In this document: positions 1-64,000 of the stretch, piece by piece
Position numbering within the stretch: the first letter of the stretch is position 1
Layout of the letters: each line of letters opens with the position of its first letter
Assembly: GCF_013201545.1 (NCBI RefSeq)
Contig: NZ_CP053746.1
Location: forward strand, 2,941,001-3,005,000
Reading direction: 5' to 3'
Length of the DNA: 64,000 nucleotides
Source: Pseudomonas graminis
GTDB lineage: Bacteria > Pseudomonadota > Gammaproteobacteria > Pseudomonadales > Pseudomonadaceae
Position numbers and translations under genes: made by a program
Notes under the pieces: generated by a model
Database searches by the model: none
The model's input: the letters and a program-made list of their open reading frames with translations, nothing else
Told to the model about the DNA's origin: nothing

Positions 1-267
1 CAGGCGCTCGCCCATGGGCAGCCCGGGCTCGCCGAGGATGCGATCGATATCAGCGAGGTAGTCGTCGAAATAGTGTTCGAGCAACGCCTCGCCGAAGGCA
101 TCCTTGGAGCCGAAGTAATGATAGAAGGAGCCTTTCGGCACGCCCGCGGCGGCAAGAATTTCGTTCAGGCCTACGCCGGAATACCCCTTTGCGGCCATGA
201 TGCGTTGGCCGACGTCGAGGATTCCTTGACGGACATCAGATGAACCACGTGTTTGAGGAGTATTCAT
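1..267 (-). CDS. TetR/AcrR-family transcriptional regulator (3' end outside window)
   Basis: Only the N-terminal 89 codons are present; the rest lies left of the window. The start is the ATG complementary to 265-267. The visible part is a typical TetR DNA-binding domain: a helix-turn-helix around residues 30-55 ending in the hallmark KGSFYHYFGSKDAF, followed by the start of the ligand-binding domain. The residues around the HTH (GYSGVGLNEILAAAGVPKGS) resemble the NemR-like group that senses reactive compounds, but the effector cannot be told from this fragment. It lies 141 bp downstream of the ABC exporter on the same strand, so it may control that gene, which is an inference from position. 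Family assignment is sure, function unknown. Confidence 0.9.
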   Translation of the reverse strand, partial: MNTPQTRGSSDVRQGILDVGQRIMAAKGYSGVGLNEILAAAGVPKGSFYHYFGSKDAFGEALLEHYFDDYLADIDRILGEPGLPMGERL

Positions 268-349
268 GGCTCGGAGAATACATCCTAGTAAGTCGGTCTA
301 CTAGCTGATTCTGATGAGCGATGATGTTCTGTGTCGGCGGGGGCGACCT

Positions 350-382
350 CCAACGACGGCGTTGCCCGAGAGCCGTCGTTGG
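350..382. terminator. Inverted repeat between exporter and regulator genes
   Basis: An 11-bp perfect stem (CCAACGACGGC at 350-360, its complement at 372-382) encloses an 11-nt loop. It lies just beyond the stop codon of the ABC exporter in the direction of transcription. There is no run of T after it, so it could be a mRNA-stabilising hairpin rather than an intrinsic terminator. Confidence 0.4.
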
Positions 383-408
383 ACGCAGTTCTATCGCGAG
401 CGTGCCCG

Positions 409-2268
409 CTATACCTGATCCACCGCTTCTGGCACGCCCTGATCTTCCCCCAGAAACCCGCCGCTCTGGTGATGCCACAGCCGCGCGTATGTGCCGTTCT
501 TGTTGAGCAGTTCAGCGTGGGTGCCCTGTTCGATGATGCGCCCGTCGTCCATCACGATGAGCCGGTCCATGGCCGCAATGGTCGACAGCCGGTGAGCAAT
601 GGCGATCACGGTCTTGCCCTTCATCATTTCGTCGAGGCTTTCCTGAATGGCCACTTCGACTTCCGAATCCAGCGCGCTGGTGGCTTCGTCCAGCAACAGG
701 ATCGGCGCGTTCTTCAGCATCACGCGCGCAATGGCAACCCGTTGGCGCTGGCCGCCCGACAGCTTGATGCCGCGCTCACCGACCAGCGTGTCGTAGCCGC
801 TGTGACCATGCTTGTCGCTGAGCTGGGCGATGAAGCCATCTGCTTGAGCGTTAGCCGCAGCGGTGTGGATTTCCTCATCGGTGGCATCAGGTCGGCCATA
901 CGCGATGTTGTCGCGAATGGACCGATGCAGCAGCGACGTATCTTGCGTGACCATGCCGATGGCGCTGCGCAGGCTGTCCTGCGTGACCTGCCTGATGTTC
1001 TGCCCATCAATGCGAATCTCGCCGCTGTCCACGTCATAGAAGCGCAACAGCAGATTGATCAGCGTGGATTTGCCGGCACCTGAGCGGCCGACCAGCCCGA
1101 TCTTCTCGCCCGGCCGGATCGCCAGGTTCAAACCGTCCAGCACCTGACGCTCGCCGTTGTAATTGAAGCTGACGTTGTCGAAGGTTACCGCGCCGCCGTT
1201 GCTCTTCAACACCGCTGCATCTGGCGCGTCCTGCACTTTGGGGCCCTGAGTCAGCGTCGCCATGCCGTCCTGCACCGTGCCGATGTTCTCGAACAACGAC
1301 GTCATCTGCCACATGATCCAGTGGGACATGCCGTTGATCCGCAGCGCCATGGCGGTAATTGCCGCCACCGCGCCGGTGCCCACATCGCCCTGATGCCACA
1401 GCCACAGGGCATAACCGCCCGCGCCCAGAATCAACGCCACCACCAGCGCCTGATTGACGATCTCGAACTGGCTCACCAGACGCATCTGGCGAAAGCCGGT
1501 CTGCTTGAAGTCCTCCATCGCCGCGCGGGCAAACTGCGCTTCGCGTTTGGAGTGGGAGAACAGCTTCACCGTGGTGATGTTGGTGTAGGCATCGGAAATT
1601 CGCCCGGTCATCGACGACCGCGCGTTGGCCTGCTCCTGACCGACTTTGCCCAGGCGCGGCACGAAATACAGCATGGCCAGGCCGAACAACACGATCCAGG
1701 CAAGGAACGGTAGCATCAGCTTCAAGGCGAATCCGCCGGCCAGCGCGATGATGGCGATGAAATAAACGCCGATGCCAGGCGCGATTTCAATCAGGGTGAA
1801 CAGCACGTCCCGCACCGCCAGCGCGGTCTGCATGACCTTGGTGGTGACTCGGCCGGAAAATTCATCGGAAAAGAACGACAGGCTTTGCCGCAGCATCAGG
1901 CGGTGAAAGTCCCAGCGCAGTCGCAGCGGCAGGTTGATCGCCAGCACCTGGTGCTGAACCATCGTGCGCAAGGCCACCAGCCCGACGCTGATCACCAGCA
2001 CAATGCCGATGCCCCACAGCGCCCTACTTTCCTCACCCGCAGTGGCGCCGCCGTCCTTCCAGGTCGACAGCAGATCGACCACTTGGCCGAGGAACGAAAA
2101 AAGCCAGGCTTCGTAGAGCGACACACAGGCGCTGAGCACTGCAAGGGCGAGAATGTAACCACGCGCTCCCCGGGTGCAGGCCCACAGAAACCGAACCAGC
2201 CCCACAGGCGGCGGGGGTGCTTCGTCGGGTGGGAAGGGGTCGAGTCGTCGTTCAAATACGCTCAGCAT
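409..2268 (-). CDS. ABC transporter, fused membrane and ATP-binding domains (MsbA/multidrug type)
   Basis: A 619-residue half-transporter expected to work as a homodimer in the inner membrane and export a lipid or drug. The N-terminal ~340 residues form the six-helix type-1 exporter domain. The C-terminal domain carries Walker A (GRSGAGKST), the ABC signature (LSGGQRQR), Walker B (ILLLDEATSAL) and the switch His (AHRLSTI). The start was placed at the ATG complementary to 2266-2268, preceded by GGAG at proper distance; a 30-codon upstream extension to 2358 has no family support. The opposite strand of the nucleotide-binding domain is also open but reads as a mirror of these codons. Substrate is not deducible. 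A TetR-type gene follows on the same strand. Confidence 0.93.
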   Translation of the reverse strand: MLSVFERRLDPFPPDEAPPPPVGLVRFLWACTRGARGYILALAVLSACVSLYEAWLFSFLGQVVDLLSTWKDGGATAGEESRALWGIGIVLVISVGLVALRTMVQHQVLAINLPLRLRWDFHRLMLRQSLSFFSDEFSGRVTTKVMQTALAVRDVLFTLIEIAPGIGVYFIAIIALAGGFALKLMLPFLAWIVLFGLAMLYFVPRLGKVGQEQANARSSMTGRISDAYTNITTVKLFSHSKREAQFARAAMEDFKQTGFRQMRLVSQFEIVNQALVVALILGAGGYALWLWHQGDVGTGAVAAITAMALRINGMSHWIMWQMTSLFENIGTVQDGMATLTQGPKVQDAPDAAVLKSNGGAVTFDNVSFNYNGERQVLDGLNLAIRPGEKIGLVGRSGAGKSTLINLLLRFYDVDSGEIRIDGQNIRQVTQDSLRSAIGMVTQDTSLLHRSIRDNIAYGRPDATDEEIHTAAANAQADGFIAQLSDKHGHSGYDTLVGERGIKLSGGQRQRVAIARVMLKNAPILLLDEATSALDSEVEVAIQESLDEMMKGKTVIAIAHRLSTIAAMDRLIVMDDGRIIEQGTHAELLNKNGTYARLWHHQSGGFLGEDQGVPEAVDQV

Positions 2269-2520
2269 GAGGGGCTCCAAAACTGTCCATTGACGCAGAT
2301 TCTGCCATTGAATGGCGGGCTTGAGGGTTTCGGTGCTTTTTTGGGTGACTCGTTCCAACCATTACGTGCGCTTTTTCGCGTTGTCCCAGGGTTGAGGTAT
2401 TGGCGCCTGCGTTAATTCAGTGGGACCGCCGGTAAGTGATCGCTCAACAGATCCCGTGCTAACTTCCCGGCCGTTTTCTTATCATGCTGACTCTCCGTCC
2501 GCGCATTCAGGTCTATCGAC

Positions 2521-3579
2521 ATGACACACATTTCTGAACGCCTCCTGGTCCAAGCGCACCTGGACGCCAAACAGCCCAAAATCCTGAGTGCGGACGAGGA
2601 AGCGGAGTACCGCCGCTTGATCGCCGCCGAGCTTAAGGCTCAGGACGCTGTGCTGGTGGCGCACTACTACTGCGATCCGGTGATTCAGGCGCTGGCGGAA
2701 GAAACCGGCGGTTGCGTCTCGGACTCTCTAGAGATGGCGCGTTTCGGCAAAAACCATCCGGCGAAAACCGTGCTGGTCGCCGGGGTGCGTTTCATGGGCG
2801 AAACCGCAAAAATTCTGACCCCCGAAAAACGCATCCTGATGCCGACCCTCGAAGCGACCTGCTCACTGGACCTCGGTTGCCCGGTCGATGAGTTTGCTAC
2901 GTTCTGCGATCAGCATCCCGAGCGCACCGTGGTGGTTTACGCCAACACCTCCGCCGCCGTAAAAGCCCGTGCCGACTGGGTGGTGACGTCCAGTTGCGCG
3001 CTGGAGATCGTCGAGAGCCTGATGGACAACGGCGAGAAGATCATCTGGGCGCCCGACAAGCATCTGGGCCGTTACATCCAGCGCGAAACCGGCGCCGACA
3101 TGCTGTTGTGGGACGGCGCCTGCATCGTGCACGAGGAGTTTAAATCCCGGCAGTTGGAGGACATGAAGGCCTTGTACCCGGATGCGGCCATTCTGGTGCA
3201 CCCGGAATCGCCCGAGTCGGTCATTGATCTGGCGGACGCGGTGGGCTCGACTAGCCAGCTGATCAAGGCGGCGCAGACGCTGCCGAACACCACCTTCATC
3301 GTCGCTACCGATCGCGGCATCTTCTACAAGATGCAGCAGCTGTGCCCGGACAAGGTCTTCATCGAAGCGCCCACGGCCGGCAATGGCGCCGCCTGCCGCA
3401 GTTGTGCCCATTGCCCGTGGATGGCGATGAACACCCTGGCGCGCACGCTTCAGTGTTTGCGCGAAGGCATCAATGAGATCTTCGTCGACCCGGCTGTCAT
3501 TCCTCACGCCGTTCGGCCGTTGCAGCGCATGCTCGACTTTACCCAGGCGGCACGCATGAAAAGCTCGGGTAATGCTTGA
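2521..3579 (+). CDS. nadA: Quinolinate synthase A
   Basis: A 352-residue enzyme of de novo NAD synthesis that condenses iminoaspartate with dihydroxyacetone phosphate to quinolinate, using an oxygen-sensitive [4Fe-4S] cluster. Cluster cysteines are visible in [21 protein letters not shown] and [13 protein letters not shown]. The substrate-binding segments HYYCDPVIQ and [12 protein letters not shown] are also present. Full length for the family. It is followed by a heptanucleotide repeat array and then by the convergent protease gene, as nadA and the M48 protease gene lie side by side in P. aeruginosa. No partner nadB lies in the window. Confidence 0.97.
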
Positions 3580-3590
3580 GTAACAGCCGC

Positions 3591-3748
3591 AAGCTTCAAG
3601 CTTCAAGCTTCAAGCTTCAAGCTTCAAGCTTCAAGCGAAAAGCGAAAAGCGAAAAGCGAAAAGCGAAAAGCGAAAAGCGAAAAGCGAAAAGCGAAAAGCG
3701 AAAAGCGAAAAGCGAAAAGCGAAAAGCGAAAAGCGAAAAGCGAAAAGC
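3591..3748. repeat. Two abutting heptanucleotide arrays: (AAGCTTC)x6 then (AAGCGAA)x16
   Basis: Six perfect AAGCTTC units run from 3591 to 3632. They change without a phase break into sixteen perfect AAGCGAA units (3633-3744), with a terminal AAGC. Both units keep the AAGC core and the 7-bp period. Downstream, 3763-3801 carries GCTT-containing half-units in the opposite sense (AGCTTGCAGCTT, AGCTTGCCGCTC), so the locus can fold back. It fills the gap between the convergent ends of nadA and the M48 protease gene. Because 7 is not a multiple of 3, the open frame through it (3576-3794) is not a real gene. Confidence 0.95.
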
Positions 3749-3800
3749 CAACTCGCCGCATTTCAGCTTGCAGCTTATAGCTTGCCGCTCGTAGCTCGCT

Positions 3801-5237
3801 TCAGTTCATCATGTCCTTCACCGCCCGTTCCTGGGCGATGATCTCCTGCTGCCGCGCGTCGATGCGTGAGGCCAGCTGGAAGTTGTTGTTCGCCCGGCGC
3901 TTGGCGAATTCAAGCTGCTGAATCGCCTGCTTGAAATCGCCCATCAGCGCGAAGTATTCCGCACGGGCCTGGTGCAGGCCGATGGTGTTGCCCGACAGAC
4001 CGCGGGTGTCAGCCACCTGGTTCCATATGTCCGGATCGTCCGGGCGGCTCTTCAGCAAAATTTCCAGAGACTTCAGCGCCTCGGGCGCCTTGGACTGCTT
4101 GAGCAAGACATCGACTTTCGCCTGATTGAGCGGGTAGTTGTCGGGGTACAGGTTCAGCATTCGGTCCACCCGCTGCTGAGCATCGGGCAGGCGGTTGTTG
4201 GAGATGTCCAGATTCACGGCAGCGAGGTTATAGGCAATGTTGTCCGGCGCCTTGTCGAGCAAAGGCTTCAGCGTCTCGCGCCCTTCATTCAGTTGCCCCG
4301 CTTTGGTCTGGGCCAGTGCCAGGCCGTAGCGAGCCGCGTCGTTTTTCGGGTTCTCGGCCAGTTGCGCGCGGAAACGCTTGGCGGCCATGCCGGGGGTTTC
4401 TTCGTAAATCAGCACAGTGCGCGCGCGCATCAGCTGATACGTGGGGCTGTCTTCCTTGCCGCCGGGTTTGGCTTGCTCGGCGCGGTTGCGGGTATCGGCG
4501 ATACGGGACTCGGTCACCGGGTGGCTCATCAGGAATTCCGGCGGCTTGGCGTCGTAGCGATATTGGCGCGCCAAACGCTCGAACATGGTCGGCATATTGC
4601 GCGGGTCGTAGCCGGCCTTTTCCAGATTGAGGATGCCGATGCGGTCTGCTTCTGCTTCGTTTTGCCGGGAGAATCGGGCCTGCTCCTGAATTGCAGCGGC
4701 CTGGGTGCTGGCAATGGCGGCGATTCCCGCATCGCCTGCACCCGCTGCCGCCATGACAATACCGGCGAGCATCGCCGCCATCACCGGCACTTGCATGCGC
4801 TGTTGCGCCTGCACGCCCCTGGCGAAGTGCCGTTGCGACAAGTGAGCCAGTTCGTGGGCGAGGACCGCGGCGTATTCGCCTTCAGTCTCCGCGTGGAGGA
4901 ACAGCCCGCCGTTGACCCCGATGATCCCGCCGGGCGCTGCGAAGGCGTTGATCTCTGGCGTGTTGATCAGGATGAATTCGAGCCTGCGGTCCTGCACCTG
5001 GCTGGTTTCGGCGAGCCGATAAACTGAAGACTCGACGTAGTCCTTGAGCAGTGGGTCGGACAGCTGCGCCACTTCAGAACGCAACAGCCCGAGCCAGGCG
5101 CGCCCCAGGTCGTGTTCTTGCTGGGGAGAAACGATGGATGAACTCGCGTCGCCGAGGGAGGGCAGGTCATCTTCTGCAAAGCTCGGCGCTGCCAGCAGGC
5201 AGGCGAGGGTCAGCAGCGTGGGGCGCAAAAAATTCAT
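3801..5237 (-). CDS. bepA: Periplasmic M48 metalloprotease with TPR repeats (BepA-like)
   Basis: A 478-residue zinc metalloprotease/chaperone that in E. coli works on stalled outer-membrane assembly substrates (BAM complex, LptD). A signal peptide (residues 1-21, ending PSFA) directs export. The zinc site is HELAH at 128-132 with a downstream EAEAD at 194-198 as third ligand. The C-terminal ~190 residues are tetratricopeptide repeats. Start: the ATG complementary to 5235-5237 begins exactly at the signal peptide; a GTG ten codons upstream would spoil it. It is divergent from the TusA-like gene. Functional fit with bamC further along the window is of interest, but they are not in one operon. 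Confidence 0.92.
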   Translation of the reverse strand: MNFLRPTLLTLACLLAAPSFAEDDLPSLGDASSSIVSPQQEHDLGRAWLGLLRSEVAQLSDPLLKDYVESSVYRLAETSQVQDRRLEFILINTPEINAFAAPGGIIGVNGGLFLHAETEGEYAAVLAHELAHLSQRHFARGVQAQQRMQVPVMAAMLAGIVMAAAGAGDAGIAAIASTQAAAIQEQARFSRQNEAEADRIGILNLEKAGYDPRNMPTMFERLARQYRYDAKPPEFLMSHPVTESRIADTRNRAEQAKPGGKEDSPTYQLMRARTVLIYEETPGMAAKRFRAQLAENPKNDAARYGLALAQTKAGQLNEGRETLKPLLDKAPDNIAYNLAAVNLDISNNRLPDAQQRVDRMLNLYPDNYPLNQAKVDVLLKQSKAPEALKSLEILLKSRPDDPDIWNQVADTRGLSGNTIGLHQARAEYFALMGDFKQAIQQLEFAKRRANNNFQLASRIDARQQEIIAQERAVKDMMN

Positions 5238-5383
5238 GCACGAAACTCTGGGGCAGAAAGGCGTCACTGTAGCTGGCTCAATGGCTTGCTGACCAGAGTG
5301 GGGTATTCTGGAAAACTTGTGAGAATGTTCTTCCGCCCGTTTGCTTTTGTGCGAGGGCGGATGTGTCTATCCGGAGAGAAACG

Positions 5384-5635
5384 ATGTCTGACGCTGTAGG
5401 ACACCCCGCTACCTGCGATGCAGAGCTCGACGCCAGCGGTCTCAACTGCCCGCTTCCCTTGCTCAAGGCCAAGATGGAACTCAACCGTCTGGCCAGCGGC
5501 GCGGTCCTCAAAGTGACGGCCACCGATGCCGGTTCGCAGCGCGACTTCCGTACATTCGCAAAACTGGCCGGGCATGTGCTGCTGCATGAAGAAGACGCTG
5601 ACGGCATTTATCGGTATTGGCTGCGCAAGGCCTGA
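5384..5635 (+). CDS. TusA-family sulfurtransferase (PA1006-like)
   Basis: An 83-residue protein of the TusA/SirA fold. The persulfide-carrying cysteine is in the CPLP motif (Cys22), in LDASGLNCPLPLLKAK, diagnostic of the family. Start at ATG 5384, preceded by GGAGAG. In P. aeruginosa the protein in this position (PA1006) receives sulfur from IscS and is needed for molybdenum cofactor homeostasis and nitrate respiration. That assignment is transferred by synteny and is not visible in the sequence. If right, it would serve the molybdenum-dependent nitrate reductase encoded near the right end of the window. The permease gene follows after 37 bp in the same direction. Confidence 0.9.
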   Translation: MSDAVGHPATCDAELDASGLNCPLPLLKAKMELNRLASGAVLKVTATDAGSQRDFRTFAKLAGHVLLHEEDADGIYRYWLRKA

Positions 5636-5672
5636 GCGTTTCTGACCCCTCGCAACCCCTTTAGGATTCTTG

Positions 5673-6743
5673 ATGTTCAAAGTGCTTCGCGACTGGATAC
5701 AGCGCTACTTTTCCGATGAGGAAGCGGTGGTGCTGGCAGTGCTGTTGGTTCTCGGATTTACCGTTGTGCTCACCCTCGGCGGCATGCTCGCGCCGGTGTT
5801 GGCCGGGTTGGTGCTCGCTTTTCTGATGCAGGGGCTGGTCAATCTGCTTGAACGCCTGCGGGTGCCGGAAGGTGGCGCAGTGGGGCTGGTCTTCGCTTTA
5901 TCCATGGGGGCGCTGGCGCTGTTTCTGCTGGTGCTCGTGCCTTTGCTGTGGCGCCAGCTCATTACCTTGTTCAACGAATTGCCTGGGATGCTCGCCAAAT
6001 GGCAGTCGTTGCTGTTGCTGCTGCCGGAGCGCTACCCGCATCTGGTGTCGGACGAGCAGGTCTTGCAGGCAATAGAAGTGGCTCGCGGTGAGGTCGGAAA
6101 GTTCGGGCAATGGGCACTGACGTTTTCCCTGTCCAGCTTGCCGCTGTTGGTCAACATGATGATCTACCTGGTGCTGGTGCCGATCCTGGTGTTCTTCTTC
6201 CTCAAGGACCGTCGGATGATCAGCCGCTGGGCGAGGGGCTATCTGCCCCGCGAACGCACGCTGATTACCCATGTGGCCGAGGAAATGAACCGGCAGATCG
6301 CCAACTACATTCGCGGCAAGGTCATCGAGATCTTCATCTGTGGCGGGGTGACCTACATCGCCTTCGTGACCATGGGCCTGAATTATTCGGCGTTGCTGGC
6401 GATGCTGGTGGGGATTTCAGTGGTAGTACCCTATGTGGGCGCTGTGGTGGTGACGGTGCCGGTGGCGTTCATCGCGCTGTTCCAGTGGGGCTGGAGCGAT
6501 CAGTTCATCTATCTGATGGCGGTCTACGGCATCATCCAGACCCTGGACGGCAATGTGCTGGTGCCGCTGCTGTTCTCCCAGACCGTGAGCCTGCACCCGG
6601 TGGCGATCATCTGCGCCGTGCTGTTGTTCGGCGGGCTGTGGGGTTTCTGGGGGATTTTCTTTGCGATCCCGCTGGCGACCCTGTTCAAGGCCGTGCTGGA
6701 TGCGTGGCCACGGAATGAGCCGACGGTGGCGCCGTTGTTATAG
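5673..6743 (+). CDS. AI-2E family transporter / PerM-type permease
   Basis: A 356-residue polytopic inner-membrane protein. It has two N-terminal helices, a helix pair near residues 55-90, a ~60-residue soluble loop, and a cluster of C-terminal helices. The conserved segment (PYVGAVVVTVPVAF and GNVLVPLLFSQTVSLHP) is typical of the AI-2E/TqsA/PerM family. Members export small molecules or ions; the substrate here is unknown. The start was set at ATG 5673, one codon after an in-frame TTG, with AGGA upstream. Probably co-transcribed with the TusA-like gene. Confidence 0.9.
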   Translation: MFKVLRDWIQRYFSDEEAVVLAVLLVLGFTVVLTLGGMLAPVLAGLVLAFLMQGLVNLLERLRVPEGGAVGLVFALSMGALALFLLVLVPLLWRQLITLFNELPGMLAKWQSLLLLLPERYPHLVSDEQVLQAIEVARGEVGKFGQWALTFSLSSLPLLVNMMIYLVLVPILVFFFLKDRRMISRWARGYLPRERTLITHVAEEMNRQIANYIRGKVIEIFICGGVTYIAFVTMGLNYSALLAMLVGISVVVPYVGAVVVTVPVAFIALFQWGWSDQFIYLMAVYGIIQTLDGNVLVPLLFSQTVSLHPVAIICAVLLFGGLWGFWGIFFAIPLATLFKAVLDAWPRNEPTVAPLL

Positions 6744-6762
6744 GCGTTACCTTGCTTTAGCA

Positions 6763-6843
6763 GGAGTGAGCTTGCTCGCGATCGGCGTGGTTCTGGTCAA
6801 CATACGAGCCTAAAAGAACCCGATCGCGAGCAAGCTCACTCCT
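6763..6843. repeat. REP pair, family A (GAGTGAGCTTGCTCGCGATC)
   Basis: Two inverted copies of a palindromic REP unit (6763-6784 and 6820-6843) enclose ~35 bp. They lie between the convergent ends of the permease gene and bcp. The same sequence recurs as a single copy at 36687, in the 43.9-44.6 kb array and at 51.6 kb. Confidence 0.9.
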
Positions 6844-6855
6844 ACATCATGGCGG

Positions 6856-7329
6856 TCAAGCCTTGTTCAACGCCTGAGCCGCTTCCAATACTGCCGCCAC
6901 ATGCCCCGGCACTTTCACGCCGCGCCACTCTTTACGCAGTACGCCGTCCTTGTCGATCAGGAAGGTGCTGCGGTCGACGCCCAAGTATTCCTTGCCGTAC
7001 AGCTTTTTCAGCTTGATCACATCGAACAGCTGGCACAGCGATTCATCCTTGTCCGAAATCAGCTCGAACGGGAATTCCTGCTTGGCCTTGAAGTTCTCGT
7101 GGGATTTCAGGCTGTCACGCGAAACACCGAACACTGCTGTGTTGGCGGCCTTGAAGTCGGCGTGATGATCGCGGAAGCCCTGGCCCTGGGTGGTGCAGCC
7201 AGGGGTGCTGTCCTTCGGGTAGAAATAAAGCACGACGTGCTGACCTTTCAGCGCCGACAGGCTGACCGCCTGTTCGCTCGTGGCCTGCACTTGGAAGTCG
7301 GCAACGGGTTGGTCGAGTTCTACAGCCAT
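6856..7329 (-). CDS. bcp: Thioredoxin-dependent peroxiredoxin, BCP type
   Basis: A 157-residue cytoplasmic peroxidase that reduces H2O2 and organic hydroperoxides with thioredoxin. The peroxidatic cysteine is Cys45 in the motif FYPKDSTPGCTTQ; Thr42 and a later Arg (GVDRSTFLID) complete the active site. The E. coli-type resolving cysteine five residues on is absent (TTQGQ follows). The only other cysteine is near residue 97, so resolution may use it or an external thiol. Follows gcvR by 10 bp on the same strand, so the two are probably co-transcribed. Confidence 0.95.
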   Translation of the reverse strand: MAVELDQPVADFQVQATSEQAVSLSALKGQHVVLYFYPKDSTPGCTTQGQGFRDHHADFKAANTAVFGVSRDSLKSHENFKAKQEFPFELISDKDESLCQLFDVIKLKKLYGKEYLGVDRSTFLIDKDGVLRKEWRGVKVPGHVAAVLEAAQALNKA

Positions 7330-7339
7330 TCGGGACTCC

Positions 7340-7903
7340 TTACATCGGTGCTTGAGGGCGCCATGGTTCGATCAGCGCATCAAGGTTGAGGGCGTCGGCG
7401 AAGTCCAGGAACTGGTCACGCAGCCAGCTGATCTGGGTGCCGGCCGGCAATGTCACGGTGAACGTCGCGTTGAGCATGGTGCCGCCGGTCTGCGGTGCCT
7501 GATAGGTGTCGCAAATCAGGTTTTCCAGCTCGACGTTGTGGTCGATGAAGAACTGGCACAGCTCGTTGATGATGTCCGGGCGATACGCCGAACTGACGTA
7601 GGCCACGTAGGGCAGGGCTTCCGGGCGGTTTTCCAGCGAAGCGCTGCGCACCACATTGACGGTGAAGGCGTGTTTCTTGGCCAGATTGGGCAGACCCGTT
7701 TCCAGACGCGCCAGCGCGTCCCAACTGCCGGAGATCTGCAGGATCAGGGCGCTGCACTCACCGTGGCGGGTGAGGCGTGAGCTGACGACCGAGCAACGGC
7801 TTTCGTTACTGGCGCGGCACAGGACGTTGGTCAGCTCCATTGGGTTGGCGCCAAGGGCACTGATGACAAGGAATTGTTCGCGAACTGTGGGGATGGATGA
7901 CAT
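7340..7903 (-). CDS. gcvR: Glycine cleavage system transcriptional repressor-like ACT protein
   Basis: A 187-residue protein of two tandem ACT domains (residues about 8-85 and 95-170) without a DNA-binding domain. In E. coli, GcvR binds GcvA and blocks activation of the glycine cleavage operon, with glycine promoting the interaction. The first domain begins EQFLVISALGANPMELTNVLC, a typical ACT start. The neighbours dapA (divergent) and bcp (downstream) match the usual pseudomonad order. Whether this protein regulates glycine cleavage in Pseudomonas is not shown here; the name follows the family. Confidence 0.88.
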   Translation of the reverse strand: MSSIPTVREQFLVISALGANPMELTNVLCRASNESRCSVVSSRLTRHGECSALILQISGSWDALARLETGLPNLAKKHAFTVNVVRSASLENRPEALPYVAYVSSAYRPDIINELCQFFIDHNVELENLICDTYQAPQTGGTMLNATFTVTLPAGTQISWLRDQFLDFADALNLDALIEPWRPQAPM

Positions 7904-8216
7904 GCAGCATTCCTAAACGATGAGCGGTCGGTACGCAGCAGGCCTGTGCCGGCGGGTTCGACGGACGAAGGCATCGTGACGTCGCCCCGACCCACAGCCG
8001 TCAATCGCGTCCATGAGCCTGTCATGGCGCGCGATAACGACGCAGGGCGGGGTAAGTGACGACAAAATCGAGCAGTCGAACGAGCCGGGCAGATGACCCG
8101 TACCGATCAAAGACCGAAGGGTAGCGAAAACCGGCGCCGAGGGGAATGCTCGCCTTGTGCAAGGATCATGGCGCCAGTACCATTACCGCTCTCTTTTTCC
8201 GGCAGGAGCGGTTTGC
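7904..8216. promoter_or_regulatory. Divergent gcvR/dapA control region with an imperfect dyad
   Basis: The 313-bp gap between divergent start codons must hold both promoters; no strong -35/-10 pair could be picked out with confidence. An imperfect dyad spans 8004-8035: arms ATCGCG-CCATGA, with one extra base left and two right, around GCCTG. It could be a protein-binding site or a leader hairpin. No gene is credible here. Confidence 0.4.
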
Positions 8217-9095
8217 ATGATTGCGGGCAGTATGGTGGCACTGGTCACACCCATGGATGCACAAGGTCGTCTCGACTGGGACAGCCTGAGCAAACTGGTG
8301 GACTTTCACCTGCAAGAGGGCACCAACGCCATTGTTGCCGTCGGCACCACCGGTGAATCCGCGACGCTGGACGTCAACGAGCACATCGAAGTCATCCGCC
8401 GCGTGGTTCAGCAGGTCGCTGGCCGCATTCCGGTCATCGCCGGCACGGGCGCCAACTCCACCCGCGAGGCGGTCGAACTGACCACCAACGCAAAGAACGC
8501 CGGTGCCGATGCCTGCCTGCTGGTCACCCCGTACTACAACAAGCCGACCCAGGAAGGCTTGTACCAGCACTTCAAGCACATCGCCGAAGCCGTCGACATC
8601 CCGCAGATTCTATATAACGTGCCAGGCCGTACCGCTTGCGACATGTCAGCCGAGACCGTTATCCGCCTGTCGAAAGTCAAAAACATCATCGCCATCAAGG
8701 AAGCCACCGGAGACCTGCAGCGCGCCAAGGATATTCTTGCCGGCGTGAGCAGCGACTTCCTGGTGTATTCCGGCGACGATGCGACCGCAGTCGAGCTGAT
8801 GCTGCTCGGCGGCAAAGGCAATATTTCGGTCACTGCCAACGTTGCCCCGCGCGCCATGGCTGACCTGTGCAAGGCCGCGATGGATGGTGACGCCGACACC
8901 GCCCGCGCCATCCACGAAAAACTGATGCCGCTGAACAAGACCCTGTTCATCGAATCGAACCCTATTCCCGTGAAATGGGCCCTGCATGAGATGGGTTTGA
9001 TGCCAGACGGTATTCGTCTGCCGCTCACCTGGCTCAGCGAGTCCTGCCACGAGCCGCTGCGTCAGGCCCTGCGCCAGTCCGGTGTATTGGTCTAA
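8217..9095 (+). CDS. dapA: 4-hydroxy-tetrahydrodipicolinate synthase
   Basis: A 292-residue TIM-barrel enzyme that condenses pyruvate with aspartate semialdehyde, the first committed step to diaminopimelate and lysine. The Schiff-base lysine is Lys161 ([11 protein letters not shown]), and the catalytic tyrosine is Tyr133 ([13 protein letters not shown]). The substrate loop GTTGESATL is at 43-51. The start at ATG 8217 follows AGGAG; the frame is open 20 codons further up but the family begins MIAGSMVAL. First gene of a tight four-gene run dapA-bamC-MBL-purC. Confidence 0.98.
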
Positions 9096-9112
9096 TGAGG
9101 AAGCATTACGCA

Positions 9113-10228
9113 ATGAAGCGACTGGCCGGACTTTCCGCACTAGCCTTGATTATCTCCAGCACCAGCGGTTGCAGCTGGCTTTTTGGCCAGGACGGTTATT
9201 TCCGCGATCGCAGCAGCGATTACCTGGAAGCGACCCAGAAGCCGCCGATGCAATTGCCCGAGGGCGTTCAGGAAGTCAAACGCCTGGACCCGTTGCTGCC
9301 GATCCCGCGCAACGTTGCCGACGACACCCAGAAGGGTGAGTTCAATGTGCCGCGTCCGCAGCCGCTGACCACTGCTCAGGACTCCGGCGACTACACCCTG
9401 CAGAAGAGCGGCGACAACCGCTGGATTCTCGCCCAGCGCGCACCGGCTGAAGTCTGGCCTGTGGCGCATCAGTACTTCGAAGACAACGGCTTCCGCATCG
9501 CCGAAGATCGTCCGCAAACCGGTGAATTCAACACCACCTGGCAACGCATGGACGAGTTGTCCGCATCGGTTGCCAAGCGTATGGGTTCGAGTGGCGATGC
9601 TGCCAACACCGAAACCCGTGTCCGCGTTCGCATCGAGCCGGGCGTGCAGCGCAACACCAGTGAAATATACGTCGTCAGCGTGCAACGCCCGGCGGGCAGC
9701 AACGATGATCCTGCGTTCCCGTCGCGCAGCACTAACGTCGGCCTCGACTCTGTGCTGACCGACGACATGCTCGCAAGCCTCACCCGCACTGCCGAGAAGG
9801 GCGGTTCTGTCTCCCTGCTGGCGGCGCGTGATTTCGACACCCCGAGCCGCGTTTCCCTCAGCGAAGACGGCAGCGGCAACCCGGTGCTGAACCTGGGCGC
9901 GGACCTGGATCGCGCCTGGTCGAGCGTCGGTCGTGCGCTTAACCAGGGCGACTGGCGCGTTGAAGACATCAACCGCAGCCTGGGCCTGTACTACATCAAC
10001 GTGGCGGAAAAGCCCGACAAGCCTGAAAACAAGCCTGGCTTCCTCAGCCGCGTGTTCGGCAGTGAAGAGTCCAAGGAAGAGAAAGAAGCCCGCGCCGAGC
10101 GTTATCAGGTTCGCCTGAGCAAGGTCGGCGAGAACGTTCAGGTCACGGTCGAGAAGAACATCAACACCGTGGCGCCGACGGAAGTCGCTCGTCGCGTGTT
10201 GAGCGTCATTCAGGACAACCTGGGTTAA
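9113..10228 (+). CDS. bamC: Outer-membrane assembly lipoprotein BamC (NlpB)
   Basis: A 371-residue lipoprotein of the BAM beta-barrel assembly complex. The signal peptide ends in a lipobox (STSGC, Cys20); an unstructured segment and two helix-grip domains follow (about 100-220 and 255-371). The start chosen is ATG 9113, which begins with the lysine-arginine n-region and is preceded by GAGGAAG. An ATG at 9095 overlapping the dapA stop would add only six residues. Seventeen bases separate it from dapA, as in other gammaproteobacteria where nlpB follows dapA. Confidence 0.95.
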
Positions 10229-10987
10229 GTGCGCTTCGCGGTTCTGGGCAGCGGCAGTCGCGGCAATGCCACGCTGGTTGCGAGCAACGACACGTACGTG
10301 CTGGTCGATTGCGGTTTCTCCCTGCGGGAAACCGAACGGCGGCTCGACAGGCTGGGCGTCAGCGGTAAACAACTGAGCGCCATTCTGGTAACCCACGAGC
10401 ATGCCGATCATGTGCATGGCGTGGGTTTGCTGTCTCGGCGCTACGATGTGCCGGTGTACCTCAGCGACGGCACGCTGCGCGGCATGCGCAAACCGGTCGA
10501 AGCGGGTTTTCGGCTGGTGGGCGGGCAGGGTCTGCGCATTGGCGGTCTGGGCATCGACGTGGTGTCGGTGGCTCATGATGCGCTGGAGCCCACGCAGTTC
10601 GTGTTCAACGACGGGCGCCGGCGCTTCGGCTTGTTGACCGACCTTGGTTCGTACTGCCCGATGGTGCTCGACAGCTACCGCGGGCTCGACGCGCTCATGG
10701 TCGAGTCCAACCACTGCCGCGATCTGCTTGCGCGGGGTCAGTACCCGTACTTTCTCAAGCAGCGGGTGGGCGGCGATCACGGTCATTTGAACAATCATCA
10801 GGCTGCCAGTCTGGTGAACGAGTTGGGATGGCAGGATCTGCAGCACCTGGTGCTGGCCCATCTGAGCAGCAAGAACAACCTGCCGCATCTGGCCCGGCAA
10901 TGTTTCGTCGACACCCTTGGGTGCGACGAGGACTGGCTACAATTGGCCGATCAGGATTCAGGGCTCGACTGGCGCGAAATCGCCTAG
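10229..10987 (+). CDS. MBL-fold metallo-hydrolase (YycJ/WalJ-like)
   Basis: A 252-residue metallo-beta-lactamase-fold protein. The metal motif [10 protein letters not shown] gives His56, His58, Asp60 and His61, with further ligands likely in VAHDA and the late LAHLS. It begins with GTG directly after the bamC stop codon (no intergenic base), so translation is probably coupled. Relatives include YycJ-type exonuclease-like enzymes, but substrate is not known. Position between bamC and purC is conserved in pseudomonads. Confidence 0.9.
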
Positions 10988-11048
10988 CGTCCCAAACGGG
11001 CGACTTGCCCCCCCACTATTCAGCCAGATTCAGCAAGCGGAGCCCATC

Positions 11049-11762
11049 ATGGAAAAACGTGAAGAACTCTACCGCGGCAAAGCCAAGTCGGTTTACAAGA
11101 CCGACGACGCTGACCGCTTGATCCTTGTGTTCCGCAACGACACTTCGGCGTTCGACGGCAAGCGCATCGAACAGCTCGACCGCAAGGGCATGGTGAACAA
11201 CAAGTTCAACGCCTTCATCATGCAGAAGCTGGAAGCCGCAGGCGTTCCGACCCAATTCGACAAACTGCTGGGCGACAACGAAGTGCTGGTCAAGAAGCTC
11301 GACATGATCCCGGTCGAATGCGTCGTGCGTAACTATGCCGCAGGCAGCCTGGTCAAGCGCCTGGGCGTGGAAGAGGGCATGAAGCTCAACCCTTACACGT
11401 TCGAGCTGTTTCTGAAGGACGACGCCAAGGGCGACCCGTTCATCAACGACTCCCACGTTGTCGCGTTCGGTTGGGGCACCGCCGAGCAACTGGTTCGCAT
11501 GAAAGAACTGTCGCTGAAGGTCAATGAAGTCCTGACCAAGCTGTTCGACGACGCCGGCCTGCTGCTGGTCGACTTCAAGCTGGAATTCGGCGTGTTCAGC
11601 GACGGCTCGATCGTCCTGGGTGACGAGTTCAGCCCGGACGGCTGCCGCCTGTGGGACAAAGAGACCCGGAAGAAAATGGACAAGGACCGCTTCCGTCAGG
11701 GCCTGGGCGATGTCATCGAAGCCTACGAAGAAGTCGCCCAGCGTCTCGGCGTACCGCTCTGA
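11049..11762 (+). CDS. purC: SAICAR synthetase
   Basis: A 237-residue enzyme of purine synthesis that joins CAIR and aspartate using ATP. Typical signatures are present: [13 protein letters not shown] at the N-terminus (nucleotide loop), [12 protein letters not shown], and the C-terminal [10 protein letters not shown] and [12 protein letters not shown]. The start at ATG 11049 follows GCGGAGC; the frame is open far upstream but overlaps the previous gene. Last gene of the dapA run, followed by a long hairpin and tRNA-Ser. Confidence 0.98.
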
Positions 11763-11798
11763 TCCAACGAATCAAGCGGAAAGCGCTGCAAGCATCTG

Positions 11799-11839
11799 AA
11801 AGAACGCGAAAAAATCCTTAAAAAGGGTTCGCGTTCTTT
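11799..11839 (+). terminator. Hairpin after purC
   Basis: A 12-bp perfect stem (AAAGAACGCGAA at 11799-11810 and its complement at 11828-11839) encloses 17 nt. It lies 37 bp after the purC stop and just ahead of the tRNA promoter region. No T-run follows on the plus strand, so termination strength is uncertain. Confidence 0.5.
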
Positions 11840-11850
11840 GAACGAACTGT

Positions 11851-11866
11851 TATGATGCGCGCCGTT
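11851..11866 (+). promoter_or_regulatory. -10 element and GC-rich discriminator of tRNA-Ser
   Basis: TATGAT at 11851-11856 is followed by GCGCGCC and then by the tRNA 5' end. At 17-bp spacing the -35 would be TTCGCG (11828-11833), a weak match. The GC-rich discriminator matches that before tRNA-Val and is typical of stringently controlled stable-RNA promoters. Confidence 0.5.
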
Positions 11867-11956
11867 GGAGAGATGCCGGAGTGGCCGAACGGGACGGATT
11901 CGAAATCCGTTGTACTGGCGACAGTACCTAGGGTTCAAATCCCTATCTCTCCGCCA
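11867..11956 (+). tRNA. tRNA-Ser (anticodon CGA)
   Basis: A 90-nt class II tRNA. The acceptor stem GGAGAGA pairs with TCTCTCC, followed by discriminator G and an encoded CCA. The anticodon loop reads ATTCGAAAT with anticodon CGA, for UCG codons. A long variable arm and the T-arm GGTTCAAATCC are present. Confidence 0.97.
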
Positions 11957-11963
11957 TTATTTG

Positions 11964-11997
11964 AAAAGCCCCAGAAGTTATGCTTCTGGGGCTTTTT
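11964..11997 (+). terminator. Intrinsic terminator of tRNA-Ser
   Basis: The stem AGCCCCAGAAG / CTTCTGGGGCT is followed by TTTT and preceded by AAAA. It starts eight bases after the tRNA CCA end. Confidence 0.92.
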
Positions 11998-12069
11998 CGT
12001 TTCTGGCGTTTACGTGCACGGCCTATCTTTCGATGAATCCGCACAACGCGGATCGGACGTGCTTCGAGA

Positions 12070-12300
12070 TCACGCCCATTCCCCCCAGCGCACGTCCGTC
12101 AAACCATATCGCCGCCCATGGGCGATCAGCGCCGTTAGCTCTTCCCGGGTCTTGGACAGGTTGTGCAGTACGCCGATACCTGCGTGCAGGCAGGCGTAGT
12201 ACCAGGCATCAACTTCGTTCAGCGCCGAATCGGGTTGGAGAAAGACACGTTGCTCGCCCAGAAAGCGGTAGTGGATACGAAAGATGCGCTGGCCTGACAT
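12070..12300 (-). CDS. Small conserved Pseudomonas protein (DUF6555-like)
   Basis: A 76-residue soluble protein with no known function. The pattern IHYRFLGEQRVF...DAWYYACLHAGIGVLHN resembles the small DUF6555 family, which occurs in several copies in pseudomonads; this resemblance is from memory. No signal peptide or membrane helix. The start is the ATG complementary to 12298-12300, preceded on its strand by GGAG. It stands alone between the tRNA-Ser terminator and the malic enzyme control region. Confidence 0.65.
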   Translation of the reverse strand: MSGQRIFRIHYRFLGEQRVFLQPDSALNEVDAWYYACLHAGIGVLHNLSKTREELTALIAHGRRYGLTDVRWGEWA

Positions 12301-12697
12301 TAATATCTCCGGATTGATATCAATGTGACTGCAATGGCGTATCGCCAGTTCAATGTGTAATGCAGTTCGTCCCTTGATCCAGGGTGACCATGATCGAAAG
12401 CCCTTTTCTTAAAACGGGCAACTCGCCATACCGGCGTTTTTACTGTGACCCAGTGCGCGATTTTTGTTCCCAATGCAGGGGTGTTTCCTGACCCTGTGGA
12501 CGACTGGGCGCCACCATTTCGCAATCGACGGGCGACAAAATGTCGCAATCGTTTTCAGGCGAGTAAGATAGGCACCCTGTTTTTACCCCCCTATTTTTTC
12601 GGACGGATCCTGCGTTGAGCGTCGTATACATCGACCTCCGGGGCATCGTGTCGACGACGTATTGATAGAGCAAACAGAGAAAAGGCGATCACTGCAA
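12301..12697. promoter_or_regulatory. Upstream region of the malic enzyme gene
   Basis: A 397-bp gap between divergent genes with no convincing ORF. TCGCAATCG occurs twice as a direct repeat (12519-12527 and 12543-12551, 24 bp apart). TAAGAT at 12567-12572 is a possible -10 just downstream, so the repeats may be an activator or repressor site. This is an inference from spacing only. Confidence 0.35.
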
Positions 12698-14386
12698 ATG
12701 ACCAAGACCTCGCGACCTTTATATATTTCCTATGCCGGCCCTTCGTTGCTGGAGATGCCGCTGCTCAACAAGGGCAGTGCGTTCACACCGCAAGAGCGCA
12801 TCGATTTCAACCTGGTCGGCCTGCTGCCGCAGAACGTCGAAACCATCGAAGAGCAGGTCACTCGCGTTTACAACCAGTACCAGCAATGCGCGAGCGATCT
12901 GGATAAACACATTTATCTGCGCTCGATCCAGGACAACAACGAAACCCTGTTCTTCCGCCTGCTGGATTCGCACCTCGACGAGATGCTGCCGATCATCTAC
13001 ACCCCGACCGTGGGTCAGGCGTGCCAGGAATTTTCGAAGATCTACCGTACCCACCGCGGGCTGTTCATCTCTTACCCCGAGCGCGATCGCATCGACGATA
13101 TCCTGCGCAGCGCAACGAAAGATCGCATCAAAATCATCGTGGTAACGGACAGCGAGCGCATCCTCGGCCTGGGCGATCAGGGCATCGGCGGCATGGGCAT
13201 TCCGATTGGCAAGCTGTCGCTGTACACCGCGTGCGGCGGTATTAGCCCGGCCTACACCTTGCCGATCGTGCTCGATGTTGGCACCAATAACAAAGAGCTG
13301 CTGGACGACCCGATGTACATGGGCTGGCGCCATGGGCGCGTCACCGGCAAGGAATACGAGGACTTCATTGCGCTGTTCATCGAGGCCGTTCAGCGCCGCT
13401 GGCCGGACGTGCTGCTGCAGTTCGAAGACTTCGCCCAGACCAACGCCATGCCGTTGCTGGAGAAGTATCGCGATGAGCTGTGCTGCTTCAACGATGACAT
13501 TCAGGGCACCGCTTCGGTTGCCGTGGGCACCTTGCTGGCGGCGTGCAAGGCCAAGCACGAAACCCTGGGCCAGCAGCGGGTAGTGTTCCTGGGCGCAGGT
13601 TCGGCAGGTTGCGGGATTGCAGAGCACATCATTGCGGCCATGGTCATCGAAGGCTTGAGCGAAGCCGAAGCGCGCAAACGCGTGATGATGGTCGACCGCT
13701 TCGGGCTGCTGACTGACAGCATGGACAACCTGCTGGACTTCCAGAAGAACCTCGCACAGAAGTCTGTCGACGTGTCGGGCTGGTCGAGCGGAGAGGGCTC
13801 GCCCGAGTTGCTGGACGTGGTCGCCAATGGCAAGCCGACGGTGCTGATCGGCGTGTCCGGCCAGCGCGGGCTGTTCACCGAGCAGGTTATCCGCGAGATG
13901 CACAAGCACTGCGCCAAGCCGCTGGTCATGCCTTTGTCTAACCCGACCTCGAAGGTCGAAGTCACGCCGCAGGAAGTGCTGACCTGGACCAACGGCGACG
14001 CGCTGGTCGCGACCGGCAGTCCGTTTGCCCCGGTCACCGTAGGCGATCGTACGTTCCACATCGCGCAGTGCAACAACTCCTACATATTCCCCGGCATCGG
14101 CCTGGGTGTTGTGGCGTCGAAAGCCACGCGCATCACCGACAAAATGCTGATGGCCGCGTCCAATGCGCTGGCGGAGTGCTCGCCAATGGTGACGGGCAAG
14201 GGTGATGCGGTCCTGCCGCCGTTGAAAGAGATTCAGCAGGTGAGCAAGAAGATTGCCCTGGCCGTGGCCAAGCAGGCTCAGGCTGAAGGCATGGCCCTGG
14301 AGACCACCGAAGAAATGCTCGTCGAAGCCATCGAGCATAACTTCTGGATGCCGAACTACCGCAGCTACCGCCGCAGCGCGGTGTAA
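12698..14386 (+). CDS. maeA: NAD-dependent malic enzyme
   Basis: A 562-residue malic enzyme that decarboxylates malate oxidatively to pyruvate. The catalytic tyrosine is in [14 protein letters not shown] and the catalytic lysine region is [16 protein letters not shown]. The divalent-metal ligands lie in FEDF and FNDDIQGTA, and the NAD fold starts [16 protein letters not shown]. The length and NDDIQGTA pattern match the large ScfA/MaeA type, not the phosphotransacetylase-fused MaeB. The start at ATG 12698 gives the family N-terminus [15 protein letters not shown]. Confidence 0.95.
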
Positions 14387-14517
14387 ACATCCCCGCCACT
14401 GACGGCAAACGCTTCACCCCGGACTGCCCCATGGAAACATGCGGCGGTCTTTTGTTTTGTGGCGAATAACTTCAGGATGGGCTCTGCATAAAAACAAAAA
14501 ATATCAGCGAGGGACGC

Positions 14518-16194
14518 ATGCAAACGGACGTCGGTCTCCATGACTACATCATCGTCGGCGCAGGCCCGGCGGGCTGCCTGCTGGCCAATCGGCTGTCGCA
14601 GAATCCTGCCCACCGGGTCCTGTTGCTCGAAGCCGGCGGCCAAGACAATTACGCCTGGATTCATGTGCCGGTGGGCTACCTCTACTGCATCGGCAATCCG
14701 CGCACCGACTGGTGTTTCAAAACCGAAGCGGAGCCCGGCCTCGGTGGGCGCGCGCTCAACTATCCTCGCGGCAAAGTACTGGGAGGATGTTCGTCCATCA
14801 ACGGCATGATCTACATGCGTGGCCAGGCCAGGGACTACGACGGGTGGGCGGCGCAGGGCAATATGGGCTGGGGCTGGAAAGACGTCTTGCCGATCTTCAA
14901 GCGCTCGGAAAACCACTACGCCGGCGACTCGGACCTTCACAGCGCGAAAGGTGAGTGGCGCGTCGAGCAGCAGCGCCTCTCATGGACGTTGCTGGATGCG
15001 TTCCGTGAGGCGGCGGCGCAAACCGGCATCCCGTCGATCCCCGACTTCAATGGCGGCGACAACGAAGGGTGCAGTTATTTTCAGGTCAATCAGCGGCGCG
15101 GTGTGCGCTGGAACGCGTCCAAGGCATTTCTCAGACCGGCGTTAAAACGCCCCAATCTGACGGTGATCACGGGTGCAGAAGTGTCGCGCGTGTTTTTTGA
15201 AAACAACCGCGCCAGCGGAGTGATTGTTCGCGTCAACGGGCAGGAACAGACGCTTCGCGCCCGGCGGGAGATCATCCTCTGCTGCGGCGCCATCGGGTCG
15301 CCCATGGTGTTGCAGCGCTCAGGCATCGGGCCGCGTCCACTGCTGGAAAAGCTCGGCATCGGCGTTCGGCATGCGCTGCCCGGCGTTGGCGCGAAGCTGC
15401 AGGATCACCTGCAGTTGCGCCTGATCTACAAGGTCAGCAACGGCCAGACGCTGAACCAGATGGCCGGCAGCCTGTGGGGCAAGATGAACATGGGTCTGCG
15501 CTATGCCTTCAATCGTAGCGGTCCGTTGGCGATGGCGCCGAGTCAGTTGGGCGCGTTTGCACGCTCGGGGCCGGAGCAGGCAAGCGCCAATCTTGAATAC
15601 CACGTGCAGCCCTTGTCCCTTGAGCGCTTCGGCGAGCCGCTTCACGGCTTCCCCGCGTTCACTGCGTCCGTGTGCGATCTGCGCCCGCAGAGCCGTGGCA
15701 CGGTGGAGATCCGTTCGGCGCTGGCCGATGCCGCGCCGGTCATTCGGCCGAATTATTTAAGTCACGAGACCGATCTCAAAGTCGCTGCCGACGCCATTCG
15801 CCTGACCCGTCGCATCGCCGCGGCACCCGCCCTCGCTCCCTTCGAACCGGTCGAGTACCTGCCCGGCGCGAGCCTGCAAACCGAGGAAGAATTGCGCGAG
15901 GCGGCCAGCGTTGTCGGCACGACGATCTTTCACCCGGTCGGCACCTGCAAGATGGGGCAGGGCCGCGACGCCGTGGTAGACGAACGTCTGCGCGTGCACG
16001 GCATCGCCGGCCTGCGCGTGGTGGACGCGTCGATCATGCCGAACATCACCTCCGGCAACACCTGCTCGCCGACCGTGATGATCGCCGAGAAGGCGGCGCA
16101 GATGATTATTGAGGATCAATTGAGGAACGGAATGCCAGAAATAACGAGCCTGACCACCTCTCTTGAAACCGAGGTTGATTTGGGCGAGCGCTGA
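14518..16194 (+). CDS. GMC-family FAD oxidoreductase (choline dehydrogenase-like)
   Basis: A 558-residue flavoprotein. The ADP-binding motif GAGPAG is at 14-19, and the first GMC signature surrounds GKVLGGCSSINGMIYMRG. The catalytic histidine is in TIFHPVGTCKMG, and the closing SGNTCSPTVMIAEKAA motif binds FAD. Such enzymes oxidise primary alcohols (choline, alkanols, glucose and others). No betaine genes flank it, so choline is not supported as the substrate. Start at ATG 14518 after GAGGGA. It stands alone. Confidence 0.92.
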   Translation: MQTDVGLHDYIIVGAGPAGCLLANRLSQNPAHRVLLLEAGGQDNYAWIHVPVGYLYCIGNPRTDWCFKTEAEPGLGGRALNYPRGKVLGGCSSINGMIYMRGQARDYDGWAAQGNMGWGWKDVLPIFKRSENHYAGDSDLHSAKGEWRVEQQRLSWTLLDAFREAAAQTGIPSIPDFNGGDNEGCSYFQVNQRRGVRWNASKAFLRPALKRPNLTVITGAEVSRVFFENNRASGVIVRVNGQEQTLRARREIILCCGAIGSPMVLQRSGIGPRPLLEKLGIGVRHALPGVGAKLQDHLQLRLIYKVSNGQTLNQMAGSLWGKMNMGLRYAFNRSGPLAMAPSQLGAFARSGPEQASANLEYHVQPLSLERFGEPLHGFPAFTASVCDLRPQSRGTVEIRSALADAAPVIRPNYLSHETDLKVAADAIRLTRRIAAAPALAPFEPVEYLPGASLQTEEELREAASVVGTTIFHPVGTCKMGQGRDAVVDERLRVHGIAGLRVVDASIMPNITSGNTCSPTVMIAEKAAQMIIEDQLRNGMPEITSLTTSLETEVDLGER

Positions 16195-16219
16195 ACTCTA
16201 TTGCTCTACAAGCAAACGC

Positions 16220-16537
16220 CTAAACCGCGCTCAGGCGGTCAACCATGTCAGGGAATTTTTCGACCAGTTTGATCAGCAAAGCAGCCTGTGCATTGGGTTT
16301 GGACTTCTCCTGCTCCCAGTTGCGCAGGGTGCTCGTGCTGGTCCGGATCCGCCGCGCAAAAACGTTCTGAGACATGTGCAGCCTTTGCCTCAAGGCCACT
16401 ATTTCCTGAGCAGAAATCTCAGGCGCAGGCCTGTCTTCAAAGGTATCGCCGCGAAGGGTGAGCTTCCCTTCTCGGTGTGCAGACATTTCCTCAACGCCCT
16501 CCATCATTTCTGCGAACAGGTCGCGCTTCTTGCTCAT
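16220..16537 (-). CDS. HigA/XRE-type antitoxin
   Basis: A 105-residue DNA-binding protein. The helix-turn-helix is at about residues 50-75 (LHMSQNVFARRIRTSTSTLRNWEQ), typical of antitoxins that repress their own operon. The N-terminal ~40 residues probably bind the toxin. Its ATG overlaps the toxin stop by four bases (ATGA), showing translational coupling and the toxin-first order of higBA loci. It appears intact, unlike its partner. Confidence 0.85.
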   Translation of the reverse strand: MSKKRDLFAEMMEGVEEMSAHREGKLTLRGDTFEDRPAPEISAQEIVALRQRLHMSQNVFARRIRTSTSTLRNWEQEKSKPNAQAALLIKLVEKFPDMVDRLSAV

Positions 16538-16791
16538 CGTTTGCCTCTCTTGCGCAGCTCTGCGTCGATAGCGGCCTTCAATTGACGCTGCTGATCAGCG
16601 GTCAAGTTCGAGACCTCATCCTTGTCATAGATCGAAAACATCCAGATCTGGCGATCATTGATCAGCCAATAATAGATAACCCGCAGGCCGCCACGCTTGC
16701 CTTTGCCTCGACGGTCATCGTGCCAGCGCGCCTGTGTCGATTCAATCCGACACAACAAACCCACCCCACCAATCGTTCTCATCCTTTTCAC
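16534..16791 (-). pseudogene. HigB/RelE-type toxin, 5'-truncated
   Basis: The C-terminal part is a clear RelE/HigB-family ribonuclease toxin (DDRRGKGKRGGLRVIYYW, then WMFSIYDKDEVSNLT). The frame has only 85 codons, starts with a GTG, and is closed by a TAG just upstream. Intact relatives are about 105-115 residues and begin with the first beta strand and two helices. Here the first ~30 residues (MRTIGGVGLLCRIESTQ) do not resemble that part. The break lies ~90 bp from the start of eptA, so the 5' half was probably lost when that neighbour junction formed. A functional short form cannot be excluded. Confidence 0.6.
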
Positions 16792-16880
16792 AAAAAATTG
16801 ATGGCCAGATGCCTAAAGTTCGCGGCATCGGCGGGGTTCCTCCCGCGTAGATATTCTCATTTCCAGCCAAGCAGACTTTT

Positions 16881-18530
16881 ATGCTGAACGTAAAAGCAGT
16901 TCGTCCCGAGTTTGTGACACTGCTTGCCAGTGCCTTTTTATTGATCGGGTTTAACCTGACCCTCTGGCAGCATCTATTTGCAATTACCGACTCGGACGGT
17001 AAGGGCCTGTTGCTGCGTTGTGCTTTCGCATTGATGGTGTTCTGTGCGTTTAATATTTTCTTTACGCTGTTAGCGTTCAAACGCGTATTGAAACCGGTGT
17101 TGGTTGTTATCTTTTTCGTCAGCGCCGGCGTGGCTTATTTCATGAGCCAGTACGGCGTGATGATTGACGCGGGGATGTTCAGGAACTTCGCTGAAACCAA
17201 TGTCACAGAAGTGCGCGACCTTCTTTCTGTGAAGTTACTCGGTTATTTGCTTTTTCTGGGCGTTGTGCCGTCGTTGATTCTTTTAAAAACACCGATTGCC
17301 TATCGTCGCTGGCCCCGTGAGTTGCTCAGCAAGGCGCTGGTGTCGGTTGTGTGCGCAGTCGCCATTGGCGGTGTGGCGCTGATGAACTACCAGGGGCTGT
17401 CGTCGCTGTTTCGCAATCATCACGAGTTGCGCCTGATGGTCGTGCCGAGCAACTACCTGGCGGCGTCCGTGGGTTATTTGAGCGAGCAGATCAAGTCGGC
17501 GCAGCGGCCGTTCGTGAACATCGGTCAGGACGCCAAACTGGCCAGCGACTGGCAGCAGCACAAGCGCAAGTCGCTGACTGTGCTGGTAGTGGGTGAAAGT
17601 GCGCGGGCCGAGAACTTCGGCATCCTCGGCTACAACCGCGATACCACGCCGCAGTTGAGCAAGGAGCAGGGCCTGCTCACGTTTACGGATGTGCATTCCT
17701 GTGGCACGGAGACGGCGGTGTCGGTGCCGTGCATGTTCTCCAACATGGGCCGCAAGGATTACAACGCAACCACCGCCCGCAATGAAGAAGGCATGCTTGA
17801 TGTGTTGAAACGCGCTGGGCTGGATGTGATCTGGCGCGACAACCAGTCGGGCTGCAAAGGCACTTGCGACCGGGTGACGTTGCAGGATGTCAGCAATCTC
17901 AAGGACCCGGCGCTGTGCGCCAACAACGAGTGCCGCGATGAAATCCTGTTGCAGGGCCTGCAGCACTTCATCGACACACTGGACAAAGACACCGTGCTGG
18001 TACTTCACCAGATGGGCAGTCATGGCCCTGAGTACTTCAAGCGTTATCCACAAGAATTCGAGAAGTTTACGCCGGTGTGCGAAAGCAATGCGCTCAACAA
18101 TTGCTCCCGGGAAAGTATCGTCAACGGTTACGACAATACATTGCTGTACACCGACCATGTACTCGCAACGTTGATCGACATCCTGCGCAACAATCAGGGC
18201 AAAGCAGACACGGCCATGGTTTATCTTTCCGACCACGGCGAGTCGTTGGGTGAATACAACCTGTTCCTGCATGGCACGCCTTATATGCTGGCGCCCGATC
18301 AACAGAAACATGTCCCGATGATTGCCTGGTTCTCCGAGAACTATCAGCAGTCATTTGCCGTGGATACCCATTGCCTGCAAAAAGAGCGGAATGCGCCGCT
18401 TAGTCAGGACAATCTTTTCCATTCGATGCTGGGCCTGCTGCAAGTGCGCACAAGCGTCTATAACCCGGCGCTGGACATGTTCGCGGGTTGTCGGGGGATT
18501 TATACGGACGGGGTACTGGCCAATGAATAA
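16881..18530 (+). CDS. eptA: Phosphoethanolamine-lipid A transferase (EptA/PmrC family)
   Basis: A 549-residue inner-membrane enzyme that moves phosphoethanolamine from phosphatidylethanolamine to lipid A, lowering surface charge and polymyxin binding. Five N-terminal helices (to ~residue 180) anchor a periplasmic alkaline-phosphatase-fold domain. Zinc and catalytic residues are Glu239 (VVGES) and Thr278 in CGTETAVSVPCM, plus LSDHGESLGE and LFLHGTPY. Six or more domain cysteines suggest the usual disulfides. The first ~200 bases are less GC-rich than the neighbours. No PmrAB-type two-component genes adjoin, so regulation is unclear. Confidence 0.94.
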   Translation: MLNVKAVRPEFVTLLASAFLLIGFNLTLWQHLFAITDSDGKGLLLRCAFALMVFCAFNIFFTLLAFKRVLKPVLVVIFFVSAGVAYFMSQYGVMIDAGMFRNFAETNVTEVRDLLSVKLLGYLLFLGVVPSLILLKTPIAYRRWPRELLSKALVSVVCAVAIGGVALMNYQGLSSLFRNHHELRLMVVPSNYLAASVGYLSEQIKSAQRPFVNIGQDAKLASDWQQHKRKSLTVLVVGESARAENFGILGYNRDTTPQLSKEQGLLTFTDVHSCGTETAVSVPCMFSNMGRKDYNATTARNEEGMLDVLKRAGLDVIWRDNQSGCKGTCDRVTLQDVSNLKDPALCANNECRDEILLQGLQHFIDTLDKDTVLVLHQMGSHGPEYFKRYPQEFEKFTPVCESNALNNCSRESIVNGYDNTLLYTDHVLATLIDILRNNQGKADTAMVYLSDHGESLGEYNLFLHGTPYMLAPDQQKHVPMIAWFSENYQQSFAVDTHCLQKERNAPLSQDNLFHSMLGLLQVRTSVYNPALDMFAGCRGIYTDGVLANE

Positions 18531-19182
18531 GCCCCTCGGCAAAGAGGCAAACGTCGAGGAGTACGTGCGTCGGCATGAACACACCCTCAGCCGACGTCTG
18601 AGTCTCTGGCGCGATGCGCAACTGGCGCGCAGGGCCTTGCGCGATGCGGGCGAGCCCGGGCTGGTGCTGGACTTGCCGTCGGGCTCCGGCCGTTTCTGGC
18701 CGGTACTGGCAGAACACGCCAATCGGGTCATCCTTGCGGCCGATCCTTCCACCGACATGCTCGCGTTCGCCGAGGCGCAATCGTCCAACGAGGTCCGCAA
18801 GCGCATCCGCACCTTTCAGAGCTCCGCGTTCTCCATCGGCCTGTCCGCCAACGCCGTGGACTGCATTTTCTGCATGCGGTTGTTCCATCACCTGGCCGAC
18901 AGCGAAAAACGCGGCGCGATTCTCGACGAGTTTCACCGGGTGACCCGCGACACGGCCATCGTCGCGCTGTGGGTGGACGGCAACGTGAAGTCGTGGCGCC
19001 GCAAACGTCAGCAAGGTCGACTGGACGTTGAAGTATCCGCGCCACGCAATCGGTATGTGGTGTGCCGCAGCGACATCGAATCCGAGTTCGCGCAGGCGGG
19101 CTTCAGGATCATCGATCACCACGACTTTCTTCCCGGCTACGACATGTGGCGGGTGTACGTGCTGCGCAAGGCGGGCCGGTGA
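18523..19182 (+). CDS. Class I SAM-dependent methyltransferase
   Basis: A 219-residue predicted methyltransferase. The SAM-binding motif I is LVLDLPSGSGRFWPVL, motif II is VILAADPSTDML, and later blocks are AVDCIFCMRLFHHL and EFHRVTRDTAIVAL. Its ATG lies inside the 3' end of eptA and the frames overlap by eight bases, so it is almost certainly translated from the eptA mRNA. The substrate is unknown; proximity suggests an envelope lipid or sugar, which is inference. No membrane segment. Confidence 0.85.
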   Translation: MNKPLGKEANVEEYVRRHEHTLSRRLSLWRDAQLARRALRDAGEPGLVLDLPSGSGRFWPVLAEHANRVILAADPSTDMLAFAEAQSSNEVRKRIRTFQSSAFSIGLSANAVDCIFCMRLFHHLADSEKRGAILDEFHRVTRDTAIVALWVDGNVKSWRRKRQQGRLDVEVSAPRNRYVVCRSDIESEFAQAGFRIIDHHDFLPGYDMWRVYVLRKAGR

Positions 19183-19296
19183 GCAGTGAGCAGTGATCGG
19201 ATGGACGGTCGTCGCCACGGCGGCTATCTGCGCGCTTGGAAGATGAAGTTGATCGAGACTTGCAGGACGGATGCCCGGTAACCGCTTGTAGCGATA

Positions 19297-19309
19297 TATA
19301 CTGCGCGCC
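19297..19309 (+). promoter_or_regulatory. Candidate -10 and GC-rich discriminator of rnd
   Basis: TATACT at 19297-19302 followed by GCGCGCC (19303-19309), about 20 bp before the rnd start. No good -35 is seen at 16-18 bp. The element resembles the stable-RNA promoters of this window. Confidence 0.4.
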
Positions 19310-19329
19310 ATTCTTCGAGGGAGAGCCGT

Positions 19330-20463
19330 GTGGCCATCGATATTCACTGGATTCGCGACGACCATAGCCTCGCCGAACATTGCGCACAGTGGCAGACACT
19401 GCCCTACGTCGCGCTCGACACCGAATTCATGCGGGTCGACACCTTCTATCCCATCGCCGCGTTGTTGCAGATCGGCGATGGTTCACGCGCATACCTGATC
19501 GACCCGTTGCTGATAAGCGACTGGAAACCTCTGGCCGCGCTGCTGGAAAACCCTGACGTCATCAAAGTCGTTCACGCCTGCAGCGAGGACCTTGAGGTGC
19601 TGTTGCGCCTGACCGGCAGCCTGCCTGCGCCGCTGTTCGACACCCAACTGGCCGCGGCCTATCTGAACCTCGGGTTCTCGATGGGCTATTCGCGTCTGGT
19701 TCAGGAAGTGCTGAACATCGATCTGCCGAAAGGCGAGACGCGTTCGGACTGGCTGCAACGCCCCCTCTCGGAAACCCAGATCAGCTACGCCGCCGAAGAC
19801 GCCGTGCACCTGGCCGAGGTGTACAACCTGCTGCGCCCGCGTCTGTCCGATGAAAAGTACGCATGGGTGCTGGAGGATGGTGCCGAACTGGTCGCCAACC
19901 TGCGCCGCGAAACCGATCCCTATGACGCTTACCGCGACGCCAAGCTGGCGTGGAAGCTGTCCCGGGCGCAACTCGCCGTGCTGCGTGAGCTCTGCGCCTG
20001 GCGCGAGCAACAGGCGCGCCTGCGTAATCAGCCACGCAATCGCATCCTGCGCGAACATTCGCTGTGGCCGCTGGCCAAATCCCAGCCCGACAACCTCGCT
20101 GCGCTGGCGAAAATCGACGACATGCACCCCAAGACCGTGCGTCAGGACGGCGAGTTTCTGCTCGACCTGATCAAGAAAGCCGGCAGCGTGTCGCCGGATC
20201 TGTGGCCGCCCGCACTGCCGGAGCCGCTGCCGATCGAGGCCTCCAATGTGCTCAAGAGTTTGCGCGCCATTGGCCAGCAGCAAGCCGAGCGCCTCGACAT
20301 GGCGCCGGAATTGATGCTGCGCAAAAAGACCCTCGAAGCCCTGCTCAAGACCGGTTACCCAGACGGTCCCTATAAACTGCCCGATTCGCTGCGTGGCTGG
20401 CGCCGCGAATTGATGGGTCAGATGCTGCTCGACAGCCTGGCCAACGCCGGAGAACAGCCTTGA
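19330..20463 (+). CDS. rnd: Ribonuclease D
   Basis: A 377-residue 3'-5' exoribonuclease that trims tRNA precursors and other small RNAs. The DEDD catalytic set is seen in ALDTEFMR (Asp, Glu), [10 protein letters not shown] (Asp) and [10 protein letters not shown] (Tyr, Asp). Two HRDC domains follow (about 210-290 and 300-370). GTG start at 19330 with GAGGGAGAG upstream. The last codon overlaps the TTG start of the YcgL gene, an order conserved in pseudomonads. Confidence 0.96.
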
Positions 20464-20753
20464 AACGTATTTGCTCCATCTACCGCAGCCCGCGCAGGAA
20501 CGAAATGTACCTGTATGTCCTCAAGAGCGACGCCCTGGAGCGTGTGCCCGAGGAATTGCTGACCGCGTTCGGCAAGCCGCAGCACGCCTTCAATCTGGTC
20601 CTGTCGCCGGAGCGCGCCCTGGCCCGCGAAGACATTCACGCGGTGCTCGCCAATCTGGACAAGCAGGGTTACCACCTGCAGATGCCACCGGCCGAAGACG
20701 ATTACATCGAGCACTTGCCCGAAGAGCTGCTGCGCCGCAACGATCCGATGTGA
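20460..20753 (+). CDS. YcgL domain protein
   Basis: A 97-residue conserved protein of the YcgL family (DUF709), starting [20 protein letters not shown] with the typical late [13 protein letters not shown]. Function is not established. It starts with TTG at 20460, overlapping the rnd stop, with GGAG eight bases upstream, so it is translated from the rnd mRNA. Confidence 0.92.
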
Positions 20754-20884
20754 TCGATTTCTGACCCTGCAATCCATCGCAGGGGTACACCGGACCGTCG
20801 CATGCGTCAGACCTGACCGGCTCAACCGAGCGCGGTCCGGAACGCTGCGCGGTCGCATGCCCCGTTTATTCGAGTTTTGAATCC

Positions 20885-21817
20885 ATGCGCGTTCTGATCG
20901 CCGAACACGATTACCCCGTTTACACCGAACTGCTCCGCCAGACAGCCCCCGAGATCGAAGTGTTGAGCAGCGGTAACTCCGCCGAACTGTCGAAAATGGC
21001 CGCCGAGGCGCCGATCTGGCTTGGCCAGCCTGACCTGTTGGCGAATCTGCTGCGCCAGGGCCACAAACCGAAATGGCTGCAATCGACCTGGGCTGGCATC
21101 ACGCCGCTGCTGGCTGACGGCCTGTACCGCGACTATCAACTCACCCGCGCGGTTGGCATCTTCGGTCAGGTGATGGCCGAGTTCGTGCTGACCTACATGC
21201 TGGTGCATGAACGTGAAGTGCTGGCGCGGTTGGTCAGTCAGGTCGAGCGCAAGTGGGACAACCGCATGGGCCGCAGCCTGTCCGGGCGCAAGGCGTTGAT
21301 CGTCGGGACGGGCGACATTGGCCGGTGCGTGGCGCAGTTCCTCGTGCCGTTCGGCGTCGAGCTGTATGGCATTGCGTCGAGCGCGCGGACTGAAGCGCCG
21401 TTCGTTGAAGTGGCTGCGCTGGAGGACCTGCCGCGTCTTGTGGCCGAGGTTGATTTCGTCATCAACCTGCTGCCCAACACGCCGCAGACCCAGGATCTCT
21501 ACAACGCCAAACTGTTTGCCTGCTTCAAGCCTTCGGCGTTGTTCATCAACGTCGGTCGGGGTACGGCGGTGGTGGATGCGGATCTGGTAGAGGCGCTGAA
21601 AGAAGGGCATCTGGCCGGGGCGGTCATCGACGTCTGCCGTCAGGAACCGCTGCCTCAGCGTCACCCGTTCTGGACGGCGTGGGGCCTGTTGCTCACCGGT
21701 CACAGCTCGGCGCCGACGTCGCCGCCGGCGATGACCCAGCTGTTCGTGGACAACCTCAAGGCCTATACCGCCGGCGAGGCGTTGCGCGGCGAAGTGGACT
21801 TCGCCAAGGGGTATTGA
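20885..21817 (+). CDS. D-2-hydroxyacid dehydrogenase
   Basis: A 310-residue NAD(P)-dependent enzyme of the D-isomer-specific family. The nucleotide fold motif is IVGTGDIGRCVAQFL near residue 140. The substrate arginine is in LFINVGRGTAV, the conserved glutamate in DVCRQEPLP, and the catalytic histidine in LLTGHSSAPTSP. Probably reduces a 2-keto acid such as hydroxypyruvate or glyoxylate; the exact substrate is not visible. Its start at 20885 has only a weak ribosome-binding site. Confidence 0.9.
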   Translation: MRVLIAEHDYPVYTELLRQTAPEIEVLSSGNSAELSKMAAEAPIWLGQPDLLANLLRQGHKPKWLQSTWAGITPLLADGLYRDYQLTRAVGIFGQVMAEFVLTYMLVHEREVLARLVSQVERKWDNRMGRSLSGRKALIVGTGDIGRCVAQFLVPFGVELYGIASSARTEAPFVEVAALEDLPRLVAEVDFVINLLPNTPQTQDLYNAKLFACFKPSALFINVGRGTAVVDADLVEALKEGHLAGAVIDVCRQEPLPQRHPFWTAWGLLLTGHSSAPTSPPAMTQLFVDNLKAYTAGEALRGEVDFAKGY

Positions 21818-21820
21818 GCA

Positions 21821-21956
21821 CTTCCCGGCTGAAACCGGTTCTACTGACACGACGCGCACTGAGTGGGACCGGCTTCAGCCGGGAAGAGGCCGGTTTTTAC
21901 GCCATCCATTTTGCGGCGTGGCTGCAGACGTCTTCCCGGCTAAAGCCGGTCCCACT
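21821..21956. repeat. REP cluster, family B (CTTCCCGGCTAAAGCCGGTC)
   Basis: Three copies of a second REP palindrome: plus-sense at 21821 (diverged) and 21931-21956, and inverted at 21863-21886. It fills the gap between the convergent dehydrogenase and nitroreductase genes. Confidence 0.88.
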
Positions 21957-21975
21957 AAAACGCAGCGTCCCGTTC

Positions 21976-22569
21976 TTACAAACTGAAATCCCCCTCGGCC
22001 GCCAATTCAGCCAGCGGCCGACGCGGGCTCGGCATTTCCCGAGCCTGAAGGTATTCGGCCAGCGTCAATTTATCCCCCAGCTTGCCGATCGCCACGGCCG
22101 CATGCACCGCATAACCCTCCGGAATCTTCAGCGCCTGGCGAGTCAGTTCCTGGTCAAAACCCGCCATGCCGTGGGTGTGCCAACCGCTGAGACTTGCTTG
22201 CAGCGCCAGGTATCCCCACGCCGAACCGGCGTCGAAGGTGTGCCACAGCGCCGGCGTTTCTTCCGTCGCGCCGGGGGCGGTGAAGGTGGTTTTGGAAATA
22301 ATGATCACCAGCGCCGAGGCATGCTGTGCCCAGCCCCGATTGAATTCATTCAGCAGGCCGAGGAAACGCTCCCAGTTGGGCGTGTCACGGCGCGCGTAGA
22401 GAAAGCGCCATGGCTGTGAGTTGTAAGCCGAAGGTGCCCAGCGCGCGGCTTCGAAAAAGCTCAGCAGGGTTTCCTGCGGGATGCTCTCGCCGCTGAACGC
22501 GCGCGGCGACCAGCGTTCGATGAATTGCGGGTCGATGGCGTATTCGGCAACACGTGGATTGGCGCTCAT
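21976..22569 (-). CDS. Nitroreductase-family protein
   Basis: A 197-residue FMN-binding oxidoreductase fold. Signatures: RWSPRAFSGESIPQETL (FMN phosphate site), ARWAPSAYNSQPWRFL, and the C-terminal KLGDKLTLAEYLQARE. These enzymes reduce nitro compounds or quinones or act as dehydrogenases on NAD(P)H; the substrate is unknown. Start at the ATG complementary to 22567-22569 with AGGA upstream. It stands alone. Confidence 0.9.
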   Translation of the reverse strand: MSANPRVAEYAIDPQFIERWSPRAFSGESIPQETLLSFFEAARWAPSAYNSQPWRFLYARRDTPNWERFLGLLNEFNRGWAQHASALVIIISKTTFTAPGATEETPALWHTFDAGSAWGYLALQASLSGWHTHGMAGFDQELTRQALKIPEGYAVHAAVAIGKLGDKLTLAEYLQAREMPSPRRPLAELAAEGDFSL

Positions 22570-22804
22570 GGATTCGATCCTGAAAGAGAGATAAACCGCT
22601 CGCCTGCAGCAGGCGGCGGGATCATTCAGATGGGCCGTTGACGGCAGGCATCGTCGCAAAGGGGGGGTGGGGCAGCGCGGGCAATGGCAGACCTGCCCGC
22701 GAGGGCCTAAAGCTACTGCGCCGCTTCGCTGCTGACAAGCCTGCGCATTTCGGAGTTATAGCCGCTTCCATCTGCCGCGCCCGTCGACCGACAGTCGCCC
22801 GTGC

Positions 22805-22833
22805 TTGGCCCAACGGGCCTGTACCTCTAGACT
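22805..22833 (+). promoter_or_regulatory. Sigma-70 promoter of the YcgN-like gene
   Basis: TTGGCC (22805-22810), a 17-bp spacer and TAGACT (22828-22833), 40 bp before the start codon at 22873. The rest of the 303-bp gap (22570-22804) shows only REP-like remnants around 22680-22720 and no gene. Confidence 0.55.
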
Positions 22834-22872
22834 GGCGGCCTTTCATTGCCCACAGCTGTATGCGCGAGAACC

Positions 22873-23322
22873 ATGGCCGCTATCGTAGAACCCTTCTGGA
22901 TACGCAAAACCCTCGAGCAGCTCGATGCCGTCGAGTGGGAATCGCTGTGTGACGGCTGCGGTTTGTGCTGCCTGCAAAAGCTCGAGGACGAGGACGACGG
23001 CAGCGTTTATTACACGCGCATCGCCTGCAAGCTGCTGGACCTGAAGACCTGCGCCTGCACTGACTACCCGAATCGCCGCGCCCAGGTCCCGGACTGCATT
23101 CAGCTGACGCCCGGTAAGGCTGACGAATTCAAATGGCTGCCGCCCACCTGCGGCTATCGGCTGGTCAGCGAGGGCAAGGACCTGCCGCTCTGGCACCATC
23201 TGGTGTGCGGGGACCGGGAACAGGTGCATAAACAGCGTATTTCTCAGTCAGGACGCATGCTCAGCGAAGGCAGCGTGGCTGAGGACGACTGGGAGGATTA
23301 CCTGATTTTTCGTGCGGGCTAA
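22873..23322 (+). CDS. YcgN/YkgJ-family cysteine-cluster protein (UPF0260)
   Basis: A 149-residue protein with the family's cysteine cluster: [11 protein letters not shown], then [21 protein letters not shown] and PPTCGY. The cysteines probably bind zinc or an iron-sulfur cluster. Function is not established. Start at ATG 22873 (MAAIVEPFW). In pseudomonads it usually lies near rnd and ycgL, as here. Confidence 0.9.
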
Positions 23323-23328
23323 CGCAAA

Positions 23329-23365
23329 AAGCTCGTGAGGCTGTCGGTTCAGCCGTCACGAGCTT
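23329..23365. terminator. Bidirectional terminator-like hairpin
   Basis: Arms AAGCTCGTGAGGCTG (23329-23343) and its near-complement at 23350-23365 (one extra base), flanked by AAAAA on the left. It lies between the convergent YcgN-like gene and the DUF2892-type gene and could end both transcripts. Confidence 0.7.
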
Positions 23366-23384
23366 GCTTGCGATGCAGCGTCGA

Positions 23385-23756
23385 TCAGACGCCTTTCGGA
23401 CCTTTCAACGCGTCGACGCCGGTGTCGACAGCATCTTCTACAGCCACTTCAGCCTTGGTTTTCAGCTTGCTCAGTTCTGCGCCGGCTTCTTCGATGCGCG
23501 AACGGGCCACGTCCATCTCGCTGCGACTTTTGTCGATCAGCGCTTTGGCCGAGCAGTGGCCGGTGATGCCACGGGCCAGAACGGCGCCGCCGATTGCCAG
23601 TTGCACCAGACCGAAGATCCCGCCGCGGCGCAGGCCTTTGCCCATCATCAGGACACCACCTGCCAGCGAGCCGATGCGCTCCCAGCCTTGTACGTTCTGC
23701 TCCGGGTAATCGTGCAAAGGTCGTTCGATGCGTTCAATGATCGGGGTGTCGCTCAT
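23385..23756 (-). CDS. DUF2892-type inner membrane protein
   Basis: A 123-residue protein. The middle (about 25-65) holds two short hydrophobic segments rich in glycine (IGSLAGGVLMMGKGLRRG and GLVQLAIGGAVLARGITGHC), the pattern of the YgaP-like DUF2892 family. The C-terminal half is a charged coiled-coil-like helix (RIEEAGAELSKLKTKAEVAV). Function unknown; some relatives are stress-induced. Confidence 0.75.
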   Translation of the reverse strand: MSDTPIIERIERPLHDYPEQNVQGWERIGSLAGGVLMMGKGLRRGGIFGLVQLAIGGAVLARGITGHCSAKALIDKSRSEMDVARSRIEEAGAELSKLKTKAEVAVEDAVDTGVDALKGPKGV

Positions 23757-23842
23757 GATGCGTTCTCCGTGAAAGGTTGGGGTCCTTAAAGCTGACTGTC
23801 AGCAGCGCAAACTGTTCAATGCGTTTTGTCAGCGCGCGGACG

Positions 23843-24331
23843 TCAGGTGCGATCGGTTTCCCGTCCGAACTGCGGGCCAGAGCGGGTATTGATGCCTTTG
23901 GCCATCCGGTCGTAAAGCACGACGTTGACGGTCGCGGCGAGGTTCATGCAGCCCGTCGTGGGGATGTACACCACGTCTTCGCACCAATCGCGGATCTCTT
24001 TATCCAGCGAACCGTCTTCCGGCCCGAAGATATAGATCGCCCGGTCCGGGTGGGTGTACTCGGGCAGCGCACGTGCGCCCTCGACCAATTCCACGGCCAC
24101 CGGCACGCAGCCCAGCGGGATGATCTTGCGCAGGTCATCAATGCCGATCAGCGGAATGTCCTGGTGGATCTTCTTGGTGTCGGTAACGAAATCACGCGCA
24201 CGCTCGTAGCGCTTGCCGGTGTAGAACACCGACGCCACGCCATAGCAGCCCGCTGCGCGCATCACCGAACCGACGTTTTCCGGGGATTTGGGATTGAACA
24301 AGCCGATGCAGGCATAGCGTTTGTTGGCCAC
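23843..24331 (-). CDS. SpoU/TrmH-family RNA 2'-O-methyltransferase
   Basis: A 162-residue SPOUT methyltransferase. The three SpoU motifs are present: NPKSPENVGSVMRAAGCYG at the N-terminus, IYIFGPEDGSL near 100, and IPTTGCMNLAATVNVVLYDR at the knot. It lacks the extra RNA-binding domain of TrmH or RlmB, so it is a minimal enzyme that probably methylates tRNA or rRNA; the site is unknown. Start at the ATG complementary to 24329-24331. Confidence 0.88.
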   Translation of the reverse strand: MANKRYACIGLFNPKSPENVGSVMRAAGCYGVASVFYTGKRYERARDFVTDTKKIHQDIPLIGIDDLRKIIPLGCVPVAVELVEGARALPEYTHPDRAIYIFGPEDGSLDKEIRDWCEDVVYIPTTGCMNLAATVNVVLYDRMAKGINTRSGPQFGRETDRT

Positions 24332-24393
24332 GGGGGAGGGTGCTCATCAGAGAAAGCGCGGGAGTATAGGGGAAAGAGGCAGCTTTAAGCTTT

Positions 24394-24456
24394 AAGCCAC
24401 AAGCCACAAGCCACAAGCCACAAGCCACAAGCCACAAGCCACAAGCCACAAGCCAC
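24394..24456. repeat. Heptanucleotide array (AAGCCAC)x9
   Basis: Nine perfect AAGCCAC units, preceded by TTTAAGCTTT and followed by AAGCTGCAAG. Opposite-sense elements (CTTGCCGCTTGCCGCTC, CTTGCAGCTC) sit at 24512-24541, so the region can fold into an imperfect hairpin. The AAGC core and 7-bp period are the same as at 3591-3748. The array lies between the RNA methyltransferase and yajD, both on the minus strand. Confidence 0.95.
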
Positions 24457-24543
24457 AAGCTGCAAGAGGCGGTGACCGGTGGCCCGACAAACGCCGCTGT
24501 GCTTTTACTTGCCGCTTGCCGCTCAAAACTTGCAGCTCGTCTT

Positions 24544-24915
24544 CTAGTCCTTCTTCATCAACCCGGCCAGCGCGGCGAACGGGTTGTGGGTCGCCTTGGC
24601 GGTTTTCGGGCTGCTGGTCGAGCTTTCCGAGAAGTATTGCTGATCGGTGTAACGCGAGTGTTCGTTGTCGTGGCAGTACAGGCACAGCAGCTCCCAGTTG
24701 GAGCCGTCCTGGGGATTGTTGTCGTGGTTGTGGTCGCGGTGGTGCACGGTCAGCTCGCTGAGGCGTTTGCCAGCAAATTCCCGGGCGCAGCGGCCGCAGA
24801 CGTGCGGGTACATGCGCAGGGCTTTGTCGCGGTAACCCATTTCTCGGTCACGCTGGTTGTCGGCGAGGATGCGGTCCAGTTTGGAAGTGTTGGTTGGCGT
24901 GTTGGCCGAACTCAT
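24544..24915 (-). CDS. yajD: YajD-family HNH nuclease
   Basis: A 123-residue protein with a zinc-bound HNH core: CGRCAREF, LTVHHRDHNHDNNP and LLCLYCHDNEHSRY. Two CxxC pairs hold the structural zinc, and the HH/N/H set is the predicted nuclease site. The physiological target is unknown. The C-terminal tail is serine/threonine-rich. It is full length compared with E. coli YajD. Confidence 0.92.
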   Translation of the reverse strand: MSSANTPTNTSKLDRILADNQRDREMGYRDKALRMYPHVCGRCAREFAGKRLSELTVHHRDHNHDNNPQDGSNWELLCLYCHDNEHSRYTDQQYFSESSTSSPKTAKATHNPFAALAGLMKKD

Positions 24916-24985
24916 GGCGTCACCTGATTCATGTTCTGTTGGCGATGGAGAGCAATGCAGGCAAGTCTAGCGCTTTGCCCGTCGA

Positions 24986-25672
24986 TCAGCCCTTCAGTTT
25001 TTCGGCGATCCAGATGGTATGCCGTGTGCCCTTGTTGCCATGGGCGTAGACCTTGACCTCTTCGGCCTTGAAGCCGGCCTTGCGCAGCTTGTCGCTGAAA
25101 GCGGCGTCGGCGCTGGCGGACCATACGGCCAGCACGCCTTTGGGGCGCAGCGCGCTGGCACAGGCCGCAAGACCGCCGGCCGAATACAGCCAGCTGTTGG
25201 ATTTTTGCGTCAGGCCTTCAGGACCGTTGTCAACGTCGAGCATGATCGCGTCAAAGCCTTGTGGTTCTGCCTTGAGAACCTGAGCGACGTCCTGCACCAC
25301 CACCTTGGCGCGTGGGTCCTGCAGCGGATTGCCCGATTTTTCGCCCAGGGCACCGCGATTCCACTCCACCACGCCGGGCACCAGCTCGGCGACCACCACT
25401 TCGCCGTTCTTGCCCAGGTGCTTGAGCGCTGACGCCAGGGTAAAGCCCATGCCCAGCCCGCCGATCAGCACCCGAGGGTTGAGGCGCGCCGCGACCTTCT
25501 TGCAGGGAATTTCCGCCAGGGCGTCTTCGGAACCATGCATGCGCGTGTTCATCAACTGGCCGCCGTCGCCACCCTGGATCTTGATGACAAAATCCTCGCC
25601 GTACTCGAACAGGCACAAGGCGCCGCCGTTATCGGGGATCGGAGTGGTGTCGAGCAGAACAAAACGTTTCAT
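24986..25672 (-). CDS. Spermidine synthase-like methyltransferase-fold protein
   Basis: A 228-residue protein with the Rossmann fold of polyamine aminopropyltransferases: VLIGGLGMGFTLASALKHLG (nucleoside site), VVVAELVPGVVEWNR (acidic loop), and DAIMLDVDNGPEG. Several active-site residues of true spermidine synthases (the YHE and second Asp signatures) are not evident, so aminopropyl transfer is uncertain and a methyltransferase role is possible. Start at the ATG complementary to 25670-25672. It lies upstream of yajD on the same strand, 70 bp apart. Confidence 0.8.
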   Translation of the reverse strand: MKRFVLLDTTPIPDNGGALCLFEYGEDFVIKIQGGDGGQLMNTRMHGSEDALAEIPCKKVAARLNPRVLIGGLGMGFTLASALKHLGKNGEVVVAELVPGVVEWNRGALGEKSGNPLQDPRAKVVVQDVAQVLKAEPQGFDAIMLDVDNGPEGLTQKSNSWLYSAGGLAACASALRPKGVLAVWSASADAAFSDKLRKAGFKAEEVKVYAHGNKGTRHTIWIAEKLKG

Positions 25673-25783
25673 GGATAACTCGTCAAAAGGGTTGGGCCGC
25701 ATACAGCGCAATTTGTCAGAGCGCGATGGGTTGCGCAGGAGTAGCCTGAGCGATAAGCGAAAGATTGGCAGGGGAGGCCAACG

Positions 25784-26071
25784 ATGAAGTGCTCCATTCT
25801 ACTGACGATTGTCATCACTGTGCTCGGCGTGTCGCAAGCGTCTGCCGAGAGCCTGCAACCTGTTCTGAATACGCCCGAGCCCATCGCGGCGTCGGCCGGT
25901 TCGCCCGGTACCGCAACGCCCACACCCTATCCGCAAGTGGCACCGCCGGGCATTCCCCATGCAGGCGGACAGGGCAACCCGCCGCTGCTGCCGAAGATCC
26001 CCCAGCCAGGACCGCCGAAGGAAGATGAGCCATTGCCGGGCTTGCAGCCTTCGGCCAAGCCGACTCCCTGA
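25784..26071 (+). CDS. Small secreted proline-rich protein
   Basis: A 95-residue protein with a clear signal peptide (MKCSILLTIVITVLGVSQASA, cleavage after ASA). The mature part is about one third proline with little predicted structure (PQVAPPGIPHAGGQGNPPLLP). A strong GGGGAGG ribosome-binding site precedes the ATG. No known domain; perhaps a periplasmic linker or cell-wall-associated peptide. It stands divergent from the spermidine synthase-like gene. Confidence 0.6.
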   Translation: MKCSILLTIVITVLGVSQASAESLQPVLNTPEPIAASAGSPGTATPTPYPQVAPPGIPHAGGQGNPPLLPKIPQPGPPKEDEPLPGLQPSAKPTP

Positions 26072-26083
26072 AGGCCGTTCTGC

Positions 26084-26566
26084 TTAATCCTGCTGCGCCA
26101 CGACCTGACCGTCCATCATGCGCAGCCGTTTGGACATCGCCACCGCGATCGCTCGGATGATCTTCGCTGCCACTTTCGGCGCGTCGTTGAGCATCTTGTC
26201 CAGCGAGTCCTTGCCCAGGTTCAGCAAATAGCACGATGAAGCGGCGATGCACGTGGCCGAGCGACGTTCGCCATCCAGCACCGCCATTTCGCCGAACGCT
26301 CTGCCGCTGCGCAGGATGGCGGTCTCCACCGGATGGCCGTCACCGTTGAGCTTCTGCACCGACACCGTGCCCGAGTGCAGGATGCACATGAACGTGCCCG
26401 CGTCGCCTTCGTTGAAGATCGCTTCGCCCTTTTCAATGCTGCTGATGCTGAAGTACCCCGCAGCGGCGGCAAATTCAGCCGGCGTCAGGGCGAGGAACAG
26501 ACCGCAGTCCATCAGCTTGTCGCGGATTTCCTTATTGAGTGACGAAGAGTTGAGCAATGTAGACAT
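26084..26566 (-). CDS. Cyclic nucleotide-binding domain protein
   Basis: A 160-residue single-domain protein of the CRP-like cNMP-binding fold. The beta-barrel runs from about residue 28 to 125 with the phosphate-binding cassette SGRAFGEMAVLDGERRSATCIA (FGEMAVLDGERRSA is canonical). A C-terminal helix follows but no helix-turn-helix, so it is not a DNA-binding regulator by itself. It may act on a partner in trans. Ligand not proven. Confidence 0.88.
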   Translation of the reverse strand: MSTLLNSSSLNKEIRDKLMDCGLFLALTPAEFAAAAGYFSISSIEKGEAIFNEGDAGTFMCILHSGTVSVQKLNGDGHPVETAILRSGRAFGEMAVLDGERRSATCIAASSCYLLNLGKDSLDKMLNDAPKVAAKIIRAIAVAMSKRLRMMDGQVVAQQD

Positions 26567-26682
26567 GGCGAGTTCTTGTTGAGTGTTCTAGAGGGTTGCG
26601 TTAAGCACGGGCTGCCGTGAAAGCAGCCCGGACTTTACAGGGTCCGGGCTTGTCATGTGACACACCGCCCGCGCAGATGTCG

Positions 26683-28740
26683 TCAGGCCATTTTCAGCAC
26701 TTTCAGAATAAACCCGTATTCGAGGGCTACGTCACGCAATCCCTGATAACGCCCGCTCATGCCGCCGTGGCCTGCGCCCAGTTCGGTCTTGAGCAACAGC
26801 AGGTTATCGTCGGTTTTGCGATCACGCAGTTTCGCCACCCACTTGGCCGCTTCCCAATACTGCACTCGGCTGTCGTTATAGCCCGCAATGACCAGCATGG
26901 CCGGGTAATGCTGCGCTGCGACGTTTTCATAAGGCGCGTACGCCTTGATCCGCGCGTGGACGTCTGGCTCTTGCGGATTGCCCCATTCGTCATATTCAGT
27001 GACGGTCAGCGGCAGATCGGGGTCGAGCATGGTGTTCAGTACATCGACGAACGGTACTTCAGCGATGGCAGCCTTGAACAGCTGCGGACGCTGGTTCACC
27101 ACCGCGCCAATCAACAGGCCGCCGGCGCTGCCGCCACTGATCACCAGTTGTTCGGCCGTGGTGATGTTTTCCGCGATCAAGTGTTCGGCACAGGCGATGA
27201 AGTCGCTGAAGGTGTTCTGCTTGTGCTCCTGCTTGCCGTTCCGGTACCAGGCCTCGCCCAGCTCACCGCCGCCGCGCACGTGAGCGATCGCGAAAGCGAT
27301 GCCGCGATCAAGCAAACTCAGCCGCGCGTGGGAAAACCACGGGTCCAGGCTTTCGCCGTACGCACCATAGCCGTACAGATACAGCGGAACGGTCTGACCG
27401 GCCAACTCGCGTTTGACCACCAGGCTGATGGGCACTTGCGTACCGTCGGCGGCTGTCGCCCACAACCGCTGGCTGACGTAGGCATCGGCGTCGAACACAC
27501 CCAGTACGGGCGTTTCCTTGAGTACGATTTGTTCCCCGGTGGCCAGCGACAATTGCCAGACCTGCGGCGGACGGTTCAGCGATTGATAGCGCAGGCGAAT
27601 GTTGTCGCTCTCGAACTCAAGGGTGTCCTGCACATACAGGTTGTACGCCGCATCCGGCAGTTGCACGCGATACGCCGGGAGACCTTGGGGATGCACTTCG
27701 ACGATCGGCAGGCCGCCTTCCCGCAGGCTCAAGGTCAGGCCTTTGGCGTTGAGGCTGAAGCCGTCGAGCATCACCGTCTTGCTGTGGGCAATCAGGTTCT
27801 GCCAGTCGCTCCGTTCCGGGACGCCCTCGGGTTTTTCAGGCGCGTGGTACAGCGCAAAGTTGATGCCGTCCTGATTGCTGCGGATGACCCAGCTCCACTT
27901 GCCCTCAATCAGGCCGTGATCCACTGAGTATTCGTGCCCCTCGCTGCGCGGCGCCATGCACACGAACTTCTGCTGGGGTGTGTCGGCGTCCAGCACCCAG
28001 GCCTCGCTGGTGGTTTTGCTGTCCAGCCCCACAATTAACTGCCGCTCCGAGCTGCTGCGGTAGCAATGCAGGAAGAAGCGCCCGTCGGGCTCGGTGAACA
28101 CCAGCTCGGCGGATGCTTCGCCCAGTTTATGGCGGTACAGCTTGTGCGGACGATGGGTATCGTCCAGCTCGCCGAAGAACAGCGTCTGGCTGTCGTTCGC
28201 CCAGGTCATGCTGCCGTCGCAGTCTTCGAATGGCAGGCTGCTGACCACGCCGCTGCTCAGCTCCTTGACGTAGAGCTGATAAACCTCTTCGCCGCTGGTG
28301 TCGAGGCTGTAGGCCAGGCGTTGATGGTCGGGGCTGATGCTGAACGCACCGAGGGAGAAGAAGCCACCGCCGGCCAGTTCGTTGGGGTCGAGCAGCAACT
28401 CTTCAGCGCTTTCGTCGAGGGTCTGGGAGTCATCGGCCGGACGCGGGCAGCGGTAGTGACGGGCGTATTCGTCGCCCTCGGTGGTGCGGGTGTAGTAAAG
28501 ATACGGGCCCCAGGGGGAGGGCAGTGACAGGTCGGTTTCGAGGATGCGGCCCTTGATCTCCTGAAACAGGGTTTCGCGCAACGGCTGCAGGTCCGCGAGC
28601 TGCTGTTCCTGCCAGGCATTTTCGGCCTTGAGGTAATCGAGCACTTCATCGGTGTCGCGGTTTTGCAGCCAGACGTACGGGTCGGCGCCGTCAGCCTTGC
28701 GGGCGACGGGGGCGCTGGAAGTGTGTGGGGCGGAAGGCAT
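26683..28740 (-). CDS. ptrB: Oligopeptidase B (S9 serine peptidase)
   Basis: A 685-residue prolyl-oligopeptidase-family enzyme that cuts peptides after Lys or Arg. An N-terminal seven-bladed propeller (about 75-400) covers the alpha/beta-hydrolase domain. The nucleophile is in ISGGSAGGLLIGAV, the histidine in GAGHGGMSGRYQG, and the Asp in the loop GYNDSRVQYWE. Start at the ATG complementary to 28738-28740; a GTG five codons upstream is possible. Cytoplasmic: no signal peptide. Confidence 0.95.
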   Translation of the reverse strand: MPSAPHTSSAPVARKADGADPYVWLQNRDTDEVLDYLKAENAWQEQQLADLQPLRETLFQEIKGRILETDLSLPSPWGPYLYYTRTTEGDEYARHYRCPRPADDSQTLDESAEELLLDPNELAGGGFFSLGAFSISPDHQRLAYSLDTSGEEVYQLYVKELSSGVVSSLPFEDCDGSMTWANDSQTLFFGELDDTHRPHKLYRHKLGEASAELVFTEPDGRFFLHCYRSSSERQLIVGLDSKTTSEAWVLDADTPQQKFVCMAPRSEGHEYSVDHGLIEGKWSWVIRSNQDGINFALYHAPEKPEGVPERSDWQNLIAHSKTVMLDGFSLNAKGLTLSLREGGLPIVEVHPQGLPAYRVQLPDAAYNLYVQDTLEFESDNIRLRYQSLNRPPQVWQLSLATGEQIVLKETPVLGVFDADAYVSQRLWATAADGTQVPISLVVKRELAGQTVPLYLYGYGAYGESLDPWFSHARLSLLDRGIAFAIAHVRGGGELGEAWYRNGKQEHKQNTFSDFIACAEHLIAENITTAEQLVISGGSAGGLLIGAVVNQRPQLFKAAIAEVPFVDVLNTMLDPDLPLTVTEYDEWGNPQEPDVHARIKAYAPYENVAAQHYPAMLVIAGYNDSRVQYWEAAKWVAKLRDRKTDDNLLLLKTELGAGHGGMSGRYQGLRDVALEYGFILKVLKMA

Positions 28741-28891
28741 GCTGGGCTCTCTCACGTGGGCTCATTTAAAAGGGATCGGTCGTGCTGCCCGGTGCCGGAC
28801 ATACCGCAGACCGATAACTGAAGCCGGGGAAGCCGGGCTGGTGAAAAGCCGTTATCATAAGCGCCTCTTTACCTGCCTTACCACGGACGTC

Positions 28892-29395
28892 ATGACCGAC
28901 AACGACTATCTGATTGCCTGGGGCCTTTACGCGTTCGCCGCGTTGGGCTGTCTGTTGGTGTGGTTCAAGCTGACCGGCTGGATGTGGCGCTACCTGCGCG
29001 AACCCTTGCGCGTGATCGGCGCCGTGCTGTTGTTCTGCCCGACGATCGTTGATCCCGCCAAAGACCAATACGCCCCGGCGCTGGCGATCAGCGTGCTGGA
29101 CCTGGCGCTCAAGGTCGGCAACAACGTCTGGCGCGCCGTGCTCGACCTCGCCACCTACGGCGCCATCGCCCTGGGGCTCTACGTCATCTTCGCTTTGATC
29201 CGCTTGCCGTTCCTGCGCAAGAAAAAAGCCCGTCTGGCCCACGCCGAAGCCGCCGCTGCCCAAGCTGCCGCCGAGCAGAAGGAACACGACGAGCCTTATG
29301 CAGACCCAGACGCAGGGCGCTTCGCCAGCCAGTCTCCCGCTTCAACGCCGGCGCCTGCACCCAGCGGCCGCTATCGCGTCGAACCCAAACTGTGA
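28892..29395 (+). CDS. Conserved small membrane protein
   Basis: A 167-residue protein with three predicted transmembrane segments (about 8-28, 40-55 and 85-108), followed by a cytosolic charged and alanine-rich tail (KKKARLAHAEAAAAQAAAEQ) and a proline-rich end. No enzymatic motif. Similar Pseudomonas proteins are sometimes labelled MFS transporters, which this length does not support. It is followed after 51 bp by the glutamine amidotransferase gene and a DUF2937 gene in the same direction, suggesting an operon. Confidence 0.78.
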   Translation: MTDNDYLIAWGLYAFAALGCLLVWFKLTGWMWRYLREPLRVIGAVLLFCPTIVDPAKDQYAPALAISVLDLALKVGNNVWRAVLDLATYGAIALGLYVIFALIRLPFLRKKKARLAHAEAAAAQAAAEQKEHDEPYADPDAGRFASQSPASTPAPAPSGRYRVEPKL

Positions 29396-29446
29396 TGGTG
29401 ACCGGCATTCTCCCAGACGCGTGCTTCAACGCACCGAGACCTGAGC

Positions 29447-30220
29447 ATGTGTGAACTCCTGGGCATGAGTGCCAACGTACCGACGGACATCGTGTTCAGC
29501 TTCACCGGGCTGATGCAGCGCGGTGGTCGCACCGGTCCGCACCGCGACGGGTGGGGCATCGGTTTCTACGAAGGCCGGGGCCTGCGTCTGTTTCAGGACC
29601 CTGCCGCGAGCAGCGAGTCGGAAGTCGCGCAACTGGTGCAGCGTTACCCGATCAAGAGCGAGGTGGTCATCGGCCACATTCGTCAGGCCAACGTAGGCAA
29701 GGTCTGCCTGTCCAACACCCATCCTTTCGTGCGCGAACTGTGGGGGCGCAACTGGTGTTTCGCCCATAACGGTCAGCTCGCGGATTTCTATCCCGGCGCT
29801 ACGTTCTATCGGCCGGTGGGCGATACCGACAGCGAAGCGGCATTCTGCGATCTGCTCAACCGGGTGCGCGAAGCATTTCCCGAGCCGGTCGAGATCGAGC
29901 AGTTGCTGCCGACACTGGTGGAGGCCTGCAGCGAATACCGCAGCAAAGGCGTGTTCAATGCACTGCTCAGTGATGGCGACTGGCTGTTTTGCTACTGTTC
30001 GACCAAGCTGGTGCACATCACCCGCCGCGCCCCGTTCGGGCCGGCGCGCCTCAAAGACGTCGACGTTATCGTCGATTTCCAGGCGGAGACCACGCCCAAC
30101 GATGTGGTGACGGTGATCGCCACCGAGCCACTGACCGAAAACGAGACCTGGAACCGCTACGAGCCAGGTCACTGGAGTCTTTGGCGCCGCGGCGAATGCG
30201 TCGTCGAAGGTTCGGCCTGA
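29447..30220 (+). CDS. Class II glutamine amidotransferase (YafJ-like)
   Basis: A 257-residue N-terminal-nucleophile amidotransferase. Cys2 (MCELLGM) is the expected nucleophile after removal of Met1. The glutamine-site segments are [30 protein letters not shown] and [10 protein letters not shown]. There is no attached synthase domain, so it is a stand-alone enzyme like E. coli YafJ. The acceptor is unknown; some relatives act in peptide or gamma-glutamyl metabolism. Confidence 0.9.
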
Positions 30221-30233
30221 AAGAGAGGGATCT

Positions 30234-30758
30234 ATGCTGCGCAGCTATATACGACTGGTGTTGTTCACTGCAGGCCTGTTGATAGGCGTGCAGATTCCGG
30301 GGTTTATCAGCGACTACACCAAGCGCGTCGAAGCGCACATGCTGGAAGCTCAGCAGAGCCTGCGCGGCTACAACGAGACTGCCCTGCGGTTCTTCAATGG
30401 CGACGTGCAAGCGCTGATCCAGCATTACCGCACCAGCGATGACCCGGTGTTCCGCACCGACGCCGACAACATCAGTAACCTGCTCACCCGCAATCAGACA
30501 CTCGACCGCGAATGGCTGGCCCTGCAAGGCCCGTGGTATGCCCGCGCCTGGCATGTGCTGACCGCTGCCGATACCAATATCCGCACTGAGACCTGGAATG
30601 GCTACACCTGGCAGGTGTTGTTGTCGCCGGAAGTCATCGGCTGGGGCCTGCTGTGCGCGCTGCTATTCTCGCTGGTCATCGAAAGCATTGTGGTGTTCAT
30701 TGATTGGGTGTTTGTGGGTCGGCATCACGTGCGACCGGTGGGTCGCGACTGGCGCTGA
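30234..30758 (+). CDS. DUF2937 membrane protein
   Basis: A 174-residue protein with an N-terminal transmembrane helix (5-25), a ~115-residue soluble loop with helical character, and a C-terminal helix near 130-155. This is the layout of DUF2937 (ORFs next to YafJ-like genes in pseudomonads). Function unknown. Its start is 13 bp after the amidotransferase stop, with a GAGAGGGA site, so they are co-transcribed. Confidence 0.82.
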   Translation: MLRSYIRLVLFTAGLLIGVQIPGFISDYTKRVEAHMLEAQQSLRGYNETALRFFNGDVQALIQHYRTSDDPVFRTDADNISNLLTRNQTLDREWLALQGPWYARAWHVLTAADTNIRTETWNGYTWQVLLSPEVIGWGLLCALLFSLVIESIVVFIDWVFVGRHHVRPVGRDWR

Positions 30759-30804
30759 GGCGAGTTGCCGGCATTTGCTTGATTGAGCAGTGGTCTCGCT
30801 GACG

Positions 30805-30902
30805 CCTTCCCGGCTAAAGCCGGTCCCACTAAAGACCGCGCGTGCCCATTGGGACTTCCCGACACGCCGCGTGCCAAGTGGGACCGGCTTTAGCCGGGAA
30901 GG
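30805..30902. repeat. REP pair, family B
   Basis: Inverted copies at 30805-30830 and 30878-30902 of the CTTCCCGGCTAAAGCCGG palindrome, with 47 bp between. They occupy the 345-bp gap before pxpA. The remaining ~200 bp hold no clear promoter. Confidence 0.9.
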
Positions 30903-31103
30903 GGCCGTCCCGGTCAGCAAAGATCCCCCGCACCGTTCACTTTTTCTTATCCTCCCACCGCGCTTTTATTAGTTGGACGCTTCGGCCATCCGCGCCGAAG
31001 AATGCTCCCATCCGCACAGCCCTGTGTTCCCGCGCTGCCAACCTGACAACCCCGCGCGTACACTCGAGCTTCTCCCCGTTTCGTTCGCACAGGAGTCACG
31101 CCA

Positions 31104-31868
31104 TTGAGCCGCCTGTTATTGAATTGTGATATCGGCGAAAGCTACGGCGCCTGGACCATGGGTCTGGACGCCGAGGTCATGCCCTACATCGATTGCGCCA
31201 ACATCGCCTGCGGCTTTCATGCCGGTGACCCGAGCGTCATGCGCAAGACCGTCGCGCTGGCGTTGGCCAACAATGTCACCATTGGCGCGCACCCGGCTTA
31301 TCAGGATCTGGTGGGTTTCGGCCGTCGCTCGATGGCCTGTTCTGCGCAAGAGATTCAAGACCTGCTGCATTACCAGATCGGCGCACTCGACGGCGTTTGC
31401 CGCGCCCAGGGCAGTCACGTCAGCTACGTCAAACCCCACGGCGCGATGTACAACGACATGATGGCCAACCCGACCCAACTGCGCGCGGTCATCGAAGCCA
31501 TCGCCCGTTACAACCCGGAACTGCCGCTGATGCTGCTGGCCATGCGCGACAACTCGGCGGCGCAGGTCATTGCCGATGAATTCGGCGTCACGCTGTGGTT
31601 CGAAGCCTTCGCCGATCGCGCGTACGACAGCGTAGGGCGTCTGGTCTCCCGCAATCTGCCGGGAGCTGTGCATCACGATGCAGAAGTCATCATCGCCCAG
31701 GCCATGACCTTGTCCCGAGGCGAAGCGTTGATTGCCAGCGATGGCAGCGAGCTGCGACTCACGCCCCACACCCTGTGCGTGCACGGCGACAACGCCAGCT
31801 CCATCGACGCGGTCCAGCGCATTCGTCAGGCGTTGAACAGCGCTGACACCGGACCGTCCGCCCTGTGA
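31104..31868 (+). CDS. pxpA: 5-oxoprolinase subunit A (LamB/YcsF family)
   Basis: A 254-residue subunit of the bacterial ATP-dependent 5-oxoprolinase PxpABC, which opens pyroglutamate to glutamate. Signatures: [40 protein letters not shown] and [12 protein letters not shown]. It starts with TTG at 31104, fixed by an AGGAG nine bases upstream and the family N-terminus. It overlaps pxpB by a GTGA junction. Confidence 0.94.
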
Positions 31869-32569
31869 ACCTGCGCATCGAAGTCGTCGCCATTGATTGC
31901 CTGATGGTCCGCCTGTTCGACGCCATCGACGAGGCCAACATGCCCTGGATGCTCGCCGCGACGTTGCGTCTGCGCGAGGGTTTCGCTGCGCATTTGATTG
32001 ATCTGGTGCCGTCCTACACCACGCTGATGGTGCATTACGATCTGTTGGCGCTGAGTCCAACACAGGCTCGGGCAATCATTACCGAGGCGCTGACTGATCT
32101 CACACCCGACGCAACCCAAAACGGTCGGCAGCATGTGTTGCCGGTCTGGTACGACTTAAGCGTCGGGCCCGAGTTAAGCCTGTTGTCCGGGCGAAGCGGG
32201 TTGTCGGTGGACGAGGTGATTCGCCGCCACAGCCAGCGCGAGTATCAAGTCTTCGCGCTGGGTTTCGCACCGGGGTTCGCGTTCATGGGGCTGGTGGAAG
32301 AAGTCCTCGCCGCGCCGCGCATCAAGACCCCCCGCAAGCGCGTGGCGGCGGGAAGCGTCGGCATCGCCGAGCGGCAAACCGCGGCCTATCCGCTGGAGTC
32401 GCCCGGCGGCTGGAACATCCTCGGGCGCACCCCAGCCAAACTCTTTGATCGCGAAATCGACGGCTACAGCTTGATGCAGCCCGGCGATACCGTGCGGTTT
32501 GCCGCCGTTGATCACGCCGAGTTCATACGTCTCGGCGGCGACGACACGCCGCTGGAGGGCCTGGCATGA
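31865..32569 (+). CDS. pxpB: 5-oxoprolinase subunit B (KipI-like)
   Basis: A 234-residue protein of the KipI/carboxyltransferase family. Typical blocks: [36 protein letters not shown] (shown by [10 protein letters not shown] and PRKRVAAGS), and [12 protein letters not shown] near the end. In B. subtilis, KipI also inhibits the sporulation kinase KinA; no such partner is expected here. Start GTG at 31865 inside the pxpA stop; the last bases overlap the pxpC ATG. Confidence 0.93.
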
Positions 32570-33486
32570 GCGCGTTGACGGTCAAAAGCAGCACGCCGCT
32601 GTGCCTGTTGCAGGACTTTGGACGGTTCGGCGTAAGGCACCTCGGCGTGACACAGGGCGGGGCGCTGGATTGGGTGTCGATGTCGTGGGCCAACAGGTTG
32701 CTGAATAACCCACTGAACGCTGCCGTTATCGAAGTGACCTTGGGCGGTCTGACGCTGCTGGCCCAATCCGACTGCTGCCTGGCGCTGGCCGGTGCGGATC
32801 TGAACGCCGTGCTCGACGACCGACCGATTGCGCCGGGGCGCAGCTTCTTCGTTCGCAAAGGCCAGCAGCTGCGTTTTACCCGGCCCATCACCGGTGCGCG
32901 GGCGTATCTCGCTGCGCCCGGCGGCTTCGCGGCGGTCGATGTGCTCGGCAGCTGTGCCACCGTCGCACGAGAAGGGCTGGGTGGGCTCGAAGGAAGCGGC
33001 AAAGCTTTGGTTGAAGGCGATCAACTGACTTATTCAGGGGCGTCGTTTCAGCTTCACGCGCTGCCCGATCATCTTATTCCCGACGTTTCCGATCAGCGTC
33101 CGCTGGACGTGGTGCTGGGTGCACAGATCGGCCAGTTCAGCGGCTTGAGCTTATTCGATGCGTTCAACAGCGACTGGACCCTCGACAGCCGCGCCGACCG
33201 CATGGGCATGCGCCTGCTGGGGCCGGAGCTGGTTTACCAGGGCAAGCCGATGATCTCGGAAGGCATCCCGCTCGGCGCGATTCAGGTCCCGCCGGATGGC
33301 CAGCCGATCATCCTGCTTAACGACCGCCAGACCATCGGCGGCTACCCAAGACTCGGCGCACTGACGCCGATGTCACTGGCCCGGCTGGCGCAAAAGCTGC
33401 CGGGGAGTGTGGTGCGGATGAGGGCAGTGGTGCAGGACGTGGCGCATCGGGAGCAGGTGGGGTGTTTGAAGACGCTACACAGGTAG
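32566..33486 (+). CDS. pxpC: 5-oxoprolinase subunit C (KipA-like)
   Basis: A 306-residue biotin-dependent-carboxyltransferase-fold subunit (allophanate hydrolase C-terminal type). Recognised by LLQDFGRFGVRHLGVTQGGALD, LGAQIGQFS, and the late DRQTIGGYPRLGAL, conserved in PxpC. ATG at 32566 overlaps the pxpB stop (ATGA). It completes the operon; the order A-B-C matches other proteobacteria. No transporter gene is attached. Confidence 0.93.
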   Translation: MSALTVKSSTPLCLLQDFGRFGVRHLGVTQGGALDWVSMSWANRLLNNPLNAAVIEVTLGGLTLLAQSDCCLALAGADLNAVLDDRPIAPGRSFFVRKGQQLRFTRPITGARAYLAAPGGFAAVDVLGSCATVAREGLGGLEGSGKALVEGDQLTYSGASFQLHALPDHLIPDVSDQRPLDVVLGAQIGQFSGLSLFDAFNSDWTLDSRADRMGMRLLGPELVYQGKPMISEGIPLGAIQVPPDGQPIILLNDRQTIGGYPRLGALTPMSLARLAQKLPGSVVRMRAVVQDVAHREQVGCLKTLHR

Positions 33487-33502
33487 GCGCGGACATCACT
33501 CT

Positions 33503-33590
33503 GTAGGAGCCGGCTTGCTGGCGAACCCGCTGTGACAGCAAACCTAGATGTAGCTGCCCCGACGCGTTCGCCAGCAAGCCGGCTCCTACG
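33503..33590. repeat. REP pair, family C (TAGGAGCCGGCTTGCTGGCG)
   Basis: Inverted arms at 33503-33525 and 33565-33590 of a third REP type, enclosing ~40 bp. It separates the convergent pxpC and VWA genes. Another copy lies at 52.8 kb. Confidence 0.9.
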
Positions 33591-33616
33591 GCTATTCGTG
33601 GAAAGGCCAGCAGCCG

Positions 33617-34795
33617 CTATTTCGCCAAATACCGCATCCCTTCCTCCAGCCCGCGCAACGTCAGCGGGTACATCTGATCTTCGATCAAGTCGCGCACGAT
33701 GTTGGTGGAGGTGGTGTAGGCCCAGGCGTCTTTGGGGTACGGGTTGATCCAGATGATTTTCTTGAACTTGGCCATGAACCGCTGCATCCAGACGTAGCCC
33801 GCTTCTTCGTTCCAGTGCTCGACGCTGCCGCCCGGTTGGGTGATTTCGTAGGGCGCCATGGCGGCGTCGCCGATGAAGATCACTTTGTAGTCGGCGCCGT
33901 ATTTATGCAGCAGGTCCTGGGTGGCGGTGCGCTCGGAGGTGCGGCGCTGGTTGTTCTTCCACACCGATTCGTAGACGAAGTTATGGAAGTAGAAGTACTC
34001 CATGTGCTTGAACTCCGTCTTGCAGGCTGAAAAGAGTTCTTCGCAGATCTTCACGTGGGCGTCCATCGAGCCGCCGATGTCGAACAGCAGCAACAGCTTG
34101 ATGGTGTTGCGACGTTCCGGGCGCATCTGGATGTTCAGCAGGCCGGCGTCACGGGCGGTGTGATCGATGGTGCCGTCGATGTCCAGCTCGTCCGCCGCAC
34201 CCTGGCGCGCGAACTTGCGCAGGCGCCGCAGGGCCACTTTGATGTTGCGCGTGCCCAGTTCAACCCCGTCGTCGAGGTTCTTGTACTCGCGCTGGTCCCA
34301 GACCTTCGCCGCCTTGCCCTGACGCTGGCCGGCGTCGCCCACTCGAATCCCTTCGGGGTTATAACCGCCTGAGCCGAACGGGCTGGTGCCGCCGGTGCCG
34401 ATCCATTTGTTGCCACCGGCGTGGCGCTCCTTTTGCTCTTCCAGACGCTTCTTGAATTCTTCGATCAGCTTGTCCAGGCCACCCAGGGACTGGATCTGCG
34501 CGCGCTCTTCAGCGGTCAGCGAGCGCTCGAACTCCTTGCGCAGCCAGTCTTCGGGGATCAGTGCCTGCAGGTGATCGTCGAGCTTTTCCAGGCCATTGAA
34601 GTAAGCGCCGAACGCCCGGTCAAACTTGTCGAAATGGCGCTCGTCCTTCACCAGAATCGTGCGCGACAGGTAATAGAACTCGTCCATGTCAGCGAACGTC
34701 ACGCGCTGCTTCAGCGCGTTGATGAGGTCGAGCAGTTCACGCAACGAAACCGGCACTTTGGCCGCACGCATTTCGTTGAACAGGTTGAGCAACAT
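33617..34795 (-). CDS. VWA domain protein (CoxE-like)
   Basis: A 392-residue protein with a C-terminal von Willebrand A domain. Its metal-site motif reads LLLFDIGGSMDAH, where the usual DxSxS has Gly at the second position. The N-terminal half is helical and charged (DYxxF-type region KFDRAFGAYFNGLEKLDD). MoxR-VWA pairs assemble or activate metal enzymes and complexes. The adjacent MoxR gene starts upstream, separated by 45 bp, on the same strand. The client is not encoded next door. Confidence 0.88.
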   Translation of the reverse strand: MLLNLFNEMRAAKVPVSLRELLDLINALKQRVTFADMDEFYYLSRTILVKDERHFDKFDRAFGAYFNGLEKLDDHLQALIPEDWLRKEFERSLTAEERAQIQSLGGLDKLIEEFKKRLEEQKERHAGGNKWIGTGGTSPFGSGGYNPEGIRVGDAGQRQGKAAKVWDQREYKNLDDGVELGTRNIKVALRRLRKFARQGAADELDIDGTIDHTARDAGLLNIQMRPERRNTIKLLLLFDIGGSMDAHVKICEELFSACKTEFKHMEYFYFHNFVYESVWKNNQRRTSERTATQDLLHKYGADYKVIFIGDAAMAPYEITQPGGSVEHWNEEAGYVWMQRFMAKFKKIIWINPYPKDAWAYTTSTNIVRDLIEDQMYPLTLRGLEEGMRYLAK

Positions 34796-34840
34796 AGTCG
34801 GCGTCCCGCGCTTGATCTAATTGAGCTTGACCAAAAAGGC

Positions 34841-35686
34841 TCAGCGATTGCCGCGACGGCTCATGAACGCCAAGCGCTCAAGCAGGTGCACGTCCTGCTC
34901 GTTCTTGACCAGCGCACCGGCCAGCGGCGGGATGGCTTTAGTAGGGTCGCGCTCGCGCAGTACCGCTTCGCCGATGTTGTCGGCCATCAGCAATTTGAGC
35001 CAGTCCACCAGCTCGGAAGTCGATGGTTTTTTCTTCAGGCCCGGGACTTTGCGCACGTCGAAGAACACGTCCAGCGCCTCGCTGACCAGGTCCTTTTTGA
35101 TGTCCGGGTAATGCACGTCGACGATCTTCTGCAGGGTGCTGCGATCGGGAAACGCGATGTAGTGAAAGAAGCAGCGGCGCAGAAAAGCATCCGGCAGCTC
35201 TTTTTCGTTGTTGGAGGTAATGATGATGATCGGGCGCTTTTTCGCCTTGATCGTCTCGTCGATCTCGTAAACGTAGAACTCCATTTTGTCGAGTTCTTGC
35301 AGCAAGTCGTTGGGGAATTCGATGTCTGCTTTGTCGATCTCGTCGATCAACAGAATGACCCGCTCTTCGGATTCAAAGGCTTCCCAGAGCTTGCCCTTCT
35401 TCAGGTAATTGCGCACGTCGTGGACTTTGTCGACGCCCAGTTGCGAGTCGCGCAGGCGGCTGACCGCGTCGTACTCGTAGAGGCCTTGGTGCGCCTTGGT
35501 GGTCGATTTGATGTGCCAGGTGATCAGCCGCGCGCCGAAGGACTCGGCCAGTTGCTCGGCGAGCATGGTCTTGCCGGTGCCGGGCTCGCCCTTGACCAGC
35601 AGCGGGCGCTCCAGGGTGATGGCGGCATTGACCGCAAGCTTCAGATCGTCGGTGGCGACGTAGGCGTGGGTGCCTTCGAATTTCAT
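34841..35686 (-). CDS. MoxR-family AAA+ ATPase
   Basis: A 281-residue AAA+ ATPase. Walker A GEPGTGKTML is at about residues 34-43, Walker B VILLIDEIDKAD near 110, sensor 1 ITSNNEKELPDAF and an arginine finger region RRCFFHY follow. It starts MKFEGTHAYVATDDL at the ATG complementary to 35684-35686. With the downstream VWA gene it forms a MoxR/VWA chaperone pair that probably remodels an unknown protein complex. Confidence 0.92.
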   Translation of the reverse strand: MKFEGTHAYVATDDLKLAVNAAITLERPLLVKGEPGTGKTMLAEQLAESFGARLITWHIKSTTKAHQGLYEYDAVSRLRDSQLGVDKVHDVRNYLKKGKLWEAFESEERVILLIDEIDKADIEFPNDLLQELDKMEFYVYEIDETIKAKKRPIIIITSNNEKELPDAFLRRCFFHYIAFPDRSTLQKIVDVHYPDIKKDLVSEALDVFFDVRKVPGLKKKPSTSELVDWLKLLMADNIGEAVLRERDPTKAIPPLAGALVKNEQDVHLLERLAFMSRRGNR

Positions 35687-35893
35687 CGGGAAAATCCTCG
35701 AACAAAACGGACAGACCGGAGGCCTGCACCGCGCAAGATGGGGCGCAAAGAATGCAGCGACTATACCGCGCACCCCGCGCCACTGTGAACGCAGACGCTT
35801 TATTCAGTATCTGAATGGAGCGTCACGGTCTGACCGGGCCAAAATTTGTAACTCCCATTGAGGTATCGCCAAAATAGCGATACCTTGCTGCGC

Positions 35894-36124
35894 ATGTCGA
35901 CCAAATACAGATTCAGGGACAAGTACAGGATTCAACTGCGGGAAAAGGATCACCTGCCGCCCCACGTGCACCTCACCGGTGGCGGGCTGGATGTGTTGAT
36001 CTGTCTGCAGTTGGTTGAACCCATGCTCGGCCACGCCCCGGCCGCCGTACTCAGGGAGGCGCTTGAATGGGTAAGGGCCCACCAAACAGAATTACTGGAG
36101 GAATGGAAACGATGGCATCCATGA
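35894..36124 (+). CDS. DUF4160 domain protein
   Basis: A 76-residue protein with the DUF4160 core: a beta hairpin (YRFRDKYRIQLREKDHLPPHVHL) with the conserved DHxPPHxH signature, then a helix ending in ELLEEWKRWHP. These small proteins commonly lie beside a DUF2442 protein, as here, and have been proposed as toxin-antitoxin or mobile-element-linked pairs; no activity is proven. The start is ATG 35894. Its 3' end overlaps the next gene by 13 bp. Confidence 0.82.
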   Translation: MSTKYRFRDKYRIQLREKDHLPPHVHLTGGGLDVLICLQLVEPMLGHAPAAVLREALEWVRAHQTELLEEWKRWHP

Positions 36125-36633
36125 AACGTCCACGCCTCAAGACCGTAGAGGCGTTGGCTCACCAAAAATTGGCGCTGACATTTATCAACGACGTGAAATA
36201 TGTCCTCGACCTGAGCGGCGACATCGCTGCATTTCCGGGGCTGCAACCGCTCAAGGATCCGAGCGTGTTCAAGCAGGCTCAGATCGGCGACGACGGCTGG
36301 ACCGTCGAGTGGGCGGGGCCCGACATCCAGATCGGCGCCGACACCCTTTACCTGGACGCCAAGGCGCAGGCTGCCACCGACGAAAACACGCGGATCTTCA
36401 TCGGCTGGCGCGCGCGCACCGGGCTGCCGCTGGCCTTGGCGGCCGAGGCACTGGGGGTCAGCACGCGCAGCATCACCCGCTACACCAACGGCAGCGAGGC
36501 AGCACCGCGCACGTTGGCGCTGGCGTGCCTGGGATGGGATGCGTTGCAGAATCAGGCAGAAAACGGCGTGTTGCTGGCGGAAAAGCGTGCGGCTTATGGC
36601 GTTGATAAACCGAGCGGGGAAGGTGAGGCGTGA
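36112..36633 (+). CDS. DUF2442 protein with C-terminal XRE-like HTH
   Basis: A 173-residue protein. The N-terminal ~85 residues are DUF2442 (LALTFINDVKYVLDLSGD... WAGPDIQIGADTLYLDA). The C-terminal ~70 residues look like a helix-turn-helix (LAAEALGVSTRSITRYTNGSEAAP), which could bind the operon promoter. The start was placed at ATG 36112, ten bases after GGAGG; ATGs at 36103 and 36121 fit that site worse. Overlap with the DUF4160 gene indicates coupling. Confidence 0.8.
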   Translation: MASMKRPRLKTVEALAHQKLALTFINDVKYVLDLSGDIAAFPGLQPLKDPSVFKQAQIGDDGWTVEWAGPDIQIGADTLYLDAKAQAATDENTRIFIGWRARTGLPLALAAEALGVSTRSITRYTNGSEAAPRTLALACLGWDALQNQAENGVLLAEKRAAYGVDKPSGEGEA

Positions 36634-36648
36634 GCCAGGCAAGCAATG

Positions 36649-36685
36649 GCGTTATTTCAGCCATTACGTATCGCTGAAATAACGC
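36649..36685. terminator. Hairpin between convergent genes
   Basis: A 13-bp perfect stem (GCGTTATTTCAGC at 36649-36661 and its complement at 36673-36685) with an 11-nt loop. No T-run. It starts 15 bp after the DUF2442 gene. Confidence 0.55.
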
Positions 36686-36686
36686 T

Positions 36687-36708
36687 TCGCAAGCAAGCTC
36701 GCTCCCAC
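36687..36708. repeat. Single REP unit, family A
   Basis: One arm (CGCAAGCAAGCTCGCTCCCA) without an inverted mate, directly after the 36.65-kb hairpin. Confidence 0.75.
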
Positions 36709-36787
36709 ATTGACCGCGCGTGTCGCGTCACAACCCGGCATCGACAAGACGGGTAGCCTCTCAAACACGACTTACCGAGCGACAGGC

Positions 36788-37861
36788 TTACTTCGCCTCG
36801 CTCTTGCCACTGTCATAGCGCGTGTTGAACGCCTTCACGAAGGCATTGCGCAGGATCTGCAAAAACGCCTCGAACGCATTGATGTCCTGCTTGTGAACAC
36901 TGCCGCTAAGTTCGACGCGGGTCGCGAACTGGTTCTTGCCTTGATTCTTGAGGACCGTTTCGCCGCCGCCGACCACGGCTTCCCAGATCGAGCGGAAGAA
37001 GCCTTTGTTCTGATTCTCGACATCCTGTTGCCAGTCGAATACATCGACGTTACGCAGCAGGGGCTTTATGTAGCCGCTGAGCTGGCCATTGGTGGCCTGC
37101 GCTTCGACGACCACATCGCCGTCGCCCGCGTTGAAGTCGAATTTACCGTACGCCGAGGCGAAGTCGTTCAGGCGCTTGAGCTGGATACCGGTCGCGCGCA
37201 GCTTGAAGTCAAAGTCCTCCAGGCTGAACGGGTCGAAGGTTGCAGTGCTTTCCAGCGGCGCGTGCCCCAGCAGCATGGCCTTGCCCTCGAAACGGGCATC
37301 ACGCTTGCCGGCCTTGTCTTCGACGTTGGTCAGGTTATAGATGCTGGCGTTGATGTTATCGGCATCGATTTTCACTTTCGGCGTCGAGTTGAAATTGCTG
37401 AAGGTAATCTTGCCGTCCTGAATGCGCAGCTCGTTGAGGGTGATCGGCAGCAGCTTGTCCAGCTGAGCGCGCCAGTCAGTGCCCGCACCGGTCTGGGACT
37501 GGCGCTTGTCCGGGCCACCGTCGACGAAGTTGAGTTCGGGGCTGACGAACGCGACCTCGGCGACCACGGCATGGTCGTACCAGAGCGAATGCCAGCTGAC
37601 AGCGAGGTCGATGACCGGGGCATCCAGCAGCGGCACCGGGACCTTGCCGTCGACCTTGACGATTTTCAGACCGTTGATCCGGTACGCCCCGCGCCACAGG
37701 GCCAGGTCCACATCGGTGAGCTGACCGCGGTAGTCGCCCATGTCTGCCAGCTTGTCATTGAGATAATTGCGCACCACGTACGGCAGCGCGATATGCACCG
37801 CGATGAGCAGCACCACCAGGCCAACAATTGTCCATAACGGCCAGCTGTAACGACGTTTCAT
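36788..37861 (-). CDS. DUF748/AsmA-like envelope protein
   Basis: A 357-residue protein with one N-terminal transmembrane helix (about 9-28, WTIVGLVVLLIAVHIALPYV) and a long beta-rich periplasmic part. Repeated blocks such as LTLNELRIQDGKITFSNF resemble the DUF748/AsmA group, members of which bridge the periplasm for lipid transport or affect outer-membrane assembly. It is shorter than full DUF748 proteins (~1000 residues). The exact role is unknown. Confidence 0.78.
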   Translation of the reverse strand: MKRRYSWPLWTIVGLVVLLIAVHIALPYVVRNYLNDKLADMGDYRGQLTDVDLALWRGAYRINGLKIVKVDGKVPVPLLDAPVIDLAVSWHSLWYDHAVVAEVAFVSPELNFVDGGPDKRQSQTGAGTDWRAQLDKLLPITLNELRIQDGKITFSNFNSTPKVKIDADNINASIYNLTNVEDKAGKRDARFEGKAMLLGHAPLESTATFDPFSLEDFDFKLRATGIQLKRLNDFASAYGKFDFNAGDGDVVVEAQATNGQLSGYIKPLLRNVDVFDWQQDVENQNKGFFRSIWEAVVGGGETVLKNQGKNQFATRVELSGSVHKQDINAFEAFLQILRNAFVKAFNTRYDSGKSEAK

Positions 37862-37987
37862 GTTTCCACCCTCCAGTCACGTAGTTTTGTTGACTGCTGG
37901 CGATGTGATCGGTTCGCTTCGACTGGACGTTGCACCGGCTCAAGGCATAGGCTTTAAGCTTTTCCAAACCTGCACAAGGACCCGGTC

Positions 37988-38962
37988 ATGAGCCGTATTT
38001 ACGCAGATAACGCCCATTCCATCGGCAACACGCCACTGGTGCAGATCAATCGAATCGCGCCGCGCGGGGTCACCATCCTGGCCAAGATCGAGGGGCGTAA
38101 TCCCGGGTATTCCGTCAAATGCCGGATCGGCGCGAACATGATCTGGGACGCCGAAAGCAGCGGCAGACTCAAACCCGGCATGACCATCGTTGAACCGACG
38201 TCCGGCAATACCGGCATCGGCCTGGCATTTGTCGCCGCTGCCCGTGGTTACAAGCTGACCCTGACCATGCCGGCCTCCATGAGTATAGAGCGGCGCAAGG
38301 TGCTCAAGGCCCTTGGCGCCGAACTGGTCCTGACCGAGCCAGCGCTGGGGATGAAAGGCTCCATCGCCAAAGCCGAGGAGCTGCTTGCCAGTGATCCCGA
38401 CACGTACTTCATGCCGGCGCAGTTCGAGAACCCGGCCAACCCGGCCATTCACGAGAAGACCACCGGGCCGGAAATCTGGAACGACACCGACGGCGCCATC
38501 GACGTGCTGGTCGCGGGCGTCGGCACTGGCGGCACGATCACCGGCGTCTCGCGCTACATCAAGCACGCCATGGGCAAGCCGATCATTTCGGTAGCGGTCG
38601 AGCCTATGGGCTCGCCGATCATCACCCAGGCAATGGCCGGCGAAGAGATAAAACCCAGCCCCCACAAGATTCAGGGCATTGGCGCGGGTTTCATCCCGAA
38701 AAACCTCGATCTCTCGATTGTCGACCGCGTCGAACTGGTCAGTGATGAAGAGGCCAAGGCCATGGCCCTGCGTCTGATGCAGGAGGAGGGGATTCTCTGC
38801 GGTATTTCTTGCGGCGCGGCCATGCACGCAGCGGTGCGCCTGGCCGAGAAGCCGGAAATGCAGGGCAAGACCATCGTAGTGGTGCTGCCGGATTCGGGTG
38901 AACGTTACCTGTCGAGCATGCTCTTCAGCGACCTGTTTACTGAACGCGAGCTGACCCAATAG
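37988..38962 (+). CDS. cysK: Cysteine synthase A
   Basis: A 324-residue PLP enzyme that makes cysteine from O-acetylserine and sulfide. The PLP lysine is Lys44 in [14 protein letters not shown]. The substrate loop is [13 protein letters not shown] and the phosphate-binding loop is [14 protein letters not shown]. The C-terminal [10 protein letters not shown] is also typical. The length and GERYLS ending favour CysK (cysK1) over CysM. It stands alone on the plus strand. Confidence 0.95.
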
Positions 38963-39120
38963 TCGTGTCCGCGGCCGCTTCGGCTTTTTACCCGGCGGAC
39001 TAAAGCTTATGATGGCCGCCATTCGAAACCCGCCGGAAGATTGTCCCAGGTCATCCGGCAGCGGTTTCAGCAGCGTAAGCTTCGGGCCGCGCCGTTCGGC
39101 CCTGTTCCAAGGAGAGTTTC

Positions 39121-40059
39121 ATGACCCTTTCTTTTGCTGTCAAAGCGGCGATTCTGCTGCTGTTTGTCGGCAGCACGCTGTACGTGCATCTGCGCGGCAA
39201 GGCGCGTTTGCCGGTATTGCGCCAGTTCGTGAATCACTCCGCGCTGTTCGCCCCCTACAACGCCTTGATGTACCTGTTCTCCAGCGTGCCGTCCAAGCCG
39301 TACCTGGACCGCAGCAAGTTTCCCGAGCTCGATGTGCTGCGCGACAACTGGGAAACCATTCGTGACGAAGCCATGCACCTGTTCGACGAAGGCTATATCC
39401 GTGCCGCCGCCAAGGACAACGACGCGGGTTTCGGGTCGTTCTTCAAGAAAGGCTGGAAGCGTTTTTACCTGAAGTGGTATGACAAACCGCTGCCATCGGC
39501 CGAGGCGTTGTGCCCCAAGACCGTCGAACTGGTCAGCCGTATTCCCAATGTCAAAGGCGCGATGTTCGCCCTGTTGCCCGGCGGCAGCCACCTGAATCCG
39601 CACCGCGACCCGTTCGCCGGCTCGCTGCGTTATCACCTGGGCTTGTCGACGCCGAACTCCGACGATTGCCGCATCTTCGTTGACGGTCAGGTGTACGCCT
39701 GGCGCGACGGTGACGACGTGATGTTCGACGAAACCTACGTGCACTGGGTCAAGAACGAAACCGACGTCACCCGCGTGATTCTGTTCTGCGACATCGAGCG
39801 GCCGCTGAGCAATCGCTTCATGACCGCCGTCAACCGTCGCGTCAGCGCATTTCTCGGTCGCGCCACCGCGCCGCAGAACACCGATGACGAGCGCGTCGGC
39901 GGGATCAATCAGGCTTATGCCTTCAGCAAGCGGTTCAGCAACAGCTTCAGCGGCAAGGTCAAGCAGTTCAAACGCGCCAACCCCAAGGCCTATCGCATCT
40001 TGCGTCCGGTGCTGGCAGTGCTCGTGCTGACGCTGCTGGGCTACTGGCTGTTCGGCTGA
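39121..40059 (+). CDS. lpxO: LpxO-type aspartyl/asparaginyl beta-hydroxylase
   Basis: A 312-residue Fe(II)/2-oxoglutarate dioxygenase anchored by a membrane helix at each end (about 3-23 and 292-311). The iron-binding and substrate segments are HLNPHRDPF (His157, His161, Asp163) and DETYVHWVKNET. LpxO hydroxylates the secondary acyl chain of lipid A at C2. With eptA in this window, it is a second lipid A modification gene, not linked to it. The start is ATG 39121 after AGGAGAG. Confidence 0.92.
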   Translation: MTLSFAVKAAILLLFVGSTLYVHLRGKARLPVLRQFVNHSALFAPYNALMYLFSSVPSKPYLDRSKFPELDVLRDNWETIRDEAMHLFDEGYIRAAAKDNDAGFGSFFKKGWKRFYLKWYDKPLPSAEALCPKTVELVSRIPNVKGAMFALLPGGSHLNPHRDPFAGSLRYHLGLSTPNSDDCRIFVDGQVYAWRDGDDVMFDETYVHWVKNETDVTRVILFCDIERPLSNRFMTAVNRRVSAFLGRATAPQNTDDERVGGINQAYAFSKRFSNSFSGKVKQFKRANPKAYRILRPVLAVLVLTLLGYWLFG

Positions 40060-40074
40060 ACGAACGGCTTTATC

Positions 40075-40110
40075 AAGCGCCGTTGCACCCTGTGCAGCGG
40101 CGCTTTTTTT
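40075..40110 (+). terminator. Intrinsic terminator of lpxO
   Basis: The stem AAGCGCCGTTGCA / TGCAGCGGCGCTT (imperfect) is followed by seven T residues, starting 15 bp after the lpxO stop. Confidence 0.92.
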
Positions 40111-40214
40111 ATGCCTGGCACCAAGGCATAACCGGCAAATAGCACGTCTATTCAATCCTCTTCGGGCCAGTCGGCGGACCCTGCGTCCAGCCCTTTTACC
40201 CGGAGACGTTGTTC

Positions 40215-41126
40215 ATGCGCGCCAGATTCCTGATGCTTTCCGCCACGCTGTTCGGCCTGGCCGGTCCGATGGCGGCCGTGGTTGCACCCACCGTTGCCTT
40301 TGCCCAGTCCGCCGCCGTGGCCGTTGCGCCGCAATACGACACCACCCATGTGTACGTGGCCCCAGCAGACGTGGACCGCTTCGTTCAGAGTTTTACCGCC
40401 ACGTTTGGCGGACAGAGCACGCCGCAGGTGGTGGTCAACGTGTTGCCGGTGCCGAGCAGCACCACGTCCCAACTGATTCAGACCCCGGTCGGCACGGTTT
40501 CGCTGTTCGGTTTCAAGACCCCGATCCCGCGTCCATTTGGCGATGAGCGCAACGGCTATCTGGTCCAGGACATGGACCTGGCGATCAAAGAAGCGCGTCA
40601 GGCCGGCGCCGACGTCATCGTTTCGGACTTCCCGGACCCCATCGGTCGCGACGCCGTCGTGCAGTGGCCGGGTGGCGTGAACATGCAGCTTTACTGGCAC
40701 ACCAAAGTGCCGAGTTACGCGCCGTTCCAGACCATTCCCGAGAATCGCGTCTACGTGTCCAACGACCGGGCTGCCGCGTTCGTAAAAGCGTTTATCGCGT
40801 TCTCCCACGGCAAAGTTGTCAGCGACGAGAAGAAAGCGCCGGGCATCGAGATCGGTCGCGCCGATGCCACTTTCCACCGCATTCGCATCGAGTCCCCGTT
40901 CGGCAAGATGGTCGTGCTGGCCACCGACGGCCATCTGCCGTACCCGTTCGGCCACGAGAACACCGGCTATGAGGTTGGCAATCTGCAGGATACGTTGAGC
41001 AAAGCCAAGGCGGCTGGCGTGAACGTGCTCGTCGAGCCCTTTACCAGCGCAGGACGTACGGCGGCAGTTGTTGAGTTTCCGGGTGGCTACGTCGCTGAAA
41101 TTCATCAGACCGCTGCGGCCGGTTGA
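40215..41126 (+). CDS. Secreted VOC (glyoxalase-fold) protein
   Basis: A 303-residue protein with a signal peptide (cleavage after AFA at ~residue 30) and two VOC/glyoxalase-like modules. The first runs from about 42 to 155 (THVYVAPADVDRFVQSF) and the second from 170 to 298 (NRVYVSNDRAAAFVKAF). VOC proteins bind metals and small substrates, but exported ones are uncommon. Start at ATG 40215, before a porin gene that begins 3 bp after its stop, so the two form one transcript. Substrate unknown. Confidence 0.82.
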   Translation: MRARFLMLSATLFGLAGPMAAVVAPTVAFAQSAAVAVAPQYDTTHVYVAPADVDRFVQSFTATFGGQSTPQVVVNVLPVPSSTTSQLIQTPVGTVSLFGFKTPIPRPFGDERNGYLVQDMDLAIKEARQAGADVIVSDFPDPIGRDAVVQWPGGVNMQLYWHTKVPSYAPFQTIPENRVYVSNDRAAAFVKAFIAFSHGKVVSDEKKAPGIEIGRADATFHRIRIESPFGKMVVLATDGHLPYPFGHENTGYEVGNLQDTLSKAKAAGVNVLVEPFTSAGRTAAVVEFPGGYVAEIHQTAAAG

Positions 41127-41129
41127 CCG

Positions 41130-42539
41130 ATGGCGAGTGCTCGATTCGCCTCAGGTTTGAGTGGTGTATGCCTGGCCGTGGCGTTGCCGATGGTGAGTGC
41201 CCAAGTCAATGCCGATACGACTGAGTCAAGGCCGGCGATCAAGACCAATCGCTGGCAGGAGGATTGGTCGGTGCTCGCCAATCCGACCCTCAGGACGGCG
41301 CCGCTGGACAGCCTGAAGTACATCTCGCTGTCTTCGGACAACCCCCAGACGTACCTGTCGTTGGGCAGCACCCTGCGTGAACGTTTCGAGATGAACGACG
41401 CCAGCGCGTTCGGCACCCGCAATGTGGCCCGCGACAGGTATCTGCTGCAGCGCTTTCAGGTCCACGCCGATCTGCACTTCAACGAGAACTGGCGCGTGTT
41501 CACCCAGCTGGAGGACGTGCGCGCGTACGACAAAACCACGATTGGCGGCGCTGATCAGAACCGTACCGACCTGCGCCTGGCGTTTCTGGAATACACCAAA
41601 AAGCTGGGGGACAACACGTTCAAGGCGCGGGTCGGGCGGCAGGATTTCGCCTTCGATTTGCAGCGTTTTATTTCTTCCCGCGACGGGCCGAACGTGCGCC
41701 AGTCGTTCGATGCGTTGTGGGCGGACTGGGAGACCGGCTTGTGGCGCTTCATCGCGATTGCCAGTCGACCGGTGCAGTATCAGGACGAGCGCCACTTCGA
41801 CGATCGCTCCAACCACGAGTTTCGCTTTCACATGCTGCGCGCCGAGCGGTTGGTGGGCGGCAGTAACGAGCTGTCGGCTTACGTCGGGCTGTATGAACGC
41901 GACGACGCCAGTTACCTCGATGCCAGCGGCGCTGAGCACCGGAATATCTTTGACGCACGGCTCGGCGGCGCGGCCGATGGCTACGACTGGGACCTGGAGG
42001 CGATGGGGCAGACCGGCTCGGTCGGCGCCAAAAGCATTCGTGCCTGGGCAGCGGGCAGTCGCGTGGGCTACACGTTTGCCGACATCAGTTGGACGCCGCG
42101 GTTGGGCCTGCAACTGGACGCGGCCTCGGGCGACCGTAACAACGGTGATGGCACGCTGGGCACCTTCAATCCGCTGTTCCCCAACGGCTATTACTTTTCG
42201 CTGGGCGGCTACACCGGCTACGCCAACATCCTGCACGTCAAACCGTCGATTACCATCAAGCCCATCGCCAAGCTGAGCATTCAGACGGCGCTCGGCCTGC
42301 AATGGCGGGAAACGACTGAAGATGCCGTTTACGTGCAACCCAACATAGCAGTGGCCGGAACCGCGGGGCAGGGCAGTCGCTGGACCGGCGCCTATGGGCA
42401 GGTGCGCACGGACTACGCGTTCACCGGCAATCTGAGCGGCGCGATCGAAGCGGTGCACTACGACGTCGGCCAGTCAGTGCGCGATGCCGGCGGGCACGAC
42501 AGCAACTACCTCGGCGTTGAGCTGAAGCTGTCCTGGTAG
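41130..42539 (+). CDS. Alginate-export-family outer-membrane porin
   Basis: A 469-residue protein with a signal peptide (MASARFASGLSGVCLAVALPMVSA) and an 18-strand-type beta barrel of the alginate_exp (AlgE-like) family. It ends in a tryptophan (VELKLSW), as barrel proteins do. Relatives in this family include general porins, not only alginate exporters. No alginate genes adjoin. Spacing of 3 bp to the secreted VOC gene points to a joint role in uptake or processing of an extracellular compound. Confidence 0.85.
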   Translation: MASARFASGLSGVCLAVALPMVSAQVNADTTESRPAIKTNRWQEDWSVLANPTLRTAPLDSLKYISLSSDNPQTYLSLGSTLRERFEMNDASAFGTRNVARDRYLLQRFQVHADLHFNENWRVFTQLEDVRAYDKTTIGGADQNRTDLRLAFLEYTKKLGDNTFKARVGRQDFAFDLQRFISSRDGPNVRQSFDALWADWETGLWRFIAIASRPVQYQDERHFDDRSNHEFRFHMLRAERLVGGSNELSAYVGLYERDDASYLDASGAEHRNIFDARLGGAADGYDWDLEAMGQTGSVGAKSIRAWAAGSRVGYTFADISWTPRLGLQLDAASGDRNNGDGTLGTFNPLFPNGYYFSLGGYTGYANILHVKPSITIKPIAKLSIQTALGLQWRETTEDAVYVQPNIAVAGTAGQGSRWTGAYGQVRTDYAFTGNLSGAIEAVHYDVGQSVRDAGGHDSNYLGVELKLSW

Positions 42540-42671
42540 GGCTCTTTTGGTAGTAGCGCATCAGGGTCATTCACGACGTCGCGCTATGGCATTGCACGAG
42601 GCACCGATCGCTGGTTATAGTCGGCCTCGTTGCCGTAACACCTGGCAACACCGAGTCACTCCTTCCAGAAG

Positions 42672-42848
42672 ATGAGCACGATGCCTGCATTCAGCAAACG
42701 GTTCGCTTTTTCCGCCACGGCTTACGCTGTTGCGGAACCGTGCAGCTGCATGCAAGTCGCCGTCATCACGCACTACCCGCCACCCCCACCTGTGAACAGT
42801 CCTGTCGTGTGCGCCGTTGCACCGCCAAGGGTCGTTGTGCTCGGCTGA
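42672..42848 (+). CDS. Possible small proline- and cysteine-containing ORF
   Basis: A 58-codon frame in the 411-bp gap between the porin and DMT genes. It starts MSTMPAFSKRFAF, contains a CSCM cluster, a PPPPP run and a hydrophobic end. The upstream AGAAG is a weak ribosome-binding site. No family is recognised. It may be chance; the rest of the gap (42540-42671 and 42849-42950) shows no other feature. Confidence 0.25.
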   Translation: MSTMPAFSKRFAFSATAYAVAEPCSCMQVAVITHYPPPPPVNSPVVCAVAPPRVVVLG

Positions 42849-42950
42849 TCGACTGCCTCAACGCTGTCGGTCCAGGCCTGCAAACGCCCGCAAAAAATCC
42901 GTGAATCCGGTTCGTGCCGGGTCCGATTTTGTCTGAATCACAGGTGACTC

Positions 42951-43805
42951 ATGTTCGCTAACAAAGCTTTGGCCTCGATGGCCACAACGACGCTGTTTGT
43001 CCTGCTCTGGAGCAGCGGCGCGATCGTTTCCAAGTGGGGCCTGACCCACGCTTCACCCTTTGCGTTTCTGCTGTTTCGTTTCCTGCTGGCGCTTGTTGCG
43101 CTGGCGATCCTGATCCCTGCGTTGGGTTACAAGCTTCCCGCCACCCGCGCCTCGATGGGCTTCGCGTTGCTGACGGGCGCTGTGCTGCTGGGGGCGTATC
43201 AGATCTGCTACCTGTTGGCGCTGGACATGAAGGTCGCGCCCGGCGTCATGGCCACGATCATGGGCGTGCAACCGATTCTCACGGCCGTGCTGGTCGAACG
43301 CAGCCGCTCGGGGTCACGCCTGTTTGGCCTGAGTATGGGGCTGGTCGGCCTGGTGCTGGTGGTCTGGCAAGGCATCGGCGACGGCGGATCGCTGGCCGGC
43401 ATGGCATTCGGCGTACTGGGCATGTTGAGCATGACCGGCGGCTCGATCATGCAGAAACGCATCACCGACAACCCCCTCGGCACGTTGCCGGTGCAGTACC
43501 TGGCGGGAACGGTAGTGTGCGCCGTCTTCGTGCCGTTTCAGCCTTTTCATTTCGAGCACAGCATCGGCTTCTACCTGCCGGTGCTGTATATGGGGCTGGT
43601 GGTGTCCGTGCTGGCGACGTTTCTGCTGTATCGCCTGATCGCCCAGGGCAATCTGGTCAACGTCACCAGCCTGTTTTACCTGGTGCCCGGCGTCACCGCG
43701 ATCATGGATTACCTGATCTACGGCAACCGCCTCGCGCTGATGAGTTTGCTGGGGATGGTGCTGATCGTGGTGGGGTTGATGTTTGTGTTCAGGAAAGCTG
43801 AGTAG
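42951..43805 (+). CDS. DMT-superfamily transporter (EamA domains)
   Basis: A 284-residue inner-membrane protein of about ten helices in two EamA repeats (about 5-135 and 145-280). Typical features: LLWSSGAIVSKWGL at the N-terminus, GVQPILTAVLVERS, and VTSLFYLVPGVTAIMDYLIYG late in the second repeat. Likely exports an amino acid or metabolite; substrate unknown. Start at ATG 42951 after AGGTG. Confidence 0.9.
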   Translation: MFANKALASMATTTLFVLLWSSGAIVSKWGLTHASPFAFLLFRFLLALVALAILIPALGYKLPATRASMGFALLTGAVLLGAYQICYLLALDMKVAPGVMATIMGVQPILTAVLVERSRSGSRLFGLSMGLVGLVLVVWQGIGDGGSLAGMAFGVLGMLSMTGGSIMQKRITDNPLGTLPVQYLAGTVVCAVFVPFQPFHFEHSIGFYLPVLYMGLVVSVLATFLLYRLIAQGNLVNVTSLFYLVPGVTAIMDYLIYGNRLALMSLLGMVLIVVGLMFVFRKAE

Positions 43806-43850
43806 AGCCGTCCACTCCTGCGGCGAATGCTTCGGGCAATGCGGAAGAAA

Positions 43851-44626
43851 ACTGTAGGAGTGAGCTTGCTCGCGATCTGGCGCGAAGCGGCAGCAGATTG
43901 GTGAATGCGGTGTGTCAGGCATTACCGGGGTGTCGGGTTAGACGACTGCTGCGCAGCCGATCGCGAGCAAGCTCACGCCTACATTGATCGTCGTCTGGCG
44001 CGGAATCTGCGCACGGTCAGGCACGATTTGTGGTCTGGGGCGAATTCTTTGGACGCTGCAAAAACTGTAAGAGTGAGCTTGCTCGCGATCTGGCGTGCAG
44101 CGGCAGCAGACCGGTGCACGCGGTGTGTCAGGCAGTACCGGGGTGTCAGGTTTGACGACTGCTGCGCAGCCGATCGCGAGCAAGCTCACTCCTACATTGA
44201 TCGTCGTCTGGCGCGGAATCTGCGCACGGTCAGGCACGATTTGTGGTCTGGGGCGAATTCTTTGGACGCTGCAAAAACTGTAAGAGTGAGCTTGCTCGCG
44301 ATCTGGCGTGCAGCGGCAGCAAACCGGTGCACGCGGTGTGTCAGGCAGTACCGGGGTGTCAGGTTTGACGACTGCTGCGCAGCCGATCGCGAGCAAACTC
44401 ACTCCTACATTGATCGTCGTCTGACGCGGAATCTGCGCACGGTCAGGCACGATCTGTGGCCTGGGGCGAATTCTTTGGACGCTGCAAAAACTGTAAGAGT
44501 GAGCTTGCTCGCGATCTGGCGCGCAGCGGCAGCAAACCGGTGCATGCGGTGTGGCAGGCAGTACCGGGGTGTCAGGTTTGACGACTGCTGCGCAGCCGAT
44601 CGCGAGCAAGCTCACGCCTACAGTGG
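43851..44626. repeat. Tandem array of four 213-bp units, each holding a family A REP pair
   Basis: Unit starts fall at 43851, 44064, 44277 and 44490, exactly 213 bp apart; the fourth is cut after its right REP arm. Each unit has an inverted REP pair (GAGTGAGCTTGCTCGCGATC and its complement) and a ~90-bp spacer shared between units. Units 2 and 3 are nearly identical; units 1 and 4 differ at more positions, and in unit 3 the right arm has an A for G. Because 213 is divisible by 3, both strands stay open through the array, giving spurious frames at 43905-44645 and 43938-44615. Confidence 0.95.
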
Positions 44627-44660
44627 GTCATCGTTCCCATCTTGACGACACCAGCCAGCC

Positions 44661-47600
44661 TCAACCCAGCCGCACATGCCGACTCAACAACGCTCGCAGG
44701 GCTGCGGGCTTCACCGGTTTGGCCAGGTATTCCAGGCCCGCGGCATGCACTTGGGCGATTAGCTCCGGGCGGCCGTCGGCGCTGATGACCACCCCGGGGA
44801 CGGGCTCACCCAGCTGCGTACGCAGCCAAGCCATCAGTTCGGTGCCGATTTCGCCGTGGTCCAGGTGGTAATCCACCAACGCCAGGTGCGGGCGAATGCC
44901 GTCGTTGAGCAGGGCCTGGCATTCCTCGCGATTGCGCGCGGTCCAGACCTGACAACCCCAGCGGCTGAGCAGGCTATTCATGCCGATCAGAATGCTGTCT
45001 TCATTGTCGACGCACAGAATCTGCGTGCCGTTCAGCACGGCCCGCAAAGGCTCGCTCGGCGCAGCGGCCGGCATCGGCAATGCGGGCGCCAGCGGTACCG
45101 TAACGCTGAACACGCTGCCCCGGCCCGGCCATGAACGCACTTCCAGCGAATGACCGAGCACACGGCACAGACCATCGGCGATCGCCAGGCCCAATCCCAG
45201 CCCTTTCTCGGCGCGGGTCTGATGGCTGTCCAGCCGTTTGAATTCCTCGAAAATCACCTGCCGCTTGTCCTCGGGAATGCCCGGCCCACGGTCCCAGACC
45301 TCCAGGCTCAGCTGCCCGTTCCGGCGCCGCACCCCCAGCAGAATCGGCCCCTTGGCGTAACGAAACGCGTTGGTCAGGAAGTTCTGCAGCACCCGCCGCA
45401 GCAGTTTGGCATCGCTGGCCACGCGCAACGTGCTGCCGCGCACGCGGAAGTCCAGACCCTGCTCCTGGGCAAGGGCCTTGAATTCAGCGCCGAGGGTTTC
45501 AAACAGGTTATTCAGGGCGAACGGCGTGATGGTCGGCGTGAACTTGCCGCTCTCCAGGCGCGAAATATCCAGCAAGTCGCTGATCAGGTCTTCGGCCGAA
45601 CGCAGGGAGCTGTCCAGGTGCTGGATCAGCTGCTTCGCTTCCGCCGGCACGTTGTCGTCGTTGTGCAACAAGGCGGCGGAGAACAAACGCGCCGCGTTCA
45701 TGGGCTGCATCAGGTCGTGGCTGACGGCGGCGAGAAAGCGCGTTTTCGACTGATTGGCGGCTTCCGCATGGGCCTTGGCTTCGCTCAGCGCCGTGTTCAG
45801 CTGCGACAGCTCCCGCGTCCGTTCAGCCACGCGCTGTTCGAGGCTTTCATTGGCGCCCTTGAGAGCATGCTCGGCCTCGCGGAAGGCGGTGATGTCAGTG
45901 AAGCTCATCACGAAGCCTCCGCCGGGCATCGGGTTGCCGATCAGCTCAATCACCTGCCCATTGGGAAACAATCGCTCGGAGGTATGCGCGCGGCCCTGAC
46001 GCATCCAGTGCAGCCGTCGGGCAACGTGCACCTCGGCCTCGCCGGGCCCGAGCAGGCCGCGCTCGGCGTTGTAGCGGATGATGTCGGCGATGGGCCGGCC
46101 CACGCTGATCAAGCCTTCCGGGTAGCTGAACAGCTCCAGATAGCGTGCGTTCCAGGCCACCAGCCGCAGGGACTGGTCCACCACACTGATGCCCTGGGTG
46201 ATGTTCTCGATGGCGCCTTGCAACAGGGCGCGATTGAACTGCAGCACTTCGGAGGCTTCGTCGGCGATGCGCACCACATCTTCGAGCTGCATGTCGCGGC
46301 CTTCGATCGCCGCCTTGACCACCGCCCGTGTCGACGACGTGCCCAGCACCCCCGCCAGCAAGCGTTCGGTGTGGGCGATCCATTCGCCGGTGGCGTTCTG
46401 GTTGGGATTGAAGCCTTTGCCCTGTCGGTAGGCGAAGCGGATGAAGCTTTGTTGCGCTCGCTCTTCTCCGACAAAACGCGCCGAGAGCTTGAGCAAGTCT
46501 TCGATCTGCACTGCCAGCAGCGAGCGATTGTTAGGCCGCGCCTGCAATTCCTGACCGATGAAACGCCCCGCCTGCCAGTGTTCGGACACCCGCGTTCGCG
46601 ACAGCAGCGAGACCCACACAAACAGCGCCAGGTTGCCCAGCATCGACAGGACCACACCCTGGGTCAGCGGGCTGATCGGTAGATTGAAGGGATTGCTGTG
46701 CAGCCACGCCAGCAGCGGAAAACTGCTCAGCGACCAGCCCATGCTGTGGGCAATGATCGGCAGCACCAGGGTGTAAAACCAGATGAACACCCCGGCCGCA
46801 AGCCCGGCAAACACCCCGCGCCGATTGGCCGGCTTCCAGTACAGCGCGCCAATCATCGCCGGCATCAACTGCGTGATGGCGGCGAAGGCGATCTGGCCGA
46901 TGGTCGCCAGGCTCGCGGTCGATCCCAGCAACCGGTAGCTGACGTAGGCGAGCAACAGAATGACGACGATGCTGACCCGGCGCACCGAGAGCATCCAGTG
47001 GCGGAACACCTCAAACGGGCGCTCGGCGGTTTTGCGCCGCAGCAGCCATGGCAGCAGCATGTCGTTGGAGACCATGGTCGACAGCGCGACGCTGGCGACG
47101 ATCACCATGCCGGTGGCCGCCGAGGCGCCCCCGATGAACGCCAGCATCGCCAGCGTCGGGTGGGCGTGGGCCAACGGCACGCTGATCACGAACGAGTCAG
47201 GCAGCACCGAGGCCGGCAGCAGCATCTGCCCGGCCAGCGCAATCGGCACCACGAACACCGCCGCCAGCACCAAGTATGCCGGGAACACCCATTTGGCCAG
47301 GCGCAGATCCTGAGGCTCGATGTTCTCCACCACGGTGACGTGAAATTGCCGGGGCAGGCAGATGATCGCCATCATGGCGACGCCGGTCTGCACCACCATC
47401 GACGGCCAGTTGACCGTTTCCTTCCAGTATTCCTCCAGGCGCGGCGCGAGCATGGCCTGGTTGAACAGGTCATCCACGCCGTCGTACAGGCCAAAGGTCA
47501 CGAACGCCCCGACGGCCATGAAGGCGAACAGCTTGACCAGCGACTCGAACGCAATCGCCAGGACCATGCCGCGGTGGTGCTCGGTGGCGTCGAGGTTGCG

Positions 47601-48134
47601 GGTGCCGAAGACGATGGTGAACAGCGCCAGCACCAGCGAGACGATCAGCGCGGTGTCCTGGGCGCGGGTCCCGGTGGCGTCGGCGCCGGCACCAATCAAG
47701 ATGTTTACTCCCAGCACGATGCCTTTGAGCTGCAGCGCGATGTAGGGCAGCACGCCGATCAGGCAGATCAGCGCGACCACGACGGCGAGGGTTTGCGACT
47801 TGCCGTAGCGGGCGGCGATGAAGTCGGCGATGGACGTGATGTTTTCCTGTTTGCTGATCAGCACCATTTTCTGCAGCACCCAGGGCGCCAGAAGCAACAG
47901 CAGGATCGGCCCGAGGTAGATCGGCAGAAACGACCACAGTTGCTCGGCAGCCTGGCCGACAGAGCCGAAAAACGTCCAACTGGTGCAGTACACCGCCAGC
48001 GACAGGCTGTACACCCAGGCGCGCAGGCGCGGCGGCAGCGGTTTGCTGCGACGGTCACCGTAAAAGGCGATGGCGAACATGATGGCCATATAGGCCAGGG
48101 CGACCGCAGCGATCAACCCGCTGGACAGCGACAT
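44661..48134 (-). CDS. Hybrid histidine kinase with sodium:solute symporter-like sensor and receiver domain
   Basis: A 1157-residue membrane protein. The N-terminal ~500 residues are a symporter-like bundle of about 13 helices (LIAAVALAYMAIMFAIAFYG, TSIADFIAARYGKS). A PAS-like domain (about 630-750) and coiled coil follow. The kinase has the H-box AAVSHDLMQPM, N-box and the ATP lid (GLGLGLAIADGLC). The C-terminal receiver has the phosphoacceptor Asp in LALVDYHLDHGE. It resembles CbrA-type nutrient sensors, but with an attached receiver. The start is the ATG complementary to 48132-48134, after GGAG. No cognate regulator gene adjoins. Confidence 0.92.
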   Translation of the reverse strand: MSLSSGLIAAVALAYMAIMFAIAFYGDRRSKPLPPRLRAWVYSLSLAVYCTSWTFFGSVGQAAEQLWSFLPIYLGPILLLLLAPWVLQKMVLISKQENITSIADFIAARYGKSQTLAVVVALICLIGVLPYIALQLKGIVLGVNILIGAGADATGTRAQDTALIVSLVLALFTIVFGTRNLDATEHHRGMVLAIAFESLVKLFAFMAVGAFVTFGLYDGVDDLFNQAMLAPRLEEYWKETVNWPSMVVQTGVAMMAIICLPRQFHVTVVENIEPQDLRLAKWVFPAYLVLAAVFVVPIALAGQMLLPASVLPDSFVISVPLAHAHPTLAMLAFIGGASAATGMVIVASVALSTMVSNDMLLPWLLRRKTAERPFEVFRHWMLSVRRVSIVVILLLAYVSYRLLGSTASLATIGQIAFAAITQLMPAMIGALYWKPANRRGVFAGLAAGVFIWFYTLVLPIIAHSMGWSLSSFPLLAWLHSNPFNLPISPLTQGVVLSMLGNLALFVWVSLLSRTRVSEHWQAGRFIGQELQARPNNRSLLAVQIEDLLKLSARFVGEERAQQSFIRFAYRQGKGFNPNQNATGEWIAHTERLLAGVLGTSSTRAVVKAAIEGRDMQLEDVVRIADEASEVLQFNRALLQGAIENITQGISVVDQSLRLVAWNARYLELFSYPEGLISVGRPIADIIRYNAERGLLGPGEAEVHVARRLHWMRQGRAHTSERLFPNGQVIELIGNPMPGGGFVMSFTDITAFREAEHALKGANESLEQRVAERTRELSQLNTALSEAKAHAEAANQSKTRFLAAVSHDLMQPMNAARLFSAALLHNDDNVPAEAKQLIQHLDSSLRSAEDLISDLLDISRLESGKFTPTITPFALNNLFETLGAEFKALAQEQGLDFRVRGSTLRVASDAKLLRRVLQNFLTNAFRYAKGPILLGVRRRNGQLSLEVWDRGPGIPEDKRQVIFEEFKRLDSHQTRAEKGLGLGLAIADGLCRVLGHSLEVRSWPGRGSVFSVTVPLAPALPMPAAAPSEPLRAVLNGTQILCVDNEDSILIGMNSLLSRWGCQVWTARNREECQALLNDGIRPHLALVDYHLDHGEIGTELMAWLRTQLGEPVPGVVISADGRPELIAQVHAAGLEYLAKPVKPAALRALLSRHVRLG

Positions 48135-48285
48135 GGGAACTCCAGAGACAAGCGGCGAGCGGTTTCGGTGGCGATCCCTCGCCGGCCGGACAGTCTCGCA
48201 CGCCGCGTGGGGTTCGTCTGTTTCGACCATGGTCTGAGCGGCGCGGTGTCGCAGGGCCGCGATGAATCCCATGATCGGTGCATAT

Positions 48286-48319
48286 CGGGTAAATCTATGA
48301 CCCATAGCTAAATTACCCG
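48286..48319. promoter_or_regulatory. Imperfect palindrome upstream of the TDT transporter
   Basis: Arms CGGGTAA (48286-48292) and TTACCCG (48313-48319) enclose a nested inverted repeat CTATG/CATAG. It lies ~64 bp before the transporter start in the divergent gap with the kinase gene, so it could be an operator for either gene. This is an inference from position. Confidence 0.4.
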
Positions 48320-48382
48320 CTTAGTCGATATCAACTGCCGTCCTACTATGGGTACCACCTCACACGAGGACAGGAGCCCGCC

Positions 48383-49525
48383 ATGACCCACGCCATGTTC
48401 TTCCCGCAAAGACCCTTCAGCCAACTGAGCCACCCTCGGGAAGTGATCCGCCAATTCACCCCCAACTGGTTCGCCGCGACCATGGGCACCGGCATTCTTT
48501 CGGCGGTGCTGGTGCAGCTTCCGGTGGCCGTGTCCGGTCTGTTCCAGCTCGCCGAAGCCTTGTGGCTGCTCAACATCGTGTTGTTCCTGACCTTCAGCGC
48601 CCTCTATATCGCTCGCTGGGTGATGTTTTTCGACGAGGCGCGGCGGGTGTTCGGGCATTCCACGGTGTCGATGTTTTTCGGCACGATTCCCATGGGCCTG
48701 GCGACGCTCATTAACGGGTTGCTGACTTTCGGCCTGCCACGCTGGGGCGACGCCGTGTTGCCGCTTGCCGAACTGTTGTGGTGGCTGGACGTGGCGATGT
48801 CCCTGGCCTGCGGCGTGCTCATCCCGTTTTTGATGTTCACCCGCCAGGAACACCGCATCGACCAGATGACCGCCGTCTGGCTCTTGCCGCTGGTGGCCTG
48901 CGAAGTGGCAGCGGTGAGCGGCGGACTGCTGGCGCCGCATCTGGCTGACAGCCACAGCCAAATCGGCGTGCTCATCACCAGTTACGTGCTGTGGGCGATG
49001 TCGGTGCCGGTGGCCTTCAGCATTCTGACCATCCTGTTGCTGCGCATGGCCCTGCACAAATTGCCCCACGAAAGCATGGCTGCTTCGAGCTGGCTGGCCC
49101 TCGGACCGATCAGCTCCGGGGCATTCGGCCTGATCGTGCTGGGCGCAGACTCTCCGCTGATCTTTAACGCCAACGGCCTGCCCGGCGTCGGCGAAATCGC
49201 CTCGGGCCTTGGCCTGATCGGCGGCGTGATTTTATGGGGTGTCGGCGTGTGGTGGTGCCTGATGGCGCTGCTGATTACTGCGCGTTACCTGCGTAACGGC
49301 ATCCCGTTCAATCTGGGCTGGTGGGGTTTTACCTTTCCGCTGGGCGTGTTCGCGCTGACCACCCTGAAGCTGGGCGCGCTGCTTCATCTCGGGTTCTTCG
49401 CGGTGCTCGGCAGCGTGCTGGTCGCCGCACTGACTGTCCTGTGGCTGGTGATCATGAAGCGCACCGTGAGCGGGGCCTATAAGGGCGACCTGTTCGTTTC
49501 GCCGTGCATCGCGGGCCTACGCTAG
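48383..49525 (+). CDS. TDT-family transporter (TehA/SSU1/malic acid type)
   Basis: A 380-residue inner-membrane protein of about ten helices. The pore phenylalanine-type region and motifs FTPNWFAATMGTGIL and WWGFTFPLGVFALTTLKLG are characteristic of the tellurite-resistance/dicarboxylate transporter (SLAC1-like) fold. Members move malate, sulfite, tellurite-related or anion substrates; the exact one is unknown. Start at ATG 48383 with AGGAG upstream. Confidence 0.88.
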   Translation: MTHAMFFPQRPFSQLSHPREVIRQFTPNWFAATMGTGILSAVLVQLPVAVSGLFQLAEALWLLNIVLFLTFSALYIARWVMFFDEARRVFGHSTVSMFFGTIPMGLATLINGLLTFGLPRWGDAVLPLAELLWWLDVAMSLACGVLIPFLMFTRQEHRIDQMTAVWLLPLVACEVAAVSGGLLAPHLADSHSQIGVLITSYVLWAMSVPVAFSILTILLLRMALHKLPHESMAASSWLALGPISSGAFGLIVLGADSPLIFNANGLPGVGEIASGLGLIGGVILWGVGVWWCLMALLITARYLRNGIPFNLGWWGFTFPLGVFALTTLKLGALLHLGFFAVLGSVLVAALTVLWLVIMKRTVSGAYKGDLFVSPCIAGLR

Positions 49526-49667
49526 ATAACGCTCGCTCGCTCTAACGGGCTATGCGTTCGAGCGGGTGCTCGACTTTGCCGCCGGTGTCGTCTTCAATGT
49601 GGCCCGGAACCGCCATTCGGCGTTCCCATCCGAAAGCCGGCACCGGCGCCACTCAGGACCAGGGAAG

Positions 49668-51539
49668 ATGAGTCAGTCGCAGTTCAGTTTGTTGGGTAAG
49701 CGGCGTTTTCTGCCGTTTTTCGTGACCCAGTCCCTCGGGGCGTTCAACGACAACATCTTCAAGCAGTCGCTGATCCTCGCCATTCTCTACAAGCTGAGCA
49801 TCGACGGGGACCGGTCCATCTACGTCAACCTCTGCGCCTTGCTGTTCATCCTGCCGTTCTTTCTGTTCTCGGCGCTGGCCGGGCAGTTCGGCGAGAAGTA
49901 CCCCAAGGACAAACTGATCCGCATGATCAAGGTCCTGGAGATCGTGATCATGGTCGTGGGAGCAATCGGATTTCTCTTCAATCACCTGTCGCTGATGCTG
50001 GCCGCGCTGTTCGCCATGGGCACCCACTCGGCGTTGTTCGGGCCGGTGAAGTACTCGATCCTGCCGCAGCACCTGCATGAGAACGAACTGGTGGGCGGTA
50101 ACGGTCTGGTGGAAATGGGCACGTTTCTGGCGATCCTGGCCGGCACCATAGGCGCCGGGGTGATGATGTCGGCGACCCACTACGCGCCCATCGTGGCGGC
50201 AGCGATGGTTTCGGTGGCGTGCCTGGGTTATCTCGCCAGCCGGGGCATTCCGCCGGCAGCCGCCGCTTCGCCGGACATGCGCCTGAACTGGAACATCTTC
50301 AGCGAATCCTGGGCCACCCTGAAACTCGGCCTGGGGCAGACCAAAGCGGTGTCGCGTTCCATCGTCGGCAACTCGTGGTTCTGGTTCGTCGGCGCGATTT
50401 ACCTGACGCAGATTCCGGCCTACGCCAAGGACTTTCTGTACGGCGATGAAACCGTCGTCACCCTGATTCTGACCGTATTCTCCATCGGCATTGCCGCCGG
50501 CTCCATGCTCTGCGAACGACTGTCCGGGCGCAAAGTGGAAATTGGCCTGGTGCCGTTCGGCTCCATGGGTCTGACAGTTTTCGGCTTGTTGCTCTGGTGG
50601 CATTCCGGTGATTTCCCACAGGACGTGCAGGCCAACAACTGGCTGGCGATTCTGGGTTACGGGCAGGCGTGGTGGGTGTTGCTGGACATCCTTGGCATCG
50701 GCGTCTTTGGCGGCTTTTACATCGTGCCGCTGTACGCGCTGATCCAGTCGCGAACACCGGAGAAAGAGCGCTCGCGGGTCATTGCGTCCAACAACATCCT
50801 CAACGCGTTGTTCATGGTGGTCTCGGCGATTGTCTCGATCGTGCTGTTGAGCGTGGTGAAGCTGTCGATCCCGCAGCTGTTCCTTGTGGTGTCGCTGATG
50901 AACATCGCGGTCAACACCTACATCTTCAAGATCGTGCCCGAGTTCACCATGCGCTTCATGATCTGGCTGCTCAGCCATTCCATGTACCGCGTTGAGCATC
51001 GTGACCTCGACCTGATCCCCGATGAAGGCGCGGCGTTGCTGGTCTGCAACCATGTCTCGTTCGTCGATGCGCTGTTGATTGCAGGTTCTGTGCGCCGGCC
51101 GATCCGCTTCGTCATGTACTACAAGATCTTCAATCTGCCGGTGCTGAATTTTGTGTTCCGCACGGCCGGTGCGATCCCGATCGCCGGTATCAAGGAGGAC
51201 AAGGCGGTGTTCGACAGAGCGTTTGAACGCATCGCTCATTACCTCAAGGAAGGCGAGCTGGTGTGCATCTTCCCGGAAGGAAAACTGACCACCGACGGCG
51301 AGATCGACACCTTTAAAAGCGGCATGACCCGGGTCTTGCAGGAGACTGACGTGCCGGTGATTCCGCTGGCATTACAGGGGTTGTGGGGAAGCTTTTTCAG
51401 CCGCGACCCGAATAAGGGTGTGTTCCGCAGACTGTGGTCCCGAGTGACCCTGGTGGCCGGGCCAGCGTTGACGGGTGAGCAATCGCAACCGGCGCGGGTG
51501 CGTGAGCGGGTGGCGGAGTTGCGGGGGGCGGTGCGTTAG
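49668..51539 (+). CDS. MFS lysophospholipid transporter-acyltransferase fusion (LplT-PlsC)
   Basis: A 623-residue fusion. Residues ~1-420 are a 12-helix MFS/LplT-like domain (LGAFNDNIFKQSLILAILYKL). Residues ~435-623 are a PlsC-type acyltransferase with the catalytic HX4D motif NHVSFVD and the later FPEGKLTTDG block. It probably flips lysophospholipid inward and re-acylates it, as LplT plus Aas do in E. coli, without the acyl-ACP synthetase domain. The start is ATG 49668 after AGGGA. Confidence 0.92.
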   Translation: MSQSQFSLLGKRRFLPFFVTQSLGAFNDNIFKQSLILAILYKLSIDGDRSIYVNLCALLFILPFFLFSALAGQFGEKYPKDKLIRMIKVLEIVIMVVGAIGFLFNHLSLMLAALFAMGTHSALFGPVKYSILPQHLHENELVGGNGLVEMGTFLAILAGTIGAGVMMSATHYAPIVAAAMVSVACLGYLASRGIPPAAAASPDMRLNWNIFSESWATLKLGLGQTKAVSRSIVGNSWFWFVGAIYLTQIPAYAKDFLYGDETVVTLILTVFSIGIAAGSMLCERLSGRKVEIGLVPFGSMGLTVFGLLLWWHSGDFPQDVQANNWLAILGYGQAWWVLLDILGIGVFGGFYIVPLYALIQSRTPEKERSRVIASNNILNALFMVVSAIVSIVLLSVVKLSIPQLFLVVSLMNIAVNTYIFKIVPEFTMRFMIWLLSHSMYRVEHRDLDLIPDEGAALLVCNHVSFVDALLIAGSVRRPIRFVMYYKIFNLPVLNFVFRTAGAIPIAGIKEDKAVFDRAFERIAHYLKEGELVCIFPEGKLTTDGEIDTFKSGMTRVLQETDVPVIPLALQGLWGSFFSRDPNKGVFRRLWSRVTLVAGPALTGEQSQPARVRERVAELRGAVR

Positions 51540-51610
51540 CCGGAAGCCGGATGTTTCGAGCTATCGGAATACCTTGTGGGAGACTGCTGGTTGAGCTGCG
51601 ACAGAGGACC

Positions 51611-51702
51611 TGTGGGAGTGAGCTTGCTCACGAAGAGGTTGGTACTTCCGCTAAACCTTCAGCGGTAGGAATATCGTCTTCGCGAGCAAGCTCGCTCCCA
51701 CA
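51611..51702. repeat. REP pair, family A
   Basis: Inverted arms at 51611-51632 and 51681-51702 (GTGGGAGTGAGCTTGCTCAC type) between the convergent fusion and bile-acid-symporter genes. Confidence 0.88.
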
Positions 51703-51775
51703 GGGGCCGCATTTGCTGAACGACTCGTGGGCGACCGGGAATCTCCCACAAAGAGCAAGCCAGCTGCACGACTGA

Positions 51776-52738
51776 TCAACCCACCACTGGCTTCTCTTCC
51801 GCAACCACCGCATCCGGCGTCATCTTCCGGAAGTACGTCGAAAGCAGCGCGCCGGAGATGTTGTGCCACACACTGAACAGCGCGCTTGGCACCGCCGCCA
51901 GTGGCGAAAAGTGCGCGGCGGCCAGGGCGGCGCCGAGGCCTGAGTTCTGCATGCCGACTTCCAGAGACAGCGATTTGCGCTGGGCCAGCGGCAGTTTGAA
52001 CAGCTTGCCGGTGAAGTAACCCAGCAGAAAGCCGAAGCTGTTGTGCAGGATCACCACGGCCATGATCAACAGGCCCGATTCGGCGATCTTCGCCTGACTC
52101 GCCGCCACCACCGCACAGACGATCATCACGATACTCACCACCGACACCAGCGGCAGCACGTCGACGGCAAAACTCACCTTGGCGCCCAGCAGGCGCTGAG
52201 CGATGACGCCGAGCACGATCGGCAGCATCACTAGCTGCAGGATCGACCAGAACATTTCCATGAAGGACACCGGCAACCACGCCGACGCCAGCAGCCAGAT
52301 CAGCGCCGGGGTCAGCAGCGGGGCGAGAAGGGTGGTGACGGCGGCGATGGCCACCGACAGCGCCAGATCGCCTTTCGCCAGCCAGGTCATGACATTGGAC
52401 GAGGTGCCGCTCGGGCAGCAGCCCACCAGAATCACCCCCACGGCGATTTCTGGCGGCAGGTGAAACAGCTGGCAAAGCAGCCAGGCCACGCCGGGCATGA
52501 TCACGAAGTGCGCGACCACACCCAGAGCCACGCGCCAGGGATGGCGCACGACTTCAGAAAAATCATCGAGCTTGAGGGTCAGGCCCATGCCGAACATCAC
52601 CAGTCCGAGCAACGGCACGATGTACGACTTGAGGCCGATGAACCAGGACGGGAACAGGAACGCCAGCACGGCGAACAGCAGCACCCAGTACGCGAAGGTA
52701 TTACCGACAAAACGACTCAACGCAGCCAGGGCGCGCAT
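51776..52738 (-). CDS. Bile acid:sodium symporter-family transporter (BASS)
   Basis: A 320-residue inner-membrane protein with about ten helices. The conserved core is the sodium-binding segment GVILVGCCPSGTSSNVMTWLAKGD and the later LSLEVGMQNSGLGAALA. In bacteria such proteins carry organic acids, pantoate, or other anions rather than bile acids; the substrate is unknown. Start at the ATG complementary to 52736-52738 after AGGAG. Confidence 0.93.
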   Translation of the reverse strand: MRALAALSRFVGNTFAYWVLLFAVLAFLFPSWFIGLKSYIVPLLGLVMFGMGLTLKLDDFSEVVRHPWRVALGVVAHFVIMPGVAWLLCQLFHLPPEIAVGVILVGCCPSGTSSNVMTWLAKGDLALSVAIAAVTTLLAPLLTPALIWLLASAWLPVSFMEMFWSILQLVMLPIVLGVIAQRLLGAKVSFAVDVLPLVSVVSIVMIVCAVVAASQAKIAESGLLIMAVVILHNSFGFLLGYFTGKLFKLPLAQRKSLSLEVGMQNSGLGAALAAAHFSPLAAVPSALFSVWHNISGALLSTYFRKMTPDAVVAEEKPVVG

Positions 52739-52779
52739 AGCCTGCTCCTTTTTATTTGTATGAAGTGGACGCGGAAACT

Positions 52780-52868
52780 GTAGGAGCCGGGTTGCTGGCG
52801 AACGCGGTGTATCAGCAACATTTAAGTGATCTGACGTGATGCGTTCGCCAGCAAGCCTTTTTCCTACA
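52780..52868. repeat. REP pair, family C (diverged)
   Basis: The left arm TAGGAGCCGGGTTGCTGGCG lies near 52781; the right arm at 52841-52868 is degraded (CCAGCAAGCCTTTTTCCTAC). It lies between rdgC and the BASS gene, both on the minus strand. Confidence 0.8.
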
Positions 52869-52881
52869 GAGAAAGGTGAAA

Positions 52882-53802
52882 TCAGATCCCCTGTGGAATC
52901 TCTTCGCCGCCCAGTGCCTCCATCAATTGCGGCAGGAACTCGCCGAACGTCAGCATCATCAGGGTGAAGCTGGCGTCCTGCTGACCCAGCGCATCGTCGC
53001 CGCCGTTCTGCTCGGCTTCATCCTGCAGCAGGTCTTCGAACTTCAGGCGTTTGATGCCGAGCTTGTCGTCCAGCACGAACGACAGCTTGTCCTGCCACGC
53101 CAGCGACAGCTGAGTGACGACTTTGCCGGTGCTCAGGTGCAGCTGGATTTCGTCGCTGGTCAGGTCCTGACGTTTGCACTTCACAACGCCGCCGTCTTCG
53201 TGGGTGTCGCGCAGTTCGCATTCGTCCAGCACAAAGAAGTGCTCGGCGGTTTCGCCGGTCTTGACCCATTCGGTCATCACGGCGGTTGGCGCTGTTTTGA
53301 CGGTGACGGGGCGGACGGGCAGCGAGCCCACCACTTCACGCAGGGTCGACAGCAGGTCTTCGGCGCGCTTCGGGCTGGAAGCGTTGACCAGAATCACGCC
53401 TTGCTTGGGGGCGATGGCAGCGAAGGTCGCCGAGCGACGGATAAAGGCGCGGGGCAGGAAGGCCTGGATGATTTCATCCTTGAGCTGGTCGCGTTCCTTC
53501 TTGTAGACCTTGCGCATCTGCTCGGTCTCGATCTCTTCGACTTTCTCTTTCAATGCATCGTTGACCACGCTGCCGGGCAGGATGCGTTCCTCCTTGCGCG
53601 CCGAGATCAGCATGAAATCACCGCTGACGTGCACCAGTGGCGCGTCTTCGCCCTTGCCGAACGGGGCGATGAAACCGTAAGTGGTCAACTCCTGGCTGGC
53701 ACAGGCACGTGCAGGCTTGGTCGCCAACGCGGTTTCCAGCGCCTCGGCGTCAAATGGCAGGTCCTGGGTCAGGCGATAGACAAGCAGGTTTTTGAACCAC
53801 AT
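52882..53802 (-). CDS. rdgC: Recombination-associated protein RdgC
   Basis: A 306-residue DNA-binding protein that forms a ring dimer on DNA and limits RecA filament formation. N-terminus [26 protein letters not shown] and C-terminal [20 protein letters not shown] are family-typical. Start at the ATG complementary to 53800-53802; ATG codons six and nine residues upstream in the frame lie too close to the GGAGAG site. The tRNA promoter lies beyond, in the opposite direction. Confidence 0.96.
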
Positions 53803-53912
53803 GGGGTACATCTCTCCTTTATACAAAGGGGGGCATTATTCGCTGCTGCGACCCTGCGGCCAACCCTGATGTAAGCCTTTGGAAGGATTATAAAATTTAT
53901 TTCAAAAAGTGC

Positions 53913-53948
53913 TTGCCAGCTTTTTGATCGCTCCGTAGAATGCGCGCC
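53913..53948 (+). promoter_or_regulatory. Promoter of tRNA-Val/tRNA-Asp
   Basis: -35 TTGCCA (53913-53918), a 17-bp spacer, -10 TAGAAT (53936-53941) and the GC-rich discriminator GCGCGCC (53942-53948), 14 bp before the tRNA. The upstream 30 bp are A/T-rich and may act as an UP element. Confidence 0.8.
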
Positions 53949-53961
53949 ACACCGAAGCGAA

Positions 53962-54037
53962 GGGTGATTAGCTCAGCTGGGAGAGCGTCTGCCTTACAAG
54001 CAGAATGTCGGCGGTTCGATCCCGTCATCACCCACCA
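53962..54037 (+). tRNA. tRNA-Val (anticodon TAC)
   Basis: A 76-nt tRNA: acceptor GGGTGAT pairs with ATCACCC, discriminator A and encoded CCA. Anticodon loop CTTACAA with TAC; T-arm GGTTCGATCC. It shares the upstream promoter with tRNA-Asp, 19 bp further on. Confidence 0.97.
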
Positions 54038-54056
54038 TTCGTTTCAAGTGTTACGC

Positions 54057-54133
54057 GCAGCGGTAGTTCAGTCGGTTAGAATACCGGCCTGTCACGCCGG
54101 GGGTCGCGGGTTCGAGTCCCGTCCGCTGCGCCA
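54057..54133 (+). tRNA. tRNA-Asp (anticodon GTC)
   Basis: A 77-nt tRNA: acceptor GCAGCGG pairs with CCGCTGC, discriminator G and encoded CCA. Anticodon loop CTGTCAC with GTC; T-arm GGTTCGAGTCC. Confidence 0.97.
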
Positions 54134-54177
54134 TATTGAGTTACGAGGCCCTTGAACTCCTCGTAACGACAAAGAGA

Positions 54178-54200
54178 GCGACCTTCGGGTCGCTTTTTTT
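54178..54200 (+). terminator. Intrinsic terminator of the tRNA-Val/Asp unit
   Basis: GCGACC-TTCG-GGTCGC, a UUCG-type tetraloop, followed by seven T residues, 44 bp after tRNA-Asp. Confidence 0.95.
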
Positions 54201-54227
54201 GTGCCCGGGATTTGGTGAGTGCCCGCA

Positions 54228-54268
54228 GGACGCAGAGCGTCCGGGCTGCGTTACCACGCGGAGCGTGG
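54228..54268. repeat. Two short palindromes of a dispersed repeat
   Basis: GGACGCAGAGCGTCC (54228-54242) and CCACGCGGAGCGTGG (54254-54268) follow each other; both are 6-bp stems around a short loop. The second, with its GAACGAT tail, is a dispersed Pseudomonas repeat in my recollection. Confidence 0.65.
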
Positions 54269-54315
54269 GAACGATCAGGTTCACCCCGAGAATCTGGAAT
54301 CGCTCACACCGACCT

Positions 54316-54407
54316 CTTCCCGGCTAAAGCCGGTCCCACTAAAAGCGGCGCGTGCATCCAGCAGAAGTGGCGTCGATCCCGGCTGTAGGACCGGCTTCAG
54401 CCGGGAA
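54316..54407. repeat. REP pair, family B (right arm partly diverged)
   Basis: The left arm (CTTCCCGGCTAAAGCCGGTC) starts at 54316 and the right arm (ACCGGCTTCAGCCGGGAAG) ends at 54407. Confidence 0.88.
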
Positions 54408-54443
54408 GCTGTTGATCTGCTTGTGATCTGCTTTTGATCTTCC

Positions 54444-54730
54444 TACACAAAAGGCTCAGTCACCGCCAATCGCGACTTGGGTGCAGGCTGAACGCAGGTC
54501 TCGCGCAGTGGGCCGAGCCGCATGGATGCGGCGAGAGCGCCGTCAGGACATGGATGTCCGTTCGGCGCGGGCCCACGGAGCGAGGCCGGAGTGAAGGAAC
54601 CCGACGAAGTCGGGCCCAACCGAGAGCAGGCACCCTTGGTTACTTGGGGTGCTTTTCCAAGTAACTCGCCGAAGGCGAAACAGTCTGCCGTTAGGCAGAC
54701 GCCCTGGATCTTTCTAAGCCACGCCGCGGA
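54444..54730. repeat. Candidate dispersed ~290-bp repeat element, no gene
   Basis: This stretch between the REP pair and nirD keeps open frames on both strands. I recall its segments (GGAGCGAGGCCGGAGTGAAG and AAGTAACTCGCCGAAGGCG) as a repeated non-coding block in Pseudomonas genomes, often mis-annotated as hypothetical proteins. No start, domain or ribosome site supports a protein. The assignment as a repeat is from memory; the window holds a single copy. Confidence 0.4.
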
Positions 54731-54747
54731 TCCAGACTCCAGCGAAC

Positions 54748-55125
54748 TTATCCGACATTTACCTCGACCACATCGCCCACCAGCCGCACCGGCCAAGTCC
54801 GCAGCCGCAACGCCGCATCCTCCAGACACGTACCGTCCTTGAGTCGGTAATGCTGCTTATATAAAGGCGAAGCGATCACAAGATCCCCGCCCAAACTGCC
54901 GATCAACCCCCGACCAATCACATTCACCCCCGTGACCGGATCACGATTGTCCATCGCAAACACCTGCGGCGCGCCACCAATGGACGCCACATAAAACAAC
55001 GCCACCTGCGCAGTGCCCACCAACGCAACCACGCCGGAATTCAGCACCAGATCCTCACGCGCACACACCGCGCGCCACACCTGAGTCTTCGGCATCTCCA
55101 TTACTGCAGCATTGGCCTGGCTCAT
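54748..55125 (-). CDS. nirD: Nitrite reductase small subunit
   Basis: A 125-residue Rieske-fold subunit of the cytoplasmic NADH-nitrite reductase. The Cys/His cluster ligands of true Rieske proteins are absent (the corresponding loops read VFAMDNRDPVTG and IASPLYKQHYRL), as usual for NirD. Its ATG overlaps the nirB stop by four bases, so it is translated from the nirB mRNA. Confidence 0.95.
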   Translation of the reverse strand: MSQANAAVMEMPKTQVWRAVCAREDLVLNSGVVALVGTAQVALFYVASIGGAPQVFAMDNRDPVTGVNVIGRGLIGSLGGDLVIASPLYKQHYRLKDGTCLEDAALRLRTWPVRLVGDVVEVNVG

Positions 55126-57683
55126 CGTGCAACCTCCACAGCGGCAATCAGATTCAGCTCTTCAGCGCGAGCCGGACGACGCTGGCTGCGCTCCTTGACG
55201 AAATGAATGTCCGGGTCAGCGGCCTTGTCATTGACGAACGTGCGGAAGCGCTTGAGTTTCTCCGGGCTCTTCAGCGCGTTCGCCCACTCGCATTCATAAC
55301 GGTCGACCACCAACTGCATCTGCGCCTCCAGTTCGGCAGCGAGCCCAAGGCTGTCCTCGACCACCACCGCTTTCAAAAAATCCAGCCCGCCTTCAAGGGA
55401 CTCGCGCCAGACCGACGTCCGCTGCAACTTGTCAGCGGTGCGGATGTAAAACATCAGCACCCGGTCGATGTAGCGAATCAGCGTCTCGTCGTCCAGATCG
55501 GTGGCGAACAGCTCGGCGTGGCGCGGGCGCATGCCACCGTTGCCGCACACGTACAGATTCCAGCCGTTCTCCGTGGCGATCACGCCGATGTCCTTGCTCT
55601 GGGCTTCGGCGCATTCGCGGGTGCAGCCGGACACCGCGAACTTCAGCTTGTGCGGCGAGCGCAGGCCTTTGTAGCGGTCCTCGATGTTGAGCGCCATTTG
55701 TACACTGTCCTGAACGCCGTAACGGCACCAGGTGCTGCCGACACAGGACTTCACCGTCCGTGTCGATTTGCCGTAGGCATGGCCGGTCTCGAATCCGGCA
55801 GCGATCAGCTCGGCCCAGATGTCCGGCAGCTCGTGCAACTGCGCGCCGAACAGGTCAATGCGCTGGCCGCCGGTGATCTTGGTGTACAGGTCGTATTTCT
55901 TCGCGACCGCGCCGATAGCGATCAAGCCGTCCGCGGTGATTTCACCCGCCGGGATGCGCGGCACCACGGAGTACGTGCCGTTCTTCTGCATGTTGGCCAT
56001 GAAGGTGTCGTTGGTGTCCTGCAGCGGCACCAGCGACGGGTCCATGATCGGCCGGTTCCAGCACGAGGCGAGGATCGAGCCGACGGTGGGTTTGCAGATG
56101 TCGCAACCCAGATGACCTTTGCCGTGGCGGGCAAGCATCTCGTCAAAGCTTTCAATGTTTTCAACGCGGGCGAAGGCGTACAGCTCCTGACGCGTGAACG
56201 CGAAGTGCTCGCACAGGCTTTTATCGACGGTGACGCCGCGGGCAATCAGTTCGTGCTCGAACACGCTTTTCAGCAGCGCTGCACAACCGCCGCAACCGGT
56301 GGCCGCCTTGGTGCAGGCCTTGAGCCCGGCGAGGTCCGTGCAGCCGCCGTCGATGGCCGAACAGATCGACGCCTTGCTCACGTTGTGGCATGAGCAAACG
56401 GTTGCCGTGGCGGGCAGGGCGTCAGCGCCAAGGGTCGGCGCGCCGTCGCTGTGGGGCAGGATCAGGCTCGAAGGATCGGCGGGCAGCTTGATGCCGTTCT
56501 GTGCGTATTGCAGCAAGGTGTCGTAATAACTGTTGTCGCCCACCAGCACGGCGCCGAGCACTTTTTTGCCATCGGCGGACACCACCAGGCGGCGATAACT
56601 GCCGGTGGCCTCATCGATATACCGGTAACTGCGCGCGCCCGTCAGCGCGCCATGGGCATCGCCAATGGAACCGACGTCGACGCCGAGCAGTTTGAGTTTG
56701 GTCGACATGTCCGCCCCGAAGAACGGCTCGGCGTCCAGATCGCACAATTGCGCCGCGACGTTGCGGGCCATTTGATAACCCGGCGCGACGAGGCCGAAAA
56801 CGCTGCCGTTCCAGGCCGCGCACTCGCCGATGGCGAAAATGTCGGCGTCACTGGTGCGGCAATGTTCGTCGATGGCGATGCCGCCGCGCGGGCCCAGCGC
56901 CAGCTCACACTGACGGGCGAGGGCGTCTTGCGGACGAATGCCGGCGGAGAAAACGATCAGGTCGGTTTCGAGGAATTCATCGCCGGCAAAATTCATCCGG
57001 TAGCGGTATTCCGCACCCGCGCTGATGGATTGCGTCGCGCGAGACAGATGCACGCCAACCCCCAGCGCTTCGATGCGCGCCTTCAGGGCGGCGCCGCCGT
57101 GATCGTCCAGCTGAACCGGCATCAGGCGCGGCGCGAATTCCACCACGTGGGCTTCCAGTCCCAGTGACTTCAGCGCGTTGGCCGCTTCCAGTCCCAGCAG
57201 CCCGCCGCCGACCACCACACCGCGTTTCGCCTGACTGGCCGCGGCGCGAATGGTGTCGAGGTCATCCAGCGTGCGGTAGACCAGTCGCGAATGGCCTTCA
57301 GCGCCTTCGATGGGCGGCACGAAAGGGTAGGAACCCGTCGCCAGCACCAGTTTGTCGTAACTGAAGTGGCCCTTGGCGGTCACCACTTCGCGCCGCGCCC
57401 GGTCGATTTCCAGCACCGGCACACCCAGGTGCAGCGCAAGCCCGGTCTGCTCATATAAAGAAGCAGCGCTCATCGCCAGTGACTCGGCGTCGCGACCGCC
57501 AAAGTATTCGGACAGATGCACGCGGTCGTAGGCGCGCTGGCCTTCCTCACCGAACACATGAATGCGGTAGCGCTCAAGGGCGCCGGCGGCGATCAGCTGC
57601 TCGACGCAGTGGTGACCCACCATGCCGTTGCCGATGACGATCAGGGTTTGGACGTCGTTGAGTGGGGCGACTGTGGTGTTCAT
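55122..57683 (-). CDS. nirB: Nitrite reductase large subunit (NADH, siroheme)
   Basis: An 853-residue cytoplasmic flavo-siroheme enzyme that reduces nitrite to ammonium for assimilation. Domains in order: FAD/NAD fold (IVIGNGMVGHHC at ~15-27, second NAD fold VVVGGGLLGLEAANAL), a BFD [2Fe-2S] domain (CSCHNVSKASIC ... GCGGCAALL), the ferredoxin-like half, and the siroheme/[4Fe-4S] cysteines CVGSTWC and CTRECAE. Full length. Transcribed from a sigma-54 promoter and a ~208-nt leader with an attenuator (listed separately), diverging from the nitrate reductase gene. Confidence 0.97.
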   Translation of the reverse strand: MNTTVAPLNDVQTLIVIGNGMVGHHCVEQLIAAGALERYRIHVFGEEGQRAYDRVHLSEYFGGRDAESLAMSAASLYEQTGLALHLGVPVLEIDRARREVVTAKGHFSYDKLVLATGSYPFVPPIEGAEGHSRLVYRTLDDLDTIRAAASQAKRGVVVGGGLLGLEAANALKSLGLEAHVVEFAPRLMPVQLDDHGGAALKARIEALGVGVHLSRATQSISAGAEYRYRMNFAGDEFLETDLIVFSAGIRPQDALARQCELALGPRGGIAIDEHCRTSDADIFAIGECAAWNGSVFGLVAPGYQMARNVAAQLCDLDAEPFFGADMSTKLKLLGVDVGSIGDAHGALTGARSYRYIDEATGSYRRLVVSADGKKVLGAVLVGDNSYYDTLLQYAQNGIKLPADPSSLILPHSDGAPTLGADALPATATVCSCHNVSKASICSAIDGGCTDLAGLKACTKAATGCGGCAALLKSVFEHELIARGVTVDKSLCEHFAFTRQELYAFARVENIESFDEMLARHGKGHLGCDICKPTVGSILASCWNRPIMDPSLVPLQDTNDTFMANMQKNGTYSVVPRIPAGEITADGLIAIGAVAKKYDLYTKITGGQRIDLFGAQLHELPDIWAELIAAGFETGHAYGKSTRTVKSCVGSTWCRYGVQDSVQMALNIEDRYKGLRSPHKLKFAVSGCTRECAEAQSKDIGVIATENGWNLYVCGNGGMRPRHAELFATDLDDETLIRYIDRVLMFYIRTADKLQRTSVWRESLEGGLDFLKAVVVEDSLGLAAELEAQMQLVVDRYECEWANALKSPEKLKRFRTFVNDKAADPDIHFVKERSQRRPARAEELNLIAAVEVAR

Positions 57684-57722
57684 ATCGAGTCCCGGCCAAG
57701 GCCAATCAGGTTTTTCGAGAGC

Positions 57723-57761
57723 AAAAAAAAAGGCGCCCGGAACCTCTCGGTTCCAGGCGCC
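57723..57761 (-). terminator. Leader terminator (attenuator) of nirBD
   Basis: On the minus strand the stem GGCGCC-T-GGAACC / GGTTCC-G-GGCGCC (57761 to 57732) is followed by nine T residues (57731-57723). It lies 40 bp before the nirB start codon, so it stops transcription before the gene unless prevented. Its 5' arm overlaps the second hexaloop hairpin. Confidence 0.93.
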
Positions 57762-57769
57762 TTTGCCTG
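57754..57769 (-). promoter_or_regulatory. ANTAR-type hairpin P2 of the nirBD leader
   Basis: Minus-strand CAGGC-AAAGGC-GCCTG: a 5-bp stem with a six-base loop, A at position 1 and G at 4. Eight of its bases (57754-57761) also form the 5' arm of the terminator, so the two structures exclude each other. Confidence 0.85.
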
Positions 57770-57840
57770 TTCTTTTAAGGGTTGCCGCCCGACCACAGTG
57801 TCGACGCCAACCTGGTGAGCCCGATGCCGCGAACGGCTGG

Positions 57841-57856
57841 CGGTCCGCGTTGACCG
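57841..57856 (-). promoter_or_regulatory. ANTAR-type hairpin P1 of the nirBD leader
   Basis: Minus-strand CGGTC-AACGCG-GACCG: a 5-bp stem and hexaloop with A1 and G4, about 35 nt after the predicted transcription start and ~70 nt before P2. Confidence 0.8.
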
Positions 57857-57901
57857 GCCAGGGCTGCCAACCGTGTGTTCAGGCTGGACTTGATAAGACG
57901 T

Positions 57902-57917
57902 AGCAATGGCTGTGCCA
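57902..57917 (-). promoter_or_regulatory. Sigma-54 promoter of nirBD
   Basis: Minus-strand TGGCACAGCCATTGCT matches the -24/-12 consensus TGGCACG-N4-TTGCW except one base (A for G). GG and GC are at the exact required spacing. Predicted start near 57891, giving a ~208-nt leader. An enhancer-binding activator (NtrC expected) is required; its sites were not found with certainty. Confidence 0.85.
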
Positions 57918-58141
57918 GTGGAGAATGTCCAGGTGTCGGACGCCTTTCGTCCCCGCCAGACGCGAAGGTTTGACGGGCCATAAGCGTGATCGTCATTCGA
58001 TCTCATCGCCCTTGATAGCGAACGGTGCCGGCTCGAAAAGGGTGCGATTTACCCTGGTGCGCCCCACTGTGAAGCTCAGCGTCCAGTCATCACATCAGTG
58101 AAATCCACTGAAAACCTCCGCTGCACGTCTTCCAGCCAGGC

Positions 58142-58157
58142 TGGCCTGTCGTTTGCA
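58142..58157 (+). promoter_or_regulatory. Sigma-54 promoter of the nitrate reductase gene
   Basis: TGGCCTGTCGTTTGCA: TGGC, G at position 7 and TTGCA match the consensus, with AC replaced by CT at positions 5-6. The GG-GC spacing is exact. Predicted start near 58168, four bases before the first leader hairpin. Confidence 0.75.
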
Positions 58158-58171
58158 ACACCGTGTCCACA

Positions 58172-58191
58172 GGCAATCAACGCCGATTGCC
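58172..58191 (+). promoter_or_regulatory. ANTAR-type hairpin P1 of the nitrate reductase leader
   Basis: GGCAATC-AACGCC-GATTGCC: a 7-bp perfect stem and a hexaloop with A1 and G4. The loop differs from nirBD P1 (AACGCG) only in the last base. Confidence 0.85.
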
Positions 58192-58196
58192 ATATT

Positions 58197-58214
58197 CACG
58201 ACAAAGGCGCCGTG
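58197..58214 (+). promoter_or_regulatory. ANTAR-type hairpin P2 of the nitrate reductase leader
   Basis: CACGAC-AAAGGC-GCCGTG: a 6-bp stem with one A-C mismatch and the same AAAGGC loop as in nirBD P2. It shares 58206-58211 with the 5' arm of the terminator. Confidence 0.75.
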
Positions 58215-58257
58215 TGCTCTCCGTTTTTCAACGGATGAGAACAGGGCGTCTTTTTTT
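58206..58257 (+). terminator. Leader terminator (attenuator) of the nitrate reductase gene
   Basis: GGCGCC (58206-58211) pairs with GGCGTC (58245-58250) around a long inner stem with CCGTT/AACGG at its tip (58221-58234) and minor mismatches. Seven T residues follow (58251-58257). It ends 18 bp before the start codon. Confidence 0.85.
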
Positions 58258-58275
58258 GCTTTCAGGAAACGGAAT

Positions 58276-61200
58276 ATGGCGAGCAGCAGCGTAAAGAGCG
58301 TGTGTCCTTATTGTGGCGTCGGTTGCGGCATCGTCCTGCAGGTCGAGGACAACCGAGTCATCAAGGTGGTCGGCGACAAGACTCACCCGAGCAATTTCGG
58401 CCGTCTGTGCACCAAAGGCATCACCTGCGGCCAGGCGATTGCCGAGTCGGGACGGATGGAGTTCGCGTACATCCGCCGTCAGCGCAGCCACGAGCCGGTG
58501 CGCGCTGCCATGGACGCAGTGATCAGCGAAAGCGCCCGGCGCCTGCGCGGGATTCTGGATCGCGACGGCCCGGGCGCATTGGCGTTCTACGTCTCGGGGC
58601 AGATGTCCCTGGAGGCGCAATACCTGGCCAACAAACTCGCCAAAGGTTTTGTGCGCACCGCCAATATCGAGTCCAACTCGCGGCTGTGCATGGCCAGCGC
58701 GGGCAGCGGCTACAAGCTCTCGTTGGGCGCGGACGGCCCGCCCGGGTCCTACGATGATTTCGACAAAGCCGATCTGTTTTTCGTGGTCGGCGCGAATATG
58801 GCTGACTGTCATCCGATCCTGTTCCTGCGCATGATGGACCGGGTCAAGGCCGGGGCGAAGCTGATCGTCGTCGACCCCCGGCGCAGTGCCACTGCCGACA
58901 AGGCCGGCCTGTTCCTGCAAATCAAACCGGGTACTGACCTCGCGCTGCTCAATGGCCTGTTGCACTTGCTGGTGGAGAACGGCGACACCGACGCCGATTT
59001 CATCGCCTCGTTCACCCAGGGCTGGGACGTCATGCCCGGCTTCCTCGCCGCGTACACGCCCGCGTACGTCGCACAGATCACCGGCCTGGGCGAAGCAGAA
59101 ATCCGTCAGGCCGCGCAGATGATCGGCGCGGCGCAGGAGTGGATGAGTTGCTGGACCATGGGCCTGAACCAGAGTACCCACGGCACCTGGAACACCAATG
59201 CGTTGTGCAACTTGCACCTGGCGACCGGGGCGATCTGTCGGTCCGGCAGCGGTCCGTTTTCCCTGACCGGCCAACCGAATGCCATGGGCGGAAGGGAAAT
59301 GGGCTACATGGGCCCAGGACTTCCCGGACAGCGCTCGGTGTTAGTGGACGCCGACCGCCGCTTCATCGAAGACCTCTGGCGCATCCCCGAGGGCAGCATT
59401 CCGCACCAGCCCGGCGGCGGCACCATCGACCTGTTTGAGCAGATGCGCGACGGCGTGATCAAGGCCTGCTGGATCATCTGCACCAACCCGGTGGCCAGTG
59501 TCGCCAACCGCACCACGGTCATCGACGCCCTGAAAACCGCCGAGCTGGTCATTACTCAGGACGCCTTCCTCGACACCGAAACCAATCGCTACGCCGACAT
59601 CTTGTTGCCGGGCGCGCTCTGGGCGGAAGGGGAAGGGGTGATGATCAACTCCGAGCGCACCCTTAACCTGACACAGAAAGCCGTCGATGCGCCGGGGCAG
59701 GCCTTGCCCGACTGGCAGATCATCGCCAGCGTCGCCTGTGAAATGGGCTTCGCCGACGCCTTCAGTTACGCCTCGGTAGAGGAGGTGTTCGAAGAAATCA
59801 AACAGGCCTGGAACCCCGCCACGGGCTACGACATTCGCGGCGCAAGTTATGGGCGGCTGCGGGATCAGTCTTTGCAGTGGCCGTGCGCGCCAGATGACGA
59901 GACCGTGCGCAGTCCGATTCGCTACCTCAGCGATAGCGGTGCGGGCCCAGTCAAGGAAGGCGTCACGCCACGGCGGCCGATTATATTTCCCACCGCAAAC
60001 GGCAAGGCGGTATTTTTCCCACGTCCGCACATGCCGCCGGCTGAACTGCCTAACGATGCATTTCCCATGGTGCTCAACACCGGCCGCCTGCAGCACCAAT
60101 GGCACACCCTGACCAAGACCGGGAAAGTGCCGACGCTGAACGCGCTGAATGCACGCCCGTTCGTCGAACTGCACCCTGACGATGCCCTTGCGCTGGGCAT
60201 CCGCGAAGGCGATGGCGTGGAAATCCGTTCCGCACGGGGGCTGGCGGTGTTGCCTGCGGTGATCAGCAACCGTGTCCTGCCGGGCAACTGCTTCGCGCCC
60301 TTTCACTGGAATGACGTGTACGGCGAAAAGCTGGCGATCAACGCCGTGACCAACGACGCCGTCGACCCGATCTCCCGGCAGCCCGAATTCAAGTGCTGCG
60401 CGGTCGCCTTGCGCAAGGTCGAGCTGATCGGGCATCGCTTCCTCGATTTGCCCCAAGCGGCGGCCGAGACGCAGACGGCACCCAATCATGCGCCGCTGTT
60501 GACGCTGCTTTGGGCATCCCAGACCGGGAATGCCGAAGCGTTGGCCCGGCAGTTCGGCGACCGGTTGAAGACTGCCGGTGTGCCGGTTCAGGTGGCGGCG
60601 ATGGACAGTTTTTCTTCCGAGCGTCTGGACCAGCTGCAGAACGTCGCGCTGATCAGTAGCACGTTTGGCGATGGCGAATCTCCCGACAATGGGCAACGAT
60701 TCTGGCAAATACTGGCTGCCCGGAACGAGCGTCTGGAGTCGCTGCGCTACGCCGTTCTGGCGCTCGGTGATTCGAGTTACGACCGCTTTTGCCAGCACGG
60801 CAAGAACCTCGACCAGCGCCTGCAACAGCTGGGCGCTTCACGGCTGATCGCCAGAGTCGAGTGCGACGGCGAATACCAGGCCCACGCAGACAGCTGGTTC
60901 ACCGGGTTGCAGCAGGCGCTGTCGCTGAATCTTCCTACCCCGTCGATCAGCGATGAAGCGCAGCTTTGTGGGAACCAGCCTTCAAGAACACAGCCCCATC
61001 TCGCGCGTTTGTCGCTCAATCGGCGACTGAATGGGCACGGTGCCGCCAAGGACACGCGGCAACTGGGGCTGAGCCTTGAGGACTCGGGGATGACCTATGA
61101 AGCGGGCGATGCCTTGGGGGTCTGGCCGCGCAATTGCCCTGAGCTGGTGAACGAACTGCTCGAACTCACGGGGCTGAACGCCGACCAACCGGTGCGCGGC

Positions 61201-62082
61201 ATAAAGGCTGGCGACGTGCCGCTGGGTCAGGCGTTGGCCGAGCAATTCGAAATCGCGCGACCTGGCGCAGACACCTTGGCGTTCATCGCCGAGCGTAACG
61301 GCAGCAATGACCTGAAAACACTCCTGACCGAGCCGTTCAAAAGCGAGCTGAAGGACTGGTTGTGGGGCCGACAGTTGACCGACGTGTTGCGCGAGTTCCC
61401 CATCGCCTGCTCTGCGGAGGAATGGCTTGACCATCTCAAACCGCTGCAGCCCCGGCTTTATTCGATCTCGTCGAGCGCCAAGGCGCATCCCGATGAAGTC
61501 CACCTGACGGTTTCCGCCGTGCGCTTCGGTCTGCGCAAAGGCGTTTCATCGACCTTCCTGGCGGATCGTGCGGGCAATTGCAAGGTGCCAATTTTCCTGC
61601 AACCTACGCGGCATTTTCGCCCTCCGCTGGATGGAGATGTGCCGATGATCATGATCGGCCCAGGCACCGGGGTGGCGCCGTTCCGGGCGTTTCTACAGGA
61701 GCGGCGCGCCCGCGGCGACCGGGGCCGTAACTGGCTGTTCTTCGGCGAGCAGCATCAGGCCACCGACTTTTACTACCGCGACGAACTGCAAGGCCTGCAG
61801 CAGGACGGCCTGCTGACCCGGCTGAGCCTGGCGTTTTCGCGGGATCAGGCGGAGAAGATCTACGTTCAGCAGCGCATACAGGAGCAGGGCGCTGAACTCT
61901 GGCGGTGGCTGGAGGAGGGTGCGCACCTGTACATCTGCGGTGATGCTTCGCGGATGGCGCGGGATGTCGATCAGGCGCTGCGTCGCGTGATCAGCGAACA
62001 GGGCGGCGTCAGCCTGGAAAAAGCGGCCGAACAGTTGCGCTGTCTGACCGAGCAAAAGCGCTACCTGCGGGACGTGTATTAG
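58276..62082 (+). CDS. nasA: Assimilatory nitrate reductase fused to a CysJ-like flavoreductase
   Basis: A 1268-residue fusion protein. Residues ~1-700 form a molybdopterin nitrate reductase of the Nas/NarB type: the [4Fe-4S] ligands CPYCGVGC (Cys10, 13, 17) and a Cys in GRLCTKG, then molybdopterin domains. From ~740 a flavodoxin domain (LLWASQTGNAEALARQFG) and an FAD/NADPH ferredoxin-reductase domain (YSISSSAKAHPDEV, MIGPGTGVAPFRAF, YICGDASRMARDVD) follow as in sulfite reductase CysJ. The fusion would pass electrons from NADPH straight to the molybdenum site. The start was placed at ATG 58276; frame extension upstream covers the leader. It is known in pseudomonads as a bifunctional-named protein. 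Confidence 0.95.
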   Translation: MASSSVKSVCPYCGVGCGIVLQVEDNRVIKVVGDKTHPSNFGRLCTKGITCGQAIAESGRMEFAYIRRQRSHEPVRAAMDAVISESARRLRGILDRDGPGALAFYVSGQMSLEAQYLANKLAKGFVRTANIESNSRLCMASAGSGYKLSLGADGPPGSYDDFDKADLFFVVGANMADCHPILFLRMMDRVKAGAKLIVVDPRRSATADKAGLFLQIKPGTDLALLNGLLHLLVENGDTDADFIASFTQGWDVMPGFLAAYTPAYVAQITGLGEAEIRQAAQMIGAAQEWMSCWTMGLNQSTHGTWNTNALCNLHLATGAICRSGSGPFSLTGQPNAMGGREMGYMGPGLPGQRSVLVDADRRFIEDLWRIPEGSIPHQPGGGTIDLFEQMRDGVIKACWIICTNPVASVANRTTVIDALKTAELVITQDAFLDTETNRYADILLPGALWAEGEGVMINSERTLNLTQKAVDAPGQALPDWQIIASVACEMGFADAFSYASVEEVFEEIKQAWNPATGYDIRGASYGRLRDQSLQWPCAPDDETVRSPIRYLSDSGAGPVKEGVTPRRPIIFPTANGKAVFFPRPHMPPAELPNDAFPMVLNTGRLQHQWHTLTKTGKVPTLNALNARPFVELHPDDALALGIREGDGVEIRSARGLAVLPAVISNRVLPGNCFAPFHWNDVYGEKLAINAVTNDAVDPISRQPEFKCCAVALRKVELIGHRFLDLPQAAAETQTAPNHAPLLTLLWASQTGNAEALARQFGDRLKTAGVPVQVAAMDSFSSERLDQLQNVALISSTFGDGESPDNGQRFWQILAARNERLESLRYAVLALGDSSYDRFCQHGKNLDQRLQQLGASRLIARVECDGEYQAHADSWFTGLQQALSLNLPTPSISDEAQLCGNQPSRTQPHLARLSLNRRLNGHGAAKDTRQLGLSLEDSGMTYEAGDALGVWPRNCPELVNELLELTGLNADQPVRGIKAGDVPLGQALAEQFEIARPGADTLAFIAERNGSNDLKTLLTEPFKSELKDWLWGRQLTDVLREFPIACSAEEWLDHLKPLQPRLYSISSSAKAHPDEVHLTVSAVRFGLRKGVSSTFLADRAGNCKVPIFLQPTRHFRPPLDGDVPMIMIGPGTGVAPFRAFLQERRARGDRGRNWLFFGEQHQATDFYYRDELQGLQQDGLLTRLSLAFSRDQAEKIYVQQRIQEQGAELWRWLEEGAHLYICGDASRMARDVDQALRRVISEQGGVSLEKAAEQLRCLTEQKRYLRDVY

Positions 62083-62274
62083 CCCCGTTCACTCACCCTG
62101 CGGTTGGCGGCTGAACCGTAACTGAACGGATTTCTCGATCAAACAAGAAAACCTTTGGATACCTGAACTTATCTGCCTTTTCTCCCTCTCATGCCGGTAG
62201 CCATTGATCGCGGCAGCCTGATAAGCTCGCGGCTTTACTCGTTTGCCCTATTGGCGCATGAACAAGGAAACAGA

Positions 62275-63060
62275 ATGAAACAGCATCGGTTGGCAGCGGC
62301 GATTGCCCTGGTCGGTCTGGTACTCGCGGGCTGTGACAAGCAAGCCAGCACCGTTGAGCTGAAAACCCCGGCCCAGAAAGCCTCTTACGGCATCGGCCTG
62401 AACATGGGCAAAAGCCTGGCTCAGGAAGGCATGGACGATCTGGATTCCAAAGCGGTAGCGCTGGGTATCGAAGACGCCGTTGGCAAGAAAGAGCAGAAGC
62501 TCAAAGACGAAGAGTTGGTTGCAGCGTTTGGCGACCTGCAAAAGCGCGCTGAAGAGCGCATGGCCAAGATGAGCGAAGAGTCGGCAGCCGCCGGCAAGAA
62601 GTTCCTCGAAGAAAACGGCAAGCGTAAGGAAGTCACCACCACCGCTTCCGGTCTGCAGTACGAAATCATCAAGAAAGCCGACGGTCCAGTACCGAAGCCG
62701 ACTGATGTCGTGACCGTTCACTACGAAGGCAAGCTGACTGATGGCAAAGTGTTCGACAGCTCTGTTGAACGCGGCAGCCCGATCGATCTGCCAGTGAGCG
62801 GCGTGATCCCGGGTTGGGTCGAAGGTCTGCAGCTGATGCACGTTGGCGAGAAGGTCAAACTCTACATCCCTAGCGAATTGGCCTACGGCGCACAAAGCCC
62901 TAGCCCAACCATCCCGGCAAACTCGGTTCTGGTCTTCGACCTGGAACTGCTGGGCATCAAGGACCCTGCTGCTGCAGGCGCCAATGATGCTGCTGGCGCT
63001 GATGAAGAAGAAGAGGCTGCCCCGGCCGCCGAACCGGCCAAGCCAGCCGCCAAGAAGTAA
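62275..63060 (+). CDS. FKBP-type peptidyl-prolyl isomerase, Mip/FkpA-like lipoprotein
   Basis: A 261-residue periplasmic isomerase/chaperone. A lipobox (LVLAGC, Cys ~20) suggests a lipid anchor. The N-terminal helical dimerisation domain (about 25-125) precedes the FKBP domain (about 140-230: TVHYEGKLTDGKVFDSS, VIPGWVEGLQLMHVGEKVKLYIPSELAYG). The tail is alanine- and glutamate-rich. Start at ATG 62275 with AAGGAAA upstream. Confidence 0.93.
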   Translation: MKQHRLAAAIALVGLVLAGCDKQASTVELKTPAQKASYGIGLNMGKSLAQEGMDDLDSKAVALGIEDAVGKKEQKLKDEELVAAFGDLQKRAEERMAKMSEESAAAGKKFLEENGKRKEVTTTASGLQYEIIKKADGPVPKPTDVVTVHYEGKLTDGKVFDSSVERGSPIDLPVSGVIPGWVEGLQLMHVGEKVKLYIPSELAYGAQSPSPTIPANSVLVFDLELLGIKDPAAAGANDAAGADEEEEAAPAAEPAKPAAKK

Positions 63061-63090
63061 TCATTCGACCGCCTGATTACCGCTTGAAAG

Positions 63091-63117
63091 AAATGCCCCG
63101 TCTCGACGGGGCATTTT
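63091..63117 (+). terminator. Intrinsic terminator after the FKBP gene
   Basis: AAATGCCCCGTC-TC-GACGGGGCATTT: a 12-bp perfect stem with flanking A and T runs, 30 bp after the stop codon. Confidence 0.92.
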
Positions 63118-63354
63118 CATTTCCGGGCCTATTTGATCGAACCGGCTTGAAAGAGCAGAGTCCCATGTCGGTCAGTAACGGTGTGTTAAGCCGGGATTTG
63201 TCGGAGGCTGAGAGGCATTTATTGAGCCGTAGCTAGCCTCACAGACCGAATGAGTCAACGGTTTTTGCGGGTTTTTATGTGTGTAAAAAACGCGCGATCT
63301 AAGCCCAGGCCCGGTAGAACGGGCGTTCCGGGCTCGAAAAGCAGGTCTGTTCAC

Positions 63355-63385
63355 AAGGTTATCCACAATTTGTGTGGATAACCTT
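63355..63385. promoter_or_regulatory. Inverted pair of exact DnaA-box 9-mers
   Basis: A 13-bp perfect inverted repeat (AAGGTTATCCACA at 63355-63367 and its complement at 63373-63385) with a 5-bp centre. Each arm holds TTATCCACA, the consensus DnaA box. It lies 91 bp before the DUF1232 gene in a 415-bp gap that otherwise holds only the FKBP terminator. Confidence 0.7.
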
Positions 63386-63475
63386 TGGGCGCAGAATCGG
63401 CTGCCGGGTCGGTAGGCTTCAACACCATACACGTGAGACAGCAGGTCGATTTTTATCGGTAATTGTGGAGTGGAT

Positions 63476-63925
63476 ATGAAAGCACCCTGGAATCTCATTC
63501 GTTATCTGCCCATGGCCAAGCGCTTGATGGCGGCAGGTCGTTTGCCCGCATTGCTGTTTGCCGTGGCAGGCAAAACGGCCAGTGAAGGCGGTCGACTGGG
63601 GAAGATAAAAGACGATCTGAAACTGCTTCAAGCGTTGTGCCTGGCTTACTGGCGCGGGGAATATCGCGCCATCAGCGGTAAGGCGATTCTCTCGATCGTG
63701 GCCGGCCTGATGTATTTCATCAGCCCTCTGGATGCAATTCCTGACTGGATTCCGGGTCTGGGGATGCTGGACGACATCGCCGTGCTGGCGTGGGTGATGA
63801 AGCACCTCGAAGCCGAACTCAGCGCGTTTCGTGCCTGGCGCGCGTTGCAGAACCCGGAAAAGCTCGCGGTGGTTGAGCGTTTGCCGGCAACGCCTGTCTT
63901 GCTGGAGCATGAGAAGAAGATTTGA
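63476..63925 (+). CDS. DUF1232 (YkvA-like) membrane protein
   Basis: A 149-residue protein. The DUF1232 core is at about 65-110 (GKAILSIVAGLMYFISPLDAIPDWIPGLGMLDDIAVL), carrying the conserved SPLDAIPD and G.LDD motifs and one membrane-associated helix. Function unknown. Start at ATG 63476 after GGAG; a GTG two codons upstream is less likely. The remaining 75 bp to the window end hold no gene. Confidence 0.9.
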   Translation: MKAPWNLIRYLPMAKRLMAAGRLPALLFAVAGKTASEGGRLGKIKDDLKLLQALCLAYWRGEYRAISGKAILSIVAGLMYFISPLDAIPDWIPGLGMLDDIAVLAWVMKHLEAELSAFRAWRALQNPEKLAVVERLPATPVLLEHEKKI

Positions 63926-64000
63926 AGACGGCCTTGCGTCGCTGATCAGTGGCGGCGGCAGCACTCATTGATTCCGCACACGCCAGTCGTCGCTGACCGC

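Follow-up and report, generated by a model that had tools for sequence, protein, structure and literature searches.

A very probable NasT-dependent antitermination leader, matching Rfam RF03032, before the assimilatory nitrate reductase gene of Pseudomonas graminis

The leader of the assimilatory nitrate reductase gene in the window (the whole analyzed stretch of 64,000 nucleotides of P. graminis DNA) is very probably a protein-controlled, NasT-dependent antitermination switch, as judged from its sequence and predicted folds. This reading is based on the anatomy of the leader, the terminator overlapping its second hairpin, the presence of NasT in the genome, and the co-occurrence of such leaders with ANTAR genes. 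The mechanism and the family are already known from the nirBD leader NalA in Pseudomonas; the leader described here is a new example and no new kind.

The leader starts with a sigma-54-like -24/-12 element, TGGCCTGTCGTTTGCA (GG-N10-GC), located by script at positions 58142..58157 of the plus strand. Sigma-54 initiates about 12 bases 3' of the GC of its element, and this usual geometry would put the transcription start at 58167..58168 (+). The P1 hairpin (58172..58191, +; folding and covariation) has 7 bp and the loop AACGCC, with A1 and G4. After a linker of 5 bases, the P2 hairpin, CACGAC-AAAGGC-GCCGTG (58197..58214, +; script), carries the loop AAAGGC, also with A1 and G4, on a stem of five pairs and one A x C mismatch (58201 x 58210). 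An intrinsic terminator was predicted by folding at 58203..58257 (+); its 5' arm is composed of the P2 loop and 3' stem, its 3' arm begins at 58245, and its T-run ends at 58257. These are the features of the dual-hairpin ANTAR targets of Ramesh 2012: a pair of hairpins with three or more base pairs each, A1 and G4 in both hexaloops, a terminator overlapping P2, and an ANTAR protein in the same genome. The original prediction had placed the four elements at 58142-58257 (+) and described them as an ANTAR-type switch; their coordinates and sequences proved exact, and the A1/G4 hexaloops, the terminator over P2, NasT beside NasS, and the co-occurrence with NasT and ANTAR genes all speak for the type. 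The gene that follows (58276..62082, +) encodes a protein of 1268 aa, a NasA-type assimilatory nitrate reductase with a CysJ-like flavodoxin/FAD/NAD(P) module, in which molybdopterin, flavodoxin, FAD, and NAD(P) domains were found by domain search. Its frame remains open upstream through the leader to a TTG at 58153 (58153-58275, +), which was taken as chance because the ATG at 58276 is preceded by AGGAAACGG.

The segment 58168-58266 folded with -40.9 kcal/mol and a z value of -5.98, and none of 200 shuffles was equally good. In step-wise folding, P1 was stable immediately, P2 was present once the transcript reached 58216 (-13.8 kcal/mol), and P2 was displaced by the terminator by 58252 (-39.7 kcal/mol). 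Forcing P2 in the full leader gave -27.2 kcal/mol versus -40.9 kcal/mol for the free fold, a cost of about 14 kcal/mol, and P2 never appeared in the best fold of free full-length leaders. According to the step-wise and forced folds, P2 and the terminator are mutually exclusive, and P2 requires assistance to prevail. A scan of the window (64 kb, both strands) looked for pairs of A1/G4 hexaloop hairpins in which a terminator overlaps the second hairpin. Only the nitrate reductase leader (+) and the nirBD leader (-, two overlapping readings) were detected; six dinucleotide-shuffled control windows yielded 1, 0, 0, 0, 0, and 1 finds.

The Rfam model RF03032 (narK RNA) matched positions 58143..58213 (+) with 58.5 bits, above its cut-off of 43.2. 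The only paired positions of this 72-position model, 31-50, correspond to P1. Positions 1-15, with the consensus GGCaCAgcucUUGCU, correspond to the sigma-54 element, and the last 22 positions, unpaired in the model, to the beginning of P2; the model ends before the terminator. Since a sigma-54 start lies about 12 bases past the GC, approximately the first 25 of the 72 positions would belong to the promoter and never be transcribed. RF03032 reads as a sigma-54 promoter with an ANTAR P1 and an unannotated P2. The window leader has a paired P2 and a terminator, whereas the model omits both and includes the sigma-54 element; a revised model could take in P2 and the terminator and drop the promoter. 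In the literature search, no text on the mechanism of the narK RNA (RF03032) and none describing it as a sigma-54 promoter with an ANTAR target was found, the likeliest papers, Weinberg 2017 among them, being outside the reach of the search. 

The P. graminis genome (5.52 Mb) contains two ANTAR genes. The first encodes NasT (response-regulator receiver and ANTAR) and lies in the nas cluster, adjoining NasS (NMT1_2) and two of the leaders. The second, at 4342011, is AmiR-like, with an AmiC-like protein and dipeptide-type transport genes as neighbours (by eye). In addition to the nitrate reductase leader, RF03032 matched the leader of a NarK-type transporter (74 bits) and, just under the cut-off, a sequence before nasS (42.8 bits); three further matches were weak (21.3, 19.1, and 18.7 bits). 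The nasS leader (L009:3725-3840, genome position 5030725; RF03032 search) has a P2 with the loop AATGAC, a terminator, and a P1 that was identified by eye and contains a mismatch, and therefore nasS-nasT would control itself. The genome has four leaders of the same type, before nitrate reductase, nirBD, nasS, and the NarK-type transporter, so that the 'second switch' of the original prediction is real but understated. As in a NasS-NasT regulon, nasS-nasT is present and several nitrate genes carry like leaders. A whole-genome regulon search with the pattern GRCAAWGRCGYCN{25,55}TTTTT, representing P2 with a T-run, returned 15 rows at 8 places, four of which are the leaders, and the reversed control returned 0. 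Of the other four places (4178393, 4827802, 2004466, and 4650021), the first two were inspected and rejected as regulon members: at 4178393, ahead of a peptidyl-prolyl isomerase-like gene, visual inspection revealed neither a sigma-54 element nor a P1, and 4827802 is located inside long open frames. A protein phosphatase 2C-kinase fusion is encoded directly 3' of the NarK-type transporter (L009:7195-8895), and a homologue is located likewise in L143.

NtrC and sigma-54 drive transcription of this kind during nitrogen shortage. The sigma-54 promoter, seen as sequence, would start the RNA just before P1, and the transcript would be made under NtrC when nitrogen is short. P1 would fold first; unless P2 is held, its loop and 3' stem would, by the predicted folds, be drawn into the terminator, and transcription would stop near 58257. 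Nitrate or nitrite would free NasT from NasS, and NasT would then bind the A1/G4 hexaloops of P1 and P2 and keep P2 folded, letting the polymerase pass. With the nirBD, nasS, and NarK-type transporter leaders alike, a single sensor would govern the entire pathway, including nasS-nasT itself. An NtrC site was sought in the region between the two divergent promoters using a 12-position consensus; no outstanding site was found there, the best score of 8/12 being equalled in 1098 of 2000 shuffles, and the mean best score in 26 relatives was 8.8 versus 8.1 in shuffles. An NtrC enhancer between the promoters is not claimed, the best score being no better than that of shuffles.

The accessible parts of several publications describe corresponding steps in related systems. 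Sigma-54, NtrC, and NasT act at the nirBD leader NalA according to the portion of a review that was available (PMC12830290). The available text of PMC3795266 states that NasS holds NasT until nitrate or nitrite arrives and that NasT binds the nasA leader of Paracoccus, and that of PMC7261876 states that nasT deletion abolishes nitrate use in P. putida. For EutV, the accessible text of PMC8934654 describes two loops bound successively and the loss of antitermination upon insertion of 20 extra bases between them. The 5-base linker of the nitrate reductase leader fits EutV-type binding.

Conservation was evaluated among relatives of the nitrate reductase, at least 593 in number, the best 80 of which were kept. 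Alignment A1 comprised 44 rows (42 Pseudomonas loci, one MAG (L058), and the window), with 37 of the best 80 loci outside it; 75 of the 80 were scanned, and most of those outside A1 lacked the motif at nitrate reductase. The sigma-54-like element and the P2 core were present in all 42 Pseudomonas loci among these best 80 of at least 593, the core being AAAGGCGCC in 41 and GAAGGCGCC in one. All 44 leaders had a sigma-54-like element scoring at least 10/12 at a like place. The P1 loop retained A1 in 44/44 and G4 in 41/44 leaders (both in 41), and the P2 loop retained A1 in 43/44 and G4 in 44/44 (both in 43); changed P1 loops occurred in L024 and L047, and the MAG was without a clear P1. Changes on both sides of a pair were observed in 4 of 7 P1 pairs and 8 of 20 terminator pairs, and in none of the 5 P2 pairs of these orthologous leaders. 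With kinship ignored, 0 of 500 shuffles reached the whole-structure score, and all slid versions were beaten. Across different leaders, 35 distinct P2s, collected with a motif in which the first pair is fixed, were compared, and in 29 of them the fourth pair was G-C, C-G, A-U, U-A, or G-U. With a stricter script, P1 went undetected in 5 of the 44 nitrate reductase leaders and in the nasS leader, and P2 in 1 of the 44.

The facing nirBD leader on the minus strand contains a sigma-54-like element, TGGCACAGCCATTGCT (57902..57917; script), P1 with the loop AACGCG (57842..57855; script and scan), and P2 with the loop AAAGGC (about 57753..57769), overlapped by a terminator reaching to about 57722 (fold and scan). 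It precedes nirB (55122..57683, -), the nitrite reductase large subunit of 853 aa, and nirD (54748..55125, -), a Rieske-type small subunit of 125 aa, both assigned by ORF and domains. Downstream of nirD, at 54510-54574 (+), a sub-threshold match to the TwoAYGGAY RNA was recorded (35.3 bits, cut-off 43), with two CATGGATG hairpins. Between P1 and P2 of the nirBD leader, about 72 bases apart, the scan located a third A1/G4 hexaloop hairpin, with the loop ACTGTG (57789-57805, -), which may be the real P1. In the nirB leaders of relatives, this middle hairpin had ACNGNN or a similar loop in several cases and elsewhere had G1 or was absent (by eye). The comparison of loops made beforehand was correct: P2 is identical (AAAGGC), and P1 differs by one base (AACGCC versus AACGCG). 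The same order of parts had been proposed for both leaders; all parts are indeed shared, but the third hairpin makes the order inexact. Likewise, the description as conserved loops on variable stems is valid between the window leaders and among P1 orthologues (4/7), but not among P2 orthologues (0/5), and the proposed P2 of the nitrate reductase leader is present but weak, at -3.0 kcal/mol versus -8.6 kcal/mol for the P2 of the window nirBD leader. A divergent nirB was found upstream in 26 of the 80 loci, preceded by a sigma-54-like element in 26/26; P1 and P2 were detected in 23/26 and a P2 of at least five pairs in 25/26, in a hairpin count that covered the loops AA.. or AC.. only. Since the nirB leaders of this 26-locus set carry the same elements, the divergent pair of switches must be old in the genus.

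RF03032 did not match the window nirBD leader, though the same elements are present, because its P1-P2 distance is long. The leader scored 24.1 bits with the RF00625 (P11) model (cut-off 70), and the P. graminis genome gave no RF00625 match at an E-value of 0.001. P11 was found in 99 of 149 Pseudomonas genomes, in 85 above its cut-off, and 30 loci (L101-L130) from these 99 genomes were inspected. In 30/30, P11 lies directly before nirB, with NirB residue 7 or 14 encoded 35-137 bases on, and is accompanied by a P2 core with the loop AAAGGC and a terminator; its middle hexaloop hairpin has A1 in 30/30 and G4 in 29/30 loci. By these sequence features, P11 is the sister nirBD leader and of the same kind as the nitrate reductase leader. 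Both sit before nitrate or nitrite genes with the P2 loop AAAGGC, and P11, the leader of nirBD, has an additional hairpin in the middle that the nitrate reductase leader does not have. No text equating P11, NalA, and the ANTAR target was found in the literature search, the likeliest papers being outside its reach. Romeo 2012 and Nie 2024 are said to be the references on the nirBD leader NalA with NasT. In the accessible text of an eLife 2025 article (PMC12080996), P11 is tied to the nirB/nirD/nasC operon and appears by name in research on how avoidance of pathogens is inherited in C. elegans; NalA is the name given to the nirBD leader in the available portion of the review PMC12830290.

The two P2 hairpins of the divergent pair differ in strength. 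The A x C mismatch, read from alignment A1, occurs in 43 of the 44 nitrate reductase leaders. The predicted median P2 energy was -3.0 kcal/mol for nitrate reductase versus -8.6 kcal/mol for the facing nirB, values of naked RNA that need not rank NasT-bound states, and the nitrate reductase P2 was weaker in 27/27 pairs. Because these pairs are kin and their P2 sequences are nearly invariant, the difference corresponds to one evolutionary event or to a few. The terminator does not dictate the mismatch: the nirBD leader also has an AAAGGCGCC arm, and there the corresponding position is paired. The weaker nitrate reductase P2 was not found in print by the literature search, whose reach excluded the likeliest papers. 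It is conceivable, though rather unlikely, that the two switches are tuned differently on purpose, nirBD opening before nitrate reductase as NasT rises; toxic nitrite would then not be made before its consumer nirBD is present. Unequal P2s may offer a test case for whether antitermination leaders determine the order in which genes are induced when the intermediate of a pathway is toxic. Terminator medians were -33.2 for nitrate reductase and -26.2 for nirB, where a value of -1.7 in L027 is an artefact of an inner T-run, and in the window the relation is reversed (-29.6 versus -31.6). Terminator strength was rejected as part of the unequal tuning, as the window runs the opposite way, and the P2 difference alone is claimed.

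Co-occurrence was calculated for 149 Pseudomonas genomes, with RF03032 accepted at E-values to 0.01 and NasT to 1e-20. NasT was present in 129 of 133 genomes with RF03032 and in 0 of 16 without it (p 4e-18, kinship ignored). Seven of the 20 genomes without NasT have a leader (P11 in G001, G018, and G143; RF03032 in G043, G068, G003, and G083). Five of them (G001, G018, G143, G043, and G068; L151-L155) have an ANTAR gene whose open frame is long, and in all three tested (G001, G018, and G068) it encodes a NasR-like NIT and ANTAR protein. An ANTAR gene was not found in G003, with a weak RF03032 match, or G083 (RF03032 E-value 4e-8), and one of the 13 genomes with neither NasT nor a leader has such a gene (G051). 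Leaders without NasT but with another ANTAR gene indicate that the antiterminator is kept with the leader and that the sensor may change. Judging by gene content, NasR replaces NasT in some Pseudomonas genomes; this replacement was not found in print by the literature search, the likeliest papers lying outside its reach. In the class sample of 377 genomes, RF03032 (E-value to 0.001) was detected in 21, in four over and in 17 below the cut-off, and an ANTAR gene was present in 19/21 genomes with RF03032 versus 115/356 without it (p 1.2e-7). The two exceptions, G225 and G411, are among the three loci without a script-found P2; P2 was found in 17 of 20 class loci and both hairpins in 16. In 16 of 17 class genomes examined, an ANTAR gene precedes the leader on its own strand and contig, at a distance of 54-9194 bases and, in 10 of them, within 700 bases. 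Together with the class co-occurrence, these upstream genes indicate that RF03032 is an ANTAR target well outside Pseudomonas. By eye, P2 is apparently preceded by two consecutive P1-like hairpins in the class loci L168, L174, and L177.

A conserved RNA before several unrelated nitrate genes could also be a metabolite-binding riboswitch that acts protein-free, with nitrate, for example, as the ligand. For RF03032 this is very unlikely, as its conserved parts are short hairpins with ANTAR loops and no pocket-like core, the model opens with 15 positions that correspond to the sigma-54 element, and the RNA co-occurs with NasT, NasR, or other ANTAR genes. Such co-occurrence argues equally against a small RNA, in which a short sigma-54 transcript would simply end at the terminator and P1 and P2 would be incidental, as do the covariation of P1, the retention of A1 and G4, and the chance scan, which found only the two window leaders. 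Rfam classifies the sister P11 as an sRNA gene, and a review treats it, in its accessible part, as a regulator of the nir operon; even so, the small RNA alternative is slightly less probable still than the riboswitch. The same low probability is assigned to a partner other than NasT, namely the AmiR-like protein encoded at 4342011. It is the sole other ANTAR match in the genome, but its neighbours by eye are AmiC-like and dipeptide-type transport genes, none of them for nitrate, and it is NasT instead that sits in the nas cluster adjoining two leaders.

NasT-dependent antitermination, the preferred reading, has the general design of the ANTAR targets of EutV/eut, NasR/nasF, and AmiR/amiE, in which, according to the accessible text of PMC3369931 and PMC8934654, two A1/G4 hexaloop hairpins are followed by a terminator exclusive with the second; in the present case, a sigma-54 promoter is fused to the RNA element and the sensor is NasS-NasT. 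The available portion of PMC12830290 shows that a sigma-54 promoter, leader hairpins, and a NasT-relieved terminator are common to NalA of the P. aeruginosa and P. putida nirBD, whereas the switch described here belongs to a nitrate reductase that faces nirBD and is transcribed separately, and its P2 has an A x C mismatch. The reading would supply a mechanism for Rfam RF03032 and RF00625, for neither of which one was found in the literature search, and would place a further gene, and a divergent pair that is conserved, under the control of NasS-NasT.
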